64,000 nt of DNA from Paracoccus amoyensis. GTDB taxonomy: Bacteria; Pseudomonadota; Alphaproteobacteria; Rhodobacterales; Rhodobacteraceae. Below, piece by piece: positions 1 to 64,000 of this stretch (its first letter is position 1; each line of letters begins with the position of its first letter). The translations under genes and the position numbers were made by a program. The stretch is taken from positions 496,001 to 560,000 of the forward strand of contig NZ_JACOQL010000003.1 in assembly GCF_014490725.1 (NCBI RefSeq), read 5' to 3'. The notes below the pieces were generated by a model. It searched no databases, was not told where the DNA came from, and was given only the letters and a program-made list of their open reading frames with translations.

Positions 1-1087
1 GATTGGCGCAGCGTTCCTTGACCTTCCGGAAATAGGCTTGCAGGTCGGTATTCGGCACGGGGGGAACGGCGGGAATGATCTCATCCGTTTCGACCTTCTC
101 AAGAAAGCCCCGGACCAGATCATCTTCCATCGCTTCGTGCACGAAATGAATATCCATCAGACCGGCAGGATAGGCGATGACCGCATGCCCGCCATTCAGG
201 ATGCGGATTTTCATGAGCTCCCACGGGGTCACGTCGTCGACAAACTCAACGCCGACATCTTCCAGCGCGGGGCGACCTGCGGGGAAGTTGTCTTCCAGCA
301 CCCATTGAATGAAATCCTCGCAGAATACCGGGCAATCGTCGTCAATGCCGAAATCGTCGCGAATCATGGCGCGTTCGCGGTCGCTGGTTGCGGGGGTGAT
401 CCGGTCAACCATCCCGTTCGGAAAGGCCACGCTGGACTTGATCCATTCGGCCAGCTCAGGGTCGGACAGGCGCGCGGTTTCGACGACGGCTTCCTGGGTG
501 ACGACGCCATTATGTGGGATGTTGTCACAACACATAACGGTAAACGGCTGCAGCCCCGCATCGCGCCGCGCCTTCAGACCCGCGACCAGCATCCCAAAGA
601 CCGTTCTGGGCTGGTCAGGGTTCGCACCATCCGCCACAATCGCGGGATGGCGGGGGTTGAAATGCCCGGTTGCGGCATCGATGAAATAGCCGCCCTCGGT
701 AATGGTCAGACTGGCGATCTTTGTTTCAGGATCGGCCAGCTTGGCGATGATCGCCGCTGCATCTGCGGGCGGCAGATAGTCCACCGTCGCGCCAACAATC
801 CGCGGGTCCGAGGCTTCGGCCGTCTGTTCGACAACCGAAAACAGGAAATCCTGCGCGGCAAGCGCGTCGCGCATCCGGGCGTCGGACGGCATGACCCCTG
901 CACCGACAATCGCATAATCCAAGCCTTTGCCGGTGTTCATCAGCCGGTCCAGATACACCGCCTGATGGGCGCGATGGAAATTACCCAGACCAAAATGAAC
1001 GATCCCGCCCTTCAACTGCGTGCGGTCGTAATTTGGCACCGGAACGCCAAGCGAGGACAGGTTGTCGTTGTTCAGTTTGGTTGCCAT
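1..1087 (-). CDS. mtlK: Mannitol 2-dehydrogenase family protein, N-terminal part (gene runs off the window)
   Basis: Translating the minus strand from the ATG at 1087 gives about 362 residues with no stop before base 1, so the C-terminal part lies outside the window. Seen: the family signature GLGNFHRAHQAVYLDRL near the N-terminus, and KIRILNGGH, which fits the K-x4-N-x2-H catalytic pattern of long-chain mannitol dehydrogenases. Known: these NAD-dependent cytoplasmic enzymes oxidise mannitol (some also arabitol or sorbitol) to the ketose, usually as monomers of about 480-500 residues. The start lies only 2 bases after the smoS stop, so it is the distal part of the polyol operon, as in Rhodobacter sphaeroides. 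The exact substrate range is inferred. Confidence 0.93.
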   Translation of the reverse strand, partial: MATKLNNDNLSSLGVPVPNYDRTQLKGGIVHFGLGNFHRAHQAVYLDRLMNTGKGLDYAIVGAGVMPSDARMRDALAAQDFLFSVVEQTAEASDPRIVGATVDYLPPADAAAIIAKLADPETKIASLTITEGGYFIDAATGHFNPRHPAIVADGANPDQPRTVFGMLVAGLKARRDAGLQPFTVMCCDNIPHNGVVTQEAVVETARLSDPELAEWIKSSVAFPNGMVDRITPATSDRERAMIRDDFGIDDDCPVFCEDFIQWVLEDNFPAGRPALEDVGVEFVDDVTPWELMKIRILNGGHAVIAYPAGLMDIHFVHEAMEDDLVRGFLEKVETDEIIPAVPPVPNTDLQAYFRKVKERCAN

Positions 1088-1089
1088 GA

Positions 1090-1854
1090 TCAGCTCATCC
1101 AGTTGCCGCCGTCCACATTGAAACATTGGGCGACGATGTAATCGGCTTCGGGCGTGGCAAGGAAAATCGCCATGCCGGTCAAATCTTCTGCGGTGCCCAT
1201 GCGGCCATAGGGGACGGCTTCGCCGACCTCTTTCTTCTTCTGGCCACGGGGTTTGTTCTCATAGGCGGCGAATTTGGCATCGACGCCGTCCCAGTGATCG
1301 CCATCCACCACGCCGGGGGCAATGGCGTTGACGTTGATGCCCTGGGCGATCAGGTTCAACCCGGCCGATTGGGTCAGGCTGATGACGGCGGCCTTGGTCG
1401 CGCAGTAAACGGCAACCAGCGCCTCGCCCCGTCTGCCGGCTTGCGAGGCCATGTTGATGATCTTGCCCTTGCGTCCGGTGTCGATCATGTGCCGCGCCAC
1501 GGCCTGCATCGTGAACAGCGTGCCACTGACATTGATCGCGAAAAGCCGGTCATAACTGTCGCGCGTGATGTCAACGATGGGGGCAAGGTCGAACAGCGCG
1601 GCGTTATTGATCAGGATGTCGATGCCGCCCATCCGGGCAGCAGCTTCGGCCACACCTGCATCAATGCTTGCCTGATCCGTCACGTCCATGACGATGGGAA
1701 CGGCACCGATTTCGGCGGCGGTGGCGCGCACGCCATCACCATTGATGTCGGCAATCGCAACCGTGGCGCCTTCGCGAATATACGCCTCGGCAAAGGCGCG
1801 ACCGATGCCACGGGCAGCGCCGGTAATCAGCGCGGTTTTACCCTGCAACCTCAT
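1090..1854 (-). CDS. smoS: Sorbitol dehydrogenase, short-chain dehydrogenase family
   Basis: A 254-residue SDR. The cofactor-binding TGAARGIG motif lies near residue 12, NNA near residue 84, and the catalytic Ser with YCATK (Tyr-x3-Lys) near residues 140-157. It ends in VDGGNWMS. The sequence closely resembles SmoS of Rhodobacter sphaeroides, which oxidises D-sorbitol to D-fructose (and galactitol to tagatose) with NAD. The start overlaps the smoK stop by 4 bases (1851-1854), so the two are probably translationally coupled. It acts in the cytoplasm on polyol delivered by SmoEFGK. Confidence 0.95.
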
Positions 1855-2849
1855 AGGGCAAGCCCATCCTGACCGAACTTGTAGATGCGGCCTTCCTGCG
1901 GGGTCAGGAAAATGCGGTCGCCGTGGTGAACCGGAAATTCGCCCGCCGCGCGGGCGATGATATGGGCGCCATTGTCCAGATCGATATGCAGGAAGGTGTC
2001 CGAGCCAAGATGTTCGGCCACGCCCACGGTGCCCGGGAACTCTCCTTCAGCCTGCGACAGCTTCCAGTGTTTGGGACGGATACCGATGGTATGGGCACCA
2101 TGGCGGGCGGCATCCTCACCTTCGATGAAGTTCATGTTCGGGCTACCGATGAAACCGCCGACGAACCTGTTCGCGGGACGGCTGTAAAGTTCCAGCGGCG
2201 AACCGACCTGTTCAACCCGGCCAGCCCGCAGCACGACGATCTTGTCGGCCATGGTCATCGCCTCGACCTGGTCGTGGGTGACGTAGATCATCGTGGTTTT
2301 CAGGCTGTTATGCAGTTCCGAAATTTCGACCCGCATGTTCACCCGAAGGGCTGCGTCAAGGTTCGACAGCGGTTCGTCGAACAGAAAGGCCGAAGGCTCG
2401 CGCACGATGGCGCGACCAATCGCCACGCGCTGACGCTGACCGCCCGACAGCTGTCCGGGCTTTCGGTCCAGATAGCTGTCAAGGTTCAGGATCTTGGCGG
2501 CATGGCTGACGCGTTTTTCCTGCTCGGCCTCGGACATCTTGGCCATTTTCAGCGGGAAAGCGATGTTCTTGCGAACCGACATATGCGGATAAAGCGCATA
2601 GGATTGAAACACCATCGCCAGACCACGCTGGGCCGGGCCCGCATCGGTGACATCCTTGCCGTCGATACTGATGCCGCCAGATGTCACGTCCTCAAGCCCT
2701 GCGATCAGGCGCAGAAGCGTGGATTTCCCGCAGCCCGATGGACCGACAAAGACCACGAATTCGCCGTCCTCGATGGTCAAATCGACACCCGGAATAACCT
2801 CGACTTCGCCAAAGGCCTTGCGGACGTTTTTCAGTGTAATGGAACCCAT
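1851..2849 (-). CDS. smoK: Polyol ABC transporter ATP-binding protein
   Basis: A 332-residue ATPase of the MalK/UgpC type, which energises sorbitol/mannitol import. Seen in order: Walker [10 protein letters not shown] near residue 38, the Q-loop at [13 protein letters not shown], the signature [14 protein letters not shown] near residue 134, Walker [12 protein letters not shown] and the switch His in [16 protein letters not shown]-terminal TOBE-like domain contains GIRPKHW. Length is usual for this subfamily, which often has a C-terminal regulatory domain. It lies 13 bases after smoG and overlaps smoS by 4 bases. Confidence 0.95.
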
Positions 2850-2862
2850 CTGATTGTCCCCC

Positions 2863-3687
2863 TTATTTCACCGCGCCAAACGTCAGGCCGCGGACAAGTT
2901 GTTTCTGGCTGAACCAGCCCATGATCAGGATCGGCGCAATGGCCATGACGGATGCTGCCGACAGCTTGGCCCAGAACAGCCCCTGCGGACTGCTGAAAGA
3001 CGCGATAAAGGCCGAAAGTGGTGCGGCATTCGTTGTTGTCAGCTGGATGGTCCAGAAAGCCTCGTTCCATGCCAGAATGACGTTCAGAAGCAGCGTCGAG
3101 GCGATACCCGGCACCGCCATCGGCGTCAGGACATGCACGATTTCCTGCCCCAACGTGGCACCGTCCATCCGCGCAGCTTCCAGAATTTCGCCGGGAATTT
3201 CGCGAAAATAGGTGTAAAGCATCCAGACCACGATTGGCAGGTTCATCAGCATCAGCACGATGACCAGCCCGATCCGTGTATCCATCAGCCCGGTCTTCAG
3301 AAAGATCAGATAGATGGGCACCAGCACGGCGACGGCAGGCATCATCTTGGTGGACAGCATCCACATCAGAATATCCTTGGTCCGCTTGGTCGGCGCGAAC
3401 GCCATCGCCCAGGCGGCCGGAACCGCCACGATCAGCGCAAGGACGGTCGAGCCGATCGCGATGATGACCGAGTTCATGAAGGGCCGGAAGTAATTATACT
3501 GGGACTGAACCTCTCGGTAACTCTCCAAGGTAAAGCTGGGGATCAGATCGAAGCCTGCAATCGCTTCCTGCTCGGTCTTCAGGCTGGTGATGATTGCGTA
3601 AAGGATCGGGAAGAAGATCAGCAGAGCGACCAACCATGCCGCGATCGTGTAGCCGATCTTGGTATTTTGCGAAACAGCGCGTGCCAT
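2863..3687 (-). CDS. smoG: Polyol ABC transporter permease, MalG-type
   Basis: A 274-residue inner-membrane permease with about six hydrophobic segments, the first at [19 protein letters not shown]. The cytoplasmic EAA loop reads [18 protein letters not shown] around residues 175-192. This loop docks on SmoK. A strong GAGGAGG ribosome site (plus-strand cctcctc, about 3692-3698) overlaps the end of smoF and fixes the ATG at 3687. It is the partner of SmoF in the MalF/MalG-like pair; substrate is inferred from the operon. Confidence 0.94.
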
Positions 3688-3697
3688 CCTTGCCTCC

Positions 3698-4567
3698 TCA
3701 ATCCAGGTTTTTGCCGACGGCGCGCATCAGGAAGATGGCGACGAAATTGGCCAGAATGACCGCGATGATGCCCCCTGCCGCGGCCCCGCCAATGTCGAAG
3801 TTCAGACGGGCGGCGCGATAGATCAGGTAGGTCAGGTTGGTCGAAGCGTTGCCCGGCCCGCCATTCGTGGTCACAAGGATTTCCGCATAGACCCCCAACA
3901 GGAAGATCGTCTGGATCAGGATCACGACGGTTATCGCGCGGGCCATGTGAGGCAGCGTCAGATAAAAGAAACGGCTCAGCGCCGATGCGCCGTCCATTTC
4001 AGCCGCCTCCATCTGTTCGCCATCCAGCGATTGCAGCGAGGTCAGCAGGATCAGCGTTGCAAAGGGTAGCCATTGCCACGCCACGATCACGATGATCGAG
4101 AACAGCGGAAATTGTGCGAACCAATCCACCGGCTGCAGCCCGAAGAATTTCGCAACGTCGGCCAGCACGCCATAACTGGGATGCATGATCATGTTCTTCC
4201 AGATCAACGCCGCCACCGGTGGCATGACGAAGAACGGCGAGATCACAAGGATGCGGACGATCCCCTGACCGAAGATCGGCTTGTCGATCAACAGCGCGAT
4301 CAGAATGCCGCCAACCACCGTGATGCACAGCACGCCCAGAACAAGGATCAGAGTATTCCAGATCGCCTCGAAGAATGCGGGGTCGGTATAGAAATACTGA
4401 TAGTTGAACCAGCCAGCCCAACTGGTGCTTGCCGGATTCAACAGATTGTAGTTCAGAAACGAATAATAAAGCGTCATTGCCAGCGGCACGATCATCCAGA
4501 TCAGAAGCAGGATGATTGCGGGTGCGCGCATAAGCCGAGCAAGGCTTTGAGTCTGGCGGGTGGCCAT
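3698..4567 (-). CDS. smoF: Polyol ABC transporter permease, MalF-type
   Basis: A 289-residue membrane permease with about six transmembrane segments, including APAIILLLIWMIVPLAMTL near the N-terminus and LFSIIVIVAWQWLPFATLI. The EAA loop EQMEAAEMDGASALSRF lies around residues 183-200. It pairs with SmoG and SmoK to import sorbitol/mannitol delivered by SmoE. It is separated from smoE by 93 bases that can form hairpins, and is followed by smoG after 10 bases. Family assignment is clear; the substrate comes from operon context. Confidence 0.94.
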   Translation of the reverse strand: MATRQTQSLARLMRAPAIILLLIWMIVPLAMTLYYSFLNYNLLNPASTSWAGWFNYQYFYTDPAFFEAIWNTLILVLGVLCITVVGGILIALLIDKPIFGQGIVRILVISPFFVMPPVAALIWKNMIMHPSYGVLADVAKFFGLQPVDWFAQFPLFSIIVIVAWQWLPFATLILLTSLQSLDGEQMEAAEMDGASALSRFFYLTLPHMARAITVVILIQTIFLLGVYAEILVTTNGGPGNASTNLTYLIYRAARLNFDIGGAAAGGIIAVILANFVAIFLMRAVGKNLD

Positions 4568-4609
4568 GGCGTGCTTCCTCCGATTGGCGCGGGACTCGCG
4601 CGAATTTCG

Positions 4610-4643
4610 GGTCGGTGCACCGCCCGACCTATCGCCGGGCGAT
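4610..4643. repeat. Inverted repeats between smoE and smoF
   Basis: Two short inverted repeats fill the smoE-smoF gap. GGTCGG at 4610-4615 pairs with CCGACC at 4624-4629, with the perfect palindrome CGGTGCACCG inside. ATCGC at 4631-4635 pairs with GCGAT at 4639-4643. There is no U-tract. Hairpins in this position commonly protect the upstream binding-protein mRNA or reduce read-through, so that more SmoE than permease is made. That role is inferred. Confidence 0.5.
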
Positions 4644-4660
4644 GCAGGTTTTGTCAGGGC

Positions 4661-5977
4661 TTACTTGGGATAACCGGCCCGAGCCATTTCACGCGTTGTA
4701 TTCGCCTGAGCCGCTGTCAGCGCATCCGCCGCCGACATCTGCCCAGCCAAAGCCGCCGAGAATTGCTGTCCAACCGCCGTCCCGATCCCCTGGAATTCCG
4801 GGATCGCCACAAACTGACCGCCGGTATAGGGGATATCCTGAACCGATGATTTCTGGGTGTTGGCGCCCTCGATCGCTGTCAGTGTCATGGCCGCGAAAGG
4901 TGCAGCGGCCTGATAATCAGCGTTTTCATAGAGCGACGTGCGCGTCCCCGGAGGTGCGGCGCGCCAGCCTTCGGCTTCAGCGACCTGCGCTGTATAATCC
5001 TTGCTGGTTGCCCAGGCGACGAACTTCTTGGCGGCGTCCGGCGCGTCGGACGATGCCGGGATCGCAAGGCTCCATGCCCACAGCCAGTTGCCGTGGTTAT
5101 CCACGCCTTCCTTGTTCGGGAATTGCGCAAAGCCGACGTTCTCGGCAACGGTCGAACTGGTCGGATCAGTCACAAAGCTGGCCGCCACCGTGGCGTCAAT
5201 CCAGATGCCGCATTTGCCCTGCTGGAACAGCGACAGGTTTTCATTGAAGCCGTTCGACGATGCGCCGGGCGGCCCGTAATTGGTCATCATATCCAGATAA
5301 TCGGTCAGCGTGGCATTCCACTCTGCGCTGTCGAACTGCGGTTTCCACTCTGGGTCAAACCAACGCGCACCATAGCTGTTGGCCATCGCGGTCAGAAAGG
5401 CCATATTCTCGCCCCAGCCGGGCTTACCGCGCAGGCAGATGCCGTATTGCTCTTTGCTTTTGTCGGTCATTGCTTCAGCAGCGGCTTTGATCTCGGTCCA
5501 GGTCGGACTTTCCGAAATCGTCACGCCGGCAGCCTCGGCCAGATCGGTGCGATACATCACCATCGCCGATTCAGCATAAAACGGCACAGCATACAGCGTG
5601 TCATCGACTGACAAAGCCTGACGAACCGGTGGCAGCAAATCGTCGGTGTCGTATTCTGCCGGGAGGTCATTCAGCGGCACCAGCCATTCCTGCTTTGCCC
5701 AGATCGGAACCTCATAGGTGCCGATGGTCAGCACGTCATACTGGCCGCCATTGGTCGCAATGTCGGTTGTCACACGTTCACGCAGGATATTTTCTTCCAG
5801 CGTCACCCATTCCAGCTCGATGTCCGGGTTCGCCTCGGTAAAAGGCGCGGTCATCTTCTGCATACGGATCATGTCGCCATTGTTCACGGTCGCAATGGTC
5901 AGTGTCTCGGCCATGACCGGCGCTGCCAAAGCTGTAAGCGCACATGCCCCCATCAGGCTGCGTATTGTCATCTTCAT
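4661..5977 (-). CDS. smoE: Polyol ABC transporter periplasmic binding protein
   Basis: A family 1 extracellular solute-binding protein of 438 residues that captures sorbitol/mannitol in the periplasm. I chose the ATG at 5977 because GAGGAGG lies 9 bases upstream (plus strand 5987-5993) and because the protein then begins with a typical signal peptide: MKMTIRS, a hydrophobic stretch, and a likely cleavage after PVMA. A longer frame back to 6070 has no ribosome site and would bury the signal. The mature part starts ETLTIATVNNGDM and has the usual two-lobe solute-binding pattern. It is the first gene of the operon, divergent from the regulator. Confidence 0.94.
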   Translation of the reverse strand: MKMTIRSLMGACALTALAAPVMAETLTIATVNNGDMIRMQKMTAPFTEANPDIELEWVTLEENILRERVTTDIATNGGQYDVLTIGTYEVPIWAKQEWLVPLNDLPAEYDTDDLLPPVRQALSVDDTLYAVPFYAESAMVMYRTDLAEAAGVTISESPTWTEIKAAAEAMTDKSKEQYGICLRGKPGWGENMAFLTAMANSYGARWFDPEWKPQFDSAEWNATLTDYLDMMTNYGPPGASSNGFNENLSLFQQGKCGIWIDATVAASFVTDPTSSTVAENVGFAQFPNKEGVDNHGNWLWAWSLAIPASSDAPDAAKKFVAWATSKDYTAQVAEAEGWRAAPPGTRTSLYENADYQAAAPFAAMTLTAIEGANTQKSSVQDIPYTGGQFVAIPEFQGIGTAVGQQFSAALAGQMSAADALTAAQANTTREMARAGYPK

Positions 5978-6014
5978 AACCTTGTTCCTCCTCATCGCTC
6001 CCCCCAGGGGCGTT

Positions 6015-6041
6015 ATTTGCCCAGAGCATTGGCAAATGCTC
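6015..6041. promoter_or_regulatory. Overlapping palindromes, candidate operator of the smo operon
   Basis: ATTTGCC (6015-6021) and GGCAAAT (6031-6037) form a perfect inverted repeat with a 9-base spacer. Overlapping it, GAGCATT (6024-6030) and AATGCTC (6035-6041) form a second perfect inverted repeat with a 4-base spacer. Both lie in the 167-base gap between smoE and the divergent SorC-type regulator, 38-64 bases upstream of the smoE start. Such dyads are what a dimeric or tetrameric sugar-responsive repressor/activator would bind. The assignment is inferred from position and symmetry. Confidence 0.55.
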
Positions 6042-6144
6042 ATAGGATGAGGTAAAATTGTCAAATGCATTTTTACGTCGCGTCATAAGTGTTGTTCAGC
6101 GTTCGCGACGGCTGAAAGGCCTAACTGACTGAAAGGACTACCAG

Positions 6145-7065
6145 ATGAGGGACGACCGCAAGTTGGAACAGGCCGCGCGCGCTGCCTGGTTGTCATATGT
6201 CGCCCGTCGAACGCAGGATGAAATCGCGCAAGAGATGGGGGTTTCGCGCCAAACTGCACAACGTCTGGTGGCGCAAGCCTTGGCCGCGGGATTGGTCAAA
6301 GTGCGCATAGATCACCCGCTGACCAGTTGTTTCAGCCTGGAAAAAGACCTGCAAAAGCGATTCGGGCTGAAAATGGCGTCGATCACTCCGGCAGCGGCGG
6401 GGCAGACGGGTGTCGCCATGGCCGTTGCCGACTTCATCGAGTCGCACTTACAGCAAGGCGCCCCGATTACACTGGCGGTTGGCGCGGGACGCACCTTGCG
6501 CGCCGCTGTGACACAGATGGCGCGAATAGATTGCCCGCAGCACAGGATCGCCTCGTTGACCGGCAATATCTCGGCGGACGGTTCTGCTGCATATTATAAT
6601 GTCCTGTTTTCGCTATCTGATATCGTCACGGCAAGATCCTTTCCGCTGATGGTTCCGGTCATCGCAACCTCGAAGGAAGAGCGCGATGCCCTGCATCGTC
6701 AGCCGGGCAATATCCGGGTTATGGAGATGACCAAGCATGCTCAGGTTGCGCTGATTGGACTTGGCTCAATGGGCTCCGAAGCCCCTTTGGCAAAGGATGG
6801 CTTTCTGACCATGGCCGAAATCCTTGCACTGCAGGAACAGGGTGCTGTCGGAGAGATTCTGGGCCATAGTTATGACATCAACGGCAAGTTTTTGCCAAAG
6901 AACGAGCGTGTAGCCTCGGCCGAGCTGCCAAGCACGGAACGCGCACTGGTTGTTGCAGCGGCCTTCGGACCCGACAAACGCGATTCGGTTTTTGGGGCAC
7001 TGCATACCGGGGTGATCAACGGACTGATCACGGACGAGACCACCGCAGCCAGCCTGCTGAAATAG
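6145..7065 (+). CDS. SorC-family sugar-binding transcriptional regulator
   Basis: A 306-residue regulator. The N-terminal helix-turn-helix is at about residues 25-45 (TQDEIAQEMGVSRQTAQRLV). It is followed by a sugar-binding domain with VGAGRTLRAAV, LTGNIS, LIGLGSM and DINGKFL, the pattern of SorC/DeoR-type effector domains that bind phosphorylated sugars. It is divergent from smoE and shares a 167-base control region with two palindromes, so it most likely controls the smo operon. A regulator in the same place occurs in Rhodobacter polyol operons. Whether it activates or represses cannot be read from sequence. Confidence 0.9.
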   Translation: MRDDRKLEQAARAAWLSYVARRTQDEIAQEMGVSRQTAQRLVAQALAAGLVKVRIDHPLTSCFSLEKDLQKRFGLKMASITPAAAGQTGVAMAVADFIESHLQQGAPITLAVGAGRTLRAAVTQMARIDCPQHRIASLTGNISADGSAAYYNVLFSLSDIVTARSFPLMVPVIATSKEERDALHRQPGNIRVMEMTKHAQVALIGLGSMGSEAPLAKDGFLTMAEILALQEQGAVGEILGHSYDINGKFLPKNERVASAELPSTERALVVAAAFGPDKRDSVFGALHTGVINGLITDETTAASLLK

Positions 7066-7175
7066 CGATCTTTCCCCGGCCTTGCAGCCGCATGGGCTGA
7101 ATACCTACATTCCTGTCAACTTGGTAGCGCAGCCTAATTGCGCAAAAGACCAGTATTGGAAATAGGAACAGTTTC

Positions 7176-8195
7176 ATGAAAAATATCGGCTTCTTGTCCT
7201 TTGGGCACTGGTCCCCTGACCGTGGTTCACAGGTCAAATCCGCCTCGGATGTCTTGCACCAGTCCATTGATCTGGCCGTGGCCGCAGAGCAAATTGGCGT
7301 CGATGGTGCCTATTTCCGGGTTCACCACTTTGCCCAACAGCTTGCCTCGCCCTTTCCGTTGCTGGCGGCCATCGGTGCCCGCACCTCGAAAATCGAGATC
7401 GGGACCGGCGTCATCGACATGCGTTATGAAAACCCGCTGTATATGGTTGAAGATGCGGGTGCGGCGGACCTGATTTCGAACGGGCGTTTGCAGCTGGGTA
7501 TCAGTCGCGGCTCACCCGAGCAGGTGATCGACGGGTGGCGGTATTTCGGCTATCAGCCGGGCGAGGATGAGACGCAGGCAGACATGGCCCGTCGCCATGC
7601 CGAAGTGTTCCTGCAACAGCTTGATGGAAAAGGCTTTGCGCAGCCCAATCCACGCCCGATGTTCCCCAACCCACCCGGCCTGTTGCGGCTGGAACCGCAT
7701 TCGCCGGGCCTGCGTGACCGGATCTGGTGGGGGGCTGCGACCAATGCGACCGCGGAATGGGCCGCCGAAATGGGTATGAACCTTCAAAGCTCCACCCTTA
7801 AGGCCGATGAAACCGGAGAGCCGTTCCACGTTCAGCAGGCGCAACAAATCCGCATGTATCGCGACGCATGGGAAAAAGCTGGCCATGATCGCAAGCCGCG
7901 TGTTTCCGTCAGCCGTTCGATCTTTGCCCTGATCAATGACGAAGATCGCCGCTATTTCGGGCGCGGTGGCAAGGATTCTGATCAGGTGGGCGCAATCGAG
8001 CAGACGCGGCATATCTTTGGCCGCAGCTACGCCGATGAGCCGGACAAGCTGATCGACCAACTGCGCGAGGATGAAGCGATTGCCGAGGCTGACACCCTGT
8101 TGCTGACCATCCCCAACATGTTGGGTGTCGATTACAATGTGCATGTGCTGGAAAGCATCCTGACACATGTCGCACCGGCCCTGAACTGGCGTTGA
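7176..8195 (+). CDS. Luciferase-like flavin-dependent oxidoreductase
   Basis: A 339-residue protein of the bacterial luciferase-like monooxygenase (LLM) class, a TIM-barrel family that uses reduced flavin. Seen: an N-terminal GFLSFGHW strand, VAAEQIGVDGAYFRVHHFAQQ near residues 35-55, the typical ASPFPLLAAIGARTSKIEIGTGVIDM segment (read as two parts around residues 57-85), and LQLGISRGSPE near residue 106. The substrate is unknown. It stands alone between the polyol regulator and a strong terminator at 8203-8230, so it is probably monocistronic. Confidence 0.87.
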   Translation: MKNIGFLSFGHWSPDRGSQVKSASDVLHQSIDLAVAAEQIGVDGAYFRVHHFAQQLASPFPLLAAIGARTSKIEIGTGVIDMRYENPLYMVEDAGAADLISNGRLQLGISRGSPEQVIDGWRYFGYQPGEDETQADMARRHAEVFLQQLDGKGFAQPNPRPMFPNPPGLLRLEPHSPGLRDRIWWGAATNATAEWAAEMGMNLQSSTLKADETGEPFHVQQAQQIRMYRDAWEKAGHDRKPRVSVSRSIFALINDEDRRYFGRGGKDSDQVGAIEQTRHIFGRSYADEPDKLIDQLREDEAIAEADTLLLTIPNMLGVDYNVHVLESILTHVAPALNWR

Positions 8196-8202
8196 AGCAA
8201 CA

Positions 8203-8230
8203 AAAGCGCGGCCGAAACCGGCCGCGCTTT
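8203..8230 (+). terminator. Rho-independent terminator after the LLM gene
   Basis: A perfect 12-base stem: AAAGCGCGGCCG at 8203-8214 and CGGCCGCGCTTT at 8219-8230, with the tetraloop AAAC. It starts 7 bases after the stop codon at 8195. The U-run is short (TTT), but the A/T-flanked GC stem is typical of terminators in this group. Confidence 0.85.
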
Positions 8231-8297
8231 CCCAAGGGATATTGTCCATCCGACCCGATGATGCCTATGGTGACGCAGTCATAGCCCCAGGTCGAAC

Positions 8298-8930
8298 ATG
8301 CCCGAGCTTTCCAACCTTCTTGCCTTCGCCCTGATATCGCTTGGAATGGTCCTGACGCCGGGACCGAACATGATCTATCTGATTTCACGCTCTATCAGTC
8401 AGGGCCGGATTGCCGGTCTGATTTCCTTGGGCGGCGTCGCATTGGGGTTTGTGTTCTACATGCTTTGCGCGGCTTTCGGGATCACCGCCATCGTGATGGC
8501 GGTTCCGTTTGCCTATGACACGCTGCGTATCGCGGGGGCGCTGTATCTGCTGTATCTGGCATGGCAGGCGGTGAAGCCCGGCGGCAGATCGCCCTTTCAC
8601 GTCAAGGCATTGCCCAAGGACACCCCTCGCAAGCTGTTCGCGATGGGCTTTCTGACCAACCTGCTGAACCCGAAAATCGCGGTCATGTATCTGTCCCTGC
8701 TGCCGCAATTCATCCAGCCGGGTCATGGCACGGTTCTGCTGCAATCCGTTGCACTGGGGGCAACGCAGATCATCATCAGCGTCAGCGTGAACGCAATCAT
8801 TGCCATCACGGCGGGCAGCATTGCGGTCTTTCTGGTGCGGCGCCCGACCTTTGCTGTCGTCCAGCGATGGCTGATGGGAATGGTGCTGGCGGGTCTGGCG
8901 CTGAAGATGCTGACCGAAGCGCGCCGCTAA
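8298..8930 (+). CDS. LysE/RhtB-family exporter
   Basis: A 210-residue inner-membrane protein with about six hydrophobic segments. The family signature near residues 16-30 reads MVLTPGPNMIYLISRS, followed by GGVALGFVFYMLCAAFG. MGFLTNLLNPKIAVMYLSLL in the middle is the second conserved block. Known members export amino acids or their analogues (lysine, threonine, homoserine lactone). The substrate here is unknown. It is preceded by a terminator, so it has its own promoter, and no partner gene is adjacent. Confidence 0.9.
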   Translation: MPELSNLLAFALISLGMVLTPGPNMIYLISRSISQGRIAGLISLGGVALGFVFYMLCAAFGITAIVMAVPFAYDTLRIAGALYLLYLAWQAVKPGGRSPFHVKALPKDTPRKLFAMGFLTNLLNPKIAVMYLSLLPQFIQPGHGTVLLQSVALGATQIIISVSVNAIIAITAGSIAVFLVRRPTFAVVQRWLMGMVLAGLALKMLTEARR

Positions 8931-9067
8931 GGCTTTGCCATAACGGCGCATCTGGTTCGGCGTGCGTGCGAATGCGCCGCACCGTGGGGCATCTGTGTTG
9001 CCGCCCGTCACAGGAACCGTTTCCCCGACCAAGGGTTAAGTGTGATCGGCCTGCGTTTGGAGGACAT

Positions 9068-10297
9068 ATGGCGGACCGGGATGCAGAAACCCGCAAAGAC
9101 GACCTTAGGACCGGAACACCGTTCTGGGTGAGGACGCCGAATTCCACCGTATCGCAAGAGCGTTCGCTGAACGTCGATCATGTCGAGGTCATTGTCATCG
9201 GCACCGGGATCAGCGGCGCCCTTGTCGCCGAGGCGCTGACAGCGCAAGGGCGTTCTGTGCTGGTGCTGGACCGGCGTCCGCCTGTTCGCGGCTCGACGCC
9301 CGCCTCCACGGCGATGATACAGCACGAAATAGACGTGCCATTGACAAAGTTGCAGCGCCAGATCGGGGCTGACAAAGCAAACGCCGCCTGGCGTCGTTCG
9401 GTAAAGGCCGTCAATGATCTGGTCGACCTGGTTGAGCGCCTTCGCATCGACTGTGCGATGGCGCGCAAACCGGCGCTGTATCTGACCGGTGATCAGATGG
9501 GAAAGCGCGCCTTGAAGGCCGAGGCCGAGGCACGCCGTGCAATCGGCATCGAGGCCGAATACCTGAACGCGACCGATCTTGCCAATGAATACCAGATGAA
9601 CCGGACGGGCGCGATCCGTTCCGTCGCCTCTGCCTCGGCCAATCCCGCGCAGTTGACGGCAGGGTTGCTGGCGCAGGCGATGCAGCGCGGCGCGAGGGTG
9701 ATCTCGCCCATAGAGATCACCGACATGGCCGAACTGCCTGGCGGCATTGCGCTTGCCACCCGACAGGGCGAGGTTGTGACAGCGGACCACGCGGTGTTCT
9801 GCACCGGCTACGAATTCCTGCCGCAGATGAAGACCTCGACCCATCATGTCACATCGACCTGGGCCCTGGCGTCACGGCCCCTGACGCGACTGCCGGACTG
9901 GATGAAACAGACCATCGTCTGGGAAGCCTCTGACCCCTATCTTTACTTCCGCACCGATGACGCGGGCCGGATCATCGCGGGCGGCGAAGATGAAGATGCC
10001 GCGGCCGCCAATTCCGACCCGGACAAGCTGGTGCGGAAGGCGACCATCATCGCACGCAAACTGCACGACCTGACGGGCGTCGACATCGGCCGACCCGCCT
10101 ATAGCTGGTCGGCACCGTTCAGCGTGACGAAAGACGGGTTGCCGATCATCGATACTGTTCCGGGCTTCACACGTATTCACACCATCATGGGCTTCGGCGG
10201 CAATGGCATCACCTTTTCGATGATCGGCGCCCAGATCGTTGCTGCCAAGATCGCGGGGCGCTCTGATCCGGACCGAGCGATCTTCCGCTTCAGATAA
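9068..10297 (+). CDS. FAD-dependent oxidoreductase, DAO/DadA type
   Basis: A 409-residue flavoprotein. I chose the ATG at 9068, which has GGAGGA 3 bases upstream; a longer open frame back to 8561 overlaps the exporter gene in another frame and is not supported. The dinucleotide-binding fold begins near residue 40 (VIVIGTGISGALVAEAL) and continues with VLVLDRRPPVRGSTPASTA. The C-terminal block has GLPIIDTVPGF and MGFGGNGITFSMIGAQI, typical of amine- and amino-acid-oxidising DAO enzymes. The substrate is unknown. The catalase gene that follows could remove H2O2 if this enzyme is an oxidase, but that link is inferred from position only. Confidence 0.87.
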   Translation: MADRDAETRKDDLRTGTPFWVRTPNSTVSQERSLNVDHVEVIVIGTGISGALVAEALTAQGRSVLVLDRRPPVRGSTPASTAMIQHEIDVPLTKLQRQIGADKANAAWRRSVKAVNDLVDLVERLRIDCAMARKPALYLTGDQMGKRALKAEAEARRAIGIEAEYLNATDLANEYQMNRTGAIRSVASASANPAQLTAGLLAQAMQRGARVISPIEITDMAELPGGIALATRQGEVVTADHAVFCTGYEFLPQMKTSTHHVTSTWALASRPLTRLPDWMKQTIVWEASDPYLYFRTDDAGRIIAGGEDEDAAAANSDPDKLVRKATIIARKLHDLTGVDIGRPAYSWSAPFSVTKDGLPIIDTVPGFTRIHTIMGFGGNGITFSMIGAQIVAAKIAGRSDPDRAIFRFR

Positions 10298-10391
10298 GTT
10301 TATTCCGGGAACCTGCCCACTGAAGGTCCGTTGCCTTTTCAAGGCGGCGTTCATCGCCGTTGCCACCCCACTTTCAGGAAGGCAGGAAAAG

Positions 10392-12452
10392 ATGACCGAC
10401 GACAAAAAATTCAAGACCGAGCGCGGCGACGCAGGTGAGCTTCACCAGATCGCCGTTGGCGACGACCCGGCGATGACCACGAATTTCGGTGTCCCGATCT
10501 CGGATAACGAAAACAGCCTGAAGGCCGGCGTGCGCGGACCCACCCTGCTGGAAGATTTCGTGCTGCGCGAGAAAATCTTCCATTTCGACCATGAGCGCAT
10601 TCCGGAACGGATCGTTCATGCACGCGGATCTGCCGCCCATGGCTATTTCGAATGTACCGACCCGATTCCTGAAATCAGCCGCGCCAGCCTGTTTTCCGCC
10701 AAAGGCAAGAAGACCCCGGTCTTCACCCGTTTCTCGACGGTCGCAGGCGGTGCGGGTTCGGTTGACACCCCGCGCGACGTTCGTGGCTTTGCGGTCAAGT
10801 TCTACACTGACGAAGGCAATTGGGACTTGGTCGGCAACAATATCCCGGTCTTCTTCATCCAGGACGCGATCAAGTTCCCGGACCTGATCCATTCGGTCAA
10901 GATGGAGGCCGACCGCGCCTTTCCCCAGGCCGCATCCGCGCATGACACCTTCTGGGATTTCGTATCGCTGATGCCGGAAACTCTGCACACGTTAATCTGG
11001 GCGATGTCGGATCGTGGCATCCCGCGCAGCCTGAGGATGATGGAGGGTTTTGGCGTCCACACCTTCAAACTGGTGAACGAGAAGGGCGAAGAGACGTTCT
11101 GCAAGTTCCACTGGCGCCCGAAACTTGGCACGCAATCCTTCGTCTGGGACGAATCCGCGAAAACACAGGGAGCGGATAACGATTTTCATCGCCGCGATCT
11201 TTGGGAAGCGATTGAACGCGGGGACCACCCAGAGTGGGATTTTGCCGTTCAGGTCTTCGACAAGGAACTGGCCGAGACGCTGCCCTATGATGTGCTGGAC
11301 GCGACCAAGATCATCCCCGAAGAGATCGTGCCCCTGCGTGTGATCGGCCGGATGGTGCTGGACCGTAACCCGGATAATTTCTTCGCGGAAACCGAACAGG
11401 CCGCCTTCCTGCCCTCGAACGTGGTGCCGGGGATCGACTTCACGGATGATCCCCTGCTGCAGGGGCGGCTGTTTTCCTATCTCGACACACAGAAATCGAG
11501 GCTGGGGACCACGAATTTTCACCAGATCCCGATCAATGCACCGAAATGCCCCTTTGCCAACATGCAGCGTGACGGGCTGATGCAGACCCATGTGCCGAAG
11601 GGCCGCGCAAATTACGAGCCGAACAGCCTGAACGAGGCCGGCGAGGATCCCGGCCCGCGACCGGTCAGCACCGGTTTCCGCACGGCCCAGCAGCACGTCG
11701 AGGGTGACAAGCTGCGGATGCGCGCAGAATCCTTTGGCGATTTCTACAGCCAGCCACGCATGTACTGGAACTCGATGACCGACAATGAGCGTGCGCATAT
11801 CGCCTCGGCCATGGTGTTCGAATTGTCCAAGGTCGGACTGCCCCATATCCGCGAACGGATGCTGGGCCATTTGCAGGTGCTGCATCCAGATCTGGGCAAG
11901 CGGGTTGCGAAGGGACTTGGCATGAACCTGCCAGCGCCGGCCAAGGCCGTTATCCAACCGCTAGACCTTGATCCGTCTGAGGCATTGTCGATCCAGAAGA
12001 ACTGGCAGCGGACGCTGGAGGGGCGGCAGGTCGCGATCCTGTTTGACGAAGGGTCGAGCAAGGCCGAGATCGACAAGCTTAAAAAGGCGGTCGAGACCGC
12101 AAAGGGCACAGCATTCACCATCGCTCCGAGTGTCGGCGGGATTTCCCTTGAGGGCGGGACGATGAAGGCCGACGGCCAACTCGCCGGCTCGCCCTCGGTG
12201 CTGTTCGATGCGGTGGCCTTGGTGCTGACACAGCAGGCGGCGCAAAAGCTGGCCAAGGACAGCGCCGCTGTTGGTTTCGTCTCGGACGCCTTCGCGCATC
12301 TTAAGGCCATTGGTGCCAGCGAAGGGGCGAAGCCGCTGTTGGATCGTGCCGGGATTGAGGCAGACGAAGGCGTTACTGATCTGGCAACGCTGCCCGAGGC
12401 GGCCAAACTGAGGTACTGGGATCGCGAGCCAAAACTGCGCGATCTCGCCTGA
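10392..12452 (+). CDS. katE: Large-subunit catalase, HPII/KatE type
   Basis: A 686-residue monofunctional haem catalase that converts H2O2 to water and oxygen. The ATG at 10392 follows an AGGAAAAG site. The open frame continues upstream to 10239 but that stretch overlaps the previous gene. Seen: the catalytic His region [21 protein letters not shown], the Asn region [20 protein letters not shown], and the proximal haem Tyr in [16 protein letters not shown]-terminal flavodoxin/GATase-like domain starts near residue 580 ([10 protein letters not shown]). That domain marks large clade 2 catalases; E. coli KatE is somewhat longer (753 residues). Confidence 0.96.
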
Positions 12453-12656
12453 GCGCCAGAGCCCTGGGCAACTGTGCGATCCAGCACCGACTGGGCGTCG
12501 GGGCCGTCATGCGTTGACCGCGCCCGGACGGCTGTCCACCGCGCCCGCACAGCGCCACCCGAGACGTCGCATAAAACGAAGCACCGCAGGTCTTCTGCGC
12601 AGGCTTGAACGATGCCCAGATCGACATTCTTAAGATTTGATGAGAATCTCACAACC

Positions 12657-12732
12657 TGGTGCCGATGAAGGGACTCGAACCCCCGACCCCATCATTACGA
12701 ATGACGTGCTCTACCAGCTGAGCTACATCGGC
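12657..12732 (-). tRNA. tRNA-Thr (anticodon CGT)
   Basis: Read on the minus strand from 12732, the sequence folds as a full cloverleaf. The acceptor stem GCCGATG pairs with CATCGGC, the D-arm is GCTC...GAGC, the anticodon stem is CGTCA/TGATG with loop TTCGTAA (anticodon CGT, reading ACG threonine codons), and the T-loop is TTCGAGT. The discriminator is A and the 3' CCA is encoded (12657-12659). It lies between katE and the hemY terminator. Confidence 0.97.
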
Positions 12733-12778
12733 ACTTGGTTGTGGTGCGCCGGATAACAGGTTCCGGCGTAGGTGGAAA

Positions 12779-12807
12779 GAGGGGCGCGAACATTTTTCGC
12801 GCCCCTC
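12779..12807 (-). terminator. Rho-independent terminator after hemY
   Basis: A perfect 12-base inverted repeat: GAGGGGCGCGAA (12779-12790) and TTCGCGCCCCTC (12796-12807) with a 5-base loop. On the minus strand it follows the hemY-like stop at 12814 by 6 bases and is followed by CTTTCC. It also separates that operon from tRNA-Thr. Confidence 0.85.
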
Positions 12808-12813
12808 ATCCGA

Positions 12814-14556
12814 TTATGGTTTGATTTTGCCTTCGGTCCAATCGGCCTCGTCAGGTGGAACAACGTCAGGGCGAACCATTTCGCGTTCCTCATCCCGCGT
12901 CGGCGTTGGTTTCAAATCTGGCGTTGGTGCCGGTCCAACGGGCCCTGAAACAGTTTTTTCCGGCATTGATGTAGCCGGGTTTTCGGTCTCTGGCTCGGGC
13001 GTTTCTGCTTTTTGCGGTGCAGGCTTTTCAGGGGTGGGCTCGTCAGCCTTGACCACTGAGGTCGCGTCCAGAAGTTCAGCGTCTTCCGGTTGCGGCTTAT
13101 CGGCGCGCGACGCCACAACGCTGTCAGGTTCGACAACGTCAGTCGGGTCGGCCGCCGGTTGTTGTTCCCGCTTTGGCGCACCAACCAGCAATGGCAGCAG
13201 CTCTGCCCCGGCGGTTGCAGAGGCCGCACCGCGTTTTTCGACCGGCTCACGCCAGCTGAGCGTATCGAAGCCACCGCAACTATCACAGACAGGTGCCCAG
13301 TCGGTCATGATATTCTGACATTTGTCACAGCACCATTGCGGGCCGCGCGACGCGGTCAGGGCACGCGCAAGCCATCCACGAACGACGCTGTCATCCGCGC
13401 CTTCGCCACGTTCAATCGCGGCCATGATCGACAGGGTGCGCACCGTCGGATGCGTCTCGGCCAGATTACCAAGCTCACGACGAGCAGCCGGGAAATCCTC
13501 GGCCGTCAGCAGCAGTTCGGCCTTCAACAACCGCGATTCTTCGTCGCTCGGATTGCGTTCGATCAGGCGGTTGAAGCGGGACAGACGTTGTGTCGGCGTC
13601 TCATTCGGCTCGATTTCAGCATAGGCCGCGGCGACGTCGGGATGCGGACGCACCGACCATGTTTTTTCCAATAAGCGCGCAGCGTTGCGGGCGTCGTTCT
13701 GGGCGATATAGCTGCGTGCAGCCAGAACGGCGGCAGGGATCAGGTCGGGCGAAGCTTTGGCAGCGGAAATTGCAGCTTCCCTTGCGCTGATGGACGTGCC
13801 TTTGGCCAGAACATCGCTGGCCTCTTGCAGGGCCAGAACGGCATCGCGACGAATTTGAACATCCTTTGGAATTTCGCCCAGACGCTGTTTTTCCTTCAGC
13901 ATCTTGCGGGCTCCTTTCCAGTCGCCCTCGCGCATTTCCAGTTCCAGCAACGTGTCCTGAATTTCCTTGTGGCGCGGCTTCAACGCATAGGCTTTCTGGG
14001 CCAGCAGAAGTGCGGTTGCCGTATCGCCATCCTCAAGCTTCTGACGCATCAGTCCACGGATACCGACGAAACGGGTGCGGTCGTCCTCGAGCAACTGACG
14101 ATAAATCTGATTGGCCAGTTTTTTATCGCCGGCAACCTCTGCCGCCTGCGCGGACAGCAGGTTGGTGATATGCGTGTGTTGCAGATATTTCTCGGCCCTT
14201 GCCGCCTTGTCCTGCGCCAGTTTGCCTTCGCCGGAAGCGATCGCCAACACAGCATCCCCAAGCGCCTGATAGCCCTTTTTCTCGCGTGAGCGATCAAAAT
14301 AGCGGCTGATTGCAGTTTCATCGCCCGCGATAAAACGGATAAAGGCCAGCAATAGCCCCAAAAGCTTCAGGGCGACCCAAGTTAATACCAGCAGAACCAG
14401 CAGCGCGACGATGGCCTTCAGCGGGGTCAGTGCAATCTCTTGGCCGCCATATTCAAGATGCAACACCTGCCCTGTTTTTGACAGATGAATGGCGCCCAGC
14501 GCCAAAGCCAAGACAACCGCAAAGAAGGCTACGATTTTCATAACGGAAATCAGCAT
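12814..14556 (-). CDS. hemY: HemY-like inner-membrane TPR protein
   Basis: A 580-residue protein. I chose the ATG at 14556 because GAGGGCGG lies just upstream. Two N-terminal membrane segments (MKIVAFFAVVLALALG and KAIVALLVLLVLTWVALKLLGLLL) form the HemY-N domain. TPR-like helices follow (residues about 100-400). A late zinc-ribbon-like patch WCCDKCQNIMTDWAPVCDSCG (four cysteines, read around residue 412) is followed by an acidic, Pro/Glu-rich tail. HemY TPR proteins are encoded with haem genes and are thought to organise late tetrapyrrole synthesis at the membrane. This is not the HemY protoporphyrinogen oxidase. Confidence 0.88.
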   Translation of the reverse strand: MLISVMKIVAFFAVVLALALGAIHLSKTGQVLHLEYGGQEIALTPLKAIVALLVLLVLTWVALKLLGLLLAFIRFIAGDETAISRYFDRSREKKGYQALGDAVLAIASGEGKLAQDKAARAEKYLQHTHITNLLSAQAAEVAGDKKLANQIYRQLLEDDRTRFVGIRGLMRQKLEDGDTATALLLAQKAYALKPRHKEIQDTLLELEMREGDWKGARKMLKEKQRLGEIPKDVQIRRDAVLALQEASDVLAKGTSISAREAAISAAKASPDLIPAAVLAARSYIAQNDARNAARLLEKTWSVRPHPDVAAAYAEIEPNETPTQRLSRFNRLIERNPSDEESRLLKAELLLTAEDFPAARRELGNLAETHPTVRTLSIMAAIERGEGADDSVVRGWLARALTASRGPQWCCDKCQNIMTDWAPVCDSCGGFDTLSWREPVEKRGAASATAGAELLPLLVGAPKREQQPAADPTDVVEPDSVVASRADKPQPEDAELLDATSVVKADEPTPEKPAPQKAETPEPETENPATSMPEKTVSGPVGPAPTPDLKPTPTRDEEREMVRPDVVPPDEADWTEGKIKP

Positions 14557-14566
14557 GATACCGCCC

Positions 14567-15973
14567 TCAATTCGACATGGCTGAAAGACTGGAAAGCGCG
14601 GCCTGCGCATCGCGATAGGCCGTAGCTTTGGCAGTCCATTCAGCCATCAGCTGCGCGTTTTTTGCCACATCAGGAAGGGCCTCCATTTCAGTCAGCGCAT
14701 TGCCGATACGACCGGCCTCGACCTCGGCATTGGCGCGCGACAGGATGGCGTCTGGATCGTTGCCTTCGCGCGGCTCGACCGAACGGGCCCCGGTTTGCGC
14801 GCGCAGGAAATTGGTAAAAACATTGCCTTGTCCCGAAGCGCTTTCCTCACGCAGGGCGGCCCGCAGCGCGGCCCGCACCGCATCGGGAAATTCGCTTTGC
14901 AGCGTTCCAAGGCTGGCGATTTCACGGTTCAGCGCATCAGGCGTTTCGATGCCGACCCCTTCCATCGTCTGTCGTGCTTCGTCTGGCTGCAGCCCACGAT
15001 CCAGTGCCGTCTGCAGCGAGGCGATCGCAGCCACGGCCTCGGCGCGACGCGTGCTTCCCTCGGCCGCCTCTTGCAGCTTCCGAGCCTCGACCTGTGCAGC
15101 GGTGATTTGCGTTTGCGCCTGTTCAGCAGCGGTCTGGATCTGGTTTTCCAACGCAGCGGCCTGTGCGGTCAGGGTCTGCAGGCGTTCGGCCAGCGCCGGA
15201 TCAAAGGCCGGGCGGTTCGACAATTGATCAATCTGCTGGGCCTGCGCGTCGATGCGCTGTTGCATCGCTGCCAAATCCCGCGTCGCATCGTCAGATGTCG
15301 GGACCGCTTGCAACTGGGCCTGCAATTCCTGGATCCGACGGTCAGCCGCAGCCTCTGCGGCGCTTGTGGCATTGCTTTGAATCGCTGCCACGTCAATCTC
15401 GGCCGTCTGCTGTTCCGGCAACCATGACGCCGGTAGAAACGGTAACGCCATGATGGTCGCGACGCCCCCGATCAGGGCAGCGACACCGCCCCCAAACACC
15501 AACGGCCAGAAGCCTGCCTGTTCACGTTTTGCCGGCTGTGCATCTACGGGCTTTTCGGGTGTGGGTTTTTCGGGTGCGGCCTTGGGCGGCTGTGATGTCG
15601 TGGTCATGGGTTTGGCGGGTTGCGACTTTTCTGGCTCAGGTTTCGCAGGTTCGGCTTTCGCCGTCTCAAGCTTCAATGGCGACTCGGGTGTCTTTGGCGT
15701 TGATGGCATGGGCTTTTCTTCGGGCTTAGCGGTCCTGGACACGGCGGCGGGCAATCCTTCGATCTTGTTCCCGACCAGATTGGACTTCACGGGCTCAATA
15801 CTACCACCGCTGGCAGCAGCAGCCTTGCCTTCACCGGGTTCAACAGCTTGCGATCTAATCGTCCCCCTCTGGGCCGCCTGTTTTTTGGCGGTCAGGCCAG
15901 TGTCCGTAGAATTGGTTGACGTCTTTTTCGGCTTCGGCGTGCCCGAGGTTTTGGATTCTTCTGGCTTTTTCAC
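14567..15973 (-). CDS. Mic60/mitofilin-like membrane protein
   Basis: A 468-residue protein with a long Pro/Lys/Ala-rich N-terminal part (residues 1-155), one transmembrane segment (FWPLVFGGGVAALIGGVATIM near 158), a long coiled coil of Gln/Ala-rich heptads (about 195-320), and a C-terminal mitofilin-like domain. Known: alphaproteobacterial Mic60 homologues shape intracytoplasmic or inner-membrane invaginations and are encoded next to hem genes. The place between hemD and hemY supports this. It ends 10 bases before hemY. The low-complexity N-terminus is typical. Confidence 0.87.
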   Translation of the reverse strand: MKKPEESKTSGTPKPKKTSTNSTDTGLTAKKQAAQRGTIRSQAVEPGEGKAAAASGGSIEPVKSNLVGNKIEGLPAAVSRTAKPEEKPMPSTPKTPESPLKLETAKAEPAKPEPEKSQPAKPMTTTSQPPKAAPEKPTPEKPVDAQPAKREQAGFWPLVFGGGVAALIGGVATIMALPFLPASWLPEQQTAEIDVAAIQSNATSAAEAAADRRIQELQAQLQAVPTSDDATRDLAAMQQRIDAQAQQIDQLSNRPAFDPALAERLQTLTAQAAALENQIQTAAEQAQTQITAAQVEARKLQEAAEGSTRRAEAVAAIASLQTALDRGLQPDEARQTMEGVGIETPDALNREIASLGTLQSEFPDAVRAALRAALREESASGQGNVFTNFLRAQTGARSVEPREGNDPDAILSRANAEVEAGRIGNALTEMEALPDVAKNAQLMAEWTAKATAYRDAQAALSSLSAMSN

Positions 15974-16087
15974 GGCAGTCCTCGTTATCGCGCGCCATAG
16001 TGGCCCAGTGGCAGCATTTAGAGTGGCAGCATTGATTTTGATGACAGCCTAATAAGGCGCGGCCATCTGCTCAACCCGCAGTGATGA

Positions 16088-16750
16088 TTAATGTTCCCTA
16101 ACAGGTAGCTGGCGAATTGCCGCAGCCATAGCACGGGATGAGGGTTCACTGGCGATATTTCGTGCCACAGCCGGGGCGTTCCAGGCGTCCATGGCCGCCC
16201 GACTGATCGCTACAGGCCAAAGCGGCGCCTGCGCGTGGGAAACCTGCTGCCCAAGAATCCGGGCCGAACGCGGGGAAAACAGCGGCACGACAACCGGGTC
16301 AGTCACCGCCAGCAGATCCCGTGCAGCGCCCGTCAGTGCAAGCGGCAGTTGATCATAGACGACGACATTTTTCACGGGCAATTCACGGGCCAGATGTCGC
16401 CCGTGGGGATGCAGCAAGGGGATTTCTGCGGCGGCGATCAGGGGCAACAGGCTTTCGGCAAAGCCATTGCCTTCCACAACCTTGAAACCCGCCCGCCGGG
16501 CCAGCTGGCCCGTTCGTGGGCCGACGCAAATCGCCAGCCTGCCCCTGCCCGCACCCGCCGATGCGATGGCGTGGCCAGAGGTAAAGACAAGCCCTTGGGC
16601 GCTGCGCACCACATCCACGTCATGCGCCACAGGCACGATTTCCAGAATCGGAGAGATAATGGCCCTCCATTCCGGAAGCATCGCAGCAAATCGCTGCGAA
16701 TCCGCATAGGGGCGCGTTAACAGAAGCGTGGGTCTTGCCACCGTCGCCAT
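16088..16750 (-). CDS. hemD: Uroporphyrinogen-III synthase
   Basis: A 220-residue protein that would cyclise hydroxymethylbilane to uroporphyrinogen III in the cytoplasm. The family is poorly conserved. Seen: the start LLLTRPYADSQRFAAML, the middle FTSGHAIA and CVGPRTGQLARRAGF (the usual VGxxTA region), and LFSPRSARIL, matching the F-T/S-S-xxA/S pattern. Length is slightly short (usual 230-260). The mic60-hemY neighbours support the call. It starts 64 bases from the divergent tsaD. hemC, often adjacent in related genomes, is not in this window. Confidence 0.85.
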   Translation of the reverse strand: MATVARPTLLLTRPYADSQRFAAMLPEWRAIISPILEIVPVAHDVDVVRSAQGLVFTSGHAIASAGAGRGRLAICVGPRTGQLARRAGFKVVEGNGFAESLLPLIAAAEIPLLHPHGRHLARELPVKNVVVYDQLPLALTGAARDLLAVTDPVVVPLFSPRSARILGQQVSHAQAPLWPVAISRAAMDAWNAPAVARNIASEPSSRAMAAAIRQLPVREH

Positions 16751-16814
16751 TGGCTTCCCTCTTGGCCGATGCTAGGCCACAGGGGTAAGCATCAATCCCT
16801 CGCCCGGCAAGAGC

Positions 16815-17882
16815 ATGGACAATATCATCTTTCTTGGCATCGAAAGCAGTTGCGACGACACGGCGGCGGCCATCGTCCGGGGCGACGGGCATATTTTGTC
16901 CTCGGTCGTCAGCAGTCAGACGGCCCTGCACGCCGAATTTGGTGGCGTCGTGCCGGAAATCGCGGCCCGTGCCCATGCCGAACGTCTGGACATCGCTGTT
17001 GAGCAAGCCCTGGCTGAAGCTGGCATAGGCTTGCGCGACCTTTCAGGTGTTGCCGTGACTGCGGGTCCGGGACTGATTGGTGGTGTCATGGCCGGAGTGA
17101 TGGCGGCCAAGGGGATCGCGGCCGGTGCCGGATTGCCGCTGGTTGGGGTGAATCACCTTGCCGGACATGCCCTCACGCCTCGTTTGACCGATGGCGTCGA
17201 CTATCCGTATCTGATGTTGCTGGTATCTGGCGGGCATTGCCAGTTTCTGCTTGTGGACAGCCCGGAAGATTTCACGCGCCTTGGCGGCACCATCGACGAT
17301 GCTCCGGGCGAGGCTTTTGACAAGCTGGCCAAGCTTTTGGCCCTGCCGCAACCCGGCGGCCCATCGGTCGAGGCCGAGGCGCAACAGGGCGATCCTGATC
17401 GCTTCAGCCTGCCGCGTCCACTGCTGGACAGGCCCGGCTTTGACATGTCGTTCTCGGGCCTGAAAACCGCCGCCCTGCGTCTGCGCGACCAATTGATCGC
17501 AGAGCAAGGCGGTCTGCGCGAAACCGACCGCCGCGATCTCTGCGCCGCATTTCAGCTCGCCGTGGCCGAGGTTCTTGCCGAAAAATCCCGCCGGGCGCTG
17601 GCTGCCAATCCGGTTCCGGTTTTGGCCGTCGCGGGCGGTGTCGCCGCCAATCGCACGATCCGCGCCGCGTTAGAGCGGGTGGCCCATGACGCGGACGCAA
17701 AGTTCTTAGCGCCCCCTTTGCGCCTTTGCACGGATAATGGTGCCATGATCGCCTGGGCCGGGATCGAGCGTTTCCGCCTTGGCCATCACGATGGAATGGA
17801 TCTGGCCGCACGCCCCCGCTGGCCGCTTGATCGCAACGCCGCACCCATGCTGGGGAGCGGCAAGAAAGGGGCCAAGGCATGA
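16815..17882 (+). CDS. tsaD: tRNA N6-adenosine threonylcarbamoyltransferase
   Basis: A 355-residue Kae1/TsaD ATPase that attaches threonylcarbamoyl to A37 of ANN-decoding tRNAs. Seen: the N-terminal [15 protein letters not shown], the metal-binding HLAGH at residues 114-118, [11 protein letters not shown] and the C-terminal [12 protein letters not shown]. The GTPase-like partner TsaB is encoded further on at 26154. The gene overlaps gpsA by 4 bases (ATGA, 17879-17882), starting the tsaD-gpsA-yciI-EVE run. Confidence 0.97.
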
Positions 17883-18823
17883 ACGATGTGACAATCCTTG
17901 GCTCGGGCGCCTTTGGAACCGCATTGGCGGTCGCGTTGGCGGCGAATGGTTCTGTCACCCTATGGGGGCGCGATATTGATTGGGGGCGCGAAAACCCTCG
18001 GCTTCCCGGCGTCACCCTGCCCGATCAGATTGTGCTGACCAATGATCTGGCGTCAGCGACCAAGGCGGATACAATCCTGCTTGCGCTTCCGGCACAGGCC
18101 TTGCGCAGCTTTCTGGATCAGCATGCCCGACGGCTTGACGGCAAACGGCTTGTCAGCACGGCCAAGGGGATTGATCTGCAACGTCTGACCGGCCCCTCGA
18201 TCCTGATCGCCGAAGCCTGTCCGAATGCAACGGTTGCTGTTCTGACCGGCCCCTCCTTTGCTGCCGATATCGCACGGGGCCTGCCCACGGCACTGACGCT
18301 GGCCTGCGGGGATGACGCTGCTGCGGTCGACTTGCAGAAGATGCTGTCCACGCCGGTCCTGCGGCTTTACCGCAGCAACGATGTCACCGGCGCCGAGCTT
18401 GGCGGAGCGTTAAAGAACGTGATTGCGATCGCCGCCGGCGTGGTGATTGGCGCGGGCTTTGGCGACAGCGCGCGCGCAGCGATCATCACCCGTGGCTTCG
18501 CCGAAATGACCCGGCTGGCAACCCATATGGGAGCGCGGGCCGAAACACTGGCAGGTTTATCGGGCTTGGGCGATCTGACATTGACCTGCACATCGGCCCA
18601 ATCGAGGAATTTCCGCTTTGGACAGGCGTTGGGCAAAGGCGAGGAATTCGACCCCTCGACCACTGTCGAAGGTGCAGCGACCGCCCGCGCCGTCTCCGCG
18701 CTTGGCGTCAAGCTGGATCTGGACATGCCCATCGCCGCGATGGTTGCCAAACTTGCCCAAGGCGGTGCGTCCGTGAAAACAGCCGCCGAATCTTTGATGA
18801 CCCGCCCCCTGAAGGAGGAATGA
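17879..18823 (+). CDS. gpsA: Glycerol-3-phosphate dehydrogenase [NAD(P)+]
   Basis: A 314-residue cytoplasmic enzyme that reduces dihydroxyacetone phosphate to sn-glycerol-3-phosphate for phospholipid synthesis. Seen: the Rossmann motif [19 protein letters not shown] at the N-terminus, STAKGIDL near residue 95, [12 protein letters not shown] near 120, and the catalytic Lys region [14 protein letters not shown] near 180. [14 protein letters not shown] is the conserved C-terminal block. It overlaps tsaD by 4 bases and is followed directly by yciI. Confidence 0.97.
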
Positions 18824-19096
18824 ATGCCGCTTTTCGCCGTGATCTGCCGGGATAAGCCCGGTGCGCTACAAATCCGTCTGGACACCCGTGACACTCATCT
18901 GGGCTATATCAAGGAGAGCGGTATCGTCGCCATGGCCGGTCCGCTGATCGAACAAGGGGACATGCGCGGGTCGCTGGTCATCGTGGAAGCCGATGATCTG
19001 GCAGCTGCGCAAAACTGGGCTGCCAACGACCCCTACAAGGCAGCAGGGTTGTTTGAAAGCGTCGAAATCATCGAGTGGAAAAAGGTCATTGGCTGA
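18824..19096 (+). CDS. YciI-family protein
   Basis: A 90-residue ferredoxin-like dimeric protein of the YciI/muconolactone-isomerase-like family. Seen: the start MPLFAVICRDKPGALQIR, a central HLGYIKESG, GPLIEQGDMRGSLVIVEA and the Asp-containing NDPYKAAGLFESVEI. The function of most members is unknown. It starts one base after the gpsA stop (preceded by GGAGGAAT) and its stop overlaps the next ATG as TGATG, so the three genes are probably coupled. Confidence 0.9.
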   Translation: MPLFAVICRDKPGALQIRLDTRDTHLGYIKESGIVAMAGPLIEQGDMRGSLVIVEADDLAAAQNWAANDPYKAAGLFESVEIIEWKKVIG

Positions 19097-19509
19097 TGCA
19101 ATACTGGCTGTTCAAATCAGAGCCTGATGTTTTCGGCTGGGACGATCTGGTTGCCAAAGGCGATCAGGGAGAAGAATGGGACGGTGTGCGCAATTATCAG
19201 GCGCGCAATATGATGCGGGCCATGAAAATCGGTGATCGCGGGCTGTTCTATCATTCGAATATCGGGAAAGAGGCCGTCGGCATCGTTGAAGTGATTGCCG
19301 AGGCGCACCCCGATTCCAAGGCGGATGATCCAAAATGGGAATGCGTGGACATCAAGGCGATCGAGCCATTGCCCAGCCCGGTATCACTGGATCAAGCCAA
19401 GACGGAGCCACGCCTGAAAGACATGGCACTGGTCAAGAATACCCGTCTTTCGGTGCAACCCGTAACCGAAGATGAGTGGAAAGTTGTCATGGAAATGGCC
19501 GGTCGCTGA
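19096..19509 (+). CDS. EVE-domain protein (YTH-like fold)
   Basis: A 137-residue single-domain EVE protein. The ATG at 19096 overlaps the yciI stop; an in-frame start at 19075 lies inside yciI. Seen: YWLFKSEPDVFGWDDL at the start, the core WDGVRNYQARNMMRAMKIGDRG and FYHSN near residues 30-60. The EVE fold resembles YTH and PUA-like domains and is proposed to bind modified bases in DNA or RNA. Its place beside tsaD, a tRNA modification gene, is common in alphaproteobacteria. The cellular substrate is unknown. Confidence 0.92.
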   Translation: MQYWLFKSEPDVFGWDDLVAKGDQGEEWDGVRNYQARNMMRAMKIGDRGLFYHSNIGKEAVGIVEVIAEAHPDSKADDPKWECVDIKAIEPLPSPVSLDQAKTEPRLKDMALVKNTRLSVQPVTEDEWKVVMEMAGR

Positions 19510-19545
19510 TATCTGTCGCTGACATCCATCCGCCACAAGAAAATA

Positions 19546-19574
19546 ATGTCCCGGTCACACCCCGGCCGGGACAT
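19546..19574 (+). terminator. Possible terminator hairpin after the EVE gene
   Basis: ATGTCCCGG (19546-19554) and CCGGGACAT (19566-19574) form a perfect 9-base stem with an 11-base loop, 36 bases after the stop. No U-run follows. A second, weak hairpin AAACT/AGTTT (19675-19688) followed by T residues lies further down. The rest of the 19510-19762 gap is more AT-rich and should hold the promoter of the next gene. Confidence 0.5.
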
Positions 19575-19762
19575 CAATTGGTCGCAGCATCGTGTCATGA
19601 CTTCCAATGGGGATTGGATGACGTTCAACACTGCACTTAAGATAATACCTCATGCGTGACGCATTCACAAATCTAAACTGATTAGTTTTTTGCCTGTCTC
19701 GGCTTTTTCTTGCACGGCTTGCAGGCTAGGTTCCGCCCATAAACGCACTTACGGAGGCTAAT

Positions 19763-20014
19763 ATGAGCCAGCGTCTTCATCTGGTGTTCGGTGGCGAGTT
19801 GACCGACACTCAATCAACGCAGTTTCGCGATGTGGACAATATCCATATCGTTGGCATCTTTCCGAATTACGAATCCGCCTATAGCGCCTGGAAGGCCGAG
19901 GCGCAGCGCACCGTTGACAGCGCCCATACCCGCTATTTCATCGCCCATCTGCACCGCCTGCGGGACGAAGAAACCGCCGCCAGCGCAACCGAAGAACTGG
20001 ACGTTCGCGGCTAA
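19763..20014 (+). CDS. DUF4170-family small protein
   Basis: An 83-residue soluble protein of a family largely restricted to alphaproteobacteria. Seen: MSQRLHLVFGGELTD, VDNIHIVGIFPNYESAYSAW and RYFIAHLHRLRDEE, which fit DUF4170. The function is not known. The start follows an ACGGAGG site (about 19751-19757). It directly precedes waaA and lpxK, so a link to lipid A work is possible, but only by position. Confidence 0.85.
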   Translation: MSQRLHLVFGGELTDTQSTQFRDVDNIHIVGIFPNYESAYSAWKAEAQRTVDSAHTRYFIAHLHRLRDEETAASATEELDVRG

Positions 20015-20041
20015 CCTTTCTGCTCGATTGGACGATACGGC

Positions 20042-21223
20042 ATGGCATCAGAAAGCTGGAGGATCGGGCGTCTGGCACTTTGGCTGGAACTGCGCAAGCC
20101 CAGCGCGGACCGCCCTCTGCTTTCCTTGCCCGAAGCTGACGGTCCATTGCTGCTGATAAGGCCGTCGCCGGATGCCGCAATCGCGCTGGAACAGGTTCAA
20201 AAACGCCTGCAACGGGCACGGCCCGATCTGCGTATCCTTCGGATTGACGATCAGTATCTTGCCGATACGGGCAATAGCCTGACAACCGCGGAAGCCTTGA
20301 TGGATACCGCAAACCCTGTTGCCCTGCTGCTGCTGGGCACCGATCTACCAGCAGCGCAAATTGAGGCCGCAAGCCGAAAAGGCATCCCGGTCATCCTGGC
20401 CGAAGCCCGCTTCGACCGCACCGATACCGGCTGGAGCATGCGCAGCGCGATGCGTCGCGAATTGTTGCGCAAGGTGAAACTGGTCCTTGTCACGGATCAG
20501 ACCAGCCAGCGCATTGCCCTGCGGATGGGCGTGCCCCGCGACAAACTCGTGATGACGGGTCCCGTCGCTGAAATTCGCGAACCATTGTCCTATGTCGAGG
20601 AGGAGCGGTCGGCTTTTGCCGCGTTGATGCAGGGGCGGCACGCCTGGTTTGCAGCGTCGGTTCCACAAGCTGAAGAACAGGCGGTTCTGGAAGCGCATCA
20701 AGCCGCTTTGCGGCAGTCACATCGGGCGCTGTTGTTCCTGGCACCGCTTGATCCCGACCGGATCGACGATCTTGCCGCCGAAATCGAAGCGTCGGGCCTG
20801 ACCGTAGCGCGCCGCACCCTGGACGAAGATCCAACCGATGAGGTTCAGGTGATGTTGACGGATGGCGCGACGGAAATGGGGCTGTGGTATCGCCTTGCGC
20901 CTGTCACCTATATGGGCGGGACACTGTCTGGCGAAGATGCCGAAACGCGACATCCGTTTGAACCAGCGGCCCTTGGTTCTGCCATCGTTCATGGGCCGGT
21001 CACGGGCCAGTATCCGACCCAATGGCAGCAGTTGCAGGGGGCCAAGGCCTCGCGTCAGGTCAGCGACGCGAATGATCTGGCCACCGCAATCGCCGAACTG
21101 ACATTGCCCGAGCATATCGCGACCCTGGCCAGCAATGCCTGGATCGTCAGCACAGGCGGCGCGGACGTCACCAACCGCATTTGTGCGCCGGTGCTGGATC
21201 TTCTGGTAAAGGAACGAAAATGA
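20042..21223 (+). CDS. waaA: 3-deoxy-D-manno-octulosonic acid (Kdo) transferase family protein
   Basis: A 393-residue GT30-type glycosyltransferase, expected to add Kdo to lipid IVA at the cytoplasmic face of the inner membrane. The C-terminal half is recognisable: [13 protein letters not shown]-like [16 protein letters not shown] near residue 160, [13 protein letters not shown] near 285 and [16 protein letters not shown] near 305. The N-terminal half is diverged. At the place of the usual HAxSxGE motif with the catalytic Glu, the sequence reads [15 protein letters not shown]. No clear N-terminal membrane anchor is seen. It overlaps lpxK by 4 bases, which supports the lipid A role. Confidence 0.8.
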
Positions 21224-22206
21224 GGCGCGCACCCGCATTCTGGTATCACACGCCGCCCAGCCTGACCGCGCGATTGCTGTCTCCCCTCGGTGCAATCTAT
21301 GCCCGCGCAACCGCCCACAGATTGGCTGATGGTGCGCGGGCACGTGTCGGTGTTCCGGTCATTTGCGTTGGTAACCTGAATGCAGGCGGCACAGGCAAGA
21401 CCCCGACCGTCATTCATCTGCAACAAACTCTGATGGCGCGAAAAATTGATGCGCATGTCGTGTCGCGCGGCTATGGCGGCAGTGCCAAAGGACCGATCAT
21501 GGTGCAAGAGGCCGCGCATGACGCCGCATTGGTCGGGGATGAGCCGCTGTTGATGGCCGCATTCGGACCCGTCTGGGTCAGTGACGACCGGCTGACCGGG
21601 GCAAAGGCCGCTGTGGCTGCGGGCGCAAAGGCGATCATCCTTGATGATGGTTTTCAGGATCCCGCATTGGCCCATGACCTGTCGCTTGTCGTCGTCGATG
21701 CGGCCAAGGGGTTCGGCAATGGTTTGTGCCTGCCCGCCGGTCCCTTGCGCGAACCCGTGGAGATTGGTCTGGCGCGCGCTGATTTTCTTCTATCCATCGG
21801 ATCGCCTGACGCACAGGCGCACTTCACGTCGCCCGCGACAACACCGCCCCACTTGCGGGCCGAACTGAAGCCGCTGCAAATGGGCTTTGACTGGACCGAT
21901 CACCGCGTTCTGGCATTTGCCGGGATTGGCCATCCAGAGAAGTTTTTTGCGACATTGACCGCGTTGGGCGCAAAGGTGATCCGGGCAGAAGCGTTGGATG
22001 ATCATCAACCCTTCACTCCGGCGTTGCTGACCCGGTTGGAAACCGAAGCGCGACTGCATGATGCGCAAATGGTCACCACGGAAAAAGACGCCGCCCGCCT
22101 GCCCCGCAGCTTCCGCTCAAAAGTCATGGCGGTGCCAGTGCGGCTGGAATTGCAGGACAGCACCCCGTTGACCAAAGCCTTGGATCAGATGTTTCGCGCT
22201 GATTAA
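21220..22206 (+). CDS. lpxK: Tetraacyldisaccharide 4'-kinase
   Basis: A 328-residue membrane-associated kinase that phosphorylates the 4' position of the lipid A disaccharide. The ATG at 21220 overlaps the waaA stop (ATGA). Seen: an N-terminal amphipathic or membrane segment ([17 protein letters not shown]), the P-loop [19 protein letters not shown] near residues 47-65, [15 protein letters not shown] and ILDDGFQ. These are hallmarks of LpxK, and the length is normal. Confidence 0.96.
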
Positions 22207-22289
22207 CGCCCGACGCTCTTTGCAATCCGTGTTGCGATACCGATATAAAGGGTGAAAGCGGCCATTTCGGCCCAACGGAAAGGATGCGA

Positions 22290-22373
22290 ATGTCGCGCAA
22301 AGCGATGCAAAGGCTAAGTTTCTATCTTTTGGTCCTGTTGACGCTGTATGCGTCGATGTTGGGCGCTGGATAA
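22290..22373 (+). CDS. Putative 27-residue single-pass membrane peptide
   Basis: A short frame starting ATG at 22290, ending TAA at 22371-22373. It begins MSRKAMQRLSFY and ends in a hydrophobic run (LLVLLTLYASMLGAG), a positive-inside single-pass layout. An AAGGA site lies 5 bases upstream of the start region and the stop is 10 bases before the next ATG, whose own GAGGG overlaps the stop. The neat spacing suggests that it is translated, but its small size means chance is possible. Function unknown. Confidence 0.5.
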   Translation: MSRKAMQRLSFYLLVLLTLYASMLGAG

Positions 22374-22383
22374 GAGGGACGGC

Positions 22384-23358
22384 ATGGCCAATCGCTATGG
22401 CGGGCGATATTCGCCCGACGGCTCGCACCGTGACCACCGCAATCAGGCGTCGACGCCCATGCCACCCGCGCCCATCCGGCATCCGCTGGAATCGCGCCCC
22501 AAATGGGTGACGATCGCGGCGACCCCTTTCTTGCTGAATGCCTTCTTTCAGGCGCCTGTGGGCATGATCTCTGACCTTGCCGCGTTTGGGCTGATCGCCT
22601 CGGGGATGTGGATGACCCGCGAAGGATTGGTGGCCGAGGCCGCATATCAGGTGCGCCGCGTCGCCCGTCGCCCCGCAATTCCACGCAAGCTGTTTGGTGG
22701 GCTTCTGGCCGCCGTTGGTCTGGGCGTCGGCGCAGCCGCACCCGAGGCCGTGACAGGTGGCGTGCTGGTTGGCATTGCCGGAATGGCGCTGCATTTTCTG
22801 TCCTTTGGCGCAGATCCACTGCGTGACAAGGGTGCGACCGGTGTTGACAGCTTCCAACAGGATCGCGCGCAACGCATGGTCGATGAAGGTGAAGCCCTGC
22901 TGGCGGAAATGAAAGATGCTATCTTGCGCGCCGGCGACAGGCGTCTGGAAGGGCGCGTCGCCATGTTCGCCGCGACCGTCGATGAACTGTTCGACCGTGT
23001 GCGCGACAATCCCGGCGATTTGTCCGGGGCGCGGCGCTATATGGGCATTTATCTGATGGGTGCGCGCGATGCGACGATCAAGTTCGCCAACTTGTATGCC
23101 CGCACCCGAGATCAGGAAATCCGTGCTTCCTACGAAAAATTCCTTGATGATCTGGAAAAAGATTTCAAGGCTCGGTCGCGCAAGATGCTGAACAGCGACC
23201 GGGATGATCTGGATATCGAAATCTCAGTCCTGCGCGACAGGCTGGAGCGTGAGGGCGTGCGGGCATCGGAACCCGCCGCGATCACCAGTCAAGATGCACA
23301 GACGCTGGACGAGCTGCTGTCCTATGACGTGACAAAAGACAAAGAAAAAGCGCGCTGA
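22384..23358 (+). CDS. XpaC-like (5-bromo-4-chloroindolyl phosphate hydrolysis) family protein
   Basis: A 324-residue protein with a polar N-terminus (residues 1-40), hydrophobic helices around 42-75 and 100-140, and a charged helical C-terminal half containing FQQDRAQRMVDEGEALLAEM and YLMGARDATIKFANLYARTRD. The pattern fits XpaC-family proteins, which are often encoded with TelA-like toxic-anion-resistance proteins. No telA is seen here; truA follows after 6 bases. The family name is historical and does not establish an enzyme activity. Confidence 0.72.
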   Translation: MANRYGGRYSPDGSHRDHRNQASTPMPPAPIRHPLESRPKWVTIAATPFLLNAFFQAPVGMISDLAAFGLIASGMWMTREGLVAEAAYQVRRVARRPAIPRKLFGGLLAAVGLGVGAAAPEAVTGGVLVGIAGMALHFLSFGADPLRDKGATGVDSFQQDRAQRMVDEGEALLAEMKDAILRAGDRRLEGRVAMFAATVDELFDRVRDNPGDLSGARRYMGIYLMGARDATIKFANLYARTRDQEIRASYEKFLDDLEKDFKARSRKMLNSDRDDLDIEISVLRDRLEREGVRASEPAAITSQDAQTLDELLSYDVTKDKEKAR

Positions 23359-23364
23359 GACGCT

Positions 23365-24144
23365 ATGCCGCGCTTTGCCCTGAAAATCGAATATGACGGC
23401 AGGCCGTTTGCCGGATGGCAGGCGCAGGCCGATCAACCATCGGTGCAGAAATCGGTCGAAGATGCGCTGGCCAGACTGGATGCGGGCTTTGCAGAAGGTG
23501 CCCGGATCGCCGCGGCTGGTCGGACGGATGCAGGTGTTCATGCGACCGGGCAGGTCGCCCACGCCGATCTGCAAAAGGACTGGGACAGCTTTCGACTGAC
23601 CGAGGCTTTGAACTTTCATCTGAAACCAGCGCCGGTTGCGATCCTGCAAGTAGCCCCGGTGGCGGGTGACTTTCATGCCCGATTTTCCGCGTTGGAACGG
23701 CGCTATCTGTTCCGGCTGGTCGCGCGACGCGCACCGCTGACGCATGGCAGGGGACGGGTTTGGCAGGTTCAGAACCCGCTGGATATCGAAAAAATGCGCG
23801 CCGGTGCGGCCTTCCTGATCGGCCAGCACGATTTCACGACCTTCCGATCCTCGATCTGTCAGGCGAAAAGCCCGGTTAAAACGCTGGATGAGATCGCGAT
23901 CGAAGAAGTCGAAATCCCGCATGGCCGGGAGTATCGCTTCTTTCTGCGCGCAAGATCGTTCCTGCACAATCAGGTGCGCTCAATCGTTGGTACGCTGGAA
24001 CGTGTGGGTGCGGGCGGGTGGAGCCCTGACCGGGTTCGCGCCGCACTGGAAGCAAGGGATCGGGGCGAATGTGGGCCGGTCTGCCCACCGCAAGGTCTGT
24101 ATCTGACCGGCGTGGGCTATCCGGAAAACCCGTTCGGCGAATAA
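23365..24144 (+). CDS. truA: tRNA pseudouridine synthase A
   Basis: A 259-residue enzyme that isomerises U38-U40 in the anticodon stem of tRNAs. Seen: the start [16 protein letters not shown], the catalytic Asp in [17 protein letters not shown] near residues 50-65, the central [16 protein letters not shown], and the C-terminal [15 protein letters not shown]. The length is typical. It ends 2 bases from the convergent sugar transferase gene, with no visible terminator between them. Confidence 0.97.
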
Positions 24145-24146
24145 AC

Positions 24147-24899
24147 CTAGTTGCGGCCGCGACGACGCGGACGTTCGTCCTTGCGCACGAATACGATCTT
24201 CAGCGTATTCCACAGAATCCACAGATCCAGCCGCACATCGCGGTGGCGCTGATAGATCAGGTCAATCTTCAGTTTGGCGGGCAAACAGCGGCGATAGTAG
24301 GCAATCTCTGTGGCTTCTGCACTTTTGCAGCGCGACATGATGCGATCTTCGTGGCGATGATAGATCAGCGTCGCCAGACCCGTGACCCCCGGACGGCTTT
24401 TCAGCACCTGAGTATAAACGCTTGGAAAACGTTCGACATATTCACGCAGCGGGGGACGAGGTCCGACAAAGCTCATGTCGCCGCGCAGGATATTGAACAA
24501 TTGGGGCAGTTCGTCGATGCGGGTCTTGCGCAGGAAATGCCCGACCGGGGTAATCCGCCAGTGCTTATGCGCGCCGGTTGCACCGAAATCGCCTTCGTCC
24601 TGCAGCATGGTGCGGAACTTCAACTGGGTGAAGGATTCCGAAGGTGAACGCATGCGGTGCGCGGTATAAAAGATCGGCCTGCCCTGCAGTAGCAACAGTA
24701 TCAACGCGACAGCGCACATGACCACAGATAGCGGGATCAGCAGCAGCAGCGCGAAAGAAAAATCGAAGATCCGCTTGCCCACCGGCATCGGCTCGACGCC
24801 GGGTGCGCCTGCTTCGCCAAGGAACCATGCCATCTTGGGTGCAGTCAGCCGGTTAAGCCGTGCAGCCTCTGCCTTGTCCCAATCGTGGTGAATGGTCAC
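24147..24899 (-). CDS. Undecaprenyl-phosphate sugar phosphotransferase family protein
   Basis: A 250-residue initiating sugar transferase of the short PglC/ExoY type, which moves a sugar-1-phosphate onto a polyprenyl phosphate for exopolysaccharide or O-antigen. Seen: one membrane segment (RIFDFSFALLLLIPLSVVM near residue 43), KFRTM near 95, RKTRIDELPQLFNIL near 123 and GDMSFVGPRPPLREYV near 139, the catalytic block of this family. No other polysaccharide genes surround it, so the product it starts is unknown. It is monocistronic and converges with truA. Confidence 0.92.
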   Translation of the reverse strand: MTIHHDWDKAEAARLNRLTAPKMAWFLGEAGAPGVEPMPVGKRIFDFSFALLLLIPLSVVMCAVALILLLLQGRPIFYTAHRMRSPSESFTQLKFRTMLQDEGDFGATGAHKHWRITPVGHFLRKTRIDELPQLFNILRGDMSFVGPRPPLREYVERFPSVYTQVLKSRPGVTGLATLIYHRHEDRIMSRCKSAEATEIAYYRRCLPAKLKIDLIYQRHRDVRLDLWILWNTLKIVFVRKDERPRRRGRN

Positions 24900-25057
24900 G
24901 ATGCTGTCCGCTCGCGTTGGTTCTGGTTCGTCAAATCGCGTAGCATATCGTTATGTTTAAGAAAACTGGTGCGCGCGGGAATTGGCCGAATGACTTGCGC
25001 GACCATGGCATATAAGCCACTCTCGGCTGAACATCGCCACAGCGAAAGTCCCTTTTC

Positions 25058-25513
25058 ATGCGGAAATTCCTTGTTCTACTGGATGATAGTCACGAGTGCT
25101 TGAACGCGATGCGTTTCGCGGCAATGCGCGCATCCAACTCGGACGGTGTGGTCTTGGTGCTTGCGGTCATTCCGGCGGCGGAAATCCAGCACGGTTTTGG
25201 CGTCGCTGACGTGATGCGGGCCGAGGCGCAGGAGCGAATCGAAGCGCATTATGAGGTTTATGCCAAATGGATGCGGACCAGACCTAAAGTAGAACCCGAA
25301 CTTATCATCCGCGAGGGTGATCCGGGTGAAGAACTGATCAAGTTGCTGAATGAAGACCCCGAGATCGGGATCCTTGCAGTCGGCCTGAACTCTGCCGACA
25401 AATCCGCGCAGAACCCAATCCTGACGCGGCTGATGCGCGAAAACAACCTACCCTGCCCGATCACGATTGTGCCCAGCGATCTGTCGAAAGAGCGGCTGGA
25501 AGCGATCACGTAG
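25058..25513 (+). CDS. Universal stress protein (UspA family)
   Basis: A 151-residue Usp-fold protein. Seen: the start KFLVLLDDSHECLNAMRFA (nucleotide-site Asp), a long helix RAEAQERIEAHYEVYAKW, IREGDPGEELIKLL near residue 90, and the C-terminal strand LPCPITIVPSDL. The usual ATP-binding G-x2-G-x9-G-S/T pattern is replaced by VGLNSADKSAQNPILTRLM, so ATP binding is uncertain. It has its own upstream gap of 158 bases and stands alone between the sugar transferase and Nfu. Confidence 0.88.
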   Translation: MRKFLVLLDDSHECLNAMRFAAMRASNSDGVVLVLAVIPAAEIQHGFGVADVMRAEAQERIEAHYEVYAKWMRTRPKVEPELIIREGDPGEELIKLLNEDPEIGILAVGLNSADKSAQNPILTRLMRENNLPCPITIVPSDLSKERLEAIT

Positions 25514-25600
25514 CAGACGACATCCATATGGCCATATATGGGCCTGAAAACTTGACCGACAGGCCAAGCGTCGCCATATCGGTGACAAAGGAGCGCCCCG

Positions 25601-26161
25601 ATGTTCATCCAGACCGAAACCACGCCAAACCCCGCCACCCTGAAATTTCTTCCGGGCGACATCGTCCTTGCCACCGGCACGGCTGATTTTCCCGCTGCGG
25701 ACACCGCCGCAAAGTCCCCCCTCGCCAGCCGTATTTTTGCCGTTGAGGGTGTGACCGGCGTCTTTCTGGGCCGCGATTTCGTGACCGTCACCAAGGGTGA
25801 CGATGTGCCGTGGGATCATCTGAAGCCCTCGGTCCTTGGCGCAATTATGGAGCATTTTCAGTCGGGTGCCGATGCTATCGAAGGCGACGCGCCTGCCAAT
25901 GCGGGTCATGCAAGCCATGAGGGTGAGGACGCCGAAATCGTCGTTCAGATCAAGGAACTGCTGGATACGCGCGTCCGTCCCGCAGTGGCGCAGGATGGTG
26001 GCGACATCACCTTCCACGGCTTTGATCGCGGCATCGTCTATCTGCACATGCAGGGGGCCTGCGCTGGCTGCCCGTCCTCGACCCTGACCCTGAAAATGGG
26101 GATTGAAAACCTTCTGCGCCATTATATCCCCGAAGTGATCGAGGTTCGCCCGGTTGCCTGA
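25601..26161 (+). CDS. Nfu-type Fe-S cluster carrier
   Basis: A 186-residue cytoplasmic scaffold/carrier. The N-terminal Nfu domain (FIQTETTPNPATLKFLPG, residues 1-90) is followed by the NifU C-terminal domain with the cluster-binding CxxC in MQGACAGCPSSTLTLK near residue 150. Known: Nfu proteins pass 4Fe-4S clusters to client enzymes. A ribosome site (AAAGGAG) precedes the ATG. It overlaps tsaB by 8 bases. Confidence 0.94.
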   Translation: MFIQTETTPNPATLKFLPGDIVLATGTADFPAADTAAKSPLASRIFAVEGVTGVFLGRDFVTVTKGDDVPWDHLKPSVLGAIMEHFQSGADAIEGDAPANAGHASHEGEDAEIVVQIKELLDTRVRPAVAQDGGDITFHGFDRGIVYLHMQGACAGCPSSTLTLKMGIENLLRHYIPEVIEVRPVA

Positions 26162-26744
26162 TCCGATCGCGTTGGGCTTTGACACATCGGCCGCGCATTG
26201 CGCGGCCGCTTTGCTGTGCGGCGACCAGGTTCTGGCATCCCGTCACGAAGACATGGCCAAGGGTCAGGCGGAACGACTTTTCCCGTTGCTCGAGGAAGTT
26301 CTGGCGGCAGGCGGCCTTGGTTGGCAGAATATATCCGTCATTGGCGTGGGCATCGGCCCTGGCAATTTCACCGGCATTCGCATCGCCGTGGCAGCAGCGC
26401 GCGGGTTGGCATTGTCACTGGGGATCCCGGCCATCGGCATCAGCGCCACCGAAGCCGCAGCCTTTGGCCTGCCGCGCCCCTGCCGGATCGTCCTGCCCTT
26501 GCGCAAGGATCAGGTGGTCTGGCAGGATTTCGACGCAGATGCGATCGGCGTGCCGCTACAAGCGACAGCCGATGATCTGCCTGCGGGGCCACACGCATCA
26601 ACGCCAACAACCCCGACTGCCGAGGCGATTGCCCGTTTGGCGCTGCAACATCGCGACCGCCTGCATCCGCGCCCGGCACCGATCTATCTGCGCCCCGCCG
26701 ATGCAGCCCCGTCCCGCGATCCGGCACCGCTGATTTTGCCATGA
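26154..26744 (+). CDS. tsaB: tRNA threonylcarbamoyladenosine biosynthesis protein TsaB
   Basis: A 196-residue ASKHA-fold paralogue of TsaD. TsaB binds TsaD and TsaE to make t6A37 in tRNAs. Seen: the start ALGFDTSAAHCAAALL, LFPLLEEVLAAGGL and the conserved VGIGPGNFTGIRIAVAAARGLAL near residues 65-87. The C-terminus is short. The start overlaps the end of the Nfu gene by 8 bases, and the stop overlaps rimI by 4, a common tsaB-rimI arrangement. Confidence 0.94.
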   Translation: MPDPIALGFDTSAAHCAAALLCGDQVLASRHEDMAKGQAERLFPLLEEVLAAGGLGWQNISVIGVGIGPGNFTGIRIAVAAARGLALSLGIPAIGISATEAAAFGLPRPCRIVLPLRKDQVVWQDFDADAIGVPLQATADDLPAGPHASTPTTPTAEAIARLALQHRDRLHPRPAPIYLRPADAAPSRDPAPLILP

Positions 26745-27151
26745 CACCCGTCGAACTTGCCCGGCTGCACGCAGCTTGCTTCACGACCCCCCGCCCGTGG
26801 AGCGAGGCCGATTTCGCCAGTATCTTGACGACGACCGGCGCTTTCCTTTTGACCCGTCCCGCCGGCTTTCTGATCGGTCGCGTTGTTGCTGATGAGGCAG
26901 AATTGTTGACCGTCGCTGTCACCCCCAATGCCCGCCGAACAGGCACTGGTCGCGCTCTGATGATGGAATTTGACGCCGCGTCACGCGACAGGGGGGCCGC
27001 GACCGCCTTTCTGGAAGTCGCGGCGAATAACGACCCCGCGCTTGCGCTGTACCGGGCAACTGGCTGGCAACAAATCGGGCAACGACGCCGCTACTATGGC
27101 CCTGATTTGGATGCTATCATCATGCAGTTATCGTTCAGACCTGCCGAATAA
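26741..27151 (+). CDS. rimI: Ribosomal-protein S18-type alanine N-acetyltransferase (GNAT)
   Basis: A 136-residue GNAT acetyltransferase. Seen: the N-terminal LHAACFTTPRPWSEADFASIL, the acetyl-CoA loop VTPNARRTGTGRALM (R/Q-x-x-G-x-G/A type) near residues 65-80, and LEVAANNDPALALYRATGWQQIGQRRRYY at 95-120 (two blocks). RimI acetylates the N-terminus of ribosomal protein S18. The 4-base overlap with tsaB supports RimI over other GNATs. Confidence 0.88.
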   Translation: MTPVELARLHAACFTTPRPWSEADFASILTTTGAFLLTRPAGFLIGRVVADEAELLTVAVTPNARRTGTGRALMMEFDAASRDRGAATAFLEVAANNDPALALYRATGWQQIGQRRRYYGPDLDAIIMQLSFRPAE

Positions 27152-27238
27152 TCCGGTTGACCGCTTGGCGCCTATCAGCCCAAATTGGTGCATTGAACGG
27201 GCGACATGAATCGCCTGCAACAACAGGATGAGGTTCCT

Positions 27239-28243
27239 ATGTCCCTGATGAAATCGCTTCTGGCAGGCGCGGCACTGACGGCTTTGTCGTCGGGTCTGGC
27301 CATGGCCGAGCCTGCGCTGATCTATGATCTGGGTGGAAAATTCGACAAATCCTTCAATGAGGCCGCCTTCAACGGTGCGCAACGGTGGGTCGAAGAAACC
27401 GGCGGCAGCTATAAAGAACTGGAAATGCAGTCCGAAGCACAGCGCGAACAGGCACTGCGTCGTCTGGCCGAAACCGGTGCGAACCCAATCGTCATGACCG
27501 GCTTTGCCTTCTCGGACGTGCTGACCAAGATTGCACCCGATTATCCCGACACCAAGTTCGCGATCATCGACATGGTCGTGGAACAGCCCAATGTGCAGTC
27601 GGTGGTCTTTACCGAAGAACAAGGCAGCTATCTGGCGGGCATCATGGCCGCGATGGTATCGCAGTCCAAAACCGTAGGTTTCATCGGTGGGATGGACATT
27701 CCGCTGATCCACAAATTCGAATGCGGTTTTGCTCAGGGCTTCAAGTCCGCAGCGCCTGACGGCAAGGTTCTGGTGAACTATACCGGCACAACGCCTGCCG
27801 CCTGGAACGACCCGGTCAAGGGCGGTGAATTGACGAAAGCCCAGCATTCGCAGGGCGCTGATGTGATTTATGCAGCCGCTGGCGGCACCGGCATCGGCGT
27901 TCTGCAAGCTGCTGCCGACGAAGGCATCCTGTCGATTGGTGTCGACAGCAACCAGAACCACCTGCATCCGGGCAAAGTCCTGACCTCGATGGTCAAACGC
28001 GTGGACAACGCCGTGTTCGATGCCTTCACCGCCGGGACAGAGCTTGAGCCGGGTGTAAAGGTTATGGATCTTGCCGCAGGTGGTGTTGATGTCGCCATCG
28101 ACGAATCCAACCAGCCGCTGGTGACGCCGGAAATTCAGGCGGCCTTGACGACGCCAAGGCGAAAATCGCCTCGGGCGAAATCAAGGTGCATGACTACATG
28201 TCTGACAATAGCTGCCCGGCAAGCTGATGGCGGGCGCCGTTGA
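27239..28243 (+). CDS. BMP/PnrA-type nucleoside-binding lipoprotein-family protein, C-terminus frameshifted
   Basis: A periplasmic purine-nucleoside binding protein of the Bmp/Med family for the ABC transporter that follows. ATG 27239 follows GGATGAGG; a signal peptide ends near GLAMA, with no lipobox Cys. Seen: FDKSFNEAAFNGAQRW, VFTEEQGSYLAGIMAAM, GFIGGMDIPLIHKFECGF and DVIYAAAGGTGIGV. From base 28148 the frame reads TTPRRKSPRAKS and runs to 28243, while the next frame gives a family-like ending (AKAKIASGEIKVHDYMSDN) that stops at 28225-28227, overlapping the ATPase ATG as TGATG. One missing base at about 28147-28148 (TTGGAC to TTGAC) explains this; it may be a real mutation or an assembly error. 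Confidence 0.88.
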   Translation: MSLMKSLLAGAALTALSSGLAMAEPALIYDLGGKFDKSFNEAAFNGAQRWVEETGGSYKELEMQSEAQREQALRRLAETGANPIVMTGFAFSDVLTKIAPDYPDTKFAIIDMVVEQPNVQSVVFTEEQGSYLAGIMAAMVSQSKTVGFIGGMDIPLIHKFECGFAQGFKSAAPDGKVLVNYTGTTPAAWNDPVKGGELTKAQHSQGADVIYAAAGGTGIGVLQAAADEGILSIGVDSNQNHLHPGKVLTSMVKRVDNAVFDAFTAGTELEPGVKVMDLAAGGVDVAIDESNQPLVTPEIQAALTTPRRKSPRAKSRCMTTCLTIAARQADGGRR

Positions 28244-29876
28244 CGAACAAAAGGGGCGGTCCGATGCGGCCGCCCCTGCCGCAATCGAATTGCGCGGGAT
28301 TTCCAAATCGTTCGGTCCTGTTCAGGCCAACAAGAACATCAGCCTTCGGGTGCCAAAGGGCACGATCCACGGGATCATCGGCGAAAACGGCGCGGGCAAA
28401 TCCACGCTGATGTCTATTCTTTACGGATTCTATAAACCCGATAGCGGCGAAATTCAGGTCAACGGCAACACTCTCACAATCACTGACAGCCAGACCGCGA
28501 TCCGTGCGGGGATCGGCATGGTGTTTCAGCACTTCAAGCTGGTTCAAAATTTCACAGTTCTGGAAAATATCATCCTTGGGGCCGAGGATGGTCCGCTGTT
28601 GCGCACGTCACTTTCCAAGGCGCGGGGCGTGCTGAAACAGCTTGCCCAGGAATACCAGCTGAACGTCGACCCCGATGAGACGATCGAAGAACTGTCCGTC
28701 GGCCATCAACAGCGGGTCGAAATCCTCAAGGCACTGTATCGTCAGGCGGATATCCTGATCCTTGATGAGCCGACCGGTGTGTTGACCCCTGCCGAGGCAG
28801 ACCACCTGTTCCGCATCCTTGAAGGGCTGAAGGCCGAGGGGAAAACGATCATCCTGATCACCCACAAGCTGCGTGAGATCATGGAAATCACCGACAATGT
28901 CAGCGTGATGCGCCGCGGCGAAATGGTAGCCTCGGTCAAGACCGCCGAAACCAGCCCCGAGGAATTGGCCGAACTGATGGTCGGCCGCAAGGTTCTGCTG
29001 AACGTGGACAAGGCTCCTGCCAACCCGGGTGCGCCCATTCTGGAAGTCCGCGACCTGAAGCTGGTTGACGCCGACGGCGTGGAACGCCTGCGTGGCATCA
29101 GTTTCGACATCCGCGCGGGCGAAATTCTGGGGGTCGCCGGTGTCTCAGGCAACGGCCAGACACAATTGCTGGAATTGTTGGGCGGCTATCCCGAAAAAGG
29201 CAGCAAGATCAGTGGATCCGTTCGGATGAACGGCGAGACCTTGGACCTGACCGGCACCGGATCCGACGCTGCGACCCGCCGTGCACGCGGCATCGGCCAC
29301 ATCCCCGAGGATCGTCAGGTCGAAGGGTTGATCATGGATTTCGCAGCGTGGGAGAATGTGGCCTTCGGCTATCATCATGCGCCCGAATTCAACAAAGGGT
29401 TGCTGATGGACAATGCGGCCATTCTGCTCGACGCCGAACAAAAAATGGAGCGTTTCGACGTTCGTCCCCGAAACCCCAATCTGGCAGCGCGCAATTTTTC
29501 CGGCGGGAACCAGCAAAAGATCGTCGTCGCCCGTGAGATCGAGCGGAACCCGGACCTGCTGCTGATCGGCCAGCCGACCCGCGGCGTCGATATTGGCGCC
29601 ATCGAATTCATCCACAAACGGATCGTGGAATTACGCGACTCGGGCAAAGCCATTCTGCTGGTCAGCGTCGAACTGGACGAAATCCTGTCGCTGTCAGACC
29701 GTATCGCCGTCATGTTCGATGGCCGGATCATGGGCGAGCGTTTGCCCGACAGCACGACAACGGGCGAACTTGGCCTGCTGATGGCAGGCATCGTTGACAC
29801 CGAAAACACCCCTGACAGTGCGGGCATTCCGCCCGACCTGAAACATGTCGAAGAACTGCCCCAGGAGCCGGCCTGA
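28227..29876 (+). CDS. Nucleoside ABC transporter ATP-binding protein (two ATPase domains)
   Basis: A 549-residue fused ATPase of the sugar/nucleoside (RbsA/YufO) type. The first domain has Walker A GENGAGKST near residue 51, signature LSVGHQQRVEIL and Walker B LILDEPTGVL. The second has a degenerate Walker A GVSGNGQTQLL near 310, signature FSGGNQQKIVVAREI and LLLIGQPTRGVDIGAIEF. Known members energise purine nucleoside import (YufNOPQ/NupA types). The ATG at 28227 overlaps the expected, unshifted stop of the binding-protein gene and the stop overlaps the permease ATG. Confidence 0.93.
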   Translation: MAGAVDEQKGRSDAAAPAAIELRGISKSFGPVQANKNISLRVPKGTIHGIIGENGAGKSTLMSILYGFYKPDSGEIQVNGNTLTITDSQTAIRAGIGMVFQHFKLVQNFTVLENIILGAEDGPLLRTSLSKARGVLKQLAQEYQLNVDPDETIEELSVGHQQRVEILKALYRQADILILDEPTGVLTPAEADHLFRILEGLKAEGKTIILITHKLREIMEITDNVSVMRRGEMVASVKTAETSPEELAELMVGRKVLLNVDKAPANPGAPILEVRDLKLVDADGVERLRGISFDIRAGEILGVAGVSGNGQTQLLELLGGYPEKGSKISGSVRMNGETLDLTGTGSDAATRRARGIGHIPEDRQVEGLIMDFAAWENVAFGYHHAPEFNKGLLMDNAAILLDAEQKMERFDVRPRNPNLAARNFSGGNQQKIVVAREIERNPDLLLIGQPTRGVDIGAIEFIHKRIVELRDSGKAILLVSVELDEILSLSDRIAVMFDGRIMGERLPDSTTTGELGLLMAGIVDTENTPDSAGIPPDLKHVEELPQEPA

Positions 29877-30973
29877 TGGACAAGATGCCAAAATGGGCCG
29901 ATGTCGTTCTGACACCGCTGATCTCGCTTGTTCTTGCGATGGCGATTTCCGCGCTGGTGATCCTTGCCATCGGGGAAAGCCCGTGGATGGCCCTGACAAC
30001 GATGGTCGAGGGGGCGCTTGGCTCCAGCTATGGCTGGGGCTTCACGCTGTATTACACGACCAATTTCATCTTCACAGGGTTGGCGGTCATGGTCGCCTAT
30101 CATGCGTCCCTGTTCAATATCGGCGGCGAAGGTCAGGCGATGATGGGGGGCTTGGGCGTTGCGCTGGTCTGTCTGGCGTTGCCATGGCCGCATTGGGGCG
30201 TGGCGCTGCCCGCAGCGATGATCGGCGCGGCGCTGTTTGGTGCGGCATGGGCGCTGATTCCGGCGTGGTTGCAGGCGAAACGTGGCAGCCATATCGTGAT
30301 TACCACGATCATGTTCAACTTCATCGCCGCCGCGCTGCTGAACTATGTGCTGGTGAACATCCTGCGCCCGGTTGGCAGCATGGACCCGGCCTCGGCCCGT
30401 TTCCCCGAGGGCACGCACCTGCCGAAACTGGCGGAAATCGCCGCCGGCTTCGGGATCGAATGGGGCAAGAACACACCCGTGAACATCACCTTCCTGTTCG
30501 CGATTGTGATCTGTTTTCTGGTCTGGGTGCTGATCTGGCGCACGCGCCTTGGCTATGAAATCCGGGCCTTTGGCAAATCCGAGCCGGGCGCCCTTTACGC
30601 CGGTATCTCTCCGGTGCGGATCACCGTCATCACCATGCTGATTTCAGGCGCGTTAGCGGGCCTGATGGCCATCAACAACGTCATGGGCGAGGCTGAGCGC
30701 CTGTTGCTGAACTCGGTCGAGGGGGCGGGCTTCATCGGCATCGCCGTGGCCCTGATGGGCCGCAACCATCCGTTCGGAGTGTTCCTTGCCGCCCTGCTGT
30801 TCGGCTTTCTGTATCAAGGTGGGGGCGAACTTGCCCTGTGGACGACCATTCCGCGCGAATTGATCATCGTCATTCAGGCGCTGGTGATCCTGTTTACGGG
30901 CGCACTGGACAATATGGTGCGGATACCGCTGGAACGGATGTTCATGGCGATGCGCAGCAAGGGAAAGCCATGA
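29876..30973 (+). CDS. Nucleoside ABC transporter permease 1
   Basis: A 365-residue membrane protein of the branched BPD_transp_2 family. Seen: a first membrane segment VVLTPLISLVLAMAISALVIL, the family block LFNIGGEGQAMMGGLGVALV near residue 80, GSHIVITTIMFNFIAAALLNY near 138 and SVEGAGFIGIAVALMGRNHP near 280. It forms the heteromeric channel with the second permease at 31612. Start and stop both overlap neighbours by 1 and 4 bases, which points to tight coupling. Confidence 0.93.
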   Translation: MDKMPKWADVVLTPLISLVLAMAISALVILAIGESPWMALTTMVEGALGSSYGWGFTLYYTTNFIFTGLAVMVAYHASLFNIGGEGQAMMGGLGVALVCLALPWPHWGVALPAAMIGAALFGAAWALIPAWLQAKRGSHIVITTIMFNFIAAALLNYVLVNILRPVGSMDPASARFPEGTHLPKLAEIAAGFGIEWGKNTPVNITFLFAIVICFLVWVLIWRTRLGYEIRAFGKSEPGALYAGISPVRITVITMLISGALAGLMAINNVMGEAERLLLNSVEGAGFIGIAVALMGRNHPFGVFLAALLFGFLYQGGGELALWTTIPRELIIVIQALVILFTGALDNMVRIPLERMFMAMRSKGKP

Positions 30974-31608
30974 TGGATTGGCTGGTTCTCTATCTGCCGG
31001 GTTTCACTGCGGCTTATGCTATTCTGGCGGTCGCAGTTGCGTCACCCGGTCCGGGTGTGGCGATGATCCTTGGCTTTGCTGTTAGCGAAGGGCGGTGGGC
31101 GGCCTTCATGTCATCCCTTGGTATTTCCGTGGGCACCGCCGGTCTGGCGCTGGCCACCACGCAAGGGCTGGGCCTGCTGATGCAGCAGGTCGCATGGCTT
31201 TCCTCGGCCATTCGCATCGCCGGGGTCTGTTATCTGCTATGGCTGGCCTTCACGGCGTGGAGCAAGGCCATTCGCCCGCCGGATGTAGTCGTCGCGCGGG
31301 TTCGTGCCATGTCCATGGGCCGGGTTTTCCTGACCGGGCTGCTTCTGCAACTGACCAACCCCAAGGCCATCGTCTTCTGGCTGGCGATCTCGACCGTTGG
31401 CGCGACGCAGGGCGCGCCTGCAGCAGTTGTGGCGACCTTTGTCGCGGGGGCGTTTGCGATCTCTCTGGCTGGCCACGCCGCCTATGCCGTGCTGCTGTCA
31501 TCGTCGCCCTTTCGCGTGGCCTATAACCACGCCCGCCGCTGGATCGAGGCGTCGATCGGCGTATTTTTGACATATGTCGCCTTCCGGCTGGCAACGGATC
31601 GGAGCTGA
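30970..31608 (+). CDS. LysE/RhtB-family exporter inside the nucleoside transport operon
   Basis: A 212-residue membrane protein with about six hydrophobic segments. Seen: AVAVASPGPGVAMILGFAVS near residue 20, SSLGISVGTAGLALAT, and the second block GLLLQLTNPKAIVFWLAIS near residue 120. Its ATG at 30970 overlaps the permease stop (ATGA), and its stop is 3 bases before the second permease, so it is part of the operon. LysE proteins export amino acids and related compounds; here the substrate may be a purine-related or amino compound, but this is inference from position only. Confidence 0.9.
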   Translation: MMDWLVLYLPGFTAAYAILAVAVASPGPGVAMILGFAVSEGRWAAFMSSLGISVGTAGLALATTQGLGLLMQQVAWLSSAIRIAGVCYLLWLAFTAWSKAIRPPDVVVARVRAMSMGRVFLTGLLLQLTNPKAIVFWLAISTVGATQGAPAAVVATFVAGAFAISLAGHAAYAVLLSSSPFRVAYNHARRWIEASIGVFLTYVAFRLATDRS

Positions 31609-31611
31609 TAG

Positions 31612-32577
31612 ATGGACTTCAACACAATCATCCAGATCCTTGACAGTGCCGTGCGCCTGATGACGCCGCTGCTGCTGGCCTGTCTGGCCGGGCTGTATTC
31701 CGAAAGATCGGGCATTTTTGACATCGGGCTGGAAGGCAAGATGCTGATGGCGGCCTTTACCGCTGCGTCCGTCGCCTATGTCACCGGCAGCGCGTGGCTG
31801 GGCCTGTTGGCTGGTATCGGTGGATCGCTGGGCCTGTCGCTGATCCACGGCGTTGCCTCGATCACGTTCATGGGCAACCAGCTGATCTCGGGCGTTGCGA
31901 TCAACTTTCTGGCCTCCGGCCTGACGGTTCTGCTGGGGCAGAAGATATTCGGTCTTGGAGGGCGCACCCCGTCGCTAGAGGGGCCCGCACGGTTCAGCGA
32001 AATCACCCTGCCCTTTGCTGACAGCATTCGGAATGCACCTATTATCGGGCCAATCTATGCCGATCTGATCTCGGGCCATTCGATCCTTGTCTATATCGCC
32101 TTCCTGTGCGTGCCGCTGACATGGTGGGTGCTGAACCGCACCCGCTTCGGCCTCCGCTTGCGGGCGGTGGGCGAAAACCCCGCATCGGTCGATACGGCAG
32201 GCGTCTCGGTCGCACGGCTGCGCTATGCCGCCGTCGCCATCTGCGGCATCCTGTGCGGCATTGCAGGGGCCTATCTTGCCACCAGCCTGTCGGCAGGTTT
32301 CGTGAAGGAAATGACGGCAGGTCGCGGGTTCATCGCGCTGGCGGCGCTGATTTTTGCCAAATGGCGGCCCTGGAGCGCGCTTTTTGCCACTTTCCTCTTC
32401 GGATTGTTGGAGGCTATAGCGAACCGTTATCCCAACTTGGATATCGGACCTATTACGATCCCCTCCATGTTCATGAATGCGCTGCCCTACATCCTTACCG
32501 TCATCATTCTTGCCGGCTTCGTCGGCCGTGCAATCCCGCCGCGTGCGGGCGGAGAACCCTATGTCAAAGAGCGCTGA
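31612..32577 (+). CDS. Nucleoside ABC transporter permease 2
   Basis: A 321-residue BPD_transp_2 permease, second half of the channel. Seen: LTPLLLACLAGLYSERSGIFDIGLEGKML-type block near residue 15-45 (SERSGIFDIGLEGKM visible), GVASITFMGNQLISGVAINFLA near 85, TRFGLRLRAVGENPASVDTAGVSV near 180 and AGRGFIALAALIFAKWRP near 235, all typical of YufQ/NupC-type permeases. The end overlaps the phosphorylase gene by 17 bases. Confidence 0.93.
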   Translation: MDFNTIIQILDSAVRLMTPLLLACLAGLYSERSGIFDIGLEGKMLMAAFTAASVAYVTGSAWLGLLAGIGGSLGLSLIHGVASITFMGNQLISGVAINFLASGLTVLLGQKIFGLGGRTPSLEGPARFSEITLPFADSIRNAPIIGPIYADLISGHSILVYIAFLCVPLTWWVLNRTRFGLRLRAVGENPASVDTAGVSVARLRYAAVAICGILCGIAGAYLATSLSAGFVKEMTAGRGFIALAALIFAKWRPWSALFATFLFGLLEAIANRYPNLDIGPITIPSMFMNALPYILTVIILAGFVGRAIPPRAGGEPYVKER

Positions 32578-33361
32578 GCTTGCAGCAATCATTCATGAAC
32601 GCGCCGGAACCGAGACCCCGGAATTTGGCCTGATCCTTGGATCGGGACTTGGGCATTTGTCGGGCACCGTGGACGGCGTCGCCATCCCCTATTCCGAATT
32701 GCCCGGCTTTCCCCATGCAGGCGTGTCAGGTCATGTTCCGCAACTGGTGATCGGTGAGTTAGAGGGCCATCGCGTCGCCATCTTCGGTGGACGCGCCCAT
32801 TATTACGAAAGTGGCAAGGCGGATGCCATGCGTCTGCCGCTTGAGACTTTGGCGCAACTGCGTTGTGAAAAGCTGATCCTGACCAATGCGGCCGGATCCG
32901 TCAGGGATGAAATTCAACCCGGCGGCCTGATGCTGCTGAACGATCATATCGCTTTTGCCGGGAATAACCCGCTGATCGGCGAAAAGACAGATGCGCGTTT
33001 TGTGCCGATGACTGACGCCCATGATGTGCAGATGCGAAGCGCATTGCGGAAAGCGGCACTGGAGGAAGGCATCGACCTGTCAGAGGGCGTTTATTGCTGG
33101 TTTTCCGGTCCCAGCTTTGAAACCCCCGCTGAAATCCGCGCGGCGCAAATTCTGGGCGCAGATGCCGTAGGAATGTCGACAGTGCCTGAAATCATCCTTG
33201 GTCGTTTCCTTGGACTGCGCTGCGCCGCCATATCGGTTATCACAAATATGGGTGCTGGGCTTAGCGACGAATCCATCAGTCACGACCACACCAAAGCCAT
33301 GGCCCCTCTGGGTGCGGCAAAACTGGAACGTATTCTGCGCCGTTTCCTGCGTGACAGCTAA
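32561..33361 (+). CDS. Purine-nucleoside phosphorylase
   Basis: A 266-residue trimeric-type (PNP/MTAP class) phosphorylase that splits inosine or guanosine with phosphate into base and ribose-1-phosphate. The ATG at 32561 has a GCGGAG site upstream and overlaps the permease gene by 17 bases. Seen: LILGSGLGHLSG, the phosphate-site GRAHYYESG near residue 83 (RxHxYEG family pattern), LTNAAGSVRDEIQPGGLMLLNDHI, and GPSFETPAEIRAAQILGADAVGMSTVPE (as two blocks). It supplies the cytoplasmic step after nucleoside uptake. Confidence 0.95.
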   Translation: MSKSAELAAIIHERAGTETPEFGLILGSGLGHLSGTVDGVAIPYSELPGFPHAGVSGHVPQLVIGELEGHRVAIFGGRAHYYESGKADAMRLPLETLAQLRCEKLILTNAAGSVRDEIQPGGLMLLNDHIAFAGNNPLIGEKTDARFVPMTDAHDVQMRSALRKAALEEGIDLSEGVYCWFSGPSFETPAEIRAAQILGADAVGMSTVPEIILGRFLGLRCAAISVITNMGAGLSDESISHDHTKAMAPLGAAKLERILRRFLRDS

Positions 33362-33626
33362 GGCAATACTTGCCGGCCGAGCATGCTCCCGGTGGGCACG
33401 TAATGCATTCCACGTCATCCAAGGTATCGCCTAGAAACCCATCCCCTTATTTTTCACGACGCCACGGAACGGTGTTGGTCGTATGAGCTCTTAGCCGTCA
33501 CTTGCGATGCTGCGGTGGACCTTGCTGAAGACCCTAGTTCCTCTCTCCACGTGACCGTCCATCGCCATTTCCTGTGCCAATCAAGCTTACAGGGACGCAA
33601 GTTCCCTATATTTGCATTCAAAGCGT
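33362..33626. other. Intergenic stretch with no recognisable gene
   Basis: This gap lies between the phosphorylase and the secreted protease-like gene. It is visibly less GC-rich than the flanks. Short frames on both strands show no family signature. A small hairpin GGCAA/TTGCC just after the phosphorylase stop is too weak to call a terminator. It may be the edge of a small inserted region, but I see no repeat or transposase to prove it. Confidence 0.4.
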
Positions 33627-34784
33627 TTAGTTCGCCGTCGCCGCAATCAGGCTCAGATCCAGAAACCAAGCCCTATAGCGATCCAAAATACAGGCTGCAT
33701 CATCGCCGCAACGGTCTCGCTGGCTGATCCAAATGCGCTGCTTCTCCGCCAGTGCAGAGCGCTCACCATCACTGCTTCGATTCCGAAGAACAGAGTAGAT
33801 GGAGCCCAACGCCCGGTCCTCCAGCCACAGCTCGAAGCTGCCACAGATTGCATGCTCCGTGCTCGTCGCTGCCCTTGCGCAATTGTAGCCTGGCCCGGAA
33901 ATGCCTACAGACAAACCCTGTTGGTGAAGGTCTGTCGCAGCACCGGTGCACCAGTCTTTCAGCGCTATGCTTACCTTTGTCGAATTGACTTGGCTGCTCA
34001 TTTCAGGAACCAAGCTAGCAAAGAGCTCTCCACCGAAAAGTTCATGGCCAAGTTTAAGCCGCTGACCGCCCTGCTCCCGTAGGAACGCAGCGTCGAGACC
34101 GAAGAGCGGGGCGCAGTCAACGCTTAGTCCAATGTAGGTAACCGCCTGCCAAGCTAGACGGCGCGGCGTTGGCCTCTCATCCGGCATTCTAATCAGGCTA
34201 CCGTCAGTCACCGCCGTGTCAATGTCGAGGCGCTGTGCGATTGCTGGCGTTATGGGCAGGACGTCATTCGGTCCGGCTGTCGTAAAATAACGAATGGCCT
34301 CCCGCGATAGACCCACATGCGTGAGGAAGGAACCGATGTCGGCGTTGGCGACTCCTGACTCAGATATCAGCGATGTCCCATCTTCCAACGCCTGATTGCG
34401 GTAGGCCGCGTGCACACCGATTGTAGAGGTGCTGTCCATCATTCGGCTGCCGCCGCTGACCCAGATCACGGCGCAGATCGAGTGGCATTCAGCCCCTGGC
34501 GCAACGATCGTAGTAAAACCGCGTTGCCCAATTTCCGCTGCGATCGACAGCCCCTCGTCCACGAGACCGCCTGGCGAGTGGAGAAAGACGATAGCCCTCT
34601 CGGTTCGTTGCGAAAAATCATAGAACCGGTCGGCGTCTCCGCTTTCGATGGGTCCGGTGATGTCGATGACGGAAGGTGCCGTCGCATCCCCCTGCGTAAT
34701 CTGGATGTCGGCCGCTAATGCAGAGGAATGTCGAACAAGAGCAAAGGCAGCAACGGCAAAGAAAGAGGCTTTCAAAATTTTCAT
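33627..34784 (-). CDS. Secreted ClpP-like protein with C-terminal LprI-like domain
   Basis: A 385-residue protein. The ATG at 34784 gives a signal peptide (MKILKASFFAVAAFALV, cleavage near ALAA). Residues about 25-190 resemble the COG3904 periplasmic ClpP/crotonase-like fold: FLHSPGGLVDEGLSIA, the candidate nucleophile Ser in GAECHSICAVIWVSGGSR, and a His 23 residues later in IGVHAAY, close to the Ser-His spacing in ClpP. Residues about 300-380 match the LprI (DUF1311) pattern with paired cysteines: YNCARAATSTEHAICGSFE and DRCGDDAACILDRYRAWF. LprI of Mycobacterium inhibits lysozyme. It is alone, with modestly lower GC than its neighbours, suggesting transfer. Function unproven. Confidence 0.78.
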   Translation of the reverse strand: MKILKASFFAVAAFALVRHSSALAADIQITQGDATAPSVIDITGPIESGDADRFYDFSQRTERAIVFLHSPGGLVDEGLSIAAEIGQRGFTTIVAPGAECHSICAVIWVSGGSRMMDSTSTIGVHAAYRNQALEDGTSLISESGVANADIGSFLTHVGLSREAIRYFTTAGPNDVLPITPAIAQRLDIDTAVTDGSLIRMPDERPTPRRLAWQAVTYIGLSVDCAPLFGLDAAFLREQGGQRLKLGHELFGGELFASLVPEMSSQVNSTKVSIALKDWCTGAATDLHQQGLSVGISGPGYNCARAATSTEHAICGSFELWLEDRALGSIYSVLRNRSSDGERSALAEKQRIWISQRDRCGDDAACILDRYRAWFLDLSLIAATAN

Positions 34785-34957
34785 TTGGGATCCCGGAGAA
34801 TAGGCCAGCTGCGTAGCGGCACCAACACAACCTTTTGCCGAGCGCCGAGCGCCGGTCAACGACTTTCTTCTAAAAAATCGACGCGAACTTCGGCTGTTTA
34901 AATGTCCGTAGAGAACGGCAGCTTTGTCCCGCAAAGCAGACCAATATACTTCAGGAT

Positions 34958-36022
34958 CTATTCTAATTGGTCAGGGTGCATCGTGGCCAAAGCCGCCTGA
35001 ACCTTGGCCGCCGCCAAATCCAGATCCGACAGATTGTCCAGCGCAACCAAGCGCCCCTTCCCATCATCATGCCTTGCGCGATGGCGGCGATAGCGCGGGT
35101 CATAGTGATCCCGCAACAGGCCAAGCGCCAAAGCATTCCAGTCAGCCGCTGCGATCCGTGCTTGCCAATCTGCGATCCGCTCGGCCGGGTGAAGCGTGGT
35201 CATGGCTGCGATGATGCTGGCAATTCGTGCGGGATCGGCAACCATAGCGCGATAACCGTCGGCCGTGAATTTCGCCCGCGCGTCCAGCGGCACATCCAAT
35301 TGAATGCGGGGTGCGGCGCATATCGCCTGCCAGACAGCCTTTGGGACATTCAGGTTACCAATCCGACTGCTTTCCGATTCGACGACAACCGGGCGCGAGG
35401 GGTCCAATGCTTCAAGCGCAAGGGCCAGCCGGCTTTCAAACAGTTTCTGGCTTGGCTGTCCGCCGGGCATGGCACCAAACAGACTGCCACGGTGGTTCGC
35501 CAGCGCCTCAAGATCGATGACCTGCACCCCACGGGCTGACAGCCTGGCAAGGATGGCGGTCTTGGCGCTGCCGGTGTTCCCATCCAGCACGACGACCGGT
35601 GATGGCACGTGACCGTTCTGAACCAGATCTACGACCAGCCTGCGCCACGCCTTGTAGCCACCCTCGATACGGTTCACTCGCCAGCCGATCTGGCCCAGGA
35701 TGGTTTCAAAGCTGCCCGAGCGCTGGCCACCACGCCAGCAATAGATCAATGCTTTCCACGATCCGCCCCGGTCCGCCAGCGCCCCCGAAATATGTCGCGC
35801 CGCATTGGCGGCGACCAGCCCACCGCCAATCTTGCGTGCATCAAAGGGCGAAACCTGTTTGTAAATCGTGCCGACCCGTGTGCGTTCCTGATCGCTTAGA
35901 ACCGGCAGGTTGATCGCGCCGGGCAAATGATCTTCGGCGAACTCCGAAGGCGCGCGAACGTCGATAATGTCGTCGAACCCCGCGAAAGCGGGGTCCAGAA
36001 CACGTATCAGTTTCAAGGTCAC
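34958..36022 (-). CDS. mnmH: tRNA 2-selenouridine synthase
   Basis: A 354-residue enzyme that converts 2-thiouridine at the wobble position of some tRNAs to 2-selenouridine using selenophosphate. Seen: the N-terminal rhodanese domain with the catalytic Cys at about residue 95 (YCWRGGQRSGSF), and a P-loop VLDGNTGSAKTAIL near residues 145-158. These are the two hallmarks of MnmH/SelU. It starts 3 bases after the L,D-transpeptidase stop. selD, needed for selenophosphate, is not in this window. Confidence 0.94.
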   Translation of the reverse strand: MTLKLIRVLDPAFAGFDDIIDVRAPSEFAEDHLPGAINLPVLSDQERTRVGTIYKQVSPFDARKIGGGLVAANAARHISGALADRGGSWKALIYCWRGGQRSGSFETILGQIGWRVNRIEGGYKAWRRLVVDLVQNGHVPSPVVVLDGNTGSAKTAILARLSARGVQVIDLEALANHRGSLFGAMPGGQPSQKLFESRLALALEALDPSRPVVVESESSRIGNLNVPKAVWQAICAAPRIQLDVPLDARAKFTADGYRAMVADPARIASIIAAMTTLHPAERIADWQARIAAADWNALALGLLRDHYDPRYRRHRARHDDGKGRLVALDNLSDLDLAAAKVQAALATMHPDQLE

Positions 36023-36025
36023 GTA

Positions 36026-36586
36026 TCAGAAGACGTAGACGGGTGTCCCAAGCGGAACCTGATCGTAAAGCGACATCACCGCTTCGTTGCGCATCCGCAG
36101 GCATCCGTTCGACACAGCCCGCCCGATCGAACCCGGCTCGGTCGTGCCGTGGATGCGGATGGCGGTGTCATTGCCGTTGGCGTCATACAAATACAACGCG
36201 CGTGCGCCCAACGGGTTACGCGGGCCACCGGGCATGCCATCCGCCCATTTGGCGTATTGGCCGGGATTGCGCTGGATCATTTCCTGCGTCGGACGCCAGC
36301 TTGGCCATTCGACCTTGCGACCGATGGTGGCTTTGCCCTTCCAGACCAATTCGGCCTTGCCGACAGCGACGCCATAGCGGATCGCGCGACCCGGTGCGAT
36401 GACATGGTAAAGGAAAAAATCCTTGCTGACGACCACAATGCTGCCAACCTCAAAATCCTCGCGGATGGCGACTTCGGTGGGAACATAGGGATCAGAGGCG
36501 GCCTGCTGTGCCTGCACCAGCGTTGGACCAAGGGCAACCGCCGCAGCCAAGGGCACGGCCAGCGACATTAACTCACGACGTTTCAT
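36026..36586 (-). CDS. L,D-transpeptidase (YkuD domain), exported
   Basis: A 186-residue periplasmic protein. The N-terminus MKRRELMSLAVPLAAAVALG with cleavage near VQAQ is an export signal; the twin-Arg start may indicate Tat. The YkuD catalytic block reads IRIHGTTEPGSIGRAVSNGCLRMRN near residues 145-170 (His and Cys present, two parts). Such enzymes cross-link peptidoglycan at 3-3 positions or attach outer-membrane proteins. The role is not specified by the neighbours. Confidence 0.93.
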   Translation of the reverse strand: MKRRELMSLAVPLAAAVALGPTLVQAQQAASDPYVPTEVAIREDFEVGSIVVVSKDFFLYHVIAPGRAIRYGVAVGKAELVWKGKATIGRKVEWPSWRPTQEMIQRNPGQYAKWADGMPGGPRNPLGARALYLYDANGNDTAIRIHGTTEPGSIGRAVSNGCLRMRNEAVMSLYDQVPLGTPVYVF

Positions 36587-37002
36587 GAATGCTCGTCCTG
36601 TTCAGCGTTTATATTGGTTCTTTCAGTCCATTTACTGCAAAATATGGGGTGAACGCAATTCACGACGATGTTCTTGTGCAACAGCCCTTGAAGGCGCGCC
36701 CGATTGGCCACATCTTTACCCCATGGCACATGAACCCGCATCCTGCTGTCACGCGGCGCAACCCCCGCGCAGACCAGCCCCCCGCCCCCGGCATCTTTGC
36801 CGCGGTCGTGGTGACCGTGCGTGCCGGTGTCATCTGGCAGACCGGACACTTGCGGCACGTTTGCCCGCAGGGCTGCAGCGTCTGCGCGATGCGCGTGACA
36901 CCGCGCGCCCCCAATTGCTGATCCATGATCCCGCACGGCCACAGGCGCCCCCTCGTTTCCCAAACATGCTTCGCCAAAAACGCATGATTTGTGGAAACAG
37001 CC
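36587..37002. other. Gap upstream of copA with no confident gene
   Basis: About 400 bases between the divergent L,D-transpeptidase and copA. Open frames exist on both strands (for example plus 36589-36921 and minus 36583-36963), some with several Cys and His codons (HVCPQGCSVCAMR), but none shows a recognisable family, a good ribosome site or consistent codon use. It should hold the copA promoter. A decayed or frameshifted small metal-related gene is possible. Confidence 0.4.
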
Positions 37003-39399
37003 ATGACCTTATCTAAATTAGACCTCTCGATCCCCGGGATCACCTGTTCAGCCTGTGCTGGCCGTGTCGAGCGTGCCTTGACCACCCTGCCCGGCATCAG
37101 TGACATCGTGGTCAACCCGATCACCAAACGCGCGCATATGTCACTGGATGGCGCGAAATTGCCCGACATTGATGCCGCGCTGACCAAGGCGGGTTATCCC
37201 CCGGAACTGGTCACAACCAAATTGTCCATCGACGGGATGAGCTGCGCATCCTGCGCAGGCCGAATCGAACGGACGTTGAACGCACGCCCAGACGTTGCCG
37301 AGGCGCAGGTCAATCTTGTGGCGCAAACCGCGAATGTGCGGCACGCGCCGGATCTACCAGGACAAACGATCGCCGACGTGGTGACCAAGCTGGGCTATCC
37401 CGCCTTGGTCCAGGATGATGCGCCGACACATCAGCACCACCACGAAGATGAAGCGTCACTGTTGAAGCGCAGGTTTCTGATCGCGCTGGCTTTGACCCTG
37501 CCAGTTTTCATCACCGAAATGGGCGGGCACCTGTTCCCGGCCTTCCACCACTGGCTTTACATGAATATTGGTCAGCAGCCGTTGTGGATCATGCAGATGA
37601 TCCTGACAGCGCTGGTCTTGATTGGGCCCGGACGCAGCTTCTTCACGACCGGCATACCCGCCCTTCTGCGCGGCGGGCCAGAGATGAACAGCCTTGTGGC
37701 CTTGGGCGCGGGCGCGGCCTTTCTGTATTCAGCGGTTGTCACCCTGATGCCGTCCCTCGTGCCGGAAAGCTCTCGTTTCGTTTATTTTGAAGCCGCGGCG
37801 GTGATCGTGACGCTGATTCTGATGGGGCGCTGGCTAGAGGCGCGCGCCAAAGGTCAGGCCGGACAGGCAATCCGGGCGTTGATGCAATTGACGCCGGACA
37901 CAGCCACCGCGCTGCGCGACGGTGTGGCAGTTCAGGTGCCGGTAGCCCAGCTTCATCAGGGTGATCTGGTGCGACTTGCCCCCGGTGAACGCGTCGCCGT
38001 CGATGGCGTTATCATCGAAGGTAGCGGCACCGTCGATGAAGCGATGCTGACGGGCGAGCCGATCCCCGCGTCCAAGACCATCGGGGATCAGGTCACGGGC
38101 GGCACGGTCAATGGAATGTCCTCTCTGACATTTCGCGTAACCGCCACCGGCGCAGATACCACGCTGTCGCGGATCGTCCAGATGGTCGAAAATGCGCAGG
38201 CCACCAAGCTGCCGGTGCAGGCGCTGGTCGACCGCGTGACGCGCATCTTTGTGCCCACCGTGATCGGGCTGGCCGTTCTGACCTTCATCCTGTGGATGAT
38301 GTTCGGCCCGGATCTGGCCCATGCCGTCGTCGCGGCGGTTGCCGTGCTTATCATCGCCTGCCCCTGTGCGATGGGCCTTGCCGTCCCCGTCTCTATCATG
38401 GTGGGCACGGGGCGCGGTGCGCAGCTTGGCATCCTGTTCCGTCGAGGCGATGCGCTGCAACGGCTTGCCGAAGCAAGGCTGGTCGCTTTTGACAAGACCG
38501 GGACACTGACCAAAGGTCATCCTGAAGTCACTGGGCTGTGGACTGATGGCATCGGCGAAGACGATGCCCTGCGCCTGATCGCAGCAGCCGAGGCGCATTC
38601 GGAACACCCCCTGGCCGCCGCAATTCTTTCGGCTGCGGAAAAGCGGGGCCTGTCGCTGCCTGATGCGCGGGACATTCACGCCACAGCCGGTCGTGGGCTG
38701 TCGGCCAAGGTCGATGGGCATGATCTGCTGATCGGAAACGCAGCAGCCCTGGAAGAGGCTGGCATCACGATCCTGGAAACGCTTTTGCGGACAGAGGCTG
38801 CGACGCCGGTTCATGTCGCCATCGACGGACAGCATCGCGCAACGCTGGCCCTGACCGATCCGATCCGTCCCGAGGCGGTGGAAACGGTTCGCGAATTGCA
38901 CGATCTGGGCCTGCGCACGATGATGCTGTCCGGCGATGTTCAGGCAACCGCCGACAGCGTCGGACGCAAGGTCGGGATCGACGAGGTGCGCGGCGGGCTG
39001 ATGCCTGATGACAAGCTGAGGGCCATCAAAGAGATGGGCAAAGGCTCTGTTTTCGTGGGCGACGGCATCAACGATGCACCTGCGCTGGCGGCAGCGGATA
39101 CCGGCATCGCGATTGGCACGGGCACCGATATCGCCATTGAATCCGCCGATGCGGTTCTGATGTCGGGCGATCCATCGGGCGTCGCCCGTGCGATCCGCCT
39201 GTCCCGCGCGGTCATGCGCAATATCCGCGAAAACCTGTTCTGGGCGTTTGCGTATAATACGGCGCTGATCCCAGTGGCGATGGGCGTGCTGGTGCCGTTT
39301 GGTGGCCCACAGCTGTCGCCGATGCTGGGGGCGGGCGCGATGGCCTTGTCCTCGGTCTTTGTCGTGGGCAATGCGTTACGCTTGCGGCGGGCCGCATGA
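37003..39399 (+). CDS. copA: Copper-exporting P1B-type ATPase
   Basis: A 798-residue Cu(I) ATPase that pumps copper out of the cytoplasm. Two N-terminal metal-binding domains have CSAC (residues 15-18) and CASC (near 80). A His-rich linker (THQHHHEDE) follows. Eight membrane segments are expected, with the ion-site motif IACPCAMGLAVPVSIM. The actuator has MLTGEPIP; the phosphorylation site is DKTGTLT; SEHPLAAAI and GDGINDAPAL mark the nucleotide and hinge regions. I prefer the ATG at 37003 over an in-frame GTG at 36991. The stop overlaps the next gene by 4 bases. Confidence 0.96.
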   Translation: MTLSKLDLSIPGITCSACAGRVERALTTLPGISDIVVNPITKRAHMSLDGAKLPDIDAALTKAGYPPELVTTKLSIDGMSCASCAGRIERTLNARPDVAEAQVNLVAQTANVRHAPDLPGQTIADVVTKLGYPALVQDDAPTHQHHHEDEASLLKRRFLIALALTLPVFITEMGGHLFPAFHHWLYMNIGQQPLWIMQMILTALVLIGPGRSFFTTGIPALLRGGPEMNSLVALGAGAAFLYSAVVTLMPSLVPESSRFVYFEAAAVIVTLILMGRWLEARAKGQAGQAIRALMQLTPDTATALRDGVAVQVPVAQLHQGDLVRLAPGERVAVDGVIIEGSGTVDEAMLTGEPIPASKTIGDQVTGGTVNGMSSLTFRVTATGADTTLSRIVQMVENAQATKLPVQALVDRVTRIFVPTVIGLAVLTFILWMMFGPDLAHAVVAAVAVLIIACPCAMGLAVPVSIMVGTGRGAQLGILFRRGDALQRLAEARLVAFDKTGTLTKGHPEVTGLWTDGIGEDDALRLIAAAEAHSEHPLAAAILSAAEKRGLSLPDARDIHATAGRGLSAKVDGHDLLIGNAAALEEAGITILETLLRTEAATPVHVAIDGQHRATLALTDPIRPEAVETVRELHDLGLRTMMLSGDVQATADSVGRKVGIDEVRGGLMPDDKLRAIKEMGKGSVFVGDGINDAPALAAADTGIAIGTGTDIAIESADAVLMSGDPSGVARAIRLSRAVMRNIRENLFWAFAYNTALIPVAMGVLVPFGGPQLSPMLGAGAMALSSVFVVGNALRLRRAA

Positions 39400-40037
39400 T
39401 CGGGCGTCGGCGCTTTCTGACAATCACGGCTGCAATAACGGCTTTGCCCCGTCTTGCAACCGCCCAAGCGCCGACGCGCCTGTTGATCTTTGGCGACAGT
39501 CTGACCGAGGGCTACGGGCTTCGGCCTGGCGACGGGTTGGTACCGCGCCTTCAGGACTATCTGGACGCACATAACCGACCCACCGTCGTCTTGAATGGTG
39601 GGCTTTCAGGCGATTCGACCTATGGCGGGCGGGTGCGGATCGGGTGGTCTCTGACCCGCCACCGCCCCGATGCAGTGGTCATTGAACTGGGCGGCAATGA
39701 CATGCTGATGGGATGGGACGTTCGCGCGGCCGAAACGAATCTGGATGTCATTCTGCAAGACGCCCGTGCAGGGGGCCGACCCGTTCTGCTGGTCGGTGTT
39801 CATCCTGTCGATGGCGACGCAAAATGGCGGCAATCCTGGATTGACCTTTGGCCCCGTCTGGCGGAACGCCATGGGGCACTTCTGCTGCCCGATCTTTACG
39901 CGCCCCTGACCTTTGCCCCAAAAGATCGTCAACGCGATCTGGTTCTGGCCGATGGCATCCACCCCTCGGCCAAGGGGGTGGAGCTGATGGTGCAGGTGCT
40001 TGGCCCTGCTGTTATCGCATTATTGGATCAGAAGTAG
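39396..40037 (+). CDS. Exported SGNH/GDSL esterase (arylesterase, TesA-like)
   Basis: A 213-residue hydrolase with an N-terminal MIGRRRFLTITAAITAL export signal (twin-Arg) cleaved near ATAQA. Block I is IFGDSLTEGYGL (catalytic Ser), block III is LGGNDMLMGW, and block V is DGIHPSAKG (Asp and His). This matches periplasmic arylesterase/lysophospholipase TesA-like enzymes. It overlaps copA by 4 bases (ATGA), so the two are co-transcribed, although a copper link for the esterase is not known. Confidence 0.93.
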   Translation: MIGRRRFLTITAAITALPRLATAQAPTRLLIFGDSLTEGYGLRPGDGLVPRLQDYLDAHNRPTVVLNGGLSGDSTYGGRVRIGWSLTRHRPDAVVIELGGNDMLMGWDVRAAETNLDVILQDARAGGRPVLLVGVHPVDGDAKWRQSWIDLWPRLAERHGALLLPDLYAPLTFAPKDRQRDLVLADGIHPSAKGVELMVQVLGPAVIALLDQK

Positions 40038-40038
40038 A

Positions 40039-40062
40039 AAGGGCGGCTCTGCAGCCGCCCTT
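40039..40062. terminator. Bidirectional terminator between esterase and PCu(A)C genes
   Basis: AAGGGCGGCT (40039-40048) and AGCCGCCCTT (40053-40062) form a perfect 10-base stem with the loop CTGC. It sits in the 33-base gap between two converging genes and starts 2 bases after the esterase stop. Confidence 0.8.
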
Positions 40063-40070
40063 GCAACAGG

Positions 40071-40547
40071 TCAGTGGCTACTATGATCCATTTCGCCCAT
40101 GTCCATGGATGCTTCCGCGGGCGTGCGCTGATTGTCGACCGGTGCTTCCACGTCCAGCGTGCCGCAATCGCCGAAATCCAGCACCAGTTTGACCACATCG
40201 CCGTCGGCCAACGGCTGCGTCAGCCCCATCATCATGATATGGTCGCCACCGCGGTCCAGGGCGTGCCTTGCCTCTGGATCAATCGGAAAGCCGTCCTCGT
40301 CCTTCATCATTTTCATGATGCCATCGGCTTCCTGATGGGTGTGCAGTTCGACCCGCTCGGCAGCGTCGGACGACGCCCCGACCAATGTGCAGGCGACCTT
40401 GCGGTGGTTGTCCAGCACCATGAACGCGCCGGCCGTTTTTGGGTTCGTGCTGCGGACATATGCATCTTCGACGGCCATTCCGTCATGGGCAAAAGCAGTC
40501 AGGGGCATCATTGCCGCAAGTGCGGCACAAACATAGAGTTTCATCAT
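40071..40547 (-). CDS. Periplasmic copper chaperone PCu(A)C
   Basis: A 158-residue secreted protein with signal MMKLYVCAALAAMMPLTAFA. The Cu(I) site H-x-n-M...H-x-M is visible: HTHQEADGIMKMM followed by DRGGDHIMMMG. The C-terminal tail ends MDMGEMDHSSH, a Met/His-rich extra binding segment. Known: PCu(A)C delivers copper to cytochrome oxidase Cu(A)/Cu(B) sites. The place near copA and a small DUF2946-like gene upstream fits copper handling. Confidence 0.93.
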   Translation of the reverse strand: MMKLYVCAALAAMMPLTAFAHDGMAVEDAYVRSTNPKTAGAFMVLDNHRKVACTLVGASSDAAERVELHTHQEADGIMKMMKDEDGFPIDPEARHALDRGGDHIMMMGLTQPLADGDVVKLVLDFGDCGTLDVEAPVDNQRTPAEASMDMGEMDHSSH

Positions 40548-40561
40548 ATTCCTCGATCTAA

Positions 40562-40589
40562 GCTTTGATTACGTTAAAGAAATCAAAGC
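40562..40589. repeat. Perfect inverted repeat between two copper-related genes
   Basis: GCTTTGATT (40562-40570) and AATCAAAGC (40581-40589) form a perfect 9-base inverted repeat with a 10-base spacer. It covers the stop codon of the upstream minus-strand gene and ends about 15 bases before the PCu(A)C start. It could be an mRNA hairpin or a protein site. It is too widely spaced for a standard FNR box (TTGAT-N4-ATCAA). Confidence 0.55.
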
Positions 40590-40969
40590 GTCGGAGGTGC
40601 CCGCGCAATCCCTGACGGAACTTCGCGACTGACCAACGCGGCTTGCTGCTGCATCGCAACATGCAAGGAATGGGCGAGCCGGTCCGGCAAGGCAGCGTGA
40701 TCCGGCAACGCGCCCGATAGCAGCGACAAGGCCATATCCGGGCAGATATGCGTATGGATCGTGCCGGGCGCACTGGGGTCATCGACAACAACAACGCCGT
40801 CGCCCGTGCACAGAACGATCTGACCGCCAATCATGACCGTGCCACGCGCCACGCCCAAACCGATGCTGGTCATGACGACGCACAGGATCAGCGCAAGATA
40901 GGTAAAGCGTTGCAACAAGATCGCGGCCTTCCAAGGATCAACGTTGCTATAACCGCGACCAAGCGCCAT
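40583..40969 (-). CDS. Small DUF2946-like membrane/exported protein
   Basis: A 128-residue protein with one strong hydrophobic segment (FTYLALILCVVMTSIGLGVA near residue 22), then VLCTGDGVVVVDDPSAPG and HTHICPDMALSLL. The CTG...HxCPD pattern resembles DUF2946 proteins often encoded with PCu(A)C and copper genes. The gene directly precedes the PCu(A)C gene on the same strand (35-base gap). Function unknown; a role in copper supply is inferred from place. Confidence 0.65.
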   Translation of the reverse strand: MALGRGYSNVDPWKAAILLQRFTYLALILCVVMTSIGLGVARGTVMIGGQIVLCTGDGVVVVDDPSAPGTIHTHICPDMALSLLSGALPDHAALPDRLAHSLHVAMQQQAALVSREVPSGIARAPPTL

Positions 40970-40996
40970 CGCAATTCACTTTGCCAAAAACGAAAA

Positions 40997-41018
40997 ACCC
41001 CGCCGGTAAGGGCGGGGT
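40997..41018 (-). terminator. Rho-independent terminator of rpmB
   Basis: ACCCCGCC (40997-41004) and GGCGGGGT (41011-41018) pair over a 6-base loop. On the minus strand, the stem is followed by a run of T (complement of 40993-40997). It lies 25 bases after the rpmB stop. Confidence 0.88.
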
Positions 41019-41043
41019 CAAATCGTCTCAAATCGCTGAGAAA

Positions 41044-41346
41044 TCAGGCCAGCGCGGCTGCGCCATCATCCGATTTCTTGGCCAGCTCACGCTTGATTTT
41101 CAGCGCGCGCTCTGACAGTTCAGCATCCTTGGCCTTCGCCAGGAACGCATCCAGACCACCACGGTGATCGACCGAGCGCAACGCCGCAGCCGAAATACGC
41201 AGCGAATAGTTGCGGCCCAGGGCTTCCGAGGTCAGCGTGACATCGTTCAGGTTCGGCAGAAAACGACGACGGGTTTTGTTGTTAGCGTGGCTAACGTTGT
41301 TGCCGGTCATCGGACCTTTGCCGGTCAGTTCGCAAACGCGCGACAT
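41044..41346 (-). CDS. rpmB: 50S ribosomal protein L28
   Basis: A 100-residue ribosomal protein. Seen: [32 protein letters not shown]-type L28 start (read in two parts), then [21 protein letters not shown]. The alphaproteobacterial form carries a C-terminal Lys/Ala-rich extension compared with the 78-residue E. coli protein. It is monocistronic with a clear terminator. The start follows an AAGGAAGAAACC-type ribosome site. Confidence 0.97.
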
Positions 41347-41472
41347 GGTTTCTTCCTTCGTCTCAGCTAGGCGGGCGTTCCCGGCAATGGGGTCCGTCCT
41401 AATGTTAAAGGGCGCCGCGAGGCAGCGCCCGGAATTCCGTTTGCCGGTGGTTACAAAAAGACCGCGTGAACG

Positions 41473-42219
41473 TCAAGCCAAAATCCTGAACTCTTCGCCT
41501 GCCGCCTGCGCCAACCCTGCCATCGCAGCCCGCCACGGGAAAGGCCCGTGACTGACCCGTGCCACGCCAAGCGCAGCCAACCGATCCAAAGACGGTGTGC
41601 GCGGCGACGCCATGATATTGACGGGCAAGGAACATTCCCGGCACAGGCGGGCAATCAGGTCAGGATCCGCCAGACCGGGGGCAAAGAACCCCTCGGCCCC
41701 CGCCTGCGCATATATATGCGCGCGACCAAGGGCATCATCCATCAGATCGGCGTGACGCTCAGCCGCATTTTGCAGGAACAAATCGGTTCGCGCGTTGACG
41801 AACAGGTTCGTTCGGTCGCGTATAGCCGCGATTCGGGAAGCATGTTCGGCCGCAGACCGGATGCCCGCTTCGGGCGGGATACCATCCTCCAGGTTGATCC
41901 CGTCCACACCAAGCGCCTCCAGACGCGCGGCATTATCGGCGATCCGGGTAAGATCGTCGGCATAGCCGGCCTCGAAATCGACGCTCAGCGGCAGGGTGGA
42001 AACGGCGCGGATACGCGCGACCACGGTCAGCAACAGATCCAGCGGCAATTCCTGCCCGTCGGCATAGCCAAGCGCCCCCGCGACCGAGGCGCTGCCGGTT
42101 GCCAAAGCCTTGGCCCCTGCCCCTTCAATCGCCTTGGCCGATCCGGCGTCCCAGATATTGAACAGAACGACCGGGTTTCCGGGTTGGTGCAATTCGCGAA
42201 ACAGAATGTCAGGCTGCAT
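41473..42219 (-). CDS. Isocitrate lyase/PEP mutase family protein
   Basis: A 248-residue TIM-barrel protein of the PEP mutase/isocitrate lyase superfamily. Seen: VVLFNIWDAGSAKAIEGAGA near residue 17, ATGSASVAGALGY (substrate loop), LPLSVDFEAGYADD with the metal-binding acidic residues near 80, and GVDGINLEDG near 105. The usual lyase KKCGH loop is absent, so the reaction (perhaps C-C or P-C bond chemistry on a 2-oxo acid) is unknown. Its start overlaps the end of ada by 11 bases. Confidence 0.88.
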   Translation of the reverse strand: MQPDILFRELHQPGNPVVLFNIWDAGSAKAIEGAGAKALATGSASVAGALGYADGQELPLDLLLTVVARIRAVSTLPLSVDFEAGYADDLTRIADNAARLEALGVDGINLEDGIPPEAGIRSAAEHASRIAAIRDRTNLFVNARTDLFLQNAAERHADLMDDALGRAHIYAQAGAEGFFAPGLADPDLIARLCRECSLPVNIMASPRTPSLDRLAALGVARVSHGPFPWRAAMAGLAQAAGEEFRILA

Positions 42220-43258
42220 AGCGACGCTCGATCTGGATCAGTTTCTCTTTCCGCCACAGACCACCGGCATAGCCGGTCAGGGTGCCGTCCGCACCGATGA
42301 CGCGATGGCAGGGCACGACCAGCGCCAGCCGGTTGGTGGCATTGGCGCGGGCGACGGCGCGGGTCGCCGTCGGGCGTCCGATCTGGGCGGCAAGTTCCGC
42401 ATAGCTGCGCGTTTCGCCCGCCGGGATCGTCTGCAATGCGCGCCAGACCTGTTGCTGAAAATCGGTGCCGTGCAAGGCAACGGGCACATCCAGCATGGCG
42501 GCCTGTCCCGCAAAATAGTTCTGCAACTGGGCTTCGGTCTTGTCATGGACAGTCGTGCGTCCAAGGCCGATGCGCCCGCCCGTCAGCGCCGACAGCTTGC
42601 GCAACCCTTCGGGCAGGGCCTTGCGTTCGACAAATTCCAGCAAATGCAGGCTCTGGTCATCAGCAATCGCGATCATTCCGCCCAACGGCGTGTCGATCCA
42701 GTCCGCCCGCAGGTCGGAGGGGCTGCGCATTTCATGTGGGGGATGACCGAACAGGCGCGCAAAGGCCGTCCGAAAGCCCGAAGCCGAATCAAATCCGGCA
42801 TCCAGTTGTGCATCAATCATCATGGATCCTTTCTGCAGACTGGTCAGTCCGCTGCGCAAACGTGCCGCCCGTGCCATTGTCAGGAAACTTTCCCCGAAAT
42901 GACGCTTGAATGCACGCCGCACCGTCGACGGATCATAGCCAAGCCGGGTCAGATCAGCCTCGGACCAGCGATATCCAGGATCGGTATTCAGCCGCGCGGT
43001 CAGATCGCGGATGATCGGGTCGCCCTCGGCAGTTGCGCCAACGGGATAGCAACGGCGGCAAGGGCGAAATCCTGCGGCGGCAGCATCGGCCGCACTGCCA
43101 AACCATTCGCAATTCGTCGCCAAAGGCTTTCGTGCCGGGCAGGTCAGACGGCAAAAAATCCCGGTTGTCCTGACCCCGACAAAGGCCCGCCCTTCGTAAG
43201 AGGCATCGCGCGCCACAAGTGCGGCATAAAGCGTATCGGAATTTGGCAAAACAGACAT
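42209..43258 (-). CDS. ada: Bifunctional transcriptional activator / O6-methylguanine-DNA methyltransferase Ada
   Basis: A 349-residue adaptive-response protein. The N-terminal zinc/methyl-phosphotriester domain has cysteines in IFCRLTCPARKP and FRPCRRCYP (residues 35-72). An AraC-type HTH follows (SEADLTRLGYDPSTVRRAFKRHF and GFDSASGFRTAFARLFGHPP, about 98-185). The C-terminal methyltransferase has the catalytic Cys in VPCHRVIGADG near 315. It repairs alkylated DNA and activates its own operon when methylated. The overlap with the PEP-mutase-like gene suggests co-transcription. Confidence 0.95.
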   Translation of the reverse strand: MSVLPNSDTLYAALVARDASYEGRAFVGVRTTGIFCRLTCPARKPLATNCEWFGSAADAAAAGFRPCRRCYPVGATAEGDPIIRDLTARLNTDPGYRWSEADLTRLGYDPSTVRRAFKRHFGESFLTMARAARLRSGLTSLQKGSMMIDAQLDAGFDSASGFRTAFARLFGHPPHEMRSPSDLRADWIDTPLGGMIAIADDQSLHLLEFVERKALPEGLRKLSALTGGRIGLGRTTVHDKTEAQLQNYFAGQAAMLDVPVALHGTDFQQQVWRALQTIPAGETRSYAELAAQIGRPTATRAVARANATNRLALVVPCHRVIGADGTLTGYAGGLWRKEKLIQIERRYAA

Positions 43259-43327
43259 GACCAGTTTCCTTCTTGATATGCCTGTTCTAACCGATTCGCA
43301 TTCCAGGCTGACCGCAAAATCGGGCGT

Positions 43328-44302
43328 TTAATTCTGTGTCGTTTTCTGTAGCCAATCCAGCATATCCCGCGCGGCCTCGGCCGGGGCGGCATCGCCTTGT
43401 GCGACAGCATCGCCCAGGTCTTTTAGATGGGCGCGTGCCTCGGGGGTTTCCAGTTGCGCCAGCAATCCGGCGCGCAGTTCCGCCATGAACCAATGCCGCG
43501 CCTGTTGGGCACGGGTCTGATCAAAATACCCATGTTCGCGACGCCATTCGGTCAGCGCCTGCATTTCCATCCACGCCTTTGGCAGGCCGTCTTGCGTCGT
43601 GGCCGATACCGTCAGCGCCTTCGGAAACCCTTCAGGATCTTGCGGGCGCTTGCGCAACAGACGCAAGGCCCCCGCGTAATCGGCCACAGTGCGACGCGCG
43701 GTCGGCAGCAGGTCGCCGTCCGCCTTGTTGACCAGAATCAGATCGGCCATTTCCATGATGCCGCGCTTGACGCCCTGCAATTCATCCCCGCCTGCCGGGG
43801 CCAATAACAGGACGAACAGGTCGCACATCTCGGCGACCAGCGTTTCGGACTGCCCGACGCCTACGGTTTCGATCAATACGACATCATAGCCCGCCGCTTC
43901 GCACAGCCGGATCGCCTCTCGCGTTCGGCGCGCCACACCGCCCAGCTGCGCGTTTGACGGCGTGGGCCGGATAAAGGCCATCGGGTTGCGCGACAGCATT
44001 TCCATCCGGGTCTTGTCGCCAAGGATTGATCCACCCGAGCGGGTGGATGACGGATCGACGGCCAGCACCGCGACACGTAGATCCTGTTCTGTCAGCATGG
44101 TGCCGAAAGCTTCGATAAAGGTGGATTTGCCAACGCCCGGCGTTCCCGACATGCCAATCCGAAGCGCCTGACGATCTGGCAGGCCCGCCAACAGGTTAAC
44201 GGCACGAGCGCGGTGATCTGCGCGTGTTGATTCAATCAGGGTGATCGCCCGCGACAGTGCACGGCGGTCACCCTGTATCAGCCGGTTCAAAAGATCGTCC
44301 AT
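43328..44302 (-). CDS. meaB: Methylmalonyl-CoA mutase-associated GTPase MeaB
   Basis: A 324-residue G3E-family GTPase that guards cobalamin loading of methylmalonyl-CoA mutase. Seen: Walker A GMSGTPGVGKSTFIEAFG near residue 50, VAVLAVDPSSTRSGGSILGDKTRM (two parts) near 78, ETVGVGQSETLVA near 145 and the base-specificity LVNKADGD near 185. The mutase itself is not in the window. The gene is 69 bases upstream of ada on the same strand. Confidence 0.95.
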   Translation of the reverse strand: MDDLLNRLIQGDRRALSRAITLIESTRADHRARAVNLLAGLPDRQALRIGMSGTPGVGKSTFIEAFGTMLTEQDLRVAVLAVDPSSTRSGGSILGDKTRMEMLSRNPMAFIRPTPSNAQLGGVARRTREAIRLCEAAGYDVVLIETVGVGQSETLVAEMCDLFVLLLAPAGGDELQGVKRGIMEMADLILVNKADGDLLPTARRTVADYAGALRLLRKRPQDPEGFPKALTVSATTQDGLPKAWMEMQALTEWRREHGYFDQTRAQQARHWFMAELRAGLLAQLETPEARAHLKDLGDAVAQGDAAPAEAARDMLDWLQKTTQN

Positions 44303-44476
44303 ATGATCCCGTCACTGTTTCGCGGCTTGGCTTATGTGTGGATAGGCGGGACAGAGCCAAAAGCCAAGAGCACCCCCTTTGGCACGGTTTCTCGCCACAG
44401 TTTGATGACGACGAACTTGTCGGCTGTGCTGGCAACGGTTAACCCGGTGAAAGCCCCCTGACAAAGGATCAGCATC

Positions 44477-44863
44477 ATGCTGCGCCATTTCCGTTTCTCT
44501 GTCCTGAGCCTGCTGGCCATGCTGTTCATGCAGGTCCCGGCAGCCTGGGCCGATGCAGCCAAAGGCGTGCGTCTGCTGATGATCGAGCGGGATGGCTGTC
44601 TGTATTGCGCCGCATGGGATGCCGAAGTCGGTCCCAGCTACGCCCAATCTCCCACCGGGCAAGTCGCGCCGATCGTGGCGGTCGATATCGACGGCCCCTA
44701 TCCCAACGGATTGGCCTTGGAGCGGCGCCCCGTGATGACGCCCACCTTCATCCTGCTGCAAGATGGGATCGAGTTGGGTCGGGTCGAAGGTTATGCCGGA
44801 AAAGACCAATTCTATCCGCTTATCGGTCAACTGATGGCAAATGCCGGTATCATCAGGCGCTAG
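44477..44863 (+). CDS. Periplasmic thioredoxin-fold protein (SoxS-like)
   Basis: A 128-residue secreted protein. The signal peptide MLRHFRFSVLSLLAMLFMQV ends near AWADA. The redox motif CLYC lies near residue 41 in MIERDGCLYCAAWDAEVG, and the cis-Pro loop reads VMTPTFILLQDG near 95. The layout fits the small periplasmic thioredoxin SoxS family. No sulfur-oxidation (thiosulfate Sox) genes are seen nearby, so its partner is unknown. Confidence 0.85.
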   Translation: MLRHFRFSVLSLLAMLFMQVPAAWADAAKGVRLLMIERDGCLYCAAWDAEVGPSYAQSPTGQVAPIVAVDIDGPYPNGLALERRPVMTPTFILLQDGIELGRVEGYAGKDQFYPLIGQLMANAGIIRR

Positions 44864-44896
44864 ATCGCATCTTCGTCGCCTATTGGTGACGTTTTT

Positions 44897-44918
44897 GGAT
44901 ATTTAAGCACAGAAGATG
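44897..44918 (+). repeat. Dispersed repeat, copy 1
   Basis: GGATATTT (44897-44904), AAG, then CACAGAAGATG (44908-44918). The same two blocks occur at 56414-56435 and 63529-63550. This copy lacks the GC-rich hairpin that precedes the other two. It lies between the thioredoxin-like gene and serS. Confidence 0.8.
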
Positions 44919-44988
44919 GGGACGGGCTTTTGTCGGGTGTCGGGATGCGTTAGGCAGTTGGCACTTCTAAACCAGGACGGTGACAGAC

Positions 44989-46281
44989 ATGCATGATATT
45001 CGTGCCATCCGCGAAAACCCCCAGGCTTTTGATGCGGCCCTGCAGCGCCGTGGGCTGGCAGGAATATCGGAACAGGTTCTGTCGCTGGATTCAGAGCGCC
45101 GCGCCCGGATTGCCGAGGCGGAAACCGCCCAGGCCGACCAGAACCGCGCCAGCAAGGAAGTTGGTGCCGCCAAAGCACGTGGCGACGAGGCAGAATTCGA
45201 GCGTTTGCGTCAATTGGTGACCGAAAAGAAGGCTGATGTGTCGCGCATGCAGGCCGAAGCTGCGCTGTTGGACAATCGTCTGCGCGATCTGTTGATGGCA
45301 ATCCCCAACCTGCCTTTGGACAGCGTCCCCGAGGGCGTGGATGAAAATGATAATGTCGAGCTGCACCGTTGGGGCAATCCTCGTAATTTCGATTTTACTC
45401 CGGTCGAACATTTCGAGATCGCCGGCGTAAAGCCCGGAATGGACTTTGAAACTGCGGCCAAGCTTTCGGGCAGCCGTTTTGTCGTGCTGAAAGGCGCAGT
45501 CGCCCGCATTCACCGCGCATTGGCCCAATTCATGCTGGATCTGCATGTCACCCAACATGGGCTTGAAGAAACCTGGACCCCGATTTTGGTTCTGGAAGAC
45601 ATGATGGTTGGCACCGGGCAATTGCCGAAATTTGGTGAGGACAGCTATCAGACACGCGAAGGGTATTGGTTGATTCCGACCTCGGAAGTGACGCTGACCA
45701 ATACGGTCCATGGTGAATTGGTCGATCAATCCACCCTGCCCCGCCGCATGGTCGCGCATAGCCAGTGTTTCCGTTCAGAGGCAGGCAGCGCAGGCCGAGA
45801 TACCACCGGGATGCTGCGCCAGCACCAGTTCGAAAAGGTCGAGATGGTGTCGATCACCGATGCGGAAAGTGGCCTGGACGAACATGCCCGTATGACCCGC
45901 TGCGCCGAAGCGGTGCTTGAGGCGTTGGAATTGCCATATCGCACGATGGTTCTGTCCAGCGGTGACATGGGCTTCAGTGCGCGGATCACCCATGATCTTG
46001 AAGTCTGGCTGCCCGGTCAGAACAAGTATCGTGAAATCAGCAGTGTCAGCTATTGCGGGGACTTTCAGGCGCGTCGGATGAATGGCCGTTATCGCCCCGA
46101 AGGCGGTGGCAAGCCAGAGTTCGTTCATACCCTGAACGGATCGGGTCTGGCTGTGGGGCGCGCATTGATCGCTGTGCTGGAAAATGGCCAGCAAGCCGAC
46201 GGGTCGGTCACTTTCCCTGCGGCGCTGCACCCATATCTTGGCGGCGCGACACGGTTGCAGGCGGACGGAAAGCTGGTCTGA
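44989..46281 (+). CDS. serS: Seryl-tRNA synthetase
   Basis: A 430-residue class II synthetase. I chose the ATG at 44989 ([15 protein letters not shown]); an in-frame GTG lies 9 bases upstream. The N-terminal coiled-coil tRNA-binding arm spans residues 30-105. Motif 2 is around [33 protein letters not shown] (read as parts near residue 250-280), and motif 3 is [18 protein letters not shown] near 390. Length is standard. Confidence 0.97.
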
Positions 46282-46355
46282 TCAGTTTAGCGCCATCATC
46301 CGCATAATCGCCGCGGTCACTGGAAACCGGGCGCGCTCCAAAGGCGTTGGTCGGA

Positions 46356-47105
46356 ATGGAACGCGCAAAAGACATGGCATATCTGGCGGCGGTGGCGGCA
46401 TTTGTCGGCAGCGGCCTGGCATTTGCACTGTCTTCGCAGGCCGAGGTCGCCCCCTCTACCGCATCCGCGACCAGTACGCTGTTGATGTACCCGGCGGTCG
46501 TCATGCCCCAGACATCGCAGATTGCGGATTTGCCCCATATATTCCTGCATCCACAGAACCCTGTCATCTGGGCGCTATTGATCAGCCTATGGGGGCTGTT
46601 GATCCTTGATGCCATTCTAAGGCTTGTCGAACCTGGGAAGGATAGGAACGGTCCGTCGTGTCTGTATTTCGGTGTCGCGCTGATCGTCGGGGCGATCTGG
46701 CCCTGGACCTATGACCAAAGCCCGGTCATGGCCACGCTCGGGGCACTGGTGATGTTGAACGCAGGCCTGGCCGCAGCGTTGCGCGATGGAAGTATTCGCC
46801 GGCCAGCGATCGGCTTTTTCGCTGGATGGAGCACGGGTGTTGGCAGCATCACCGTGCTGTCCCTGATAGGTGGAAAGTTCGGCCTGTCGATGGTCGTCAC
46901 GGCCAGTATCGTCCTGATCTTCGGCGCGGTTATCGGCGTTATCGTCCAGCATGAGTTGAACCACAGGATCAGCTATGCCATCGCGATGATCCTGGTGTTC
47001 TGCGGTCTGGCCATCGCGACAATGGGTGGCAGTATGGTTGTCGCGCTGGCGGCGATCTTCAGCGTTTCGGCAATGGCCGTCATGCTGATCCGCGCCGCCA
47101 GTTAG
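46356..47105 (+). CDS. Hydrophobic membrane protein of unknown function
   Basis: A 249-residue protein with about seven hydrophobic segments, for example [18 protein letters not shown] at the start, [35 protein letters not shown], and a C-terminal run [17 protein letters not shown] recognise no family motif. TspO-like or tryptophan-rich-sensory features are only weakly suggested by the Trp positions (WPWTYDQ). Start choice is uncertain (ATG 46356 or 46374; a TTG at 46347). It converges on der, overlapping its stop by 4 bases. Confidence 0.75.
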
Positions 47106-48586
47106 CTGCCCTTGGGCTTTTGCCGGTTCTTGTGTTTGGACAAGGCGCCCGACTGATTGATCTTGTTCGCCTTGGCCCTGTAGGGGTTGTCATTCCCCTG
47201 ATCGCGGAAGAACAGGCGGATCGGCGTGCCGGGCATGTCAAAGTCCTGACGCAACCCGTTGATCAGATAGCGTTGATAGCTGTCGGGCAGCTTATCCGTA
47301 TGCGTGGCCTTGACGATAAAGGCGGGCGGGCGCGTTTTCACCTGCGTCATATAGCGCAGCCGGATACGCCGACCGCCCGGTGCGGGCGGTGGATGGCTTT
47401 CCGTCATCGCCTCGAGCCAGCGGTTCAGGCGCGCGGTCGAGATCCGGCGGTTCCAGACCTCATGCGCTTTGAGAATTGCATTGTGCAGACGATCCAGCCC
47501 CTTGCCCGTGCGGGCCGATACGGTAACCATCGGCGCACCCCTGAGCTGAGGCAACAGACGTTCGAGGCTTTCGCGAAGCTCTTTCAGCTTCTCGGCCTTT
47601 TCGTCTTCCAGATCCCACTTGTTCGCGGCAATCACAACGGCCCGCCCCTCGGTTTCCGCGAAATCGGCAATCCGCAGATCCTGCTGCTCGAACGGAATGG
47701 CGACATCCAGCAGGACGACGACCACTTCGGCAAAGCGGACAGCGCGCAGACCATCGGCGACCGAAAGTTTCTCAAGCTTGTCCGTGACCTTGGCGCGCTT
47801 GCGCATCCCGGCGGTGTCAAAAATTCGCATGGGCGTGCCCATGAAATCGGTCGTCACACTGATCGAATCGCGGGTGATCCCGGCTTCGGGGCCGGTCAGC
47901 AGACGATCCTCACCGATGATCTTGTTGATCAGCGTCGATTTTCCGGCATTCGGACGGCCGATGACGGCCAGCTGCAACGGGCGTTCAGCCGAAGGGCGCC
48001 AAGCCTCTTCCCCCTCGCCGGACTCGGCATCCTCATCGGACAGATCGACATCGGTTTCGGCGGCGATGGGCGCGGGACGTTCGGCCTCGATCTGGTCAAC
48101 CAGCGGGACGAGGGCGCGATACAGGTCGTCCATCCCCTCGCCATGTTCGGCAGAGATGCGCAAGGGCTCGCCCAGACCAAGGGCGTAACCTTCCATCGCG
48201 CCCGCCTCACCAGCCCGACCTTCGGACTTGTTGGCGGCCAGAATAACGTGTTTGGCGCGACGGCGCAGAATTTCAGCGAAATATTCGTCGGCAGCCGTGA
48301 CGCCCACACGCGCGTCAATGACGAAAAGGCAAACGTCAGCCTCGTCGACCGCACGTTCGGTCAGGCGGCGCATACGACCTTGCAGGCTGTCATCTTCGGC
48401 CATTTCCAGACCGGCGCTATCAATGACGATAAAGCGCAGATCGCCCAGACGACCGGCCCCTTCGCGCAGGTCACGGGTAACACCCGGCTGGTCATCGACC
48501 AAAGCCAGCTTCTTACCAACCAAACGATTGAACAGCGTTGATTTGCCGACGTTAGGCCGACCGACAATGGCAAGTGTAAAGCTCAT
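47102..48586 (-). CDS. der: Ribosome-biogenesis GTPase Der (EngA)
   Basis: A 494-residue tandem GTPase needed for 50S assembly. The first G domain has [12 protein letters not shown] near residue 8 and DSAGLE; the second has [16 protein letters not shown] near 210, DTAGMRKR and [13 protein letters not shown]-terminal KH-like domain follows ([19 protein letters not shown]). An acidic linker ([16 protein letters not shown]) separates the domains. It overlaps bamB by 4 bases, a common arrangement. Confidence 0.97.
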
Positions 48587-49911
48587 CGGAATGCGTGCAG
48601 TTGGCCCTTGCGGGACACGACGTAAAGAGTTTGACCGGCAACCACAGGGGCCGAGGTCGCGCCGTCCGGAATCTGACCTTGGCCGACAAGCTGTCCTGAC
48701 CTTGGATCAAACGCCCGCAGCACACCATCAGATGATGCCACGAACAGTCGACCGCCGGCCAGAACCGGGCCGAAATGGGCATAGATGCTGTCCTGACGCT
48801 TGGGCTTGGTATCGGTGTAATATGGCAGGTCGACCCGCCAGATCACGCCGCCGCTTGCCGCATCCAGACGCACCAGCTGTGCCTGATCATTGACGGCAAA
48901 GACCGAACCGCCTGCCACAACGACGGGGCTATTTGCGCCATCGCGGCTGGACCAGTTTTCGATCCCACTGCTGAGTTCGACCGAATTGATGCGCCCGGCA
49001 GAGCTGCCGCCAAATACATTTCCGCCGGAAATCACCGGATCACCGGTGACATCGCGGATGGCAGTATAGGCGCGGCCACGACGTGTCCCTGCGATCTGAG
49101 AGGTCCAAACTGGCAAGCCGTCAGCAGTATTGACCGCCATCAACTCACCCGAGGAAAAGCCGAAGACCACGGTATTGCCCTGCACGGCCGGAACCGTAAC
49201 CCCCATGATCCCCGCATTCGAGGGGTTGCCGGAAGCCTGCCACAATGCCTTGCCATCCGATGCACGCACCGCCCAGCCGACATTGTTGCGCGCGGTCACA
49301 TAGACAACGCCATTCTGGACCGCGGGACCGCCGCTGATCGGCGCATCGACCCGCTGCCGCCACAACACGCCGCCCGAACGTGCGTCAAGTGCCACCAGCT
49401 CGCCAAAACCTGTGGTGACAAACACCTTGCCAGCTTCATAGGCAACACCGCCGCCCGACACGCTATAGGACGTTTCCAATGCCGGGGTAACATCGGTGGA
49501 CCATGCCGTGCCGCCCGAAACTGGCGAGGCGGTTACGCGTGCGCGGCTGTCCAGCGTATAGACAAGCCCGCCCCCAACAACCGGATCAGCGCTGATCCGG
49601 TGACGGCGATCATTGCCTGAACCGATATTGTTCGACCAGATGCGGGTGGTTCCGGCGCCAAGCGCCACATGCCCCGGCTGATGCGCGGCATTTCCGCCGC
49701 GCTGCGACCATTCGCCATTCGTCTGCGGTGCGGCCAGCGACAGCGCAGTCGAGGTAACCGGTGCCGGTCCTTCGATCGCGGGCCCGTCGGGCGAGGTTAC
49801 GGCAAGCGGATCAAGCCGTTCACCGGGCAGGATCACTTCGCGTTCTCCGCAGGCCGACAGGCCAAGCGCAACAACGGTCAGGGCCGTGGTCAATCGCAGC
49901 ATGGCGGTCAT
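48583..49911 (-). CDS. bamB: Outer-membrane assembly lipoprotein BamB
   Basis: A 442-residue beta-propeller lipoprotein of the BAM complex. The signal and lipobox read [10 protein letters not shown] (lipid Cys near residue 21). PQQ-like repeat blades recur across the protein, e.g. [50 protein letters not shown] and [20 protein letters not shown]. It sits between a YfgM-like gene and der, as in many proteobacteria. Confidence 0.94.
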
Positions 49912-49953
49912 ACTCGCCTCTCCCTCGTCTCTTTATTATTGGCTACGTGGCAA

Positions 49954-50622
49954 TCAGCCCGCAATCGTGCTTTCGGTCATTTCAGGCTCTTCGCCCAAAG
50001 CGATCATCATCTCTGACAGGCGACGGCGCAAGCCTTCGCTAAGGCCATCTTTTTGCTGAATCTGACGAATCAGGCTGATGGCATCATCTTTGCGGCCAGC
50101 ATCAATCAGTGCGACAGCCTTTTGCTCCAGCGCAAGCAGTTCGAATGGCGCACCCGTGCGTGACAAGCGCGACAGAATTTCGTCACGTTCTGCCGGTTCC
50201 ATATCGCGGCCCTGCAACATCACCAGCTTCAATTCGGCCAGATCGTGCAACACCGTATCGGTTTCCGGATCGCCGGCAACCGCACGCAAAGCCTCAATCG
50301 CGGCATCCTTGCCACCGGCGGCTGCCCAATCGCCCGCGGCCAGCAAGGCAGCCACGACGCGGCGGCCTTCTGCGCCATTCGGATCGACCTGCATGATCGC
50401 GGCAGGATCACCCGCATCTTCCGCCGCAAGCACAGCATCACCCCACTCCCGAGCGTTTGCCGCATCCCGCGCCTGACTGTATTCGCGCCAGATCACACCG
50501 CCGACGATCAGAAGAATGATCAGCAGCGCCAGCCAACCCCAACGGCGATACAGCCGAAAAAGCCGTTCGCGGCGAAGGTCGTCGAATACCTCGTCAATGA
50601 AACTGTCGTTCTGGTTGGCCAT
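49954..50622 (-). CDS. YfgM/TPR-like inner-membrane protein
   Basis: A 222-residue protein with an N-terminal cytoplasmic segment (MANQNDSFIDEVFDDLRRERLFRLYRRWG, read as two parts), one membrane anchor (WLALLIILLIVGGVIW near residue 30), and periplasmic TPR-like helices. The ATG at 50622 follows GGAAGG; an in-frame start at 50658 lacks a site. YfgM in E. coli works with SecYEG/PpiD as a periplasmic chaperone. The yfgM-bamB-der order supports the call. Confidence 0.88.
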   Translation of the reverse strand: MANQNDSFIDEVFDDLRRERLFRLYRRWGWLALLIILLIVGGVIWREYSQARDAANAREWGDAVLAAEDAGDPAAIMQVDPNGAEGRRVVAALLAAGDWAAAGGKDAAIEALRAVAGDPETDTVLHDLAELKLVMLQGRDMEPAERDEILSRLSRTGAPFELLALEQKAVALIDAGRKDDAISLIRQIQQKDGLSEGLRRRLSEMMIALGEEPEMTESTIAG

Positions 50623-50712
50623 CGGCGCCTTCCGCAAAATTTTGTTGCGTTTGGTCATATACCGCGAAGACAGGAAATGCCAATGCCGCAGCGTGGCTGC
50701 ATCGCCATCTGA

Positions 50713-51354
50713 TCAAGCGAAAATGAAATCGCCCTCATTGATCGCAGCCAAAGCTGCATCGTGATGGGGTTCAGACGCGGTCAGGGTATGCTCGATCAAA
50801 TACCCGTCCGGCTTTGCCAGACTGTTATCTGCTTCGGGCGGGGTCGGATGATTGAGCAAAATCTTGTTCAGCGCCATTTCAAAATCAAAGATGACTTCCT
50901 TTTCAACAACAGCGCTGAAATCAAAATGGTCTGCAACCAGCCTGGGTCCGACCACACCTTCAGGCATGGAAAACGTGGATTCGATCAAGGGGTCATGTCC
51001 CCAGGATGCCTGCCCGCTGCTTTCATAGACCTTGAGTTCGAAAACCTCGTTCAGCCTATCGAAATTCTTCGCACTCAGCTGAAATGCAAAGCGGTCGTCC
51101 GCACCCAGCAGCAACTGTTTCGACAGGGGCGGCTGTTCGGCCCGGCCAGCCGCATGTGACCATGATACTCCATCAAAATCGGCGACATCGCCCGACAGAG
51201 GCATCACTTCGACGAAAACCGTTTTTGAACTGGCAGTGGTCTGTTCTATCCAGAAACTGACCGCGCCCTCGGCGGCAGGGTTTTCGCCACCAATCACAGG
51301 CTGCCCCAAATCAGAGGATATCGTCCAACCATTACTTTGCGCGATGATCGGCAT
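50713..51354 (-). CDS. Hypothetical protein, unknown function
   Basis: A 213-residue soluble, acidic protein with no signal peptide or membrane segment. It starts MPIIAQSNGWTISSDLGQP and has a middle region VFELKVYESSGQASWGHDPLIE. I recognise no family. The visible pattern of short beta-like stretches would fit a beta-sandwich. It lies alone between the YfgM-like gene and the sodB terminator. Codon use resembles its neighbours, so it is likely a real gene. Confidence 0.65.
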   Translation of the reverse strand: MPIIAQSNGWTISSDLGQPVIGGENPAAEGAVSFWIEQTTASSKTVFVEVMPLSGDVADFDGVSWSHAAGRAEQPPLSKQLLLGADDRFAFQLSAKNFDRLNEVFELKVYESSGQASWGHDPLIESTFSMPEGVVGPRLVADHFDFSAVVEKEVIFDFEMALNKILLNHPTPPEADNSLAKPDGYLIEHTLTASEPHHDAALAAINEGDFIFA

Positions 51355-51443
51355 TTGTCCTCGGGCGTTTTGGGGAAATCATGCTTACCTTTTCAGACTA
51401 CATCCCTCCAAGTCAAATAATATCTTTCAGCAGGCAACAGAAA

Positions 51444-51468
51444 AACCCGCTGCAAGATGCAGCGGGTT
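51444..51468 (-). terminator. Rho-independent terminator of sodB
   Basis: AACCCGCTGCA (51444-51454) and TGCAGCGGGTT (51458-51468) form a perfect 11-base stem with a 3-base loop. On the minus strand, a T-run (complement of 51441-51445) follows. It begins 28 bases after the sodB stop. Confidence 0.92.
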
Positions 51469-51495
51469 CAAGTCAGATCATCAAACTGATCGCGA

Positions 51496-52095
51496 TTACA
51501 GACGCGATGCCACGTTATCCCAGTTGACCAGATTGTTCAGGAAATTTTCCAGATATTTCGGGCGCACATTACGGAAATCAATGTAATAGCTGTGTTCCCA
51601 GACATCGCAGCCCAGCAGCGCGGTTTGACCAAAGCACAGGGGGTTTACGCCGTTTTCGGTTTTGGTGATCTCCAGGCTGCCATCGGCATTCTTGACCAGC
51701 CAGACCCAACCAGAGCCGAACTGACCAACACCTGCTTCGGCAAATTTCTTTTTGAATTCATCAACCGAACCAAAGGAATCAACAATCGCCTTTTCCAGAT
51801 TGGCTGGCATGGCGCCCGAATCCGGGCTCATCATTTCCCAGAACTGGCTGTGGTTCCAATGCTGGCTGGCATTGTTGAAAATGCCATTCTGCGCAACCGC
51901 GCCCTTGGAATAGGTCCCGGTAACGATATCTTCCAGCGACTTGCCTTCCCATTCGGTGCCGGCAATCAGCTCGTTCAGCTTGTCGACATAAGCCTTGTGG
52001 TGCTTGTCGTGGTGATATTCCAGTGTCTCTTTCGACATGCCGCCTGCGGCAAGCGCATCATGGGCATAAGGAAGATCGGGAAGCGTGAAAGCCAT
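51496..52095 (-). CDS. sodB: Superoxide dismutase, Fe/Mn type
   Basis: A 199-residue dismutase. ATG 52095 follows AAAAGGACC. Seen: the N-terminal His region TLEYHHDKHHKAYVDKLNEL, NHSQFWEMMSP with the second His region near residue 75, and the metal ligands in CDVWEHSYYIDFRN near 155. Length and the FGSGWVWLV block are typical of FeSOD/cambialistic forms. The metal cannot be assigned with certainty from sequence. It is separated from soxG by 154 bases. Confidence 0.96.
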   Translation of the reverse strand: MAFTLPDLPYAHDALAAGGMSKETLEYHHDKHHKAYVDKLNELIAGTEWEGKSLEDIVTGTYSKGAVAQNGIFNNASQHWNHSQFWEMMSPDSGAMPANLEKAIVDSFGSVDEFKKKFAEAGVGQFGSGWVWLVKNADGSLEITKTENGVNPLCFGQTALLGCDVWEHSYYIDFRNVRPKYLENFLNNLVNWDNVASRL

Positions 52096-52249
52096 TTTAC
52101 GGTCCTTTTCTGAAAGGGTGGCAGTTTCGGTCGGGCGCACAGTCCCGCATTCACCGGGACAACGCAATACCACTAGGTCAGGTTCCTGCCAGAGCAGATG
52201 AAAGAGGCACGAACAGGCTTGTCACGCCCCTTTCGTCGGCAAATGCCGA

Positions 52250-52768
52250 TCAGCGCGGGGCCAACTGACTGCCTGCAAGGGTCGCGTTATTCAGGATCAG
52301 CCCCAGATAATCGGCGGTTGAGCGGAAACCGATCAGCCTGAACCCGCCGTCGATTCGCCAAATCGCAGCCGCTGTCTGGGCGGCGCGGGTGCGACGCAAT
52401 CCATCCTGTGGCAGTTCCACGAAATCCACAGGGGACAGCTTGGCCAGAACATCCGTGGCATGCGGGCCGACCACGTCAAAGACGGCACGCGCATCGGACA
52501 CATTCACCACCAGCGAATGTTCCCCGGTCAGCGCCTGTTCCAAAGCCGCGATCGCCCCGGCCGTTTCCGAAACTGGCAAGATCAGAAGCAGTTCATCGGG
52601 CGACATCCAGCCAAGGCTGCGGCTGTCATCGGTCGTGATCCGCGTGACGTCCGGAAGGGCCAATCCCACGGCTTCGGCAATCGCATCGCCTGCGCGGGCG
52701 AAATCGGCGCGGATCGTTACCATACCAAGGTTTTCGGCGCGGGTGATTGTTGCAAGCGCGTCAGCCAT
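52250..52768 (-). CDS. soxG: Sarcosine oxidase gamma subunit
   Basis: A 172-residue subunit of heterotetrameric sarcosine oxidase. Seen: SLGWMSPDELLLILP near residue 52, LVVNVSDARAVFDVVGPHATDVLAKL and a C-terminal FRLIGFRSTADYLGLILNN. These match the SoxG fold, related to the GcvT N-domain. It overlaps soxA by 8 bases and is the last gene of the operon. It has no catalytic site of its own; it stabilises the complex. Confidence 0.93.
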   Translation of the reverse strand: MADALATITRAENLGMVTIRADFARAGDAIAEAVGLALPDVTRITTDDSRSLGWMSPDELLLILPVSETAGAIAALEQALTGEHSLVVNVSDARAVFDVVGPHATDVLAKLSPVDFVELPQDGLRRTRAAQTAAAIWRIDGGFRLIGFRSTADYLGLILNNATLAGSQLAPR

Positions 52769-55691
52769 TCAGACGGCTCCCTTCCTTGTCATAGAATACC
52801 GGATCGACGATCCGTCCCTTCAGCACCTCGCCCGAGGGCATCGGAAACTCCAGCTCCTGCCCCATCCGGTCGGGACCGTGGCGCACCAGGGCCATGGCGA
52901 TCGGACGATCCAGCGTCGGCGAATAATAGCTAGAGGTAACGCGCCCCTGTGTCTTGCGCTGACCATTGGCATTCGTGCCCTCATCCACGGCAAGCGCACC
53001 GTCTGGAATGATCCGCTTATCCAGACTTTCCAGACCGACCAACTGCCAGCGGGACCGCTGTTTCATAAAGCTGCGCGACTGCGCACGTTTGCCGATATAG
53101 TCTTGCTTCTTCTTCGAAATCGCCCAGCCAAGGCCAAGATCCTGCGGAATGATGGTGCCGTCGGTTTCATCGCCGATCATGATGAAGCCCTTTTCGGCGC
53201 GCATCACGTGCATCGCCTCGGTTCCATAGGGGGTGATGTTCAGATCGCGTCCGGCCTCGTGCAGTTTTTCCCACAGCTCCAGACCGCGACCGGCAGGAAC
53301 GGCGATTTCATAGCTAAGCTCGCCCGAGAAGCTGATCCGGTAAATCCGCGCAGGTATGCCGCCAATCTGACCTTCGGCCCATGTCATGAAGGGCAGCGCC
53401 TCTTGCGACAGGTCGATATCGCCGCCCAGACGCTGCAACAGCTCTCGCGCCTTGGGGCCGGCGACGGCGATCTGCGCATATTGTTCGGTCAGGTTGGCGG
53501 TATATACCTGCCAGTCCCACCATTCGCATTGCAGCCAATCTTCCATATGACCGTGAATACGGTCCGCACCGCCGGTGGTCGTGTGGCACAGCCAGGTATC
53601 GTCAGACAGGCGTGCCACCACGCCGTCATCCATCAGGAACCCGTTTTCGCTGCACATCAGGCCATAGCGGCATTTGCCGACCGGCAGCGTGGACATCATG
53701 TTGGTATACAGCATGTCCAACAACTTGCCCGCATCCGGCCCCTTGACGATGATCTTGCCCAACGTTGATGCGTCCAGCGTGCCCACGCTGCGCCGCACCG
53801 CCAAAATCTCGCGGTTGACCGCCTTGTCCCGATCTTCGCCTGCCTGCGGATAACAATAGGGACGCCGCCAATGGCCGACGGGTTCCCAGGATGCGCCATG
53901 CGCTTCGTGCCAGGCATGCATCGGCGTCTTGCGCAGCGGCTGAAACGCATCGCCCCGCGCATCGGCAGCGATCGTAGCCAGCGTCACCGGCGTATAGGGC
54001 GGACGGAAAGTCGTTGTGCCGGTTGCCGGGATGGGTTGCGACAGGGCGTTGGACAGGATCGCAAGACCGTTGATATTGCTGACCTTCCCTTGATCCGTTG
54101 CCATACCAAGCGTGGTGTAACGCTTGGTATGTTCGACAGATGCATAGCCTTCGCGGGCGGCCAGCTGGACATCGCTGACCTTCACATCATTCTGGAAATC
54201 CAGCCACATCTTTGCCCGCAGCTTATAGGGCGCGTTTTGAGGCATGACCCAGACGGGCATGGTCGGCAGTTCGCGCCGTTCCAGATCGCCCGCGGCGCGA
54301 AGATCGCCATTGGCGGCGCCGACGGCGGTGACGTTGCCTTGGCCATCAGCGCCCAGGGGAGGACGTTCGGGATTGGGGCGGAACATGGCCTCTGCCTCGT
54401 CCCACAACAGCTTGCCGCCGCAATGGCTCCACAAATGAACGACGGGCGACCAGCCGCCGGACATGGCAACGACATCGCAATCCAGCGTGCCAATCTGTTG
54501 GCCATCACCCTGCTGTCTGCACAGCACGACACCATCGACGTGGCGACCGCCTTTGACCTTGGCGATGCCGGTATCGGTCAGGACCGGAATATTGGCGGCG
54601 CGCACGGCCTGTGCCAATTCGCTGTCGGCAGTCGGGCGGGCGTCGATGACCGCAGCAACCTCCAGCCCCGAATCATGGGCGATCAGCGCCGTGCGATAAG
54701 CGTCATCATTATTGGTGACGACAACAATACGCTTGCCCGGCGCGACACCGTAATTCACGATGAAATCCCGCACGGCCGAGGCCAGCATCACTCCCGGCAC
54801 ATCGTTGCAGGCGAAAGCCAGCGGACGCTCCAGCGCGCCGGTTGCAGTGACGACCTGCTGGGTCCGAATGCGCCACAGGCGCTGACGGGGGATGCCCTGG
54901 TTCGGGTCGTGATCCGCCAGGGCCTCGCGGGCAATCAGATAGCCGTGGTCATATAGCCCGGTCGCCATCGTGTTGCGGCGCATGGTGACGTTTTCGCGGC
55001 GTTCCAGATCGGCGACCAGCGCATTGACGACCGCTGCCCCACCTTTGTGATCGACCGGGGTTCTGCCGCCCCAGATGGGGCTTTGTCCCAGCACGATCAC
55101 ACGCTGGCCCTGGTCGGCAGCCTGTTTCGCCGCCTGTAATCCCGCGATACCGCCGCCCACGACGACGACATCGGCAAAAGCATAGGCCTGTTCATAACGA
55201 TCGGGATCAGGATCGGTCGGCGCACGGCCAAGACCCGCGCTGCGGCGGATGATGGGTTCAAACACATGCTTCCAGAACGGACGCGGATGCATGAAGGTCT
55301 TGTAATAAAAGCCCGCCGGAAACATCGGCGACAGCCAATTGTTCACCGCGCCAATATCGGCGTCCAGCGAGGGCCAGCAGTTCTGACTGCCCAGCACCAT
55401 CCCCGGCAGAAGCGTTGTGGTGGTCGCGCGCTGGTTCGGCTCGAACCGGCCGCCTTGTCCGAGACCGAACAGGGCGTTCGGTTCCTCGGCACCGCTGGCA
55501 ATGGGGCCGCGGGGGCGGTGATATTTGAACGACCGGCCCATCAGCATCTGGCCGTTCGCCAGCATGGCCGAGGCCAGGGTATCACCTTCCAGGCCCCGCA
55601 AATGGCGTCCGTCAAATCGGAACGGGATCTGGAAGGCACGGTCGATCAGGCGGCCGCCCTGCGGCAGGCGGAAAGGAGCGGTATAGGTCAT
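52761..55691 (-). CDS. soxA: Sarcosine oxidase alpha subunit
   Basis: A 976-residue subunit of the enzyme that converts sarcosine, O2 and tetrahydrofolate to glycine, H2O2 and 5,10-methylene-THF. The N-terminal 2Fe-2S-like fold region includes GRSFKYHRPRGPIASGAEEPNALF (two parts). The NAD-binding Rossmann site is VVVVGGGIAGLQAAKQAADQG near residue 175. A second nucleotide site follows around 310-330. The C-terminal 380 residues form a GcvT-like THF-binding domain with MSTLPVGKCRYGLMCSENGF and LGLGWAISKKKQDYIGKRA. It overlaps soxD by 4 bases and soxG by 8. Confidence 0.96.
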   Translation of the reverse strand: MTYTAPFRLPQGGRLIDRAFQIPFRFDGRHLRGLEGDTLASAMLANGQMLMGRSFKYHRPRGPIASGAEEPNALFGLGQGGRFEPNQRATTTTLLPGMVLGSQNCWPSLDADIGAVNNWLSPMFPAGFYYKTFMHPRPFWKHVFEPIIRRSAGLGRAPTDPDPDRYEQAYAFADVVVVGGGIAGLQAAKQAADQGQRVIVLGQSPIWGGRTPVDHKGGAAVVNALVADLERRENVTMRRNTMATGLYDHGYLIAREALADHDPNQGIPRQRLWRIRTQQVVTATGALERPLAFACNDVPGVMLASAVRDFIVNYGVAPGKRIVVVTNNDDAYRTALIAHDSGLEVAAVIDARPTADSELAQAVRAANIPVLTDTGIAKVKGGRHVDGVVLCRQQGDGQQIGTLDCDVVAMSGGWSPVVHLWSHCGGKLLWDEAEAMFRPNPERPPLGADGQGNVTAVGAANGDLRAAGDLERRELPTMPVWVMPQNAPYKLRAKMWLDFQNDVKVSDVQLAAREGYASVEHTKRYTTLGMATDQGKVSNINGLAILSNALSQPIPATGTTTFRPPYTPVTLATIAADARGDAFQPLRKTPMHAWHEAHGASWEPVGHWRRPYCYPQAGEDRDKAVNREILAVRRSVGTLDASTLGKIIVKGPDAGKLLDMLYTNMMSTLPVGKCRYGLMCSENGFLMDDGVVARLSDDTWLCHTTTGGADRIHGHMEDWLQCEWWDWQVYTANLTEQYAQIAVAGPKARELLQRLGGDIDLSQEALPFMTWAEGQIGGIPARIYRISFSGELSYEIAVPAGRGLELWEKLHEAGRDLNITPYGTEAMHVMRAEKGFIMIGDETDGTIIPQDLGLGWAISKKKQDYIGKRAQSRSFMKQRSRWQLVGLESLDKRIIPDGALAVDEGTNANGQRKTQGRVTSSYYSPTLDRPIAMALVRHGPDRMGQELEFPMPSGEVLKGRIVDPVFYDKEGSRLNG

Positions 55692-56023
55692 TCGGCGCGT
55701 GTCCAGTCAGGGTTCCAGTCGGGACTAACCTTGCGGATCGCCGCGACGATGTCATCGGTCGGATGCGGGGTCTGGGCCCTGTAGGTGCCATAGACCTGCA
55801 ATGTGTTCGTGTCGCGGGCTGCCAGGAACCATTTGCCGCAGCCATAGGCATGGCGCCAGCGTTCGAAATGCACGCCTTTTTCGTTCTTGCGATCAAACAT
55901 ATAGGCCTCGAACTGCTGATCATCGCCATCGGGCCCGACGCGTTTCAGGTGCGCTTCGCCCCCAGGGGCCAGTTCGGTTTCTTCGGCGGCGACGCCGCAA
56001 TAAGGGCACGTCAAAATCAGCAT
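55688..56023 (-). CDS. soxD: Sarcosine oxidase delta subunit
   Basis: A 111-residue zinc-binding subunit. Seen: CPYCG at residues 6-10 and RHAYGCGKWF near 57-66, supplying the Cys/His zinc ligands, with the conserved NEKGVHFERW just before. It overlaps soxA by 4 bases and abuts the tfoX-like gene (its ATG is 1 base from that stop). Length and motifs are typical. Confidence 0.95.
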   Translation of the reverse strand: MLILTCPYCGVAAEETELAPGGEAHLKRVGPDGDDQQFEAYMFDRKNEKGVHFERWRHAYGCGKWFLAARDTNTLQVYGTYRAQTPHPTDDIVAAIRKVSPDWNPDWTRAE

Positions 56024-56359
56024 CTAGGCATCTTTCGCAGGCAGGTGAGAGACAAATTCAAGCGACATTCGCGCCAAGGCACGACGCAAACCGTCGTCTT
56101 CAAGCGGGTCACCGGACAACCAGATAAAGCCACGCTTTGCGCGACCGCCTTGGATCATCGGTTCGGTTCCGGCAAATGTAAGAGCTTTGTCTTGGGCGTC
56201 TGGACCGACGCGATACATGGCACGACCTTTGCGCGCCGCACAAAGCATGTGGCCGTTCAGCATATAGCATAGTCCGCCAAACATCGCCTTGCTGGCGATG
56301 TCTGCGGGATAGCCAAGATCATGAAGCATTCTGGCTTCAAGCGCGGGATCGCGTGTCAT
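56024..56359 (-). CDS. TfoX/Sxy N-terminal-domain protein
   Basis: A 111-residue protein with only the TfoX N-terminal domain: DIASKAMFGGLCYMLNGHMLCAARKGRAMYRV (two parts, residues 20-50) and the C-terminal helix DDGLRRALARMSLEFVSHL. Full TfoX regulates competence in Haemophilus; short N-domain-only versions are common in alphaproteobacteria with no known role. It is inserted between soxB and soxD and abuts soxD, so it is likely co-transcribed with sarcosine oxidase. Confidence 0.88.
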   Translation of the reverse strand: MTRDPALEARMLHDLGYPADIASKAMFGGLCYMLNGHMLCAARKGRAMYRVGPDAQDKALTFAGTEPMIQGGRAKRGFIWLSGDPLEDDGLRRALARMSLEFVSHLPAKDA

Positions 56360-56384
56360 GGATAGCCCCGCAGATATGCAAAGG

Positions 56385-56435
56385 CCGGGGGCTGACTGCC
56401 CCCGGACCCCCGTGGATATTTCCGCACAGAAGATG
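56385..56435 (+). repeat. Dispersed hairpin repeat, copy 2
   Basis: CCGGGGGC (56385-56392) pairs with GCCCCCGG (56398-56405) over the loop TGACT. It is followed by ACCCCCGT and then GGATATTT (56414-56421), CCG, CACAGAAGATG (56425-56435). Copies of the last part occur at 44897 and 63529. It lies between the tfoX-like gene and the small membrane protein gene. Confidence 0.85.
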
Positions 56436-56467
56436 AAGCGTTACCCCATCCCCCAGCTTTCTCGGCC

Positions 56468-56719
56468 TTAGTTGGCCGGTGCGGTTTCGCCTTCGACAGC
56501 GGGGGCATCGACTGCAGGGGCATCGACTGCGGGTGCGTCGGCAACGGGTGCATCAGTGGCCGGCTCATCAGGCGTCTCGACGGTGATCGAGGTCGTATCT
56601 CCGCCTTCGCCGGCGGTGTCGACATCACCACCCGACATGAAGAAGAACAAAAGCGCCACGACGACAACGATGCCGCCGACGATGAAGTAAAGACCGTTAT
56701 TGTTGTTACCGTCTGCCAT
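56468..56719 (-). CDS. Small single-pass membrane protein with DAPAV repeats
   Basis: An 83-residue protein. Residues 1-8 are polar (MADGNNNN), 9-28 form one membrane helix (GLYFIVGGIVVVVALLFFFM), and the tail is acidic and low-complexity with tandem units of five residues (APAVD repeated, ending GETAPAN). Outside or inside orientation cannot be told. A good GGAAA site precedes the ATG. It is between soxB and tfoX on the same strand. I know no family; a role in anchoring is only a guess. Confidence 0.75.
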   Translation of the reverse strand: MADGNNNNGLYFIVGGIVVVVALLFFFMSGGDVDTAGEGGDTTSITVETPDEPATDAPVADAPAVDAPAVDAPAVEGETAPAN

Positions 56720-56810
56720 GTATTTCCCTTTCGGAATTCAGTTGGATGCAAACGCAATTCGCACCCCCTCTGAAAGGTTCCCGCGGGATCTAACAAAAGC
56801 GAAGTCACGC

Positions 56811-58073
56811 TCAATGCGCCACACCGGCGGCAACGGATTCATCGATGAACCGGCCTTCGCGGAAGCGGTTCAGGCCAAATTCGGCGGCAAGCGGGCCGGG
56901 CGTGCCGTTCGCGATCAGTTCTGCCATCGCCCAGCCAGAGCCGGGGATCGCCTTGAAGCCGCCGGTACCCCAGCCACAGTTGACGAAGATATTTCTGACC
57001 GGCGTGGTTGACAGGATGGGAGAGCGATCCCCCGTCATGTCGACGATACCGCCCCATTGGCGCAGCATTTTAAGCCGCGAAATCATCGGGAAGGTCTCGA
57101 CCAGCGCCCGCACGGTTTCTTCGACATGGTGCCATGATCCGCGCTGCGTGAAATTGTTGAAACCATCCGTGCCACCACCGATCACCATTTCGCCCTTGTC
57201 CGATTGCGACAGATAGCCGTGGACGGTGTTGGCCATGACAACAACATCCATGCAGGGCTTGATCGGCTCGCTGACCAGTGCCTGCAGCGCGACGCTTTCG
57301 ATGGGCAGACGGAACCCCGCCATTTCGGCCAGCTGGCTGGAATGGCCCGCGACGACCATGGCCAGCTTTTCGCATTCGATGCGGCCTTTGGAGGTATTCA
57401 CCGCGCGAAGCTGCCCGCCTTCGGTTTCAACCCCCTGCACTTCACAATTCTGGATGATGTGCATGCCCATGTCGGAACAGGCGCGGGCGTAACCCCAGGC
57501 GACAGCGTCGTGGCGTGCCGTGCCGCCACGCTCTTGATAAAGCCCGCCCAGAACCGGATAACGGGGACCCTCCAGATTGATGATCGGCACCAGTTCCTTC
57601 AAGCGAGCAGGCTCGATCCACTCTGTCGCGACGCCTTGCAGGTTGTTGGCATAAACGGTGCGCTTGTATCCACGCACCTCGTGTTCGGTCTGGGCCAGCA
57701 TGATCAGACCACGCGGGCTGAACATGACGTTGTAGTTCAGCTCCTGCGACAGATCCTCATACAGCTTCAGCGCCTTGTCATAAATCGCAGCCGATGGGTC
57801 TTGCAGGTAGTTTGACCGGATGATGGTCGTATTGCGACCGGTATTGCCGCCGCCCAGCCAACCCTTTTCGATCACCGCGACATCGGTGATTCCGAAGTTC
57901 TTTCCCAGATAATAGGCGGTTGCCAGACCATGGCCGCCCGCGCCAACAATCACCACCTTGTATTTGCTGCGTGGTTCGGGATTGGCCCATGCCCGTTGCC
58001 AGCCGGTATGTTGGCGAAACGCCTCGCGGGCGATGGCAAAGATGGAATAGTGGCCGGAGCGAGCTGACGGCAT
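56811..58073 (-). CDS. soxB: Sarcosine oxidase beta subunit
   Basis: A 420-residue flavoprotein carrying the catalytic FAD and covalent FMN. Seen: the FAD-binding VVIVGAGGHGLATAYYLGKN near residue 40, GGGNTGRNTTIIRSNY near 74, and the FMN-linking His at about residue 188 in ERGGTARHDAVAWGYARAC. The C-terminal block reads IFVNCGWGTGGFKAIPGSGW. It is first in the operon, divergent from ccmI by 192 bases. Two unrelated small genes separate it from soxDAG. Confidence 0.96.
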   Translation of the reverse strand: MPSARSGHYSIFAIAREAFRQHTGWQRAWANPEPRSKYKVVIVGAGGHGLATAYYLGKNFGITDVAVIEKGWLGGGNTGRNTTIIRSNYLQDPSAAIYDKALKLYEDLSQELNYNVMFSPRGLIMLAQTEHEVRGYKRTVYANNLQGVATEWIEPARLKELVPIINLEGPRYPVLGGLYQERGGTARHDAVAWGYARACSDMGMHIIQNCEVQGVETEGGQLRAVNTSKGRIECEKLAMVVAGHSSQLAEMAGFRLPIESVALQALVSEPIKPCMDVVVMANTVHGYLSQSDKGEMVIGGGTDGFNNFTQRGSWHHVEETVRALVETFPMISRLKMLRQWGGIVDMTGDRSPILSTTPVRNIFVNCGWGTGGFKAIPGSGWAMAELIANGTPGPLAAEFGLNRFREGRFIDESVAAGVAH

Positions 58074-58265
58074 GTAAGACCCCCAATGGAATATCTACGC
58101 CAGCATGACGACAGCTGCTGACATGCTCAAGGCAGCATGCGGCAGATCAAGGCGAATTGCGACATCTTGCGCTTGCCGATGGCACATCCGTGAACACATG
58201 CGACGGCAGGACGCTTTCGGTCGGCGGCAATCCGCACTATGGGGAAAGGGTAACGGAGGACATCC

Positions 58266-59483
58266 ATGTTCTGGATCATCTGCACGGCGCTGGTTGCGAT
58301 TGTCGCCATGGCCATTTTGACCCCCATCTTGCGTGCGCGTGATGACGCGCAGGCGCAACCTGTTGCGGCCTATGACCTGCAGGTTTACCGCGATCAACTG
58401 CGCGAGGTTGACCGCGATCTGGAACGGGGGGTGATCGAGGCAGAGGATGCCCAGCGGCTGAAGGCCGAGATTGGCCGGAAGGTTCTGGATGCCGACAGGA
58501 GGCTGAACGACAGCAGTGACAAAAACGGGGGCGCCGCAGTCGCGCTGCCCGTGATCGTGATGGCCCTGGTCCTGGTTGGTGCCGCGGCTCTGTATTGGCA
58601 GGAAGGTGCGCCGGGCGCCCCTGACATGCCGATGACGGCACGGATCGTGGCGGCCGAACGTGCCTATGACAACCGCCCCACGCAGGCCGAGGCCGAGGCA
58701 AACGCCCCCGCAGCCGCCCCGGTGGAATTGTCTGAAGACGACCGCCGCCTGATTCAGCAGCTTCGCGAAACGGTGGCCCAGCGACCCGATGATCCGCAGG
58801 GACTGACCTTTCTGGTCACCTATGAAACCCGTAGCGGTAATATTGCCGCCGCACGAGAGGCGCAGCAGCGCCTGATCGACTTGCGCGGTCATGAGGCGAC
58901 GGCCGACGACCATATGCGTCTGGGCGCGTTGATGATCGAGGCGGCTGCCGGCATCGTCACCCCCGAGGCCGAGCGGGTGCTGGGCCAGGCCCTTCAGATC
59001 GACCCGGATCAGCCCCAGGCACGATATCTGATCGGATTGATGTATCTGCAAAACGGTCGCGCTGACCGCACGTTTGCCATCTGGCGCAGGCTGCTGGAAC
59101 AGGGGCCGGAATCGGCACCGTGGATTGCGCCCATTCGCGCGGCGATGCCCGATCTTGCTTGGCTGGCAGGCCAGCCGGACTATGTCGCGCCTGCCCCTGT
59201 TCTGACCGGGCCAAGCGCCGAAGATATCGCCTCAGCCGAAGGCATGACCGATGATGAGCGTCAGGATTTCATTCGCGGTATGGTTGCCCAGTTGGAAGGT
59301 CGCTTGGCAGAGCAGGGGGGCAGCCCCGAAGAATGGGCGCGGCTGATTTCCTCACTGGTGGTGATTGGTGACACCGATCATGCCAAAGATATCTGGACCG
59401 AGGCGCAGTCCATCTTTGCCGCTTCGCCTCAGGCCTTGGCCACGGTGCATGAGGCCGCCCAGAAAGCGGGATTGGTCGAATGA
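58266..59483 (+). CDS. ccmI: Cytochrome c biogenesis protein CcmI
   Basis: A 405-residue inner-membrane protein that brings apocytochrome c to the haem ligation machinery (CcmF/CcmH). Seen: an N-terminal membrane segment ([19 protein letters not shown]), the CcmI-1 loop [20 protein letters not shown] near residue 35-55, a second segment ([19 protein letters not shown] near 95), and a periplasmic TPR region containing [32 protein letters not shown] (two parts). It overlaps ruvX by 4 bases. Confidence 0.93.
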
Positions 59484-59950
59484 TTTATGAAGACATCACC
59501 GAATTTGCAGCGGCCCTGCCCTCGGTCGGCGCGCTGGCAGGACTGGATTTAGGGACCAAGACGATTGGCGTGGCGGTCAGCGATGGGCTGCGTCAGGTCG
59601 CCTCGCCCATCAGTGTGATCCGTCGGGCCAAATTCACGCTGGATGCGGATGAACTGCTGAAAATCGCCAATGATCGCGGGCTGGTTGGCCTGATATTGGG
59701 CCTGCCGCGCAATATGGACGGCAGCGAGGGGCCACGCGCGCAATCGACGCGTGCCTTTGCACGCAACCTGACCAAGCTGACCGAGCTGCCCATCGCCTAC
59801 TGGGACGAGCGCCTGTCCACGGTGGCGGCTGAACGGGCTTTGCTAGAGGCCGACACCTCTCGTCGTCGCAGGGCCGAGGTGATTGATCAGGTCGCTGCAG
59901 GATATATTCTGCAGGGTGCGTTGGATCGCCTGCGTTATCTGTCGCAATGA
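59480..59950 (+). CDS. ruvX: Putative Holliday junction resolvase / pre-16S rRNA nuclease (YqgF)
   Basis: A 156-residue RNase H-fold nuclease. Seen: [18 protein letters not shown] at residues 19-36 (first catalytic Asp), [20 protein letters not shown] near 70-90, and [38 protein letters not shown] with Glu/Asp residues (two parts, 110-145). Known: YqgF processes pre-16S rRNA; a resolvase role was also proposed. The start overlaps ccmI and the stop overlaps the DUF1289 gene, both by 4 bases. Confidence 0.94.
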
Positions 59951-60162
59951 GCGTGATCGAAAGCCCTTGCGTCAATATCTGCGTCATCGACCGACGAGAG
60001 GATCTGTGTGTCGGCTGTTATCGCAGTCTGGAAGAAATCGCGACTTGGGGGACGATGTCACCAGCCGAAAGACAAGCGGTGATGGAACGCCTGCCGAATC
60101 GCAAGCAGCGGATCAAGGTCAAGCGTGATCGGGAAAGAAACCGCGATCGGCTAGAGGATTAA
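59947..60162 (+). CDS. DUF1289-domain small protein
   Basis: A 71-residue cytoplasmic protein. Seen: the Cys motif [30 protein letters not shown] (four cysteines, two parts), typical of DUF1289, which is predicted to bind Fe-S or zinc. The C-terminus is basic ([19 protein letters not shown]). Function unknown. It overlaps ruvX by 4 bases and ends the ccmI-ruvX run. Confidence 0.92.
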
Positions 60163-60222
60163 GACAGACGGCAGCACGGCAATGCTGCCAGCTCCAGCCC
60201 TGCCAATTAAGTCCTGCCCGCG

Positions 60223-60588
60223 TCAGCTGTTTTCGGGATCGTCGTCGATGTGGACGATACGGATATGCCGGACGGTCGTGGTGATTCTGCCGCGCACGTC
60301 GTCGGGTTCTGCCGCCACTGCCTGCATCAGCGCACGCATATCGCCACGCGCGGTATTCAACTGGTCGATCAGTGACATCACCATGGTCAGCGAATCGTCG
60401 GGCAGTTCATATGCTTCGGCCAGATCGACAAGCAGTTGCAGACGCGCCAGATCGGTTTCGCGATAGGCGGGGCCTTGCGGCGTCGTCACGGGTGAAATGA
60501 TCCGCGCCCGGATGAACGCCCCAAGACGAGGTTGCGTCAGATCGTCGACGCGGGAAATTACTTCGGTTTCACTGTAAAAGCGCGTCAT
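60223..60588 (-). CDS. cbpM: Chaperone-modulator CbpM-like protein
   Basis: A 121-residue protein with a MerR-like N-terminal half: FYSETEVISRVDDLTQPRLGAFIRARIISPV (two parts, residues 4-34), then YRETDLARLQLLVDLAEAYEL. CbpM binds the J domain of CbpA and inhibits it. It directly follows the cbpA gene on the same strand (4-base gap), as in other proteobacteria. Sequence identity within CbpM is low, so context carries part of the call. Confidence 0.85.
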   Translation of the reverse strand: MTRFYSETEVISRVDDLTQPRLGAFIRARIISPVTTPQGPAYRETDLARLQLLVDLAEAYELPDDSLTMVMSLIDQLNTARGDMRALMQAVAAEPDDVRGRITTTVRHIRIVHIDDDPENS

Positions 60589-60592
60589 GCCG

Positions 60593-61539
60593 TTACACCC
60601 CCGCCTTCAATTCGGACCGTGGATCATACTGATGATCCTTACTCCATTTTTCCATGAATTCGGTTAACTCGCTATCAACTTTAGGTGGCATGACGACCTT
60701 CAATTCCACGGTCTGATCGCCACCGTTGATACCCCGTCCTTTCAGACGCAATTTGCGGCCGGTGTTCGAGCCAGCGGGAATGGACAAATTGACCGAGCCA
60801 TCAATCGTCGGAACCGGAACCTTGCCGCCCAAGGCAGCCTCGTAAATCGTGACCGGCAGCGTCAGGAAGATATCGTTCCCCTCGCGGCGGAAATCCGGGT
60901 GTGGGCGATGGTGATGGTCAGATAGGCATCGCCGGACCCGCCCTGCCCCATGCCGGGACCGCCCTTGCCTTTCAGGCGAATGGTTTGGCCATCACGCACG
61001 CCTTTGGGGATCGTGACTTCAAGATCGCCTCCGTCGGGCAGGCTGATCCGGGTTTTGCCGCCGCGCGCGGCGGTCATGAAGTCGATCTCAAGATTGAAAC
61101 GATAATCCTGCCCGCGGACATGAAAATCACGGGGGTTTTCATAGCCTGAGCTGCGAAAGCCGCCGAAGCCGCCGCCTGCGCTGCCCGCCCCACGTCGTCC
61201 AAACAGATCCGAAAACACATCCGACAAATCCGGATCGCCCTCGAATCCATAGCTGCGGGAATAGGGATTATCCGCAGCCTCGGCATGTTCGCGATAGTAA
61301 TGGCGCTGCGGGCGTTCCTGCCCCTGATCGTCGATCTCACCAGCGTCAAAACGGCGGCGTTTCTCAGGGTCTTTCAACAGATCATAGGCCGCCGACGCCG
61401 CCTTGAATCGCGTCATTGCCGCAGGGTCGGGATTAAGGTCGGGGTGATCGGTCTTGGCGATCTTGCGATACGCCTTCTTGATCTCGGCATCCGTCGCCGC
61501 TTTCTTCAGCCCCAAGGCTGCATATGGATCGCCTGCCAT
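60593..61539 (-). pseudogene. cbpA: Curved-DNA-binding DnaJ-like co-chaperone, frameshifted
   Basis: A CbpA/DnaJ-like protein broken by one frameshift. The first frame (61539-60862) has the J domain with KTDHPDLNP (HPD motif) and [15 protein letters not shown], then changes to [13 protein letters not shown] and stops. The second frame (from about 60905 to the stop at 60593-60595) reads [19 protein letters not shown], then VPTIDGSVNLSIPAG and KLRLKGRGI, the normal C-terminal part. The 947-base length is one short of a multiple of three. Restoring one G in the GGG run at plus 60903-60905 rejoins a 315-residue protein. Could be a real mutation or an assembly error. Confidence 0.92.
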
Positions 61540-61604
61540 CCCGGCCCCCGCTCAAAAATTTATTATCGTCACAGCCCAATAAGATAAGTGCCGTGTGGGT
61601 TTCA

Positions 61605-62663
61605 TCAATAGGTCATTGCATGCAGCTTATGCAGGCGATCAATTTCTTTGATCAGTTCTGCGGAAAGCGTCAGGTCGAAGCCTGCGATCAGATGCTGAAG
61701 CTGTTCAACGGTCGTGGCACCAATGATCGGCACCACCTTGAAGGGGCGCGTCAGTTGCCATGCAATCGCCAAGTGCATCGGGTCGACACCATGTGTGGCG
61801 GCAAGCTGATGATAGGCTTCGGTCGCAGCAAGGCCCAGACCGGTCTTGCGCCCGCCCAGATTACCCAACCCGCCCGAGGCTTTGTTGACCGCCGCACGAC
61901 TTCCTTCGGGCACCGCACCATCGCGGTATTTACCGCTCAGCATCCCTGCGGCCAGCGGTGAATAGGACAGAAGCGTCACATCCTCATTCACGGCAACTTC
62001 GGCCAGGTCAGTGTCATAAAGGCGATAGAGCAGCGAATATTCGTTCTGGATCGCTGCCATACGCGGCGCGTCGATACGGTCGGCGACATCGCACCAGCGG
62101 GTCAGCCCCCAGGCACTTTCGTTCGACAGACCGACCGCACGGATCTTGCCGGCCTTCTGCGCATCGGCCATCGCGCCAAGCACATCGGCCATGTGGTCCA
62201 AGGTCTGCTGCCGGTTCTGCCCCGACGGATCGTAGGTCCAGTTCTGGCGAAAAGCATAGCTGCCCCGAACTGGCCAGTGCAGTTGATACAGGTCGATATG
62301 ATCGGTCTGCAGACGGCGCAGCGAAGCATCGATGGTTTGCCGGATCGTCGCGCCATCAAAAGCTGCGCCGTCACGCACCATCTGACTGGGGCCAGTCACC
62401 TTTGTCGCCACCTCGACCTTATGACGATGTCCGGGTTGGCTCAGCCAGTTGCCCAGAATTTCTTCGGATTTCCCGACCGTTTCACGGCGCACCGGATTGA
62501 CCGGATACATCTCGGCGCAATCCAGGAACGTGACACCGGCGGCCAGTGCCGTCTCGATCTGGCGGTGGCCATCGGCCTCAGGCGTCTGGCTGCCAAAGGT
62601 CATCGTGCCAAGACAAATCTTGCTGACCTCGATATCGCTGCCGCCCAGTTTCACGCGCTTCAT
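61605..62663 (-). CDS. Aldo/keto reductase, Tas-like
   Basis: A 352-residue NADP(H)-dependent AKR. ATG 62663 follows AGGAAA; a longer frame to 62720 lacks a site. Seen: the start MKRVKLGGSDIEVSKICLGTMTFG, the catalytic Asp/Tyr in FLDCAEMYPVNP near residue 50, Lys in VEVATKVTG near 85, His in LYQLHWPVRGSYAF near 125, and NADP site near IPIIGATTVEQL-like VVPIIGATTVEQLQ near 315. The substrate is unknown. It stands alone upstream of cbpA. Confidence 0.93.
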   Translation of the reverse strand: MKRVKLGGSDIEVSKICLGTMTFGSQTPEADGHRQIETALAAGVTFLDCAEMYPVNPVRRETVGKSEEILGNWLSQPGHRHKVEVATKVTGPSQMVRDGAAFDGATIRQTIDASLRRLQTDHIDLYQLHWPVRGSYAFRQNWTYDPSGQNRQQTLDHMADVLGAMADAQKAGKIRAVGLSNESAWGLTRWCDVADRIDAPRMAAIQNEYSLLYRLYDTDLAEVAVNEDVTLLSYSPLAAGMLSGKYRDGAVPEGSRAAVNKASGGLGNLGGRKTGLGLAATEAYHQLAATHGVDPMHLAIAWQLTRPFKVVPIIGATTVEQLQHLIAGFDLTLSAELIKEIDRLHKLHAMTY

Positions 62664-62729
62664 ACGGTTTCCTGTCTTTGCATTGCGGCGGCAGGCTAGC
62701 GATAACAGACGCAGTTGCAAGGGGCGTGG

Positions 62730-63482
62730 TCAGGCGCGTTCATAGCCAGCCGATGCCCGGATCAGGTGGCGGGTGTAATCCTGTTGTCCTGCGCCGCGGC
62801 GCAGGGCATCGACCTCCATCACCTCGACAATCTGGCCATGCTGCATGACCGCCAGCCGGTCGCACATATGACCAACCACCGCCAGATCATGACTGACCAT
62901 CACATAGGTCAGCCCATGTTCACGGCGCAGATCGGTCAGCAGATTCAGGATCTCGGCCTGCACGCTGACATCCAGCGCGCTGGTCGGCTCGTCCAGCAAC
63001 AGCAGGCGTGGGTTACCGGCCAGAGCACGAGCAATCGCGACACGCTGACGTTGACCACCCGATAGCTGATGCGGATAGCGAAAGCGGAACCCGCGCCCAA
63101 GCCCGACATCGTCCAGCAGTTGATTGATGCGGCGGTCGATGTTGTCCATGCCCTGCAGCTTCAACGCCTCGTGCAGGACAGCGTCGACGGAATGGCGGGG
63201 ATGCAGGCTGGCATAGGGGTCCTGAAACACCATCTGCACGGTTTTATAGAAGGCGCGATCACGGTGGCTGCCATGGACGGCCTGACCCGCAACATCAACG
63301 CGCCCGGACCAACTGTCGATGAGTCCGGCAATGGCACGGAGAATGGTGGATTTCCCCGAACCGGATTCGCCAACCAGACCAAAGCTTTCACCCTGGGCGA
63401 CCGTAAAGCTGACCTGTTTGACAGCATCGACCCGATCCGGAGGAAAGCCAAACCAGACGTCCAGATTTTCCACGTTCAGCAT
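62730..63482 (-). CDS. Peptide-type ABC transporter ATP-binding protein (DppF/OppF-like)
   Basis: A 250-residue ATPase. I chose ATG 63482 (MLNVENLDVWFGF); the open frame goes on upstream to 63542 but that part translates the dispersed repeat. Seen: Walker A LVGESGSGKSTILRA near residue 35, Q-loop VQMVFQDPYASLHP near 83, signature [19 protein letters not shown] near 135 and Walker B LLLLDEPTSALDVSVQAE. It pairs with the ATPase gene at 63560. Import of peptides, nickel or opines is possible; the permeases lie beyond the window. Confidence 0.92.
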   Translation of the reverse strand: MLNVENLDVWFGFPPDRVDAVKQVSFTVAQGESFGLVGESGSGKSTILRAIAGLIDSWSGRVDVAGQAVHGSHRDRAFYKTVQMVFQDPYASLHPRHSVDAVLHEALKLQGMDNIDRRINQLLDDVGLGRGFRFRYPHQLSGGQRQRVAIARALAGNPRLLLLDEPTSALDVSVQAEILNLLTDLRREHGLTYVMVSHDLAVVGHMCDRLAVMQHGQIVEVMEVDALRRGAGQQDYTRHLIRASAGYERA

Positions 63483-63499
63483 GGAGGGCACCCGAGTAG

Positions 63500-63550
63500 C
63501 GGGGGTTTTGCACCCCCGAACCCCCGCAGGATATTTAAACACAGAAGATG
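63500..63550 (+). repeat. Dispersed hairpin repeat, copy 3
   Basis: CGGGGGT (63500-63506) pairs with ACCCCCG (63512-63518), then AACCCCCGCA, then GGATATTT (63529-63536), AAA, CACAGAAGATG (63540-63550). Like copy 2, it has a GC hairpin before the conserved part. It lies between two ABC ATPase genes. Confidence 0.85.
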
Positions 63551-63559
63551 CGGCATCAG

Positions 63560-64000
63560 CTACACCCCTTTGGGCAATTCGGTTTCAAGGCCTTGGTCGA
63601 TCAGCGGGTCACTGCGCCAGTTTTCCTGACGTTGCAGAACAGGCAGGCGATCCACCGGCGCGTCAAGGCGCGGCAGGCTGTTCAGAAGGCCCTGTGTATA
63701 GGGATGCCGCGCGTTGTGCAGATCCTGTGCTGCCAATGTTTCGACAACGCGGCCCGCATACATGATCAGCACGCGGTCACAAAACTGGGCCACAAGGTTC
63801 AGGTCGTGACTGATGAAGATCAGGCCCATGCCGCGGTCACGGACAAGACGATCCATGATGTTCAACACCTCGGTCCGGACCGAAACATCCAGCGCACTGG
63901 TCGGTTCATCCGCAATCAGGATTTCGGGATCGGGGGCCAGCATCATCGCAATCATGATGCGCTGGCCCATGCCGCCCGACACCTCATGGGGATAGGCGTC
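63560..64000 (-). CDS. Peptide-type ABC transporter ATP-binding protein (DppD-like), C-terminal part
   Basis: The open frame runs from the window end to the stop at 63560, giving the last ~146 residues of the ATPase. Seen: the signature region YPHEVSGGMGQRIMIAMML, Walker B LIADEPTSALDVSVRTEVL, the switch His in LIFISHDLNLVAQFCD, and the OppD-type C-terminal extension HNARHPYTQGLLNSLPRLD. Its N-terminal half and start lie past base 64000. It is followed by the DppF-like gene, so the two form a DppD/DppF pair. Confidence 0.92.
   Translation of the reverse strand, partial: DAYPHEVSGGMGQRIMIAMMLAPDPEILIADEPTSALDVSVRTEVLNIMDRLVRDRGMGLIFISHDLNLVAQFCDRVLIMYAGRVVETLAAQDLHNARHPYTQGLLNSLPRLDAPVDRLPVLQRQENWRSDPLIDQGLETELPKGV

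Follow-up and report, generated by a model that had tools for sequence, protein, structure and literature searches.

An apparently mobile single gene of Paracoccus amoyensis encodes a probably secreted protein joining ClpP-like and LprI-type domains

The fusion gene and its place between punA and mnmH

The window, i.e., the whole 64,000-nucleotide stretch of Paracoccus amoyensis DNA analyzed here (contig NZ_JACOQL010000003.1, positions 496,001–560,000), contains a space of 1596 bp between the stop codons of two flanking genes (33362–34957). In the list of open reading frames a single gene stands up within this space, at 33627–34784 on the minus strand, and encodes a fusion of a ClpP-like and an LprI-type domain. 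No partner gene was found among the reading frames of the space, in agreement with an earlier note on this DNA, made from the letters alone. The main features of the locus are as follows.

32477..33361, plus strand: punA, purine nucleoside phosphorylase, flanking gene (longest frame; PF01048, PNP_UDP_1)
33362..34957, no strand: presumed insertion, comprising all the DNA between the punA and mnmH stop codons (gaps of at most 74 bp in 19 of 26 congeners)
33495..34940, minus strand: stretch also present in P. thiocyanatus and P. aminovorans, within their inserts (about 86–87% identical)
33627..34784, minus strand: coding sequence of the fusion protein, 385 amino acids from ATG plus stop (under purifying selection)
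33630..33899, minus strand: LprI-type domain, residues 296–385, with C302, C314, C359 and C365 (PF07007; 12 of 13 fusions)
33900..34178, minus strand: helical segment, residues 203–295, with invariant C224 and C279 (model pLDDT 91; only weak PDB matches)
34185..34712, minus strand: ClpP-like domain, residues 25–200 (profile alignment, predicted fold, CLP_protease matches)
34410..34412, minus strand: His125 codon, putative base (unchanged in all 13 fusions and all 54 domains)
34479..34481, minus strand: Ser102 codon, putative nucleophile within the motif C100-x-S102-x-C104 (unchanged in all 13 fusions and all 54 domains)
34713..34784, minus strand: likely signal peptide, residues 1–24, ending in SSALA and followed by AD (sequence reading, simple hydropathy)
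34958..36022, minus strand: presumed mnmH, tRNA 2-selenouridine synthase type, flanking gene (rhodanese domain; 89 of the genus's 101 genomes have a match)

The earlier note had described a patch of lower GC content lying between conserved genes, and both points hold. The neighbors carry a PNP_UDP_1 and a rhodanese domain, the latter in the gene that we take to be mnmH. The GC content is 56.2% in the 1596-nt space and 59.9% in the window; the drop is real but modest, with values as low or lower in 3.8% of the 1596-nt stretches of the window (sampled every 10 nt). A promoter and terminator scan was uninformative (one promoter-like and three terminator-like sites versus 0.7 and 2.1 in shuffled sequences). 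It should be mentioned that 133 bp (33362–33494) separate punA from the stretch that also occurs in the P. thiocyanatus and P. aminovorans inserts.

Comparison with other genomes of the genus revealed that the window patch is a true single-gene insertion. Thirty loci were examined from the 89 genomes with an mnmH match, one of them being the window's own. Both punA and mnmH were present in 26 of the 29 other loci, and no punA was found within the examined DNA of the other three (L057, L072, L074). The gap between the two genes does not exceed 74 bp in 19 of the 26 congeners, compared with 1596 bp in the window. In the remaining seven it measures 192–997 bp (L052, L055, L059, L061, L066, L069, L070), and none of these seven genomes contains a full-length fusion. 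In P. aminovorans, the punA–mnmH site has a gap of 61 bp (L075). Thus, the space of the fusion gene is missing or otherwise filled in the congeners examined and its protein is under purifying selection (see below), so the gene is more than a chance reading frame.

A self-moving transposon was rejected, since no transposase was seen by eye among the reading frames of 33362–34957 and no terminal inverted repeats of the space were found in the window or in locus L001. No terminal direct repeats of at least 12 bases were reported at the ends of the space.

Domains of the fusion protein

At the N-terminus of the window protein, a hydrophobic stretch precedes an alanine-rich end, and a hydrophobic 11-mer is located near the start of all 14 fusions analyzed (mean values of 1.5–3.2 by simple hydropathy). 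Judging from this signal-peptide-like start, the protein is probably secreted, as had been proposed. It is not a lipoprotein, because its first cysteine is residue 100.

The ClpP-like fold is supported by profile alignment and structure prediction, while Pfam alone stays below its cut-off: CLP_protease gave 12 bits with the window protein against a cut-off of 20.2 (E 0.19). The same family was matched at E 0.1 or better by seven of 13 fusions (best 2.2e-4), and NfeD1b_N by one of the 13. When a profile of the 13 fusions was aligned with ClpP (weak, E 0.04), Ser102 and His125 fell on the Ser and His of ClpP; the next matches of the profile were unrelated nucleoside phosphorylases at E 0.25. These are the candidate Ser and His that had been noticed 23 residues apart. 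The full-length AlphaFold2 model, built from seven sequences, is of moderate quality (pLDDT 74, pTM 0.53); within the PDB, Foldseek ranked it closest to 1510-N, a stomatin-specific protease (E 6.7e-7), and to chains of ClpP. Among the 50 matches listed, VIA-align gave Z 14.4–15.4 for the predicted fold against ClpP, the match extending over approximately residues 28–197.

C100, S102, C104 and H125 are all present in 54 of 54 ClpP-like domains, which were collected at E 1e-5 from the examined loci and include close relatives; this count describes conservation and is no independent test, because the domains were picked with a profile containing those residues. Of the 54, 43 have D or E at position 174, the site of a candidate acid. 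From the conserved pair we infer that the protein may act as a serine hydrolase through Ser102 and His125. The domain also resembles phage proteins: NCBIfam NF045542, a ClpP-related phage head maturation protease, was matched weakly by all 13 fusions (best 8.8e-6; 21 bits against a cut-off of 120 for the window protein), and PHROGs families matched the ClpP part weakly (best 1.1e-6).

Comparison with known proteins revealed several partial likenesses. The fusion shares with ClpP (S14) the predicted fold and the Ser and His in register, but differs from it in its export signal, the C-x-S-x-C motif around the Ser, a score below the Pfam cut-off on its own and the fused LprI domain. The hydrophobic start argues against a cytoplasmic tetradecamer working with an ATP-driven unfoldase, as in ClpP. 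The best Foldseek match, the membrane protease 1510-N, which we take to be of the NfeD type, uses a Ser-Lys pair (mutants S97A and K138A are named in its PDB entry titles), whereas the conserved partner in the fusion is His. The C-x-S-x-C motif and the His were found in secreted alphaproteobacterial ClpP-like proteins, presumably COG3904, which have another C-terminal domain or none, with no LprI seen. They are also present in protein AUZ95270 of Agrobacterium phage Atu_ph07 (hhalign 99.6% over columns 14–224), again with no LprI seen; past column 224 hhalign did not detect the helical segment. In this phage of 490 kb the ClpP-like protein (L083:2959-3804) has a two-cysteine tail. Overall, the ClpP-like module occurs elsewhere without LprI and with other tails, and the comparison suggests that the fusion belongs with the known ClpP-like proteins of the envelope, whose C-terminal domains are exchangeable. 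The C-x-S-x-C proteins met in this work are annotated as hypothetical or by resemblance alone.

The C-terminal LprI-like domain reported in the earlier note was recovered with PF07007 above the cut-off (residues 302–359, E 9.4e-5, 23.2 bits against 22), and 12 of 13 fusions matched this family at E 0.1 or better. Its four cysteines, C302, C314, C359 and C365, are invariant in the 13 aligned fusions. The same is true of all eight cysteines of the window protein (these four together with C100, C104, C224 and C279), among which disulfides presumably form. Residues 203–385 modeled alone gave a confident, almost wholly helical structure (pLDDT 91, pTM 0.84). No convincing solved relative of this half emerged from sequence searches, and Foldseek returned no match at E 0.001 for the confident model, which is not proof of a new fold; the best VIA match was 6ar7 (Z 6.0, 72 residues, 2.8 A). 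PHROGs matched the LprI part weakly (best 3.4e-5), with families other than those of the ClpP part. Elsewhere, LprI was found by profile in a 238-residue frame (L127) and by Pfam in L092, a protein of 1305 residues from the genus, where it follows a peptidoglycan-binding domain. Both L092 and L091 (the latter read by eye) belong to the genus and are very long, with LprI and a large uncharacterized part coming after the peptidoglycan-binding domain.

The fusion shares with M. tuberculosis LprI and Salmonella ScwA the four-cysteine C-terminal LprI domain and an export signal, and differs from them in the ClpP-like domain in front, with no lipobox and no match to MliC (PF09864) at E 1 or better in the window protein. 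This difference bears on the description of LprI as a family known for lysozyme inhibition, which could not be upheld. According to passages of one study, the MliC domain of M. tuberculosis LprI suffices for lysozyme resistance, deletion of scwA leaves lysozyme sensitivity unchanged, and the Pfam name of the LprI domain has no experimental support (PMC7933661). The name LprI thus comes from a protein that inhibits through a different domain, and the label of lysozyme inhibitor is weak for the fusion and should not be passed on as established. Passages of the same study report that MltD levels follow ScwA and that the cysteines of ScwA are required for this effect (PMC7933661), and LprI proteins are proposed, in sections of two other papers, as immunity proteins against wall-targeting T6SS effectors (PMC8867033, PMC12135965).

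Distribution and horizontal spread of the fusion gene

The phylogenetic profile of the fusion revealed a rare gene. A full-length fusion was found in three of 101 genomes of the genus and a fusion in one frame in five of 394 genomes of the family, the own genome being included in both counts; one more copy in the family is split over two frames. In the sampled genomes of the class (385) and phylum (398), the fusion was found at E 1e-20 in the own genome only, and the other matches were ClpP-only or LprI-only. Some match was present in 87 plasmid records, three of which cover at least 80% of the query, all from Sinorhizobium; the match on S. meliloti pSymB is in pieces. In total, 39 of the 101 genomes of the genus match the query somewhere, mostly in ClpP-like proteins without LprI.

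Copies 80–88% identical to the window gene were found at four other places. In P. thiocyanatus (88%) and P. aminovorans (87%), the gene is flanked on one side by an SLT transglycosylase gene and on the other by a gene that was assigned by eye to the GNAT type. For this site we examined 30 loci, the best of 96 genomes of the genus with an SLT homologue. Both genes were present in 21 of them; L120 was dropped because of a meaningless value, and L101, from the carrier P. aminovorans, ends before the GNAT-type gene. The gap is at most 98 bp in 17 of the 20 usable loci, compared with 1523 and 1527 bp in P. thiocyanatus and P. aminovorans. Of the three other gaps, one holds an 881-bp stretch and two a LysR-type gene. 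In the latter two (L104 and L106, from G404 and G431), the gap is filled by about 1.4 kb of inserted DNA carrying a gene for a LysR-type regulator, identified by eye. The site therefore accepts other single genes, and the idea that it is a hotspot special to the fusion gene was rejected.

The position directly behind an SLT gene in these two species raises the question of whether the protein regulates the wall hydrolases of its own cell in the manner of ScwA, with the LprI end binding lytic transglycosylases and the ClpP-like end setting their level. The dependence of MltD levels on ScwA and its cysteines, cited above, fits such a role. However, the SLT homologue is present in 96 of 101 genomes and the full-length fusion in three, so the SLT neighborhood looks accidental and a dependence on the adjoining SLT gene was rejected. 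A patchy, mobile occurrence would also be unusual for a housekeeping regulator, and we consider this explanation unlikely.

The other copies (80–84% identical) are in an uncultured Pseudophaeobacter, in Cognatishimia and on an IMG/VR contig. When these three copies were compared with those of P. thiocyanatus and the window, the flanks proved alike only close to the gene, within about 160 bp on its upstream side and 130 bp on its downstream side; for two of the five copies, little upstream DNA entered the comparison (501 and 281 bp). The IMG/VR contig carries prophage-type genes identified by eye (portal, terminase, tape measure and lysis types). Its fusion gene sits past these genes and past an IS-type transposase, so this copy may be host DNA.

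We compared the divergence of the fusion with that of other genes. With P. thiocyanatus as the reference, identity of the fusion is 85.9% in Pseudophaeobacter, 81.8% in Cognatishimia and 52.3% in the congener G443; the corresponding values for the core enzyme Lpd are 71, 72 and 77%. In the tree, the copies of the two other genera, the three other Paracoccus copies and the one from IMG/VR form a group that excludes G443 (support 97/98), within which the tree leaves the branching order open. Comparison of P. thiocyanatus with P. aminovorans gave 98.6% identity for the insert (1502/1523) and, for nearby genes, 92.3% (lpd), 87.6% (SLT), 81.9% (GNAT) and 89.3% (moxR-like). The dS between these two species is 0.025 for the fusion versus 0.216 for lpd and 0.394 for the moxR-like gene. 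It should be mentioned that short stretches in the flanks of this insert are also near 98% identical, so small-scale recombination may be general there. Taken from sequence comparison, the fusion gene moves horizontally: its spread is seen in these data, and its route would be that of a lone gene entering intergenic sites or of island or plasmid cargo. The compositionally different patch described in the earlier note is thus best understood as horizontally acquired.

Between the window gene and the copies from P. thiocyanatus, P. aminovorans, L020 and L004, dN/dS is 0.13–0.21 (point estimates). Over all ten pairs it ranges from 0.11 to 0.32, the top value belonging to the pair P. thiocyanatus/P. 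aminovorans with very few changes. The values of 0.13–0.21 indicate selection, and the gene is kept for its protein. When the parts were analyzed separately (window against three copies), dN/dS was 0.08–0.105 for the ClpP part, 0.11–0.27 for the middle and 0.18–0.33 for the LprI part. The LprI end is the freer part, which fits a recognition domain and equally a peripheral one.

This selection also bears on the possibility that the protein is a pseudo-enzyme or passenger, a ClpP-like scaffold devoid of peptidase activity and carried by drift. Many proteins with the ClpP fold are non-peptidases, and the third catalytic residue candidate is not fixed. The low dN/dS against the four copies and the complete conservation of the Ser, the His and both flanking Cys in the 54 domains speak against this possibility, which we regard as very improbable.

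Neighborhoods of the copies and putative function

No gene common to the neighborhoods of all copies, which could name a target, was seen on inspection of the loci. Several distant copies lie near defense or mobile genes. In G443 (L089), type III restriction genes lie on one side of the fusion and the gene for a DEAD/UvrD helicase protein of 1721 residues, resembling DpdF and GajB, on the other, and in Parasedimentitalea (L005) the fusion adjoins genes for a PtuA-like ATPase and a T5orf172 protein. In G298 (L088:6488-12905), it adjoins tRNA-Leu and is followed by DUF3987, Toprim/DUF7146 and tyrosine integrase genes; the DUF3987, Toprim and integrase proteins had no PADLOC match. Presumably this island is similar to a P4-like or satellite element with the fusion as cargo. 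The S. medicae plasmids that carry the fusion (L080, L082) are typed as conjugative; transposase genes surround it there, and a toxin-antitoxin pair follows at a distance of a few kb. A prophage is located near the copy L020.

Such surroundings raise the possibility of a mobile defense or immunity gene, in which LprI would capture an incoming muralytic enzyme in the periplasm (phage endolysin, virion lysozyme or lysozyme-like T6SS effector) and the ClpP-like end would degrade it, i.e., an orphan immunity protein with a protease. The lower constraint on the LprI part, the resemblance of different phage families to the ClpP and LprI parts and the T6SS immunity proposed for LprI proteins fit this possibility. 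Orphan immunity genes of T6SS acquired-defense islands are lone and mobile like the fusion gene; the fusion differs from them in its protease-like domain and in having no known effector, and its immunity is putative. On the other side, no PADLOC family matched the window protein at E 1 or better, no effector gene was seen beside the fusion when the reading frames of the window were read, and no defense or mobile gene was seen by eye beside the copies of the window, P. thiocyanatus, P. aminovorans, G165, G292 and G363. The defense neighbors of the distant copies are a hint only, and we judge an immunity role rather unlikely. The bolder proposal of a self-contained proteolytic immunity gene, passed alone between genera, whose secreted product would recognize wall-cutting enzymes of phages or rivals by LprI and destroy them at the ClpP-type site, appears quite doubtful.

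Our preferred reading, to which we give about even chances, is a horizontally mobile, single-gene accessory envelope function performed by an exported ClpP-type serine hydrolase with an LprI adaptor. The protein would be exported to the periplasm by its signal-peptide-like start and fold as a ClpP-type serine hydrolase, with conserved residues, a predicted fold and a presumed activity. Putative disulfides would hold it together, and its helical and LprI C-terminus may serve as an adaptor for a peptidoglycan-acting enzyme or for the wall itself. Most likely, a wall enzyme would be cleaved or restrained, whereby an envelope attack would be tolerated or the cell's own wall hydrolases tuned. An adaptor for a peptidoglycan-acting enzyme combined with a periplasmic peptidase is the most economical reading because the LprI literature deals with wall hydrolases and T6SS immunity. 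The bound enzyme may be the cell's own or an attacker's.

The earlier note had suggested a defense or envelope-stress role. An accessory envelope role is likely, given the signal-like start, the Ser and His in ClpP register, the LprI domain, the horizontally acquired patch and the lack of a partner gene; the defense part is left with the contextual hints from distant copies. We found no paper on a ClpP–LprI fusion in the open PMC literature. Mobile, compact, under selection and without a partner gene in the window, the fusion is a convenient object for testing both domains. If it does cleave or capture wall hydrolases, it would show a target of LprI and add a proteolytic form of envelope immunity.

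Further ClpP-like proteins were met beside some copies. In Gemmobacter (L006:4270-5889), a second ClpP-like protein with a hydrophobic start lies directly upstream of the fusion (CLP_protease, E 1.7e-6), and its tail is similar, by eye, to that of a ClpP-like protein of G822 (L125). In S. meliloti, a ClpP-like protein is located downstream of the fusion. The genome of the window itself encodes another ClpP-like protein, which is short and has a hydrophobic segment in its N-terminal region (G000:C11:13619-14128; L094).
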